Assembly (NCBI GenBank): GCA_020091685.1
Contig: CM034599.1
Span: 28,409,920-28,473,919, forward strand
DNA length: 64,000 nucleotides
Direction of reading: 5' to 3'
From: Lutjanus erythropterus
Lineage: Eukaryota > Chordata > Actinopteri > Lutjaniformes > Lutjanidae
The position numbers were made by a program, and so were the translations under genes. Positions 1-64,000 of this stretch are shown in pieces. Each line of letters opens with the position of its first letter. The stretch's first letter is position 1. Below the pieces are notes generated by a model, which saw only the letters and a list, made by a program, of their open reading frames with translations, did not search any database and was not told the DNA's origin.

Positions 1-3000
1 GAAAACACAAATTCGAGCTGGGAATAAAAGCACAGACAGACCTGAATCCAGACTTGGATCCAGGTCCGCTCACACCTTGTTCAGTGCAGCTAAAGGCATG
101 GCAAACATAGTGTCAAAACACTCACAGAGTTTTGTAGACAGTAGTGAGTCTTTATCAGAGCAATCCCAAAGACAAGCTTCTCAGGGCAGCAGATCTAATA
201 ACATTGCTTCACGAATATGTCAAGCCCCTGTGCCATTTCTAAAGAAGTCTTTCAGCATGGGCCCGTGTAGGACACTCTCAGGTATGGGACCGCCTCGTCC
301 TTTCCTAAAGAAGTCTGTCAGTTTGGGCTCACAGAGATGGGAGCACTTCGAGAGCCCACGGCCATATATTTCTGAGAGATGCTACTGGGACGAGTTCCCA
401 AGCCCAGATGTCAGGGTGAAGTCCTACAGTTTAGGTCGCAGTCCGTCTTCCCTCCCCAGGCCAGGCCCCTCCTGGAGGGAGTACGTCCCCTTCAGACGCC
501 CCAGCATGGGCAGCTTAGAGAGGCCTCACCCTGCACAAAGATCTTTAGCTAGTCCTTCCTACCTCACTCCTTCCATGTACCCATCCAGACAAACCTCAAT
601 CTCCCCGTTGTTGGAACCCTCCGATCCACGACGGCAAGCCGCCGTCTTCCCAGACTCCTCCAGGTGGTCCCCCTCTTATCCAGATACTCTAAGATCTGCC
701 CAGCATAAATATGTCCCCATGCCCTCTTCCATCCCTGTCCCCCAGTACCAACACTGGCCAGGGTCCAGAGGGGAAAGCATGAGACCCATGGACCCCATGA
801 GGGGCCCTCCGAGGTCCTACCTGCCCAGGGGCATCAGCTGGCCCTCACCTTACTATGCCCCCTTCCCACCCAGGGAGGGAGAGAGTTACAGACAGCCAGA
901 CAGGATGATGGGAAGGGGAGGGGAGACAGAGATCCGGGAGGGAGGGAGGGCCAGTTATGCCAGTCAGAGCAGCGGTAGAGGTAGCGCTGGTCTCTTCCGA
1001 CAGTCCCTGTCCATCACGCCCACACTGCTCAGCTCCCCCGAAACCACAGAGGAGAGCGAGCGGCACAGAGCTGAGATGGAGCTGCCTGAGAGGAGAGCAA
1101 AAAGGTGAAACGTCATCACACCTGGACAAAAACAACAAAGACACTGGAGTTTTTTCTTGGCAGAGGGATTTATTTGTGTTGCCAAAATAACATCAGAGGG
1201 ATAGTTCAGATTACTTGAAGTGGGGTTGTATGAGGTACTTATCTACAGTCACTGTATTATCTGCAATAGATGGTAGGGTCACTTTTTATTTGAAATTTGA
1301 ATTCATTCGAACATAGAGAAATAAGTTAATATTCAATGGCCACACAGACTCATTGAAATAGTTAGCCTTGTGATCTTGACTTATTACATGCTCTACTGAC
1401 ATATCAGTAAACAAAGCTAGTTATATTATTTGCTACATAAGTGGATGAACCTCACGAGCAAAGCCATCTTGAGTGAATCCTGACACCAGAGCATCTGAGA
1501 GGCAGTGTGGGGAGGTTACTAACAAAGCTGTTAACTGATTTTGTACAAAGCAGCTCTTTTGCTCTACAACAACAAAAAATCTGTGGAGTCACCTGCTAGC
1601 TTGTGGTGAGATGTTTGGTGTAATAATTAATAAAATAACAAAAATAATGTTGTCAACAGCATTCCAATTAAATCAAATGGCTTCTTTATCATTTCAAATT
1701 TGTTTGAGCTTGATTTTTTTTAATAAGTGACTGCCCGAGTAGATAGCAGTTGACACACGCCCAGTTCAGAAAGGCAGAGTAAACGTATTTTAGCTATGTA
1801 AAAAAGGCCCACAAAAAATCAGTATCAGTTGTGTACAGTATATTTAGACTATTTTCACCACTTTACCTTCCTTTCAGACACTTTTTTTCTGACAGGAAAC
1901 TGCTGTTATGTAAGTCAAATATCACTCTCTTCAAAGCCACCAAATGCCTTTGGAAAAATCAGTGATTTTACTTTGCAGGATATTGGGGTGTCTGATCTAC
2001 TACTGCCTCGATCAGTTAGTTTGCTTGTGTTATTGTGTGACCTTGGTGTTTTAAATGATTAGTTTGGATTCACCTAAGTTACACAATAACACAAACAATC
2101 TAATCAATCGAGGCAGCGGTGGACCAGCAACTCCAGTGTTCTGCGAGATAAAATGACTGATAGATAAAGTGAATTTTACAAAGAAGTCTGGTGGCTTTGT
2201 AGAGTGCAATATTTGGCTTACACAGCTAGGGTTTCCCATTGGAAAAGGCTGTCTGATGGCATGGTAAAGAGGTGGAAATATTATAAATATTCTCATTTTA
2301 TTGCTGACCCTGTCCACAGCAGTACATTGTACAATAGTACACTGACTAAGAAATAAATACTTCATGCAACACCAGTTAAAAGAAAGTCCTAACTACCCCT
2401 TTAACGTTGTTGTATTTGTTTCTTGCTCGTGAGTACTGTAATCTGACAACTTGTTCTGTGTATCTCATTAGAAGGAACACATCAGTAGATGAGAGTTATG
2501 AGTGGGACTCTGCCGATGCCTGTGTGGACTCGGAGGTCCTGGAGGCCATGAGGTTTGATCAGTCACAGATGGGTATTCGGAGAGGCAGAGGAGAGCTCAG
2601 ATATGATCAAGCTGCTGGCCTCCAGGACCAGCGACAGAAAGGTAAACTCTCATTATGCTTTCGATGTTGCATGTGTCATTGTGAGCTTAATGCTTGAGGT
2701 GATGTGATGCTGCATGTGTTCATCCTGTGCCCTTGTGCTGTTACTGTGAGCTTGTCCCATGACATGCCCATCCATGCATTTCCTCTCCCCTGACGCCCTC
2801 CCCAGGCCCGTCTCCCTCAGTCAGCCCGCCAGTTTCCAACCCACCTCACTGCCACTACAGCCGCTCCCTAAGTGAGGCACGCTTCAACGCTCTCCGTCAG
2901 GAATACCAAGAGTACAGGCGGGCTCAGGAATCCATCTGTTCCCGTGAACCCTGCCTCACCCCTGGCCACGATTCAGACTCTGACTCCAGCTCAGCGCTGC

Positions 3001-3005
3001 TTTAG
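1..3005 (+). CDS. 3' part of a Ser/Pro/Arg-rich protein gene, possibly a turtle/IGSF9-type cytoplasmic tail (partial)
   Basis: Three exons are visible: one open from base 2 to 1104 and entering from outside the window, then 2472-2641, then 2806-3005 ending in TAG. Junctions are GT-AG and the frame holds across both, giving about 490 C-terminal residues. No globular domain is seen. The tail is disordered-looking, rich in Ser, Pro and Arg, with repeated basic-S-x-S-(L/M)-G motifs (PFLKKSFSMG, PFLKKSVSLG, VKSYSLG, RRPSMG). After that come DESYEWDSAD, an Arg/Gln-rich helix (ARFNALRQEYQEYRRAQES) and an acidic Ser end (DSDSDSSSALL). The low-complexity tail with a conserved C-terminal helix suggests the intracellular part of an adhesion or scaffold protein. 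IGSF9/turtle is my best guess, from memory only. The ectodomain exons would lie to the left. The exon structure is solid; the identity is weak. Confidence 0.6.
1197..2405. repeat. Foldback (palindromic) repeat, copy 1
   Basis: The left end (AGGGATAGTTCAGATTACTT) and the right end (ACTACCCCTTTAA) are inverted. The two arms are imperfect reverse complements meeting at about 2050: the stretch around 2003-2045 pairs with 2075-2118 (CTGCCTCGATCAGTTAG against its complement). It lies in the intron at 1105-2471 of the first gene. It has no ORF, so it looks like a non-autonomous MITE-like element. Confidence 0.6.
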
Positions 3006-3159
3006 CAGCTTGACTCGGTCCGTTATTCTTCCTGCCCTCTCACCTCTTTCCTTTTTTCCCTCCTCCCACTGTTCACCTGCCTGCATCCTTTCCTTGCCTG
3101 CAACTGTATCATCCACATGTAATAATTTTTTGCATGCTAAAACCTGCTTAAGTTATAGT

Positions 3160-4643
3160 TAAAGGGATAGTTCCGATTATTTCAAGTGGGGTTGTATGCG
3201 GTACTTATCCATATTCAATACCAACGGTAGATGGTGGTCAGCATGCTCCCTGTTTGGAAAAGCAGAGAAGCAGGGTCCCAGCGCAGAAACTAAGGGCCCG
3301 TGTCCACATAGCATTTTTTGTGAGTGCCAGCATCTTTTTTCAGTTGTTCCTAATGAGGAGAGAGTGTTTGTGGCAACATGCAACCACTGAGAGAAAAGGC
3401 ACTGTGCCCAGCATTTTTTCCAAGAACTCTCTTTTTGTGTTGTCACTGTTGCTTTTTTAAAGGCAACCAATCATATATTAGATGGGGACTTGTCACCCTG
3501 GTAAGAAAATGGAGCTCTTTCCTTTTCTTTCCTGATGTGCACCGGAGAGCTGCGGCTCAACTCATGTCTGTGCAGGAGCCCAGAGGGAAAAATGTTTTTA
3601 AAAATGTGTTCAGCTCTCAGTAATTTTGCAGGCCTTTGTGTGAATCTCTGTGGTTTGAAATTTAGTTTCTCTCCTGTGTCACTGTTTGTACTCTTATGCT
3701 GGAAATATACTTGCTTTTAACTACGCGTTTGCATACGCACCCCTACGCATCCCTGCGCTTCATGGCTGCCTCGCGTATACTGCGTCCATTCGGAGCGATG
3801 GTTGTGCGCGTCCTCAGAAATTAACGCTACGCATATGTGAACGCAAACGCATGGTTAAACAGCAAGTATATCTCCGGCCTTAGGTATCAACTTTATTTAA
3901 TTGTTTTGTGCCATTTCAGCTGATAGAACTTGTGTCAAGTTATTGCTAATGAAAACCAAACATTTCCTGATTTTGCTTCTTCATAATGATAGGTTTTCGA
4001 TAACAAAATATGAGGGGACCTTTACTCTGAATGGCATGTGGTCAACCAGCATTTTGCAGCCGCTTGGCTCAAGACGAGTTTGAGATATCAGTCTCTCCAA
4101 AGCAACCAGACTCCTTTCAGTCATTTTATTTTACAGAATACAGGACTCTGGTCTGATCTTTCGGCTCTGATCTTTCTTGGTTAGTGTGTTTGTGTTATTG
4201 TTTGACTATTGTGATACAGAACTCACACAATAACACAAGCTAACTAACCAAACAAGGCAGTGGCAGACCAACAACTCCTTTGTCCTGTGAGGTAAAATGA
4301 CTGATTTCACCTTCAGAGTCTGGTTGGTTTGGAGAGAGCGATATTTGGCTTATGTAACGGTGGCTTCCCTTCAGAAAAAGTCTGTCTGACAGCAAGGTAA
4401 AGCAGTGACAGTATTCTAAATATGGCATAGACTTAAACTGATATTGATTTTTTTAAGTGGCTAAAATACATTTTGCTGCTGACTCTGTCCACAGCGGTAC
4501 ATTGCTTAGCTTCCCACTCCGGTACTCCTGTCTGCTTCTCCAAACTGGGGGTGTGTCGACTACCATCTACTATAAGAAATACACTGACTATGGCCAAATA
4601 CCTCAAACAACCCCGCTTTGAATAATCTGACTACACCTTCAAC
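3160..4643. repeat. Foldback repeat, copy 2, with nested insertions
   Basis: The left end at 3160 (TTAAAGGGATAGTTCCGATT) and the inverted right end near 4600-4643 match copy 1. A middle hairpin is at about 4170-4290. The left arm is interrupted by other repeat DNA at about 3290-3890, including a CpG-dense block rich in ACGCA. Confidence 0.55.
3690..3890. repeat. CpG-dense insert rich in ACGCA/TGCGT
   Basis: This short block has many CG dinucleotides and repeated ACGCA/TGCGT words inside otherwise AT-rich DNA. It is flanked by foldback-arm sequence, which suggests an inserted transposon relic. It does not encode a protein in any sensible frame. Confidence 0.4.
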
Positions 4644-4700
4644 ATGTTTTAATTTTGAAGGGCTGCTCTCTAATACTGTCCGGTTCTTTGTCTTTCACAG

Positions 4701-4726
4701 ATGTATCTAAGACAGACACCAAATAG
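4701..4726 (+). other. Possible alternative terminal exon of the first gene
   Basis: A strong pyrimidine tract and CAG lie just before 4701. Joined from the donor at 2641, the frame reads DVSKTDTK and then stops at 4724-4726. It could equally be a 3'UTR exon joined from a GTCCGT just after the stop at 3005. There is no conservation evidence, so this is tentative. Confidence 0.2.
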
Positions 4727-6354
4727 CGGTTTTAATGAACAGACGACAGCACTGTGGTCCTGGACACTGTGACACCTCACTGAAGATTGGTCATGTGAAA
4801 GAATTCATCAAGTTTTTATTCTCTGTTACAGCAGACTAAAGTTAAACAATTCAAAGAGACAGCACTGTATGCTACATGCCATCAAATGTGACAGACTGCA
4901 CCTCCTCAGTTGTTATCAAATGACACATATTCTTTTTTTTTCTTGTGCGTACTCCATTGTGCTTTGCATAATGAGAAGGGATTATTTATTTTTCTAAGAA
5001 GCTTGTGCAACTGCATTTTTGGTTTTTGTTTTCAACCTCGACAATCAGGCACACAGGGCTGCTTTGAGAAATGAATTTCTCCCCCCTGACTAAGACAGGT
5101 TTACAGTAGAGAGTTGAGAAAGGGCTGCTTTATAAAAGCAGCAGTCCATTGCCTCAAAGACTTCCCTTTAATAATAATAAAGGGATGCTAATGACAATTA
5201 TGTAGGCCTGTGTCCAAGATAACATCTGTTGGTGGAAATGTCTGTATCTGTAGTGTTGCCTGTGTTGCCAAACAGCGCTCAAAGCATTTTCACCACCATC
5301 TCCTTCTGAATATAAAAGTACTTGAATAACTTTAAGATCACATTAGGCAGCACAGATTTTTTTGTACTTCAGTACAAAATCTTATTCATGATACCTAACT
5401 TTGTTACTCCAAACCATAAGTTACTGTATTTAAAAAGTAATAAGTTTATTTGCCAGTGATTTCCCTGCTCGTTCCATGAACTCATTTCTTGTTCTATACA
5501 TTTTATCTGTCACAAAAACATTCCCCTGTTGAGACTTTATATATGAAATCATTTCACATAGCCTCCCAGTATTTGTTCAAAATGTACAAATGTTTATATG
5601 TACCTTAATGTGAATGAACCCTACTGTTTTATTGTATTGTATATTCCACTTCATTTCATCAGATGAGAAAATGCTACTTTACTCCACCTGAATCAGTTCA
5701 ACCTCAGAGCTGTGATTAAATGACAGACACAGGGAAAATTATATTTTGCCTTATTTTTGTTGATGTCAACATAGACAATTTGATTGATGGTCAAAGGTTT
5801 GAGCTGATGAGCTTTAATCAAACAAAACTGATCAGAGGTTTAAAAATGATTGAAACCTTTTTTTACTCACATGATGAGTATTTCTGTATATTTATTGAGG
5901 TGAGTTATGATATGCAACGATGTTTACAATTCACATCACTGATGTGAAGGCAGCACTGTGAATATTTCATCGACTTCTAGTTCTGTATTTGAATTGCAAG
6001 TCTGTTATGAATTTTGTGCCCATTCCTTTTTGTTTTTTTTACTGAAAAATGACAAAAGCTGTTTTTTTATGTCTCCTGACAAGCAGATTTAGAAGAAAAT
6101 CTTACTTTGTACTATATTTACTTAAATAACCCAGATGGAAATCTTCATATGGAGTGAGTATGCATTTCTGATGATGGTTTTTGAAGTTTTGTACAAACTG
6201 GAAATTTTTATATCTCGACACCTGGTTGTTTTTGTCATTTTTATATGTTTGTAATGAATAAATTGTTTTATTCTGAATGTACCAGACTGAGAATGTGCTG
6301 ACTTTTTTACAGTATTGTTTGTATAGAGGTGTGTGACACAGCTGCTCTTCAACG

Positions 6355-6580
6355 GGCCGATATGTAGGATTTAGTGGCATCTAGCATCCAGTGGTGAAAC
6401 CATCTGAAAACCCCTTGTCTTCATAAACATGCATTTATATGTCTATGCTCACCTCAGCCACTCTAACAAAGTGTGTAGGAGGACCTTCAGGGGTCGCGAA
6501 ATGCATAAAAAAAATGCAACTACAGGCTTGTTTCATCTGATTTCAAGGAGAATCCGACCCTGTAATAGGCACTAAAAACA
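6355..6580. repeat. Dispersed fish repeat fragment
   Basis: The words ATGTAGGATTTAGTGGCATCTAG and GTGTAGGAGGACCTTC resemble a family common in percomorph genomes, recognised from memory. There is no ORF. The boundaries are approximate. Confidence 0.4.
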
Positions 6581-7641
6581 ACTATAAAGAAATAGCTGAT
6601 ATTCTCATTAATGGTTGCTTATGTAGGCCATATATGGTTTCTTAACCAGTTAAAAAAAAATAATAAAATGTATACTGTATCTACTGCAAAAAAAACTAAA
6701 AACACCAAGTCAGCTCTATTTTAACATGACTAAAACTACAATGAATCTACAGCCATCCTCGCAGCTGCTTTTTTGTAACCCCAGAGACAGGTCTCAAATT
6801 CAAACTGGCTTGAGGCCCCTGATGATATGGTTGTCTTCAACATTGGAGTACGGCAAGAAAGCAGAATATTTCTGAAAATTTACTTTTTTTGTTTGTTTAA
6901 GGTATTTTTGTCATATATAACAAAAAAAATGCAAATTTACAAACTCAGCAACTCATCTGTCACTTTGAATTAGTCATTAAATACCCCTGATGAAAGTGGC
7001 TAACTGAGCTTTGTCTGTTTTTTTTTGTGTTTTTGTCAAACATCACAGTGTGTGCAGTGAAAACTGGATCCTGTGGGGTGGCACATAATTATAGCAGCTC
7101 CCACCCATGGACTAATTATCCAATAGATTTGAAACCCTGCTCAACCAATTATCCAATGCCAATTGAACACCTGGTTAAGGTTGACTATAGAGTATATTGT
7201 TTTCCTCATGTCTGTCCACTTTTTACTCTGAGGACAGTTTTCACAATGTTAGGTTAGTCTTTAAAGGTCTTGAATTAATCTGTGTGCTTTAGTCCCTTTT
7301 GGTCTCAGTTGTTGAGATATTTCAGTTTGGACCAAAGTGGTCAACCGACCGACTGTGAGACCAACAATACCACATACGGAGCCTCTGTTTCATCCCATCC
7401 TTAAATCTCCTCCTGCATTTCAATACACTGTAGGTGCTGAGTCATCCCTCTGGAAAAAGGTGAGTCACAGGTGTCTTATCTCAGCATGCAGCAGGTGTGA
7501 CAAACATTGCACAACATTGCCAGTAATTGTCCATACAGTTATTGTTTATTTCAAGATCTTATCATTTTCATGGAGTTTTGGTTAGTGATATTAAGAAGGT
7601 GATGAAGTGACATACAAGGTGTAGATCATCAATTATTATCT

Positions 7642-8240
7642 TTAAAGGATAATTCAGATTATTTGAAGTAGGGTTGTATGAGGTATTTATCCAGAGTTGG
7701 TGTTATTACCTACAGTAGCTGGTGGTCAACATGCCTCCACTTCCACTTTAAGCAATGTAATACTGTGGACAGGGTCAGCAGCAAAAGGTACTTTAACCAC
7801 TGAAAACCACTGCTTTACCTAACTGCTGTTATTTAGCCAAATATCACTCTCTCCAAAACAACCAAACTCCATTGGCAAAACCAGTGATTTTATCTCACAG
7901 AACACTGGTCTTGCTGGTGTACCACTGCCTTGATCTGTTAGTTTGCCTATGTTACTGTGTGACTTTGGTGAATCTGAACTATCCTTTAAGACATCAAAGT
8001 TACACAGTAACACAAACAACCTGACAGATCAAGACAGCTGTAGACCAGCAGCTGCTGTGTTCTGTGAGGTAAAATGACTGATTTCAGCTATGGAGTTTGG
8101 TTGGTTTGGAGAGAGTGATATTTGGATTACAGAACGGCAGTTTCCCATCAAACAACACAATCTGATGGTAAGGTAAAGTGATAGAAATTATCTTAACATA
8201 CTGTACATTTAAACTGGTATTGATTTTTTGTGGATTTGTG
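7642..8240. repeat. Foldback repeat, copy 3 (right end decayed)
   Basis: The left end (TTTAAAGGATAATTCAGATT) and the middle hairpin at about 7925-8035 match copies 1 and 2. The right terminal repeat is not recognisable. It lies downstream of the es1 stop codon. Confidence 0.5.
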
Positions 8241-8564
8241 GATTCCTTCCTGCCCGCAATTAATAAGTATGAAAGTACATCTCCAGTTCAAAACATGGGT
8301 CAAGATAAATAGTGACCCATAAGCCCCTCAAATGTGCAGATCTGCTCTCTGTATTTGTTTCTGGACTCACGCAGATGATTTGGCTCACCTACTTGACATC
8401 ACATTTGCCTATAATACCATCAATTACACACAACAAACCATTTGGTCTTTAACTAAAGCATTTATATTGTTTCAGGTAAGAATTCATCACAGTACAGAGG
8501 TGTAATTATGTTGCACATACACACCAAACTTTCTCTATTTCTCTTCCAGGCTTCAAGTGTCACA

Positions 8565-11500
8565 TTACTTGGTTGACATGCGCATGACATGTTTGACCAT
8601 ATTTCCAATACCATCAAATATATAGTGATAGTGATACTCAGTTTCCCACATGAAGGTTGGGGTGCTGACCACTTTGTTCTTCTCGTCCACATAGGCTTCG
8701 TGAAAGAAAGGGTTAAGGTCAAAGCAGGAGTTATTTCAGAACAAAAAGCAACAATAAAATGTGTATACTTAGCCAACTAACACTGATAGAAAGTACAGAA
8801 GCCCCGAGAAGCATGTGAGAAAAATTTTTTTGGTGATCCAGTCTAATCTAAATTGTGTTTTTGACTGTACCAGTAGAGAACCTGCCCTTTGCCTGTATTT
8901 CTTATTATTTTGCTGTGCTCAGGATGTTTATCAGCCCAAAACATCAGTATTTGACATCCTGGGAATACAAATTATCTTTCTGCTGCATTTACAAACAGCG
9001 TGTGGTCAAAAAGGAGTTTTGCCAGGAGATTTTATTTTATTTTATCTTATCCGTTGTTTGTTGTGTTGCCAAAAGAGGCTGAAATGTGTGGAGTCATAAG
9101 AGTGCCATAAAAAATAATAAATCTGTAAAATAATGAGAAAATAAATGTGGAGATATAAAGACAAATAAAAAACATTTTAAAATATTATAAACATTTTGCT
9201 TTCACATTTCTTTGTTAATTCATGTCTTTAAATTCTATTTTTCTAAATATATTTATTATTTGCATATTAATTAATTCAAGATTTTTAGTTCATTTTTTAA
9301 TGTTGTTTAATGTTGTTTCCCTATAGCGTTTGCTTTTTCCTATTGTTTTTTTTTATTCCTTGAAGGGCCAAGCTTTCAGTGAGTGGTCAGTTCCTACAAA
9401 ACAATAGAAAAAATACTAAAAAAATAAATAAATAAGGGGTACAAATACATTACTGACATTACATAAAAAATAAATTAAAGAAAGAATGATTATCCTGGCA
9501 AAAAAAAATATTTAAATCAGACTTAAAAAATGGATCACCAGAATTGTTTTTCCTCACTTCCTGTCATAAAGAAACAGACCTTAGAAAGGATATATATGGC
9601 TCACGGCCGTGGTGGCGAGCGCCCATGTTCTTGACAGCCTGCACCATGTTTGTGTGAGGCCAGTTTCCCCAGCGAGTGTTGTCGTCCCGCTCGTAGCCCA
9701 TGGTCACCTCGATGTTGGGCAGCACGCGGCAGGCCAGCACTGGAGCCATGCTGGCCAGTCTGAAACCAGAGCAAACAGTCAGATGAGGTTTTTATTAAGT
9801 CAAGATTAAGAGACGACACTGATCTCAGGGTGTGGGAATAATTGCCTTACCTGTACTACACAGGAGAGAGTCAGAGGCTGAAAGAAAGGATTTCCCAGCA
9901 TAAAACACTGGGGCAGCAGTGTGACACTCAGTCTTCACAGTGTGTACTTGTAGATCTACTATTACTGACCAAATGGTGAGCATGAGGCAGGATTACAGAT
10001 CGTCAGCTGTTTATTAACACCATTTTCCAATAAATTAAACTATGGGAGAATATGCAACAGTTCTGGAAAGACAACATCCCTGTTTTTAAACAAAAATGTA
10101 GTCCATTACAGGTAACACTCACCTGTACGTGAAATTTTGTGAATATTTCTAGGATCCTACAGACTCAAATTTAATTTTCAGTGTAGTTCAAATCAATAGA
10201 ATCCCACTAAATGTACCTGGTACTTGACATAACTACTGTTTCACTGGCAAAAAGACAGTTCACCTGAAAATCAAAAACACACATTTTTTTCTCTCACCTG
10301 TACTGCTATTTATCCATCTAGATAGTTAGGAGATATTGGACGTAGAGATTTCTGCCTTCGCTCCAGTATAATGAAACTTCGTAGCACTTGTCTTGCATTT
10401 GAAAAACTCAACAGCAATTGAAATGGACACTTTTTATTGTTTGTTTTGTTGTTTTTATTGTTGTTTGTTATATTGCTCTGCCCAAAGGCACCAGACTCCA
10501 TTGACAAAAACAGTAAATTTACCTCTCAGAACATGGGAGTAATGGGTTTAGCGCTGCCTTGATCAGTTGGTTTGTTGGCATAAGCTGGATCCAAACTGTG
10601 TTAAAACACCAAACTCGCACAATAACACAAACTAACTGACTGGTTGAGGCAGCGGTACACCAGCAATAACTTTCATGTTCTGAGATGTAAAATTATTGTT
10701 TTTGTCAGTGGAGTCTGGTGACTTTGAACAGAGCAGCAGACTAGCCGTTTCTGTTCTGGAGGAATCCTTTCCATAATGTTGTCAGCAATAAAGAAGAGAA
10801 TCTGTGGCAAACAAACACTTTCAGTGGACGCACATTGACATATTCTACAAATATGGTCAGTAAAGGCTGCTCACTGTCACTAGTTTATGCTCTCTGTTCC
10901 ATTTAAGTTTCTTGCTCATATGTTATAGTAAGTACCTCAGTTCCAAAAACATTGGGACACTGGGTACAAAGTAAATTAATGAGTCCATATTTTGTTTTCA
11001 GAAATCATGGACATTGTGTCCTCTGGACTAAAGAGGAAAATGACAATCTAGACTGTTAAATCTGTGAAGGCCCCATTAATGCTGAAAGGTACATACAGGT
11101 TTTGCAGCAACATGCTGCTCTAGACAGGGTGTTTTTCAGAGACATCCCCACTTCTTTCAGCAAGATAATGCCAAGACACTTTCTGCATGTGTGGCTTCAT
11201 AGTAAAAGAGTTCAGGTATTATACTGGCCCGCCTGGAGTCTAGGCATTTAACCCTTACACCCTTTTAACCCTTTAAAACAGCAATAACACAAACAAACAG
11301 ATCAAGGCAGCAGAAGGCCAGCTCCTGTGATCTGCGAGGGAAAATGAAAAATGCCAAAGGAGAGGGATATTATGCTTATATAATGGTTTCCCATTAGAAA
11401 AGGTTGTCTGACAGCAAGATGAAGCAGTGAAAATATTCTAGATGTGGCTTACATTTAAACTGATATTGATTTTTTTTGTTTTTTTTAGGTGGCAGCTGAC

Positions 11501-14500
11501 CCTGTACTCAGTACTTGGCTTAGTATCTGTGCTGGTTCTCCCACTGCGTCTTCAAACTTCCAGCGCATGTCAACTGCCATCTACTGTAGGTAATATACTG
11601 ACCTCATACAATCCCACATTCAAAAAGTCCCGAACTATCCCTTTAAGCCTGTGCTCTCATGGTGACAGCTGCTTCATCCTCTTCTTCCTCCACTCTTTAA
11701 TTAGTGTCTCCTGGCCCTGTGACCTGTTGCCCATCATCACCCTGTCAGTCCACGCATGCCAAAGGATCAGTCACTCTCACCAGGTGATCACATACAGTAC
11801 GTCACTCTGTCCTGTCTGTGCTGACCCTCCTGCCTGACCTCACCTGCTCCTCCTGCTGTGTCAGTGAGTGGAGACTTTCACCAGACACACTCCTAAACAT
11901 AAGGAAACCCATTTCTGCCAGTGAAAGAAAAAAAAATATCCCCATAGTAAGTCAGACTTATGAGATTTTAAAAAGTCTGAATTATTAGATAATAATAAAA
12001 AATAGACTTTTTATCTCATAATTTTGACCTTTTATCTCATAATGAAATTATGACCTGTTGACCTACAAGTACAAAAGTTTTTTTCTCTTTGATATTTTAA
12101 TTCAAGTTCAAGGTCAAGTTTATTTAATTACTCTTGTCCTGTTATAACAATGTATTTTCATGTTATTACAACATACAAATTGATCACATTATAACATGAA
12201 ACATTTCATGTTATACTAGGATAAATTGTATCTTGGCAGTAAAGTGTATCTTTGGCAGAAACAGACTTCCGTAATAAAGAGCTCAGTATTCACTGTCTGA
12301 CTCTTTTCCTTTCCAATGTCCCAATTCCATTACAGGGATCGTTTAAATCTTGTGTGTTTATCTAGCCTGGTGTAATCGAACGTAATCTGATTTAAAGTGG
12401 GGTATCAGTGGCAGTTTGCATTTTTGTATCCTCTTGTTTGGATTTAAAATGTGAATTTTAAGTGATTGTACAGCTAAAAAAGAACTCCCTAGTGTCACAC
12501 ACTGCTGCTCTTATATTTTAACCTTATGATTGTACAACCCCAGTTCCCAGAAAGTTGGGACATTGTGTAAATGTGAATAAAAACAGAATTCAATGGTTAG
12601 CAAATAATTTTTGTTTTGACTTGCATTCAGTTGAACACAGTACAAAGACAAGATGTTTAATGTTCAAACCGATAACTGACTTGATTGTTTTTTGTAAATA
12701 CACAATCATTCTGAATTTGATGCCTGCAACACCACGCTCAAAGTGTGCTGTGGTCTGACAAGTCAAATTGTTTTCAGAAATCATGGATTGTGTGCTCCAG
12801 GCTAAAGAGTAAAAAGGAACATTCAGATTGTTACCAGCACAAAGGTCAAAAGCCTGCATCTGTGATGGTATGGGGGTGTGTTAGTGCCCATGGCATCATG
12901 GGTAACTGTCACATCTGTGAAGGCCCCATTAATGCTGTAAGGTAGATACAGGTTTTGGAGCAACATATGCTGCCATCCAGACGTCTTCTTCAGAGACGTC
13001 CCTGCATGTGTTACAACAGTGTGGGTACATAGTAAAAGAGTTCGGGTACTAGACTGACCTGCCTGCAGTGCAGTCCTGTCTCCTATTGAAAATGTGTGGT
13101 GCATTATGAAGCACAAAATACAACAACAGAGACTTGATCTGTTGAGCACCTGAATTTGTCAATTCAACAAGAATGAAAAAAAAAGTCTCTTCCAAACTGG
13201 TCTCAACCTTTTTGGAACATGTTGCAGGCATCAGTTTAGGAATAAGTGTTGAAAAGCTTTTTGCAAATCATTGCATTCTGTTTTTATTTACATTTTACAC
13301 AACACTGTCGCAACTTTTTGGGGTTGTGGTTTGTACATAGGTAGAGTTATACAGTGTTGCTCCCTCAGTAATGATGGATTAAATAATAACCAGATGATAC
13401 ATACCCAATAGGCTTGCGGGAACGATGGAAATCTTTAAGCACCCTTTCCACGTCATTGTGCAGCTTGCAGTCTTTGCCATCCTTCACAAAAGAGGATCTA
13501 AAGAGTTGAGAGTTACATGGTAATATTAGGGCTTCATCTTCATCATGTCAGTTTATATTGCATGTCATGTTACGTTGTTTGACACAGCACAGTCTCAAAG
13601 TGTTTACATCATATTTCACTCTCCCTCACAGGTTCTTGGTGATGCCGTGGCCTCCAGGGAAGATGACAGCATCAAAGCTGTTGACATCCAGTTTGGACAG
13701 GTCCTGCATCTGCATCATCCCCTGACCATGGCTGAAGCGAGCCGCCTCCATCATCATGTTCCTATGTAACGGCCAGAAATAATCATAAATACTGTCTTAT
13801 GGAATTAGTCAAGTCAGGTGTATGAGCATCCAAAGTTAAATTGGACCCCTATGTGACCCTGATCCATCTGAAAGTGCAGCAGTGTTTGCAGACAGGCCTA
13901 CCGGTTCTCTCCAGAGGACGGCTGCTTCCTCATGTGGTCCATCACATGCATCTGCTGCTGGTTTGGAGCAAACATCTGGAAGCGAGCACCGTTACGGCTC
14001 AGGTGGTACATGGTGCTGGAGACAGAGGTGTCATTTACTGTCTCTACATGGTGATATGTTCATTTGGAGAACCCTTTTAATATTTAATCAGTAGGACTTA
14101 CAAACAGGGATTTCGTTTCACGAGTGCAAATGACATTTCAGAATGTCAAAACTTCTAAGATAAATGTAGGATATCTGTAAAATACATCTTTTCACAAGTA
14201 GAAATGACATTTTGACAAGTCAAAACTGATTCACAGTTACGTTTGACTGAATCATATCAGTCATTTGTTTTTCACTGGTAAGAATAACAATTACAGATGT
14301 CTACAATTTAGGAATGTAACAAAATATAAAAAGTCTCAATACCATATTGGACTGTGACGATATCTACCACGATATTAGATGGTTAATTATTATTATCATC
14401 ATCACTGTTTGCAGTTCAATTCAAACATTCATTGCCAAAGACAAGTCATGTCATTTTTTTGGACATACTCGGGTAATGGCTGGCTACTTTTATTTTTTTA

Positions 14501-16466
14501 AAGAAAGGAAGCAGAATCATCAAGTTAAAAGAAGAAAAACATTTTTTTACAAACAGAAAATGGTGTGCCATCATATTTATTAATAATAAAAGTTGTCATT
14601 TTCCCGTTTTTAATATTGCAATAAATATCGTATCATGTACATTTTTTTATTATGGTATTGTACCTTGAAGTTTTGGTACCGTTAGATCTCTACTCTAATT
14701 AAATTTCCATGAATTGAAAAAGGATTGTGTTTAATCAGATATCAACAAGTGATTTCCTATATGCCTAACAGATCAACATACCATTTCAGATATGTCGCCC
14801 TTAATAGCATATTCATTTTGGATTAGCTGGGCTTGTTGGAAGGTTTATAAGATATAATTTCAGATTCACAAAATCCAATTACATATATCTGTATGCTGAT
14901 ATACTTGCTGGTAATAATTCCAAGCCGATGTATCAATACTTAAAATTTGACTTTTGAGAACTAAATTTTAGATATGTAGAATTCTGTTTATGATATTTGT
15001 AATGTAGGAACAAATGTAGACATCTACAATGTACATTGTCACAAGTAGGAAATGCATTGTTGGTATCAACTATTGACATTTCCACTATTGATTTGTTATC
15101 AATAATTAGCATTTTGACATGTTAATACTTTGGCATTGTGATATGTAGACTTGGAATTATAACATGTATAACATCAAGATTTAATTATAGTTACCTGAAA
15201 TTACGTTACAATAGATGTCAATGGTAAAAGTTAACTAGTTGTAATTAACTGACATATCTACAACTGACATTTCTACTATAATGTCTAAATTTCAGTTCTG
15301 ATTAGTTATAAACGGTATTTTAGGTATCTCAAATATAAGTGTTACTGGTATTTTCAGATACCTGAAATGCAATTCTAGATTGGCTATCTCAAATTACATT
15401 CTTACTGGTTACAAGCTGACATATCAGTAACTGAATTTTGAATAAAAAACAATTGATTTATTTTATCACTACTGATTACATGTTAAAATTAGACATGTAA
15501 CAAGACCAAAAATTCACAATACGATATTTATTGCAATATTAAAATCAAAGAAAAATGACAACTAAAAAAGTCCTGTATCAAATGATAAATCTGATGTGAA
15601 TTTTCCTTTTAACTAAACAGTGCTTTTGCTTTCTGTCTTCAATAAAATAAAAGAAGCAATCCATGACAGAAGCATGTGCAAACAATTGGCATAAAATGTC
15701 ATTAATGTTTGACTTATGTATGTACAACTGCAAAACAAAAACAATGCAGCAGTCCATAACAGTCCTTTTACAAAATAAAAATAACCATGTGTAGAGCAGC
15801 CTGGCACAGTATCAAGACTTTGTTAAATTAATATCTAACATATTGTTGCATCCCTAGTTTAAAAAAACTTGTCATGTTCATGCAATGATGTAAAAATTCC
15901 TGTTCTTAGCTCAGCAGGAATGATACTCACTAAACTCCCTCATGGACATCAGTCCCATCCCACCAGCCACATCCTGAGAAAACCTGCAATACATCATGAT
16001 TTACACATCACAATAATGCCACCACTAATAATTTGTCTATTCTTCTTCACTAGTTTAAATTATGGAAAAGTATTAGAGCCAAGCATTAGGAAAAAATAAA
16101 TCAGAAGACGAAGATTTATAATTCCTTTTTTTATTTTTAAAATGAAGTTGGAAGTGCTGAGAATAAGTTTTATATACCATTTAAAAATAAAATACATTAA
16201 ATATTCTTTCTTATGACTGGCGCTGATAGTGAAAGTTCAACTTTGCATTTCAACTTTTTTTTAAATGTGAAATTAAAATAAATTCCTCCTCCTCTCATCT
16301 TTCCCCTCGCCCTAATAGTTTCCCATACATAGTGATATGTTTCACTTACCACTGCAATATTGGTGTTCCCCCAGTTGCCATAGTCACCATGGTGAACAAA
16401 GCAGGCAGGCTGGCGAGAAAGCACAGCCAGGGTTTGTTTTGACAGCAAAGTCCTGGTTGCCAGCAT
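8565..16466 (-). CDS. es1: ES1 protein, mitochondrial (GATD3/C21orf33 family)
   Basis: Seven coding exons join in frame: 16350-16466, 15931-15983, 13902-14015, 13630-13761, 13405-13497, 9594-9759 and 8565-8699, giving 269 aa. The Arg-rich start ([10 protein letters not shown]) looks like a mitochondrial presequence. The family has a glutamine-amidotransferase-like (DJ-1/PfpI) fold; the FPGGHG loop is at about 129-134. The usual nucleophile elbow (GLCC...P in human GATD3) reads GLASMAP at 170-176, so the catalytic Cys is absent, which I recall is also the case in zebrafish ES1. ES1 is known from fish photoreceptor mitochondria; its activity is unclear. Introns 1-5 are GT-AG and intron 6 is AT-AC. 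Intron 5 (9760-13404) holds two Tc1-like relics. The start is the only in-frame ATG with a targeting sequence. Confidence 0.93.
8700..9593 (-). other. es1: AT-AC U12-type intron (es1 intron 6)
   Basis: On the minus strand the intron begins ATATCCTTTCT right after codon TAT (GREPY) and ends TTTCAC right before GAAGCC ([10 protein letters not shown]). The start fits the U12 5' splice site consensus ATATCCTT. A branch-site match, CCTTAAC, sits about 13 nt before the AC end. No GT-AG choice keeps the conserved REPYEAYVDE reading, and this choice gives phase 0 on both sides. Confidence 0.92.
10250..10420. repeat. Fragment of the GTTCACC-ended fish repeat
   Basis: It matches the left end of the larger element at 50862: AGTTCACC, then a TATTTATCCATCTAGAT word, then AGTATAATGAA. 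The right part is missing. Confidence 0.45.
10530..10745. repeat. Foldback repeat fragment, central hairpin
   Basis: It contains the family's middle palindrome (GCCTTGATCAGTTGG ... CACAATAACACAAACTAAC ... GAGGCAGCGGT). Both outer ends are lost or rearranged. Confidence 0.4.
10931..11255 (+). mobile_element. Degraded Tc1/mariner-like element, copy 1
   Basis: The left side resembles a TIR (AGTTCCAAAAACATTGGGACAC). The interior matches the copy at 12533, with words for ICEGPIN, the HML block and the DxxFxRDIP area. Several stops and frameshifts are present, so it is a dead relic within es1 intron 5. Confidence 0.5.
11260..11645. repeat. Foldback repeat, right-arm fragment
   Basis: AACACAAACAAACAGATCAAGGCAG is followed by the arm sequence and ends at CCCGAACTATCCCTTTAA, the family's right terminus. 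The left arm is missing. Confidence 0.45.
12533..13343 (+). mobile_element. Internally deleted Tc1/mariner-like transposon, copy 2
   Basis: Inverted ends are clear: ACAACCCCAGTTCCCAGAA ... at the left and CAACTTTTTGGGGTTGTGG at the right, followed inward by GTAAAT...AAAACAGAAT and its complement. The interior codes broken Tc1 transposase words, including [15 protein letters not shown] and HICEGPINA. Stops and deletions prevent function. It lies in es1 intron 5. Confidence 0.65.
14100..15480. repeat. Degenerate repeat block in es1 intron 2
   Basis: Short, diverged units recur, such as ACATATCAGTAACTGAATTTTGA, GATACCTGAAATGCAATTCTAGAT and GAAATGACATTTTGACAAGTC, in both orientations. A separate ACGATATC-type repeat is nested at about 14308-14690. 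No ORF persists. It looks like an old satellite-like or MITE-derived block. Confidence 0.4.
15495..15858. repeat. Dispersed GATGCAACA-type repeat
   Basis: It begins ACATGTAACAAGACCAAAAATTC and ends ATTGTTGCATCCCTAG, roughly inverted. The same family recurs near 14308, 54250 and 55780. It has no ORF. Confidence 0.4.
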
Positions 16467-17280
16467 TATTTCGCTTCAATCGCCCTGTTTGAGGAGGAAA
16501 ATAATGTGAATGAACAGTTTTTACAGCCTCTGAGTCTGTGAAGTTGTAATATTGATCGAGCTGTGGCCGTCTGTATATATACGGCAGAGTGTGTTGAAGT
16601 GACGTTAGTGCGTAAGCTCTATTTTCTGAGAAGAGACATAGCTTCCTTGCCTTGAATGGCCTATTCCCCTCCTGAACACCCTTCCCTATTAATACCTTGT
16701 TTATTCATCTGATTAACTTAAGTCATTTGGCCACCGAGTGACACTTCAGCTTCAGGGAGCAATCTAAAAGTGCTTTAACCCATTAAATATCTTGACCCAT
16801 TTACAATTTAACTCTTTAGTGTGGCATCTATATGGAGAAATCAGCAGAAATAATGTAAATATCTTTAAAATCTAGTTTAATTTGAATGCTAATGTCTGAT
16901 AATGAGAATAAGTTTGACACAACACTCTACATCCAGGTGCAGCTTTTTAAAAATGCTTCATACTGTATTTCCATAAAGTAGCAGTGGCTGAGGTGCCTTT
17001 TATACTGTACAGTACAAGGCATACTGTATGCCCTTTAAAGTCTATTAGGTCGTAAGGCTCTTACTTGCTGTAATGCCGTGTTGAGTCTAGACAGTAAACC
17101 CAGAAATACCCCGGTCAGACTGAAATGTCAAAGTCAATATACAGTTAAATCCAAACTACAGCTCTTATCCATAGGCTGCATTTGGTGGAAGACACTCATA
17201 ATTAGTGAAGAACCACGACCCAAGATCAACTTACAGATGACAAATGTGAGGCAAAATATGGCATTTATTTTATTATGACC
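16467..17280. promoter_or_regulatory. es1 upstream region with TATA-like box
   Basis: A TATATATA run at 16574-16581 reads as TATATATACAG toward es1, about 110 nt before its ATG. A pyrimidine tract and CAG lie about 20 nt upstream of the ATG, so a 5'UTR intron is also possible and would make the TATA reading wrong. Nothing else gene-like is seen up to the tmem127 3'UTR. Confidence 0.3.
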
Positions 17281-18441
17281 ACTTTTTTATGTATAAACAA
17301 TCAATATTTACATACTGGTGATGAAAGTAAAGCAACAATTTGAGGAACAAAATGCAGAAATGGAATAAACAGAACAACACAACCAACTAGTCACCACATC
17401 AATCACAATTTTAAGCCTCAGCTGGAACTTTCCGTGAGATGTACTTCATGTAAGATCCTGCCTGAAGGTTTAAAATTTGCACACAAAAGAACTCATGCAT
17501 AGAAAAACACATACTCAAACTGTCACGAGTGGAAATCACAAAGTACAAAAAAGGTTCTTTTTTCTTTTTTAAATCAAATACAAGAAACGTGACACAACCT
17601 GTTCCTGATACTAAGCGTCAGTAATTTTGAGACATACAGACGTGTTTCTCAATTTCTCCGTGGCTGCTGCTGCTAGTTCTCGACACACAACACGTCATGA
17701 TCCTTTTCAAAACATCCACAAAGACTGGTCTCACATTTTGCAATTTTCTTGTGTTATTTCAAGTACAAATGTGATTTAAAATAAGACTAAACCAGTGACA
17801 GATGCCTACAAAGCAAAAGAAGGAAAGAAAGACACGGCACAGACAGCTAAATAATAAATAAGGTCCATTTGATATTTTATATAAAAGAAATGTCTAAAAC
17901 AAACTCCTCAGTGTATGTCTGCATCTTTGATGGTAAAATGAAACCATACACATGGCAAGCTTATCAAAAATTACATCAAAATGATGCTTAACAAAGCTCC
18001 ATCCACTTCCAACCAAGAGCAAATACAATCGCTGACATTCTGCCGACAGCCCAGCTTCAAATATTGGCACTGATCAGGCTGCGGCTGTCTCATCACTGCA
18101 TCATTACTTATGATGAGCCATGTTTGAGCACTCCTTGCAGTTTAGATTGCTTCACATGTAAGAACCAAATCCTAAAAGCCATTTACATGCAAATCACTAA
18201 CAACTTCAGTGGTGAAAGTAAGAATCATCTCCTAAATTTCTGCCACCACTAAAGAAAGCTTTCATGCACCCAAGCACTGTCAGTAGAGGAGTTTGTGCAC
18301 CGACTGTGTGCACGCTGTGTTCATTATGGAGAGTATTTGCGAAGATATCCATTTGATAAAGAGTGGGGTTTGCTCATCAAGCCGATAGCCGTGCTGAGAG
18401 AGAAAGAAGCGTGTGTTGTTAACAAGGCCAGTCTGGCTGCG
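17268..18441 (-). other. tmem127 3'UTR
   Basis: This gene-free stretch follows the tmem127 stop on the minus strand. A TTTATT (AATAAA on the minus strand) near 17268 is a plausible poly(A) signal. No coding potential or clear repeat is seen. Confidence 0.45.
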
Positions 18442-20427
<1,986 letters not shown>

Positions 20428-21392
20428 CCGATCTCCTTGTCGTCTGTCGTAGTGTTGGTTTCTGTTTATTGTCAGTATGTGACTGCACTACACTATCCGT
20501 TGGTAAGGTCAGCCAGCTGACTGGCCACAGTTAAGAGCTGTTAGCCGGTACAGCTAACGTTTCCTGGGTGGTGAACAGATGACAGCGGTTCCGGAGCTTC
20601 GATCACTGTGGTATATGAAGTTTCCAAACGACGTTTGACCTTAAAACTATCTGCCTGAAATAAACAGGATAAGTATCGGACTGACGGGAAACAATGAACA
20701 GATGGCCTTCGGGCCTGTTAGCTCTGTTGTTAGCGTGTGAAGCTAACTCACAGCTAATCCCAAACTGTCGCCAACTGTCATAAAAATATAAACTTAATGG
20801 AGAGAAATTCGATAAATTTCAGGCTATTAACTAATCTATTAACCTACTGCGGTGAAAAATGAGTTCAGTTTAGTCCACAAAAACAAAGACAAAACAAAAC
20901 AAAAGGCAGCTTACGCTGGTTTCCTGTAAAATATCGACTTCCTTGTTCACACCATTCTTCTTCGTGGCTGCAATAAGCTGCAGTCTCAATGCGAGTAGTG
21001 GCGATCGGGGCTGCCACCTACTGGTGACTCCTCTAAAATCAGTTACGTGGAGTTAAATATGCTGTTCTAACATTATATAACATTTTTATTGCGATTGTGT
21101 TGTCATATATTATGCAATGTGTGTATTTTTCATTCTATAAGTCACATAATTAAAAATATGCAGTGTTTACAGGGGATAAACAAATTTAGTCACTTCTCAA
21201 GAACTGCAACAAGCAGGAGCAGAGAGAAGAATAACAGAACACCTCAGGGTCTATAAAACAAAGAACTTGAATAAATTTGAAATGTCTAAATATTTCTATT
21301 AAAGAATTCTTAAATAGTGGTCGAGTAGGTTTTAACATCAATATTTTAAAATGAAGGTTATTTTTTTTAACCAATGATATAACAAATTATGA

Positions 21393-21393
<1 letters not shown>

Positions 21394-21483
<90 letters not shown>
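21394..21483. repeat. (ATT)20-(AGT)10 compound microsatellite
   Basis: Twenty ATT units (21394-21453) pass directly into ten AGT units (21454-21483). It lies between tmem127 and ciao1, about 50 bp before the ZNF143-like site. Confidence 0.95.
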
Positions 21484-21487
<4 letters not shown>

Positions 21488-21534
21488 TTAGTATTATTGT
21501 TGTTGACAAGAAAAGGAAAAAAAGAGAAAAAGAA

Positions 21535-21552
21535 ATCCCACAATGCACCGCG
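21535..21552 (+). promoter_or_regulatory. Candidate ZNF143/SBS site of ciao1
   Basis: CCCACAATGCACCGCG agrees closely with the ZNF143-type consensus (CCCA..ATGCACCGCG, from memory). It is about 300 bp before the ciao1 start codon, and a YY1-like AAGATGGTGGC follows at 21571. Confidence 0.5.
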
Positions 21553-21853
21553 CCAAGCACTTAATGAGCAAAGATGGTGGCATTTCCGACATGGTCCTGT
21601 TTGTGAACTTTTGTACTTTGTTCTTTCGTGCAGATACGTTGATTTTCTCCAGTTTCTACTGAAGCTGTTAAATTACTGTAGTTTAGGACAGCATCGCAGT
21701 TTGTTTGTGCGGCTTGTTACGGTGCGTCGTGCTGTTTGTTTACCAATTTATTTCGTGTTAGCTAACCGTCAGCGCTAACGGACAGGAGGAGACACCTGAC
21801 CGGGAGTGACAGCAGCTCAGACACATCTTCATCGTTGTACCAGCAGCTGAGAC

Positions 21854-24800
21854 ATGAAGGAGTCTCTGTCCCTGGTCCAGAGACTGAGCGCTCACCCGGA
21901 CTCTCGATGCTGGTTCGTCTGCTGGAGTCCCTCCGGGACGTTGCTGGCCTCCTGCGGGGGAGACAAGGCCATCCGGATCTGGGGTAGAGAGGGTGAGCTG
22001 TCAAAATGAACTGAGTGACAGTTAACTTATAAAACATTGAGCTGATGCTTAAGCTAGCGGTCAAATAACATTATAATATAGCTAATAATACAACAGTTTG
22101 GGTTTGATTGGATGTACTGTCTTCTTGTACTCTTTTAGAAACCAATTGCTCATAACATCTCACTAACGTTCACGTCACTGCTTCAGTTATTCTTGCAGTT
22201 ATAACGAGTTCTTACTAGTTTTCAGTCACTCTCTGAGTTCACTCTCATGTGGTCAAAAAAAGTCAAATGAAGATAAGGTTAACGTTCCTGTCATCCTCCC
22301 TCTAAATCAACGATTTGAAAACACTACCGACCAATACTGAGTTAAAAAAAATCCTAGATCGATATTCGACATTTTTTATACAGAATATAATGTACAGCAG
22401 TGACTCCCAGAGTGTGGGCTGTGAAGGCCCTGTAGGTGGGTCTTGAGAGGTCAGGAAAAATAAATAAAATAATAGATAAATAAATAAAACGTGTTTAACT
22501 GTCAATTTTATAAGTTTGAAACTACCATAAAATATTATTGATAAATTTAAAAAAAATCAGAACTAAGAAATCAAAGCCATGGGATTTATTTATTTAACAT
22601 AGTAACAGTATAATATATCTGGAAATTCAACATAGAAACTATTTCTGAGATAAAATACCAGGAATGTCTATTTTTGGCTCATTTAATTAATTAAATACCT
22701 AAAATCAGACATACAAAACCTGTAAATGCATATTACCAAAATTAGTGTTGCACACTGATTTTGAATATTTCCTTTATTAATTATTAACAGAAATTAAAAG
22801 GATAGCTGCCTTAGTATAAACAGTATGATGGCTGACAACCTTCCCAACCTCCTCTTTCAGGTGACTCTTGGGTATGTATGAGTGTCCTTCAGGATGGACA
22901 CCAGCGCACTGTGAGGAAAGTGGCTTGGTCTCCCTGTGGGAACTATCTGGCCTCTGCCAGCTTTGATGCAACCACGTGCATCTGGAAGAAGAAGGACAAT
23001 GATTTTGAGGTTGGGTGAGATGTTTAATCTGAACTTTAAATAACCTGCAACTTTGTAGATTTCTGTCCGTGTTTAACCTTTAAACCTTGTTTTCCAGAGT
23101 TTGACCGTGTTAGAAGGACATGAAAATGAGGTCAAATGTGTGGCGTGGGCACCTTCAGGGAACCTGCTGGCAACATGTAGCCGAGACAAAAGTGTCTGGG
23201 TCTGGGAAGGTTTGTGTTAAACTGCAATGTGTCACTGCATCAGATGCATGAATTCAGTTTACTGATCTGCTGATCTATGCCTCTGAAATGATCTCTTTCC
23301 ATTTTTGCATTTCACAGTGGATGAAGAGGATGAGTATGAGTGTGTTACGGTCGTAAACTCTCACACACAAGATGTCAAGCACGTTGTTTGGCACCCAACC
23401 CAGGAGGTAGGTCATACTCTGCTCTGTGGACTGAAATCATTTCTCAGTTTGCTGCACCATTATTTTATTTTTAAATATATTTTTTTATTATGTTAAGTGC
23501 TTAACAAAAATATGTCAGCTATAAAGGAAGAAAGGACAACAAAAAAGGACATCCCCCTAAAGAACCCCAAAGGAAAACAGCACATCTTAGCCACATTCAA
23601 ATTTAATTAACTACAAGCAGCTTTACAAAATACATTTACAAAGGTATATACAGATAGTTAAAAAAAGATACACAGCGATGTTCTTTGAGGTGGCCACATC
23701 AAAGTAGTCCTTGCCCTAAAAGAATTTCAATCCCAGGTTCCAGATCTTGTTGAATGCACTCACTTTATTGTCAGTATAGAATCTCAGTCTCTTCAGATGT
23801 CACGTGTTTACCATGACTCCCATCCACAAACCATAAGCGGGCTCAAAGTCCAGTTTCCACACTATTAAAGTCAACTTTGCAACTTTTGCCATTCCAAACA
23901 AAACAGACTTTGTTTCATACTTACTGGGGAATTGGTTGCTTCAAGAAGGGCGATGAGTGTATCAGGTTCCTTGTGCTTCCTAAAAGCAGCTGAAAAACAA
24001 TGAAGGCTGCTTTTCCAATATGTATTAAGTTTACTGCACAACCAGAAAGCATGTGTAAATCTTATCTCACTTTGTATTCACCATGTGTTCATGCAGCTCC
24101 TGGCTTCAGCCAGCTACGACAACAACATTTGTATTTACAAGGAGGAGGATGATGACTGGGAGTGTCGGGCCACCCTGCAAGGACACACGTCCACAGTCTG
24201 GAGTTTGTCTTTTGATGTGACTGGACGGAGGCTGGCCTCATGCAGCGACGACCGCACCGTGAAGATTTGGAAGGAGTATCCAAATGAAAGTGCACAGGGT
24301 GAGTTGTTGGTGGTAGACGATGTTAGTCTGATCATAAATCAATTCATTAATCAGAAAACATCTTGTTAACAAAATGTGGTATCCTATCAGTGACCAAACT
24401 AGATATAATTTCATGTCATGTTTTAATTATTGACATGCAAGCACTTAAGAAGGTAAAGATCATCGTGTCCTAAGACTAACCAGTAGACAAGCTGCATGAC
24501 AGTGGAGACCAGATTTAATATCAGTCACATACTTGAATTGATTTTAACTGACTATATGAAAATTACATTAGGGTGGATAAGTGGACGGATGCTGGAGAAC
24601 TATTTTATCTTTATTTCTGTTCTGTTTATCAAACAGGAGACTTGTCATGGAAGTGTATCTGCACTCTGTCTGGGTACCATGGACGAGCAGTGTATGATGT
24701 CGCCTGGTAAGATTCTTCTCACTGTCATATTATGTTGTATGAGTACAGTGGACTCTCAGCCCTGTTTATACCCTTAATCCAGTGAGACCTGTGGATCATT

Positions 24801-25982
24801 CTGCTTGTCCATTAAAGGGACAGGTCACCCCTAAATCAAAACTACATACTTTTCTTCTGGCCTTTAGTGCCATTTATCCATATTGAAAATGGTTCCTACA
24901 TGAAACTGCTCACAACACAGGGTGTAGATTCCAAGGCACTCTCTTGTAAAACAATTATAATGCCTTTATTGTTTTGGCATGGCCATGCTAAACCATAAAA
25001 GAAACACACAAACAAATTCTGACAGGTTTCGGCATCAAGCCTTCGTCTGGGAGTCAAACACATGAAATACAACAAACGGCCCTTTATATTGGTCTTCCAC
25101 AGACAGGAATCTTCCACTCTGAGTTCTGGCTGAGAGAGGTTGTGGGAATACAAACACTCCAGCAGATGGAATTGTTTATCCCATGATATTCATCAAACAT
25201 TTAATTAAAGAGCAACATATTATCTTAGTAATTTTAGTAGTTTAACTACATTGTGATGTTGAATATTGTGGGCTAAACAATGCCATCTGCTGGTGTGTTT
25301 TTATGCCCACACCCTGATCTGACCTGTTTGGCTCCCTGATTAAATCTTGATGCTGAAACATATTAGAATTTGTTTGTTTTAAGGTCTAACATGACCATGA
25401 CGTGACAATAAAGGCATTATAATCGGCATTTGTTATAAAGTGAGTGCCTTTTTTGTTTTTTTAAATACATGTGTCCCGATCAAAGTAGCACCTCAAACAA
25501 ACACATTTTTCCAGGAAGTGCTCCTACCCAAACATTGTTTTAAGGTCTTGTTCCTTATTATTGGTGCAGGGGGTAAATTAACTCTTTAGTAAAATCATGT
25601 TAGAAATCATGCCTTTTTAAAAACATTCAAAACTGTTTGACCTTTCATTAGGAATTTCAAAATGCATTGTCATTTTTACAGGTCTGCTTGCAACTTAATT
25701 TATCATCTTGTTAGATGAAACTGCTAACATTTATCTTTGCTCAGGTGTGGACTGACTGGCGCTATCGCCACTGCCTGTGGTGACGATGCAGTGCGAGTGT
25801 TTAAGGAGGATGAGACGGCCGATCCCGACCAGCCCGTGTTCTCGCTGGCTGCTCAGGTGGCCAAAGCTCACAGCCAGGATGTCAACTGTGTTGCATGGAA
25901 CCCAAAGGAGGCCGGTCTCCTGGCCTCCTGCAGCGATGACGGAGAGATCACCATCTGGAGGTTCCAAGAGGAAGACTGCTGA
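21854..25982 (+). CDS. ciao1: Cytosolic iron-sulfur assembly component 1 (CIAO1), WD40 protein
   Basis: Seven exons join in frame: 21854-21992, 22861-23009, 23098-23209, 23318-23406, 24097-24298, 24637-24706 and 25745-25982, giving 332 aa; human has 339. It is the WD40 subunit of the CIA targeting complex, acting with CIAO2B and MMS19 to pass Fe-S clusters to cytosolic and nuclear proteins. The sequence shows seven WD40 blades, each with a GH/SH then W-D-like end: for example [58 protein letters not shown] and [12 protein letters not shown]. All introns are GT-AG. The ATG is the first in the exon and gives [11 protein letters not shown], as in orthologues. It diverges from tmem127 and converges on snrnp200. 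Confidence 0.96.
23470..24060. other. ciao1 intron 4, unidentified sequence
   Basis: No exon is seen here. The middle part (about 23680-24000) is less AT-rich than its flanks and may be a retroelement fragment, but I recognise no coding words. Confidence 0.3.
24814..25160. repeat. Composite repeat in ciao1 intron 6
   Basis: It starts with TTAAAGGGACAGGTCACCCC, an end of the GTTCACC-type family, and continues into another common fish repeat with GACAGGTTTCGGCATCAAGCC. It has no ORF. Confidence 0.45.
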
Positions 25983-27385
25983 ATATAAACTGGCTTCTCA
26001 GAACAAAATTGGCAAGTCACACACTGGGAACTGTAGTCATCACACTTTGTTCTTTCACCTTTTACAGCTGACAGCTCAGCAGGATTCAGCTTGATATATG
26101 CGCATAAACATGTCACGTGTTATCATTAAAGAGAGTTTGGATTATTTCATGTAGGGTTGTATGATGTACTTATCCATGGGCAGTGAATTACCTACAGGAG
26201 ATGCCGGTCAGAAAGGCCAGAGGACCAGCTGACCTGCTGTTGACAGGGTCAGCAACAAAAGATTTTTGCTACTTAAGACAGCCGACAGAAAAAGCAGTGT
26301 GTTATATTTAGAATATTTTCACTGCTTTACTTTGTTGTCTGACAGGAAACTGTTACATAAGCCAAATATCACTCTCTCCAAATCAACCAAACGCCATAGG
26401 CAAAATCAGTCATTTTAGTTTGCAGAACACAGGAGTTACTGGTCTGTCACTGCCTTCATCTGTTAGTATGTTTTTTGTTATTGGGTGACTTCGGTGACTC
26501 AGTACTAAGCTTTTAAAACACCAAACACAATAATAGAAACAAATTAACAGATCGAGGCAGCAGTAAATCAGCAACTCCTGTTTTCTGCAAGCTAAAAGAC
26601 TGATTTTGATGACTGGATTTTGGTTTGTTTTGGAGAGAGTGAAGTACCTCAAACAACCCCACTTCAAATAAACCAAACTGTCCCTTTTAATGTCTGTTTC
26701 TAAAACAATAATGCTTCAGTGCATCTTGTGCTTTGTGAGTCTACAATATTTCTTTATAACAGCTCAATGAAGAATCTATTGACATTTCATGATGTTTATA
26801 TAAATAAAAACATAAAACATATAAAACAATTGTGTGGCTTCTCTTTATTGCAAAAAATATCCCAGACAACACATCATACTAAACATTTTTAACCAGTCCA
26901 AGAATTAGATTTCACAACACATTTTAAGACCAAAAATATATCGGGGCAGTTTTTTTGTGTATATTTAAAGAAGAGCATACCAATTTGATACAAGTGTAAT
27001 TTTTTGCACTTCTAATGGTTTATCAAATTTCAGTCAGATCTGAAAACAGACAGTAGATCATTAAGCAAAGTTTTATCTACTCAGTACACTCCAAGCCCAG
27101 ATCATGGCCTTAATGAGTCTGCCATATACCTGTTAATACATGTCTGATTATATTAACTGTTAACAGATGCTGTACACTATAATTCTGGACTGGTGAACAT
27201 CATTCAGGTGATTTAAACTGAGACACTGAATAAAATGACTTGTTTTCACATGAGTAGAGATGATAATGACAAAGTGAAGAAATAAATCAGACTGAATATC
27301 TACAGTAAAAAAACAAAAACAAACGCCTACTGATCCCTCTCCATATAAAACAAAACACAGGAGACTTAAATCCTCACGTTACTGA
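25983..27385. other. Convergent 3'UTRs of ciao1 and snrnp200
   Basis: There is no coding exon here. AATAAA at 26803-26808 serves the plus strand (ciao1) and TTTATT at 26844-26849 serves the minus strand (snrnp200), so the two transcripts likely end within a few tens of bases of each other. Confidence 0.5.
26127..26692. repeat. Foldback repeat, copy 4, in the ciao1 3' region
   Basis: The left end (TTAAAGAGAGTTTGGATTATT) and right end (CAAACTGTCCCTTTTAAT) are inverted, and the central hairpin is at about 26440-26570. It is about 145 bp after the ciao1 stop and probably lies within its 3'UTR. Confidence 0.55.
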
Positions 27386-43975
<16,590 letters not shown>

Positions 43976-44280
43976 GGTGCCAGTTTTCTCTTTTAGCTTT
44001 TAGCACTTTTTACTCGTTGTGAAGCGGCCGACTGACTAAAAACATCCACAGAGTTCACTTCACTCTGTCTCTTTATGGAGACGACGGTAACATCGGTGCA
44101 GTCTTTAAATTTGTAGCATAAGATTGTTTTCAAAAATGTCCGAGTTTCATTGAAGAAAGTGCGTCTCTCATACGTTACAAAGACAGCACGAGCGCACAAC
44201 AACCCGCTGCTGCCGCTAGTTTCCGGTTCCGGTGTCAAAGGTCACACCAGATGCATGAACTAGCAGCGCCCTCTACAGGC
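43976..44280 (-). promoter_or_regulatory. snrnp200 promoter/5'UTR with paired ETS-like motifs
   Basis: The region upstream of the ATG is GC-richer than its surroundings. TTCCGGTTCCGG at 44221-44232 reads as two GGAA cores on the snrnp200 strand, typical of ETS-driven housekeeping promoters. No TATA box is evident. Confidence 0.4.
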
Positions 44281-44459
44281 GGTGACTTTTTATGACAAAG
44301 GAAAAATCAATACGGTTCCTCAAGAACAAGAAAAACTCGAACCTTACAATAATTTTTGTCGTAAATATTACTGCAACTTAAAAAACAGTAAAAAAAAATA
44401 AATAAATAACGTAACTGTGTTCAAAAACAGACACTTTGTTTGTTTTGTTTTATTTACAT

Positions 44460-45330
44460 ATATATTTATTTACTTTTTTATTTTTTCTTTCGTTTTTATT
44501 ACACCCTTGTCTTGGCTGGTGGTAAACTTCTGAAAGCCTGGGCAGGAGTTCAAGAAGTGCTCTTTGTTGTCACAGTGTGGCTTGGGAGTGGGCTTTGATT
44601 GAGAAGGTTCAGAGGGGTTTGTGTCCTTTGTGGTGTCGAGGAAGACTGCTATAGTTTTCTCTTTTGGATGTGTGACACGTGAATCCTTCCTTACACCCTT
44701 GGGTGCCTTGTACTGGCAAAGAGCTGTTGTCCTGCTGGCCAAACGTTTAGCTTGGGCTTTCAATTGCAGCCAATCTGCCAGATCAGACAAAGTGTGGGTC
44801 TGGTCTGTGCCCCTCTGGAGGACTCCATAACTTAACTTAACTCCACAAAGCCATCATGGTGGCTCGGCGGTATCTTGCTCAGGAGGCGATCGATGTGGGA
44901 TCCACATCTGAGCTTAGATCTGTCCTTCAAGAATCTCAAGCCTTCCTACCAGGGAAGGAACAGACAAGGCAAAAGAATCAAATGCATAAGCATATTCAGA
45001 TTTAATGGCGAGGAGTTAAGTATGGTTTTGAGCTCAGATTTCACAAGCTGCTGAGGTTGCCCATACTTACCTTGCAAGGTCTGCAAAGCTCTCCCTCAAC
45101 CCGTGCTCCTCCAGGGTGGTTGTGAGGAGCCTCTTCCACAGGCCCCCTCTTGGCACAGGATGCCCTCCTACAGTCAATTTTGTCTGATGTCTGTGCTGTG
45201 AGGTGATGACAATGCCATTCAAGGAAGGTGATCCACCACGTCTGGCCAAGCACAGTCTTTGGTGCATGCGTGTGGCAGTCGTTATAAGTGGTCAGAGCGT
45301 GGACCAGGACCTGAGGCTTCACCAGTGGAA
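44460..45330 (-). mobile_element. BEL/Pao-type retrotransposon gag remnant
   Basis: A minus-strand frame from about 44935 to 44470 reads LLSKIPPSHHDGFVE, then TLSDLADWLQLKAQAKRLAS, then a CDNKEHFLNSCPGFQKF zinc knuckle. This is the pattern of Pao/BEL gag proteins (from memory). A second segment at about 45067-45267 (LLTTTLEEHGLRESFADLAR) may be a displaced upstream part. No protease, reverse transcriptase, integrase or LTR is visible, so this is a fragment. Confidence 0.5.
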
Positions 45331-45639
45331 ATGGACAAGATGTACAATAAGTTCATTCCAGATATTCAGGGGGTGCAGCAGAAAGCTGGTGTGAAGAGAA
45401 TGGAAAGGAAGCTGCAAGCTCTGATAGACAGTGTGGAAAAGACACAGGCTCAGCTCTGCTTGATGCTTTCTACCTCCACTGTTGACCAAACTGCCCTCTG
45501 TGGGGTCACAAACAAAACTGAGGTACCCTGCTTGTTTTTTTTTTTTTGTTGTTGTTGTCATTTCTGTTCTCTCCATCACTGATGTCATTTTTATGCTTTT
45601 GTAAGCTGCAGTGTGTTTAATGCACATTGCGCTACTGTT

Positions 45640-45722
45640 TGTTCAAGAACATAAAAGATACATCGACCCCCGTAATAATGCCATCAAGAAGTTATGGTCT
45701 GCAAAAGCTCAGTATTTCCAGG
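45640..45722 (+). other. Unidentified exon-like segment
   Basis: An open frame reads EHKRYIDPRNNAIKKLWSAK and AQYFQ up to a GTTAGT donor-like site at 45721. It is upstream of nothing recognisable. It could be a broken gene copy or chance. Confidence 0.2.
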
Positions 45723-47545
45723 TTAGTAGTTAATTTACTTCCTGAACATGCAGTCATGTATTTGTTTAACAGTAATGAAACAACTAAGTATCCGGCAGGC
45801 CCATGAGGTTTTGATGTGTACTTACCAAGCAAAGCAAAGGACTTTTGGTCTCCCTGTTGAGGAGCTCTGAGAGTTTTGAGAGCTGGGAAAAGTCTGGATC
45901 CTGGGCTGGTTCCAAAATGAGAAGATATGAATTTAATAGTAATAAAGCCTTTTATTCTTGAAATTATGTTTTATCCACTGGAAGGGCACCTTAAAGGGCA
46001 CTTTTGCTGCGTTTCTTTGAACAAGGGGCCAGCAGGGGGGAAATCTGTGATAGGTTTGGATTTTATTATGAAATTTATAAGGTGAAAACCTATTTGGCAA
46101 TAAAACCGATTCTGATCATAATTTGATTGATGTAAGAGACCAATAAAGTTGTCCAGGTTTAATTCACAGTTCCTTTTGTGCGCAATGTCATCCCACACCT
46201 TAAATAAATATATATAGAGAGAATTTCTTTGTACTTTAATAAACCAGATTTTTTAAACACACTGCAGTTCTCCATAGCAAATCTTTCCTAAAAATAATCC
46301 AAATTCAATGATTAAGTAATCAGTTGTAACTAATTTATCTACCTGTTTTATAGTGAGTTGTATTCCTGAAGTGTATATACTGTATATGTGTGCTTCACGT
46401 GGATATGCATGGGTGTTTTGTATATTTGTGATATATAGCCTGCACTTACAGCATATACACCCAGGTGGCAGCAAAGAAAGCAGTATGGAGTTCTGTATCT
46501 TGTTCAGTAATACTTCGTGTATATCTGTGTACTCAAGGAGCTTCTGATCAAACCACCAACCCTGTGATCGCACAACCCCTCTATACGTCCTGAGTCACAG
46601 CCCCCCCACCCCACCCCCGGACATTTACAAATGCTCCCTGTGAGTATTCATTATACATGAATGTGTAAGTGATTTAATACATACATAATGTAAAGTGGAT
46701 TCACTGAAGACCAGAGTGGTGTTCTGTGAAGTGTTATAATGTGTGCATACTACATATAGTAGTATATTGTTCTTTATTTTAAAATGTATTTTAAAATTGT
46801 AATCCTGCTCATAATCCCCATTTTTACTGAATGTATCTGTAATCTGATTATCTCTTTTTATTATCTACAACTGTAATGGAATATATCTACCTTTTTGTAT
46901 TGAAATTACAGAATACATGTAATCCATTACTCTGCAAGCCTAATTATGAAAATGCTGTAAGCATGAAAAGCAAGAAAATACATAGAGGAGGAAGATGCAT
47001 GTAATGTGGGTGTGACCGTTTTCTTGAGAGAGAAGAGTGTGTCCATATTTGTGTTTACTGTCTGCGGCCTTGTATAACTTCCAAACCCTTTGCACATCTG
47101 GCAACAGCATCTGTCACTTTCCGCCAGTCAGAATCTCTGATGTCTTACATCTACTGAGCCAGCTTCTTAACCTCAGTCACACCCAATGACAGACACACAC
47201 AGGGAGAGAGGAGGTGACACAGATAAATGGGCTGCACACATCAGTGAAACAAATTATAGGTTACCGTGTGTGGCGGGGGCAGCGGGATTACTGACACTGG
47301 AGTGTGTGCGTCCAACTCTTTTGCACATGTGCATACACACACATAAAACTCGTGATTCAGGATGCCTGCAGTTGTTCCAGGTCATATTTGGAGTGTGTTG
47401 ATCCTCCTCTCATCTGTCACCACCACATTAGTTATGAAGCGCAGTCTCTCTTCTGTCCTCTCTGGTTCAAAGGACAGACAGACTTGTGATCAGCAGTGAG
47501 GAGGAGGAGGAGGAGGTGTAGTCTGGGATTAATTTGCCTCATAAT
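45723..47545. other. Intergenic stretch without genes
   Basis: AT-rich spacer. It contains short simple repeats, including (GGA)n near 47500, and no persistent coding frame or clear transposon. Confidence 0.4.
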
Positions 47546-48450
47546 CAGTGGTGGAAGCAATATCCTTTACTGAAGTAAAAGTACTAATACCACCCTGTGA
47601 AAATACTCCCTTACAGGTAAAAGTCCTGTATGCAAAACCTTACTGAAATAAAAGTATTATCAACAAAATGTCCTTAAAGTATTAAAAAGAAAAGGTACTC
47701 ATTGTGCAGTACAATGGTCCCTGACAGTGTTTTACTATTACATCTGATGTCTTTGGCTAATAGTACTGCTAGATTAATGTGTATGTTGCATTTCACTGCA
47801 GGTAGATCAATGGTTCCCTACCTGGAGGTCCTGTCGACAAGGCTTCATTGGGATTGTGAGGCCTTCTTGAACGTAAGAAAACTTTACAATATATCTCACC
47901 ATTTCATTCATTCATTCTTTTCTGTGAAGAAAACTAAACAATTGATATATGATTATACGAAGAGAAATATTCGCAGAGCCTTCACACTGTTGAACAACCT
48001 CATCATGCATTAGAAAAATATGCAGTCAAAAACAGAACAAAAGCCAAGTGTCAGGGAGAAGAAAACACTGAAATGTTGTCAAAAAAGAAGTCTATTAAGT
48101 ATGTATTTAAAAAATAAAAAATGGAAAACTGTATAAAAGGCTCCAAGAAATATTTGGGAAACTCATTTCTGATTCAACATTCACAGGAAATAATTTGCTC
48201 ACAATTCATCCAAATCTCAGTGACTGTGTTCACTATTTGGGTTAACTGTACAGTTTATCATTTGTTCTGTACTGTTGTTTGTTATACATTGAGCATAATA
48301 TGAAATATCTATAAAATATGTCACTTTGAGGTCAATGGGAAAAAGGTTGGGAACAACTGCTGTAGATGGGTATGATTGAGCTAATTTTAGCTACTCTGAC
48401 GGGTTGTTTAATCTACAGCAATGCATCATGGTCTATAAGATCATCATATG
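47546..48450 (+). mobile_element. hAT-like non-autonomous element (CAGTGGTGGAAG type)
   Basis: It starts CAGTGGTGGAAGCAATATCC and continues with TACTGAAGTAAAAGTACTAAT, the signature of a family abundant in fishes. The body is split: part lies at 47546-47800 and the rest resumes after 48360 (GAGCTAATTTTAGCTACT ... GCATCATGGTCTATAA). The right end is uncertain. Confidence 0.55.
47808..48359 (+). mobile_element. hAT-like element nested in the previous one
   Basis: The ends are inverted: CAATGGTTCCCTACCTGG at the left and AGGTTGGGAACAACTG at the right. This fits the widespread CAGTGGTTCCCAACCT family. It interrupts the CAGTGGTGGAAG element. There is no transposase ORF. Confidence 0.6.
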
Positions 48451-48608
48451 TTTGTAGTGTGGCTGTCCTGTGAGAACCATATATTCTTTTGTTGTTGTTG
48501 CCGTTGGTACAGCATATTTTGTACTGTTATTTGTTTTACTTTTGTTGTTTTACTTCAGGATTTTGTTGAGCAATATCAGGTTGTCTCTCACTTTATCTCT
48601 GTACACCT

Positions 48609-48780
48609 AGGGCGATATTCACAAAGCGTCCTGGTACAAAAAGTTGCTCCCAGTGGTGAAATTCTAAGAAAAGTCTTAAAATTATGATGTTTTATAAGAA
48701 ATTCCCCTTTGAGTTAAGAGCAGATCCTGGTAAAGACAAATATTATTCACAAAGCATCTTAGCTTTTAAGAGAGCATTGT
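48609..48780. repeat. ATTCACAAAGC-type MITE fragment
   Basis: GGGCGATATTCACAAAGCGTC and, inverted or repeated, ATTATTCACAAAGCATCTTAG match a family common in fish. The fragment ends at a poly(A) run near 48785. Confidence 0.4.
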
Positions 48781-48799
48781 TATGAAAAAAAAAAAAAAA

Positions 48800-50424
48800 A
48801 CTTTACTTATATATCACTTTTCTAAACAGTTTTAGACAGAAAGAAAATGAAACCAGACAAGACAAAACAAAATCACCTACCTAGCACAATAACACACCAG
48901 AAATGTTTACAACACAACAGAGTGATCGCACAAAAATTAACAAGCATTCACAGTCTCATACAGTGGCACAGTTCATTTCATTTTCTGGATGTGCACACCT
49001 CGCAGTCTCACAGAACAGCAGTCATGGATAGCGGGCTTAACCCGTTAATATCAAATATATTAAGTAATAAAATGACAGGCATGGTAAATAAGTAATACCT
49101 TGTAAATCGTAAGTCAACTTTTCATGACCTCAGAAAAACAGCCCAGTTTTCAGCTTTGTGACAATACATTTAGGAGTTAATACAAGAGGGTACAAGAGGA
49201 ACACTTCATCCTTCAGTTTATCAGAAAAATCAAAAAGAAGCACGCTTGGAGGTACATGGTTTCCACTGGACAGGAAGCATATGAAAACTAGTGTATCATA
49301 GTGAAAAGAACAACATTTGCCTCGAGATGTAGTGGAGTAGAGGCATAAACTAAATAAAGAACAAGTACCTCCAATTTGTCGGGGAGACCGAGGGCAATTG
49401 TAACAGGGGTCAACTGCAACACACTCAATTCCTCCAATCAGAAAGGAGCTAGAGTGATGACACGAACTCTGCACATGCTCAGTAGGATTCTGTCTCATCA
49501 TTTCACCTGAGCAGAAGTTCTCAACAAAAAAGTGATTTGAGGGTATGAAAGTTACTTTTGGATGTGCAGTATTTTTAAATGACTGTTCATTTAAACTTTT
49601 ATCTTTTTTTTTTTTTATCTCAAGGGTATTGGATAATATTTAACATGAACAACCCACGCTAATGTAGGTGTTGCTATTTAGCATACAAGATTTTATCATG
49701 GCTGCAAGATTGGGGGCAGTTGTAACACAGAACTACAATTGCCACCTGGCCTAATGTAAGCACCTTATCTGTCTGCGTTGACACACTTTTCTGCTAGACA
49801 ATGAACATAATTCACTTAATTTGAATTTAAAATGACTTTTAGTTCAGTTCAAATAATTGAAATCTTGTTACCACTAGAATAGTTGCCTATTCTTCTGCAA
49901 AAATAGAAACAGAGTTTTGCTTTGATTGCATGCAACACCTGACATCCAAAAGAATTTGAACCATATAGGGCCTACAAAAAAATCTTATACTACAGCAGTA
50001 ATGTGTTAACATTTAGCATTATTAATTAGTGCACATGTACATATGTTTCTTATATCAAAATATGACTAGTATATTTCAAGTAGTCAGTGAGTTCTGAAGG
50101 AAAATCTATAAAATATTACAATTGCCCCTGATCTCCCCTATTTAAGTACAGTACTTGAGTAAACATAGTTTGCAGGCTGGGTGTAGACAGCTCAATATAA
50201 ACCTCCAGTTTCAACCTTTGTACTGTTGTTCTACACCCAGTATGCCCCTGTGTAAATCCTCCATTGTACCTCAGACTTGCGTCCAGACAATGTGATCTTT
50301 CTGTCAGAGGAACACCACATGAGCACACCTCAGCTGTCTGAGCAGCTGTTGCCGTGACGCCATCTGTGAACACACTCTGCCCAGGAGCTCCCAACAGGAG
50401 TGTGAGAAAAACACATTGTTTCTG

Positions 50425-50464
<40 letters not shown>

Positions 50465-50861
50465 AATGTGAGTCCTGCATGTGCAGCAGTGTTAGCCTAG
50501 ATAGAGCTGTACAGGATCACTTTCTTCCAGGGTCCAGGGATTAATACTTCCTGTGTGACCCAGACAAGGTTTGGACAAGAGTCTGTAGAGTGAGGTTTAC
50601 AGTCTGTGCTGCCAGCGCTCTGTATTAACACGAGGATGCTAAAGAGGCCGGGTTAGCCGGGGTAAGGTATTACAGTGTAATACTGAGCTCCCAGCATGCA
50701 GCTCCTGAACTATTCCAGTCCTGACTGAAATTACTTCCACAAAGTTTACTCATAACTATCTTCTGCTGATTCATCACTGACTTTGTGATTTCATTTTCCA
50801 AGATGGCCTCATTTTTAATCATATTTACTATGCTGAGGCATAATGAACCTGTTGACTCCAT
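48800..50861. other. Intergenic stretch
   Basis: No gene is seen. The (AC)n array is at 50426-50462. The rest is AT-rich unique-looking DNA with weak repeat similarity. Confidence 0.4.
50426..50462. repeat. (AC)n microsatellite
   Basis: About eighteen AC units. The apparent VCVCVC protein on the other strand is an artefact of this array. Confidence 0.9.
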
Positions 50862-52036
50862 TTAAGGGTACAGTTCACCCCAAAAATACACATATTTCCT
50901 CATACTTGTAGTACTATTTATCAATCCAGATTGTTTGGTGTGAGTTTAGGAGATATCTTCCATAGACATGTCTGCCTTCTCTCCAGTATAATGGAACTAG
51001 ATTTGGTCCTTTAAATACACATGAAAAACTCAACAGCAATATCTCTTTCAAGGAATCATGACTCGGTCACTCAAGATAATCCTCAGACCTTGTTGCGACA
51101 ATGTTAATCATGTTAGGAATCAAATATTCAAAATTCCACATACTTCCTAAAGCAAAAGAAATCCACTTTAAAAAGATAAACTGGTGTGTATCCGTCTCTA
51201 TGGCTGGATCTTCATTAATGACTTCAGCTTGAAGCTTTCTCCCAAAGGACATTATTTATGGATTCATCAGGGACAGTTGTAAAGATGACTTTCTGGTCAA
51301 AAACGTTCTGTTCTTTGGAAAATTATACATTCAGAAGTCCAAATATATGACGGCGAAACCAGTATGAACTGTTTCATAAAGAGTTTCTCTCTTACATCAA
51401 AGCGTCAGAGTCATGAAATGTCATGAAAAAAGCAGTGGTACTGTTTAGGCACTGTAAAAAAATATGATGAAATATGATACACCCTACTAACTTTATCTAT
51501 CTTTAAACCTTCTTTTCAGATTTCTATTGTATCTATTTTCTGTGTTTCCTTGTATAGTTGTTTAATTTAAAAAAAAAAAGCTTCATGTAGAAACTATTTT
51601 CTTTCTAGCCCCCACTAATTCTATCACTCTGCAGAAGGAAGCGTGGATCTACTCATTGATGAAAGGCCCATGACAGTGCAGGAAGTAAATATTAATGGTG
51701 TCCTCCTCTGCTGAGCTGTAACTTCACTTCACTTCACTTCCGTCTGCATGGTGATATGGTTGGTGGGTGTTTGGCAGAAACAAAGAAGTACATGAAACTG
51801 CTTACACAACAAGGACTGTGGATTATCTTGAGTAACCCGGTCATGATTTCTAGAAAGAGACGTTGCTGTTGAGTTTTTTTTTTTTTTTGCACTTTGACCA
51901 CTCCAAGCTGAATGTCATCTAGTTCCAGTACCCTGGAGAGAAAGCAGACACCTCTACGAATGGACTGATAAACTCTTCTTCCCAGGTAAAAGGAAAAATA
52001 TTTATTTTTGACTTTGGGGTGAACTCTCTCTTTAAA
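50862..52036. repeat. Non-autonomous DNA transposon with GTTCACCCCAAA ends
   Basis: The ends are inverted: TTAAGGGTACAGTTCACCCC at the left and TTTGGGGTGAACTCTCTCTTTAA at the right, both bounded by TTAA. The body has inverted arms around 51000-51060 and 51780-51930 (TCAAGATAATCC and GGATTATCTTGAG words). There is no ORF. Partial relatives lie at 10250 and 24814. Confidence 0.6.
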
Positions 52037-52204
52037 GGTGCCATCCTCCTGACCTGACAGGTCTGCACAAGAAAGTCCATAAAATGTATAATGCTGCTAA
52101 AACCAAACTGTTGAAATAGCCAAACACATTCCACTAAAACCCCAACACTATTGACAAATGGACAAACTGCATGAAAGCTGTGAAAGTAAACACACAATGA
52201 AGCT

Positions 52205-54031
52205 TGGTAATGTCTCTCTGTACAGTTTTATTTACATGATACTATTCTGTCTTAATGCTGGATAGCAAGATTATATGTAATACATAAATATCAACACAGT
52301 TTGTTGTTTTTTCATTTTTTGTACAAATTTGCATATAACTAAGAATCAGAAAGGAAAAACTCAAACGGATACATACAGTTGTCTTTTAAATGAAAAACAC
52401 ATCCTTACAGGGGGGAGAAAAAAGGGGGGATTAACACAAGTCACAAACATACATGGTTTCAATGTGTCAGGCAGCCATGAAAACACACATGCACGCACGC
52501 ACGCACACACACAAACACGCTTCTCTCAGGCGCTCTAAAGCAGACACACACACACAGACCAATAGCTGTTAGACAGATGAGAAGTTACATCTAATCTTGG
52601 TATCTATTATTTTTCATAAATCTAGCTCTGGCATGCTCCTGTAGTTCTGTAAACATGTGCTGATAAACCGGGTAGCTCCACAGACGAAAAAGGGCTGGGG
52701 GAACAAACACACACACACACACAGACACACACACACTCACTGTGCTCACATGAATGTTCTGTTAGCGCATTAAAAAAAACAAACAAACAAAAAAATAATC
52801 ATGGTTCACATACCCTAATTCCACAAATGCACTGAATACATGCGCTAACATCAGTACAATATCAATGGAAGAGAAAAAAAGCTAATAAAATATAACATAA
52901 TTGTCTCTCAGCAAATAAAACGTCTGAAACCCTAAGTTGAAGTGATGCCAAATATTTCTTATGCAGATGAAGAGTAACTCATGCATTTATCCCATTCATT
53001 CATTCATTCATTCATGCCCCTACTACAATATTGTTGCTTAAATTCACCTACCAGGCCTGCCAGGGAAGGGTGCCGTCCTTCCTCTCAGGCCACACATCGG
53101 TACACACAGCCCTGCACCAGGCGTCTGTGATTACAATATGAGCACTGGGGAACTCCTTTACCCAGAAAGTCCATTGAAAATGTTTAGATTTCAGTGAAAC
53201 GTGGAGTAATTTGTTTGTCCCTGTCTAGCATGATACCTCCAGTCATAATGGAACAGCCTTATATCACAATCAAACCGATCAAAGTCAACACAGACATGCT
53301 GATCAGAGGGGTCACTGAGGCTGACTATCAAGATGATCCATTGTTCTGCTGGGGGTCAAAGCTGATGAAACAAAGTAAAAAGGGAAGACAACAAAGCTTA
53401 ACACAGCAGCTGTGAGGTAGGTAAAGCTAGGAAAGACAGAGACAAGGTAACAAAGCCCCTTGTGCACAGTGGGGGACAGTTGTACGGTTCTCCAAATGTT
53501 GACCGACTCTGGTACCAACGAAGGTTGAGGGACAAGACTCGTGTGGACTGTTATACTGTGTTGTCTGAATGTTTTAAAAGCCCTGTCAGTGTCTGACACG
53601 TGACGGGGTCTGGATAAAATGGTTGTCTACGGTTTGGCACAAAATGGCGCCTGGTTTGGGTGAGAGGAGCACAGCATACCCTGGACAGTTAGCCTGGGCT
53701 GCTCTTAATAAGACAATACATATTCTTAGAAAAAAACAGGACTGAACAGCGGCAAAGTCACACCACAGAAAATAGGATAAAACAAACTAATGAATTAATC
53801 AAAAAAGGAGAAAAGTGATCATTCATGCATCTCCCTCAGACAGGATCTTTTCATTTTTTTCTTCTTTTTTTTCCATCATTTTCTTGAGGTTGTAATTTTG
53901 TAAATCAAGTCCTTTCAATCCTCACTTAGCCACTCATGCCAGTGCTCATTTCAAAAGGTTCACACTCATACTCCAGTCTTTGTCAAAGGTGTTCTCATCG
54001 ATGCCGCCTGCTGCTTGTTAATTTGTCAAAT
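52205..54031 (-). other. zfand5 3'UTR
   Basis: A gene-free stretch after the zfand5 stop. A TTTATT near 52227 is a candidate poly(A) signal on the minus strand, implying a UTR of about 1.8 kb. It includes CA-rich simple repeats at 52483-52560 and 52705-52740 and an (ATTC)n run near 53000. Confidence 0.45.
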
Positions 54032-57000
54032 CTATATTCTCTGGATCTTGTCAGCCACCACCACAGGGTTCTCTTTACGGATCTTGGCGGCGGCCTCGGC
54101 CTTGTAATCGTAGGGACAGTTGTGCTTGTCGGAGTACCGGTGGATGCCGCAGAACAGGTTGCCACAGCGACAGTCGAACCCTGGAAGCACAAAGATCAGG
54201 GGTCAAAGCCAGAACAGGAGATGTGGCAAGAAAGAACTCTTTGTGCCTTTTCATATATGACCAGTAGGGATATAACAATACCAAAAACCTCAAGGTACAA
54301 TAAGTACCTGCAAAATAAACCCTGACAGGGTGGTGCTGGACTTGAATCACCCTGGAGGGGTTCATTTCACAATAATAAACTATATCAAACAAGATAATGA
54401 ACCATGTAATATCCCACTAGATTAGGGCAAAATCAAAATATTTTTGAGTAAATACCTCGATATTGATAGAAGTGCTTTCACAAAATATTACCACTATGAG
54501 ATACAACAGATCAGCTAGAATGGTCAATTAAATTACAATACAGAAATAATAAAAATAAAAAATATACTGGAACAGACCAGTGGTTTTATTGAGACATTTT
54601 TAATTGCGATATTTGATATATTGTTACATCCTTTATGACAATTAGCATGACCGGCACCACTGACAGATATAATATGGGTCGCTCACCTGTAAGGCCCACC
54701 CTCTTGCGGCACATGAAGCACCTATTCTTCTTGGGTTTAGGGGTGTCACCCTTGCTATCTTCACTGCTGGAAGAAGCTACAGGAGTTGGGCTAGAAGCAG
54801 CAGGCTGGTTTACAACTACATACAAAGAAAGACAACAGAGGGAAAAAAAGAGGAAAAACTTATTAGTCATGCTAGATTTGATTAGTCATTATCTGACATA
54901 TTTAATTTGCAAGAGCAGCCAATTAATGTGGTTTGTTCATAGTCCTACAAGAAATGCAAAAACACTGACAACTGAAATTGTGTACTCCCCCCCAAATGAT
55001 AGCAATTAGATTGTTCCTTATCTCTAAATTGCTGTCTCTTTTTCTTGGCAGAAAACAGCACACTACTCTGAGAAAGCCTCTGGCAGGCAGCATCAAATCT
55101 GAGAATGCCCCCCGGTGTAGAGGTATTTTTAAACAGGTTTATTTTTAGGCCTCCTCTCTTTCTTGGAGGCTGTAAGTAAAACCAACAGTTGGGTCTATGG
55201 TATGCAGTGGAGCATCAAAAATAAACTGTGGCTGCAGTGGATCCTACAAGGCGATGTTTGCCTTAAGAAGTCACCTGCATGAGTTAAATGTCCGCTTGTT
55301 TATGTCTGCTAGCCTGAGTGTTATTACATGTGTGTTTATACATATATGTGTGTATGTATATGTGTGTGTGTGTGTGCGCGCATGCATATTTTACCAGGCT
55401 CTAAGGGTTCTGGCTTGTCCTCTCTTGAAATGCTCATCTCTGTCATTTGTTGAGTAACAGGAAGAGATCCTTGAATAGTTCTGAAGGTCAAATAAAATTT
55501 AAAAAAAAGGGAGGAAAGGAACCAGTCAGCCAGCAGTTAACACATTTTACCATTTAAAGAAAGCTCAACAAAGTCCTTGAACAGTCATACACAGCCAGTA
55601 CTGACCTAGACATGTCTGGTGAGGAGGCAGGGGAGGCATCAACCTTGGCTAGACTGGCTTCTAGTCTCTGGATGGCCGAAGCCTCTGAGGTAGGACTAGC
55701 AGCTGAGCCTGGATGAAATGAGAAGAGAGCGAACTCTGTTAGACAAAACTCAAAACAAATGACATGTACAATGATAGATAGGAATGCAACAATACCAAAA
55801 GCTCAAGGTATGATAATACCACAATAAAAAAAGTCCACGATATGACAGTTATATTAAATAACAAAGACAAACCATGTACTTGAAAAAAAAGTTCTTTATT
55901 AAATAATTAACTTTATGTGTACAGCATTTTCTGTTAATATAAAATTTGTTTTTCCTTTTCTCCTTTTTCACTTTCTGATTCTGCTTTCTCCCTTTTAATG
56001 AAATAAAAGTAGCCAGCAATGACCTAAGCATTAAAAACAAAAACTTTAATACTACTAATAAAAATAATAGAATACAATAAAATAATGAACCATGTAATAT
56101 CACCCTAGATCAGGCTGGGCGATATGGACTAAATCAAATATCACTTATAATATTTTTGAGCAAATACCTCAATATCCATATCAATATTGAAAAATATTCT
56201 AGAGATGACTATTAAAATATGAACATGATGACATATTTGATAAATAACCATCAGTAATGTGGATATAATGACTAAGTGCGTAAAGGCAAATAATAGAATA
56301 GAATAGAATAGAATAGAATATGTTCAGATAATAACATCTCTTTAACGCAGCATTTAAAACCAGGGAAAGACAACTATTATGCCATATCACAATATAATGA
56401 CATCCTAAAATCTAGCCTTATATCACAATATGATATGATACAATATAATATTGATATATTGCCCAGCCCTATGGTAGATTTCATCACAGTCTGTTATTGA
56501 GACATTTTTTGTTTAATTGATAAATCATTACATCCCCAATCATAGGTGAGTTCAGAGTGTATACCACATATTTTTGCAAGCACTGCACTGTTATGTTGAA
56601 ATTCAATTCTTACTAATAGACAGTTTAAAGTCTGTTAAGTAGACTGGGGAATGTAGAAAGTATGGGTCATTTTCTTTCTCAAGGCTGCACTGAAAGTGAT
56701 CTTTCCTCTCTGCTATAATGTTTGAAAAAGGCTCTAACAGGCTGTCGGTGTCACATTGTGAGAGAGATGTCAATGTTTGACCTCAGAAATGGCTAAAGGA
56801 GTGAACACCCACTGTACACTGTAATGAAGAAAACAGCTGTCTTTCATTACACAGAATGGAAAAACAGGAGGGGGGGTTTGGCTGGGAAAACACACTGACT
56901 GGCCTAGAACTGGTTGTGTTTCAAAACAATGTCTACACTTCCTGGAGTGCCTCCTTATCTCTGGCCTCATATTATATATAGGTTGAAGTATTTGTTGACA

Positions 57001-57231
57001 TCATTAACTCATGAAATCCACAGTTTCTGAAAACCTGTTCTGAGAAACAGACCTTTCGTGAACTGACTTACCCATAGGGCTGAGGGGGCTCATGCGGTCG
57101 CTGCTCTGCTGCCGTGTCAGGTGTTCCTTATAGCATACAGAGCACATACCATTGGTTCTAGGGTTGCCATAGAAACCGCAGCCTGTGGCACAAAGCATGG
57201 GCACCGGGCTCTGGTTCGTCTCTTGGGCCAT
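54032..57231 (-). CDS. zfand5: AN1-type zinc finger protein 5 (ZFAND5/ZNF216)
   Basis: Five coding exons, 57072-57231, 55606-55708, 55395-55480, 54687-54815 and 54032-54180, join in frame to give 208 aa; human has about 213. The protein has an N-terminal A20 zinc finger (Cys14, 18, 30, 33) that binds ubiquitin, a Ser/Thr-rich linker, and a C-terminal AN1 finger (Cys149, 152, 163, 165, 170, His173, His179, Cys181). It links ubiquitinated proteins to the proteasome and modulates NF-kB signalling. The linker [14 protein letters not shown] and the end [13 protein letters not shown] point to ZFAND5 rather than ZFAND6. Which teleost copy (a or b) cannot be told. The ATG follows an acceptor at 57234, so the 5'UTR is mostly in a separate exon. 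Confidence 0.94.
54247..54620. repeat. Two dispersed repeat fragments in zfand5 intron 5
   Basis: 54247-54310 is of the GATATAACAATACC type. 54413-54620 resembles the GGGCGATAT family (AATACCTCGATATTGATAG, GCTTTCACAAAATATTACCA). Neither has an ORF. Confidence 0.4.
55780..56470. repeat. GGGCTGGGCGATAT-family repeat and a neighbour in zfand5 intron 2
   Basis: The element at 56110-56468 has inverted ends GGCTGGGCGATATGGAC and ATATTGCCCAGCCC; an (AATAG)n run lies inside at 56291-56320. A different repeat, of the ATGCAACAATACC type, precedes it. Confidence 0.6.
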
Positions 57232-57233
57232 TG

Positions 57234-60200
57234 CTAACAGAATGAGAGAAGAAATGCTTATTAGACTGACAGAATGACACACAGAGAGAGCACTTTTCCT
57301 TCACTAACACCTCAACGTGAAACACAACAGACGCCGCTGTTCTGCCAGTCTGTTTCTAAAGAAACTTGTCCGGCTGAGAGATAACAACAGTCATATTATG
57401 AAAATTCGAAAACAACATGCCTGTCTGTCTGTGTGTGTTTACACTCGCCCTTTATCCTGAATACAGTAATGAACATTTCACCACAGGAAATCCAGGGAAC
57501 AAACAACACTCACTGTGTTCTGCTCTGCTCAGCACCTTGGCAGAAGCTGGACTCTGTTCTGTCCCACAGCTTTGTTCACTGTGTGTCCCCTCTTTTCCTC
57601 CCTCCATCTCCTCCCCCACAAAACCCTTTTCACCAGTCTGAGAACAGTTCTTCCTGACATTTGACCCACAGTCTCATATTTTAATATCTGCATAGGGCTG
57701 CAACTCATGATTATTTTCATTATCGGTCAATCTGTCGAAATTTGTTGTTTGGTCCATTAAAATATTTGAAAATGGTGAAAAAATGTTGATCACTGTTTCC
57801 CAAAACCCTCAAATGTCTTGTTTTAACCTGCAATCCAAAGATATTCAATTTACAGTCAAAGAAAGAGTAAAGAAACCAGAAAATGTTCATACTGAAACTG
57901 TTTTTCATAAAAAATGACTAAAATTGATTACCTATTTATCAAATTAGGACCGCAACTAATGACTGTTTAGATTGTTGATTAATCAGTTGACTTTTTTCTT
58001 TAAAATTACTCAAACCGATTAACTGAATATCAAAACAGTTGGCGATTAAATTAATAATTCACATCTAATCCATTAATCATTGCAGCTCACATATTATTTT
58101 AGGAAAATGTCTTAAAAACTTCACTAATGGTGTTAATGTGTGAAGTTAATTTTATGACAATCAATGCATCATAATTGTGTGTCATGATTAATCCTATGAC
58201 TACAAATGACTCTTTACAACTAACACTCCCTCATCATCAGTCTATTCACTTCCTCCAAGTAGACAAAAAGTTCTGACTCACTGGCACAATCTAAACCACA
58301 AAAAGGAACAAAAAAACAGAAGCTAAATTAATTAATACTGTTCTTACCAAAAGACACGAGTAAATGAACAAAAGATGAACAAAGTAGGTCAGTTTCACAA
58401 AGTACTCCCCTCCCACTCCCGTAGTTCTTGCCACATAAGGCATTTGAAAACTTCCCGAGTCATTTCTCCCCACACATCCGCCCATAAACAAGCGTGTATG
58501 TGCGTAACTTGGCCAAACGTGCCGTCTTATGATGACGTTGTCACCACGCTGTGCTGCAACGCAACATACCAGGAATTTGCGTAGTGGGAGGTGCAGCCTT
58601 TGAGGCAACAGATCAAAAACACCTTGATGAATGAACAAACAGCCAGACAGGAAGGCCAAGATTAGTTGGGTAAGAGGCATCCTGTCTGCCAGTCCTGCCC
58701 TGACTGGATTACAAATCATCAGATCAACTGATACCAACCTCCCCCCAACACACACACACACACACACGCACACCAAAGAAGAAGAAAAAAAAAAAAACAA
58801 AGAAAAAAGAAAAGACAAAAAACACTCAGCAGCTACCACTTTACACAGCAACAGTGGCATATTTCCCTTGTAAACAACCTTTGGCCCCTTTGTGCTCTAA
58901 CATGGCAGCTGCTCTGCTCGCTTGCGTCGGTGTGAAGCTCGTATATATTCTGGTCACGGACACAAACAGGGCAGGCGAGCGTAATGTTCCAGGAGAGGCT
59001 GGCAGTTGTTTCAGAACGTCCTGTCAGTTCACTCGAGGTGGCCTGACCTCGCCAACACACTAACAAGTGCTATTAAATTTTGCTCCCCCTCCCAACCCCT
59101 TCCTGCTCCTCTTCCCCCCCTTTCTCTACCCCTGCATGTTATCACTGCCGTGTCAACAAAGGGTTTCCTTGGAAAAGCCCACAAAGACCTTCTCTCCCTT
59201 CACGCGTCACATGTTCAACTGCTGACTGCTGAGAAATACCAGACAGGAGGACTGAGCAAGAAGTCTGTAACTCCTATGTGGCTCAGAGGGAATTTTTCTT
59301 TACACGTGATCACCAGTATTCGTCTCTTTAAACCCCACAAAACACCCATTTATTATATAGACAGCCACATTTGGACCATAATAATTGACATCCAGATCCC
59401 TCGTCTCTGAGCAAAAAAAGTCCCACAAAAGGAAGGATATCTATTTAAACTGAAGCTACGACAAAGACCTATAACAACAAACAGATTAACCGTGATTGTT
59501 GACTTTCTGACACAAAGGAACAATGGACGGTGTGGCTCAGCTGTCATGTTTGGGTCCAGCTGTCAGACAAACAGCAGGCATGTTAAACTAACCTTTACCA
59601 GGAAGACCTTTCATGAACAGGGATGGGGTACAAGGTAAAAAACTGAGTTTACATACATTTAAATGTGCCCCAGCTTTCAGCTTGAGGTAAATACACTTCA
59701 TGCTTTAAATGCTACATGATCAAAACGAGGTCAATGAGGGAGAAATGCACACATGATATTCATGGCTTACAACTGACTGTTTGTTTATCAACAGCTGTAG
59801 GGCTGTTGTTTGGTATACATTCAGGGAAAAAAATTGAGTATGTTGGAAAGAAAAATGTTGATCACTGGTTCCCAAAGCCCAAGGTGATGTCCTCAAATAT
59901 CTTCTTTGTCCACAAACAAAATATATTTAAGTTTACTGTCACACTTGACTAAAGAAACCAGAAAATATTCACATTTGAGGAGTTGAAATCAGAGAACGTG
60001 TACAATTTATTCTTGAAAAATGACTCAAACTGACTGATTATCAAAGTAGTTGCCAATTAATTTAAGTTTGACAGTTAATCAATTTATCGTTGCAGCTCTA
60101 CTTAGCACAATACATATACCTTGTTTGTAAATATCCAAAATATGCTATCTACAGTGTGTTGTGTCATTTAAAATTAATGTATAATGGAATGATAAGTCGA

Positions 60201-62084
60201 CTGAAAGTAGTTGCCAACTATTTTGATAACCCATTAATCAGTCATTTCAGATTTGCTGTTTTTCTTTGTCATTTATGACAGTAAATGAAGAGTCTTTGTG
60301 TTTTGGACTTTTGGTTGGACAAAAGACGCTATTTGAAGACGTCATTTTGGGCTCTGGGAAATAATGATTTCTCACATTTTTTGACCTTTTAGTTGCAGCC
60401 CTTAACCAACTGTTATTGTTGGTGTTGTTTTGTCACCAACTAGGAGTAATCATTCATACGCCTTGATTAATAAATGGCTACATTACTGCTTAGCTTTACC
60501 CTGTTTGTTCAAAATGGCAGCAAGCAGAAATGTCCACAATATGCTGTTTACAATGTGTTGTGTAGAGCTGCAACAATTGATCAATTATGAAATGATCATT
60601 AAATCAATCACCTAATATTTTGATAATCAAGTAGTCAATTTAAGTCATGTTTTAAAAAAAGAAAAGTCAAAATACTCTGATTCCTCCTTCTTAAATGAGA
60701 ATATTTTCTGGTTTCCTCAGTCCTTTATGACAGCAAAGTTAACATCTTTGGGTTACGGGCAAACCAAGACATTTGAAGAAGTCACCTTGGCTTTGAAGAA
60801 ACACTTTTCAACATTGTTCACCATGTCCTGGCATTTAAGAACTAATCGATTAACAAATAATGAAAATAACCAGTTGAAGCTCTTGTGTGATATAAAAATA
60901 CTATACAACTCACAGGGCAAGTCAGGGGGTTTCCAGCACAGGGCAGATTAACAGTCACAAGCATTCACCACCAACTTCCTCTTCTAAAAACCCAAGCACT
61001 CAAACATAAAAAATATGAAAACTGGTCACACATGTCAACTGAGCCCAGTTTAAAGTGAAAATCTATGGCAAACAAAAGGGGAAGACTCAGATCTGGTATC
61101 AGTCGCAGGCTTAGCTCATATTTCAGGCCTTTGCTGGGCTCAAAACTACTGAGTCACACTGAAGGACAGAACAGGAAAAAGCCCACTGTTGTTCTGTTAC
61201 AAGCAGTAAATTATTCTTATTTAAGGCACACAATGTTGCAAATAATAATCAGAGGCCAAGAGAAAGGCACAGCACTGATGTTTTCTGAAATAACCCACAG
61301 TCTAGACAGTGTGGTCTCTGCTCCCTTTGTTTCTTCTTTCTTCCTTTGTCTACAATCTCTCTGCTTCCTGTTTAGAGACGGTTTTGTACTGTAGCTCCCC
61401 TTTTCTCACAGCTTTTTCATTAACAACGAAGCAATGTGAAGAACCTCGATTATATAATCACTCTTAAGCACTTAGAAACGACTTGGTGCTGCCACATAGC
61501 TCTTAAACGCCGACCCAATCTTGTTTTCTCTCTCCAAAGCCAAACTACAGGACTGGAAACACTAATTTAGGCAAAGCAGTCCTGGCAGCTCGTTTAATAT
61601 TTAACCAAATGCTCTGTAGTAATTTTAGAGGAACTCTCTCGCTCTACTTGCCCATTCGGCTTATGAATTTTCTATTTCTAGACAGGAATTAGCTGGCTTT
61701 GGTTCCCCATCCCCCAGCTCGGGGCAAATAGAAAAACAGAGACAGCAGCAACCAGGCACCAGCTCCAGCTCCCTCCCTTGTTTTTCTCCTCCTGAACCAG
61801 ACGGAGTCACGTTTAAGGGCTTGTGATATTTCCAGCCACACAAGAGGAGGAGGAAGGAGATGGTGATGGTGACAACTTGAACGACCAAATGATAAAAAGG
61901 CTTGTTTACCACACAATACCATCACGCACACACCACCTGACCTTTCAATACACCGTTAAAGGTCGCCATGACCGACCCATTCGCTTTAGTTACACACTTT
62001 TTCGTTGTTTTTACCTCGATATAAGCTTCAAAATTCATCCGTGTTAAGAAGAAGAAGAAAAAAACATTAATCCAAGATCATCAC
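57234..62084 (-). other. zfand5: zfand5 intron 1, rich in GGGCTGCAACT repeats
   Basis: No coding exon is seen. Four copies of a hAT-like repeat (AGGGCTGCAACT ... ending GTTGCAGCTCTA) lie at about 57693-58092, 59795-60105, 60175-60410 and 60545-60880. Shared words include AAAGAAACCAGAAAATATTCAC and ATGACTCAAAC. An AC microsatellite is near 58748. Confidence 0.5.
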
Positions 62085-62330
62085 CTGCTGAAAATCGATG
62101 GAGTTTCTCGCGAGACGACAGGGGAAAGTGGCCGTTTTTGTCCTGGTAGAAGAAGAAAAAAGGTCACGTCCTGGTTAACGTCCTCTTTTACTAGCTATCT
62201 CGTGTTTAAAGTGGCGTCGTCCTCCGTGTCAGACAGGTTTAGGTGGGTTTAATTCTCCCTTCCTCGCCCTCCTACCTCTTTCTTTCTCTCTCCGACCGTC
62301 TCCTGTTCCTTCTGGATGGATGTTTGTTTC
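62085..62330 (-). other. zfand5: zfand5 noncoding first exon (predicted)
   Basis: On the minus strand CAGCAG is followed by GTGATG, a good donor at 62084. Joining to the acceptor before 57233 leaves only CA of 5'UTR before the ATG. The 5' boundary is a guess from the GC-richer sequence upstream. Confidence 0.45.
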
Positions 62331-62339
62331 CTTCTTTAG

Positions 62340-62460
62340 TAAGAGGAGTGGCGGATGATGTCACGGGTGAAACAACGTGTCGCCATTGGCTGTCCGCGGA
62401 GCCCCCGAGCGGCTATGTACAGTGCTGCCGAGACGGCGGGGGGTGTGCGCATGCGCGTAG
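62340..62460 (-). promoter_or_regulatory. zfand5 CpG-rich core promoter with NRF1-type and CCAAT motifs
   Basis: TGCGCATGCGCG at 62446-62457 is a full NRF1 consensus. GCCATTGG (62381-62388) is an inverted CCAAT box. The block is the only CpG-dense stretch upstream of the gene. Confidence 0.55.
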
Positions 62461-64000
62461 TCAAGTGTTGCTTTATTACACATCTATTCGTCATCCTCCT
62501 ACAAGGCCACGAATCTTTTTATTGAGTAATCCACCTAAATGAATGGATAGATGAATAATGGTGCTGACATGACTGAATTCAATAAAAAAAATAGTTATTA
62601 ATTGTGTGATTAAGAGGGTAATCTCCTGGGAATGTCTCTTTATACACAATACCATATCTGTAAGAGGGGACTATTCTGTTGCCCCTCCTGCCACCTAGTA
62701 TGATTTTTATCTGTCAGAGGAACAAAACAAATGCAGATTTACTGCTTGGAAGATATACAAGCCTGTTTGTTATGGGAGAGCACACATACACTAACTCAAA
62801 CACACACACTTGTTGTGTAGACAGTGAGAGTGTAAACATGTTTTCAAGGAGGTAACAACAGACAACAGCTAAGGCAGGGGTCAGCAAACTTTACTATTCA
62901 AAGAGCCATTTTTGGTTAAAAAAAAAAAAAGAAAAAAACTGGAGCCAGAACTACATTCTCCATATTCCTCTGAGACTTTTTTTGTTTGTTTGATTTGGTA
63001 TCCGCTGACTCAAAGAGACCCAGGACTAGCCACCAGGAAATTTAAAGGAAAATGTGCTGAACCATAATCACGGGCTATGAAGAACATTTTAGTTAACAAA
63101 ATAGTAGTATAGGCTACACATTTTTACAGTTGGAGAATGTAATAATCACTTAAAGCCTACAACAATGATAAATGAAAATGTTAAAAAAAAAAGAAAAGGA
63201 CAGTTATTCATTTCCATATATATATATATATTTTATCAAAGCTACAGGAAACACTAATTTAGCCAATGGAGAGGGCCAAAAGAGCTGCATGTGGCTCAAA
63301 AAGATGAAAAGAACTGCAGTTCAAGGCTGGATTACAAAGAATCTGAAATGGATACAATCACACTGGACCCAACGTTGTAAAGGTACAATGCTAGCTTTAG
63401 CATCCGCTTAAAGTTATCATTTCCTGCTTAGTTTAATTCAGGACTAACCACCTTTACTTTTACAGCAGTTGAAACAACAGACAAGACTTTTCTTGGTCTT
63501 GAGAAGCTGCAGCTTTTACTAACTGATATACTGTAGTCTATACTGTACATTTACTGCCAGTCTTAAGTTTTTAGTTATTACACAGGTGCTGTTTCACCAT
63601 TGTCAGAAAAAAAAATCCATACTATGACAGCACTACTTGCTAACAATGACACCTCTGGTATAAATACTTTAGGTATAGTTATCCACCCTTAGAGAGGACC
63701 CTCATTTACATAATTTGTTACTTAACCCCCGGGCCCCAAATCTTAACCTTACTTATAAGCTATTTCAAAAAAACAACCATAACCCTGAGGAGAAAAGACT
63801 GAAATGGAAAAATGTCCTCAATCCAAAAGTCTGTAATTGGTCCTCGCAAAGTAGATGTACAAGAGCACATACATACACACACACACAGATACACACACAC
63901 ACACTCTTGTGTTGACGTTTGTTGTGTAAACATGTCTTGTGGGAGGTTACAACAGATAAGAGCTGGACAGCACCAAGAGATATTTTCAGGTTGTACATCT
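62461..64000. other. Upstream flank of zfand5, no gene seen
   Basis: The stretch holds a hAT-like relic at 62875-63300 and simple AC repeats near 63870-63905. No coding frame with any recognisable domain was found. Confidence 0.4.
62875..63300. mobile_element. hAT-like relic (CAGGGGTCAGCAAACTTTAC type)
   Basis: It starts CAGGGGTCAGCAAACTTTAC with AAAGAGCCATTTTT and ends with AAAGAGCTGCATGTGGCTC. This matches a vertebrate-wide family with GAGCC/GGCTC ends. There is no ORF. Confidence 0.5.

Follow-up and report, generated by a model that had tools for sequence, protein, structure and literature searches.

A probable U12-type AT-AC intron as the last coding intron of es1 in Lutjanus erythropterus

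Whether one intron of an otherwise ordinary gene is handled by the minor spliceosome is the question raised by es1, a minus-strand gene (16466-8565) in the 64,000-nucleotide stretch of Lutjanus erythropterus DNA analyzed here (the window, whose positions are used throughout). The gene model comprises seven coding exons with a joined frame of 810 nt and a protein of 269 amino acids (Table 1). This protein passed the NCBIfam ElbB equivalog model NF008747 (208.1-208.9 bits, cut-off 180), scored below the cut-off of Pfam DJ-1_PfpI (19.8, cut-off 26.6), and matched solved bacterial structures of the ElbB/ES1 family representing four distinct sequences, the best being 5lir (E 8e-36). The gene belongs to the ElbB/GATD3 family, which the name es1, taken over from a preliminary description of this DNA, fits; a search of viral contigs for relatives returned one stretch that matched a pattern and none that encoded a relative. 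The same family includes zebrafish ES1, a cone mitochondrial protein (PMC4772128), and human GATD3A (PMC8935817); the human gene is called an orthologue of ES1 in the former paper, and the zebrafish gene a paralogue of GATD3A in the latter. Zebrafish ES1 is reported to be confined to cones and to enlarge their mitochondria, and its paralogue to be expressed in diverse tissues (PMC4772128). Introns 1-5 of es1 were all GT-AG (5/5), as the preliminary description had stated for every intron of the gene other than the sixth.

Several further features of the locus were recorded. Exon 6 carries a 12-residue insertion (9648-9683, residues 196-207) that was missing from 30/30 bacterial ElbB proteins. 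Intron 5 contains a stretch of about 730 nt (12569-13295) that carries 44-nt arms in inverted orientation (84% complementary), together with another pair further inside, and that resembles the relic of a terminal-inverted-repeat DNA transposon; the inverted-repeat scan of the es1 gene that returned these arms revealed nothing bearing on the intron ends. Upstream of es1, the minus-strand frame 18442-18882 gave a match to TMEM127 (Pfam PF20517, E 4e-16).

Table 1. Positions of the es1 coding exons, the signals assigned to intron 6, and the in-frame features around it
Feature	Position	Strand	Remarks
es1 exon 1, coding part, ATG at 16466	16350..16466	minus	
es1 exon 2	15931..15983	minus	
es1 exon 3	13902..14015	minus	
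es1 exon 4	13630..13761	minus	
es1 exon 5	13405..13497	minus	
es1 exon 6	9594..9759	minus	3' end ...GREPY, codon 225, phase 0
Decoy U2-type donor GT (GTGAGC, 9604-9599)	9603..9604	minus	similarity score 69.4
Intron 6, AT-AC, U12-type signals	8700..9593	minus	894 nt, 29% GC, phase 0
Putative U12-type 5' splice site ATATCCTTTCT	9583..9593	minus	
First in-frame stop on intron 6 retention	9564..9566	minus	234-aa product
Candidate branch site CCTTAAC	8712..8718	minus	second A to intron end = 13 nt
Putative 3' splice site AC	8700..8701	minus	
es1 exon 7 up to stop TAA	8565..8699	minus	
AG in frame with decoy donor	8696..8697	minus	product five residues shorter

The preliminary description had placed the sixth intron at 9593-8700, with the ends ATATCCTTTCT and TTTCAC, and both the coordinates and the letters proved correct. 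Exon 6 terminates in ...CGT GAG CCA TAT at 9594 and exon 7 opens with GAA GCC TAT at 8699; the junction cannot slide in either direction, because the last bases of exon and intron differ (T versus C), as do the first bases (A in the intron versus G in the exon). The U12-type consensus is RTATCCTTT at the 5' splice site and TTCCTTRAY at the branch site. The intron starts with ATATCCTTT and matched the former at 9/9 positions (9593-9585), which bears out the U12-like 5' end claimed earlier. The branch site GACCTTAAC agreed with the latter at 7/9 positions, with the core CCTTAAC exact, and its claimed spacing was likewise borne out, the second A lying 13 nt and the first A 14 nt from the intron end. 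The optimum from branch site to 3' end is given as 11-13 nt (PMC3584512), so the 13-nt distance in es1 falls inside it. According to the same source, U12-type introns are defined by their 5' site and branch site, and a distinct polypyrimidine tract is said to be missing from them. In the 18 nt before the AC of intron 6, 15/18 positions were pyrimidines, partly those of the branch site itself, compared with 9-13 for the five GT-AG acceptors. By the AT-AN test for the A-type subtype, the intron starts with AT and ends with AC. A pair of inverted arms also lies inside the intron (9017-9050 and 9470-9503, 34 nt), although at 71% complementarity it is weak.

Taken together with its position in the gene, intron 6 shares with known U12-type AT-AC minor introns the RTATCCTTT start, the AT-AC ends, the CCTTAAC at 13 nt, and the circumstance of being a single minor intron in an otherwise GT-AG gene. 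It differs from them in its phase 0, its pyrimidine-rich 3' stretch, and an in-frame GT-AG pair just outside its ends. Phase 0 is described as under-represented among U12-type introns, and 22% of the U12-type introns of zebrafish are reported to be AT-AC (PMC7367187).

The frequency of the motifs in the window indicated how far each could be due to chance. The sequence ATATCCTTTY occurred once, against 0.32 expected, and at least once in 26/100 shuffles; the 5' motif alone is therefore not rare, but its position is. Exact RTATCCTTT was present at 2 of the 128,000 positions on both strands of the window, and CCTTRAC occurred three times in the window, one of these being 13 nt before the end of intron 6. 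Under a dinucleotide model of the intron, the chance of finding both signals at one fixed junction was about 8e-8, rising to about 2e-5 once some 5,200 junction pairs ending in AC were allowed for. The other exact match to RTATCCTTT, at +47560, was discounted: no exon or coding context was recognizable by eye beside it, and its strand has a single CCTTRAC, at 60400.

The protein register across the junction was assessed by scanning exon 6 ends at 9660-9531 in combination with exon 7 starts at 8760-8641, which yielded 3,046 in-frame, stop-free junctions. Each was scored with an enterobacterial profile (80 ElbB proteins kept of 299 found) and with a broader profile built from 30 ElbB proteins, which had the highest scores in the 68 genomes, out of 299 searched, that exceeded the cut-off. 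Under the enterobacterial profile, the AT-AC junction reached 143.7 bits (rank 64 of 3,046), the best of nine GT-AG pairs 138.5 bits (rank 768), and the best of 12 GC-AG pairs 142.2 bits (rank 138, 1.5 bits behind AT-AC); with the broader profile, the corresponding values were 193.6 bits (rank 19 of 3,046), 185.2 bits (rank 681), and 188.2 bits (rank 275). In both scans, the AT-AC junction came first among all junctions with GT-AG (9 pairs), GC-AG (12), AT-AC (24), AT-AG (11), or GT-AC (20) ends, and the junctions ranked higher by protein alone (63 in the enterobacterial and 18 in the broader scan) included none with ends of those five kinds. The stretch GREPYEAYVD had the same length in 30/30 of the broader bacterial ElbB proteins, with no residue missing or added. 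No GT-AG pair gave the conserved protein, the best of the nine lying 5.2 and 8.4 bits lower and losing five residues. These margins in protein score are modest, and the remaining weight falls on the splice motifs.

The window's own genome (937 Mb, 444 contigs) was searched for the minor-splicing machinery. Genes for U6atac, U12, and U11 were found together with two U4atac matches, each exceeding its Rfam cut-off, and four matches to the CCDC84/CENATAC family, all above the cut-off, were located on one stretch of contig C9. Pairing was considered for U6atac and U12: the AAAGGA stretch in U6atac is complementary to TCCTTT in the 5' site, and the GTAAGG stretch in U12 to CCTT(A)AC in the branch site. 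The splice signals, the register of bacterial ElbB, and the minor snRNA genes of the genome support the reading of es1 intron 6 as a U12-type intron of the AT-AC (A-type) subtype, to which we assign a probability of about 0.93, with the use of its sites inferred from sequence. In the mechanism that we propose, U11 and then U6atac would recognize the 5' site at 9593; base pairing between U12 and CCTTAAC (8718-8712) would leave the branch A unpaired; and with the AC (8701-8700) as the 3' splice site, TAT (Y225) would be joined to GAA (E226). Removal by the minor spliceosome, dependence on CENATAC, and what becomes of transcripts that keep the intron are predictions of this reading. Loss of CENATAC in human cells is reported to elicit a response from 92% of A-type minor introns (PMC8280824), which makes the prediction for es1 sharper than one framed for minor splicing in general: a reduction of minor splicing, and especially of CENATAC, should lower es1 output.

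The alternatives center on the GT-AG pair that encloses the intron. The preliminary description had pointed to a decoy GTGAGC near the end of exon 6; the decoy is present, with its GT at 9604-9603 rather than 9602-9603, and thus 11 nt rather than 10 nt upstream. It had also anticipated that gene finders limited to GT-AG would probably mis-end exon 6. Such an error is possible, but it would not be a simple mis-ending: paired with the AG at 8697-8696, the decoy shortens exon 6 by 11 nt and exon 7 by 4 nt, and since 15 nt are removed in all, the frame is kept and a protein of 264 residues results. This product still passes the ElbB model (200.3 bits, cut-off 180), and a gene finder restricted to GT-AG could yield a clean and plausible but wrong protein.

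A dual use of the locus is compatible with the U12-type AT-AC reading, and we regard it as unlikely. The AT-AC sites would then serve the minor spliceosome and the GT-AG sites, 11 and 4 nt outside them, the major one, as a low-level alternative or as an escape upon failure of minor splicing. The nested, in-frame layout is in keeping with this, as are reports that loss of CENATAC in human cells leads to retention of A-type introns or to activation of alternative major sites (PMC8280824) and that conversion can proceed via a cryptic U2-type 5' site (PMC3584512). The layout may nevertheless be due to chance, since 62 of the 7,890 positions in the es1 gene score as donors at least as high as the decoy, and nine in-frame GT-AG pairs occur within the roughly 60 nt scanned to each side.

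Exclusive use of this pair, making intron 6 an ordinary U2-type GT-AG intron (GT 9604-9603, AG 8697-8696) and the protein five residues shorter, is very improbable. The pair is in frame and stop-free, its product passes the family model as noted, and 13 of the 18 nt before the AG are pyrimidines; the donor similarity of 69.4 falls below the 73.5-88.4 of the five GT-AG donors, yet it comes near the weakest of these (73.5-73.8). Against this, the decoy junction lies below the AT-AC junction in both profiles by the margins given above and by 8.6 bits in the NCBIfam ElbB model; it deletes five residues from GREPYEAYVD, a loss without parallel because 30/30 of the broader bacterial ElbB proteins have the stretch at full length; and it would require both U12-type signals, the complete 5' site and the branch site, to be there by coincidence. 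A major-class (U2-type) AT-AC intron would require neither RTATCCTTT nor a U12-type branch core. Introns of this kind exist, with 85 in human data (PMC8280824), but the full RTATCCTTT match and the U12-type branch core at 13 nt render the reading extremely improbable for es1.

On the U12-type AT-AC reading, a failure to remove intron 6 would have a defined consequence for the protein. Reading past codon 225 gives nine more residues before the stop at 9566-9564, or 234 amino acids in total; translation would stop after nine intronic codons, and the last 44 residues of the protein would be missing. Considering coding introns, intron 6 is the last, so the retention stop has no known exon junction behind it and junction-dependent decay is not expected; we infer that the retained transcript may escape the ordinary form of this decay. 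Intron 6 also contains three AATAAA and two ATTAAA.

When the same genome was searched with the es1 protein, two further places were detected, one on contig C6 (14941816-14947987) and one on contig C8 (17883459-17883916); among the best candidates scored, there were 12 matches at E up to 1, seven of which were es1 itself. The ElbB family model gave eight matches, confined to C6, C8, and es1 among the best candidates scored. Neither copy has an intron at es1 codons 225/226, the last coding exon running unbroken through this point (C6 CKHVSKSVSESHVDEKNK, C8 CKHVNTDVEKAHVDVKNK), and the tblastn pieces revealed no intron in either copy at any of the six es1 intron positions. Positions 39, 56, 138, 169, and 225 of es1 lie within coding sequence in both copies. 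At position 94, the gap between the pieces (52 bases on C6, 4 bases on C8) is too small to accommodate an intron, a reading made by eye because the frames there are broken. The visible introns of the copies lie near es1 codons 67, 131, and 202 (exon ends by eye, approximate), at none of the es1 positions. By eye, the exon layout is alike in the two copies and unlike that of es1. As assembled, the broken frames mean that the copies are either pseudogenes or the product of assembly (indel) errors.

The two GATD3-like copies belong to the same protein family as es1 and carry extra residues at the same place, although fewer by eye. Extra residues common to all three and missing in 30/30 bacterial ElbB proteins speak for a common eukaryotic ancestor. 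Bacterial ElbB shares with es1 the register across the splice junction, without a gap in 30/30, and differs in having no introns and in lacking the 12-residue insertion (30/30). Eukaryotic GATD3A is reported to be nested within bacterial homologues (PMC8935817). With none of es1's six intron positions present in either GATD3-like copy, the AT-AC intron could have been gained in the es1 lineage, after the bacterial gene entered eukaryotes and es1 parted from GATD3; we put this forward tentatively and consider it doubtful. The appearance of new minor introns is described as very rare, with little evidence for their de novo creation (PMC10639083). The other reading is that an old intron was lost from the GATD3 line. 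Since both copies are intronless at this point, GATD3 orthologues may be the wrong genes in which to check for AT-AC ends, and es1-type orthologues would be needed.

AT-AC minor introns are a well-known class, and the less ordinary aspect of this one is that two related copies in the same genome are without an intron there. The literature searched, with supplementary tables and U12 intron databases outside its scope, yielded no link of es1, GATD3A, or C21orf33 to the minor spliceosome; GATD3A appears as a protein interactor in PMC10048706, which contains neither "minor spliceosome" nor "U12". Intron 6 of es1 may already be catalogued. The U12-type AT-AC reading provides a corrected model for a gene of the ES1 family, in which a GT-AG gene finder could err without a visible frame error. 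The absence of the intron from the GATD3-like copies makes the question of its time of origin approachable and, if the gain is true, a minor intron whose gain can be dated, in a gene that came from bacteria, would be a useful example.
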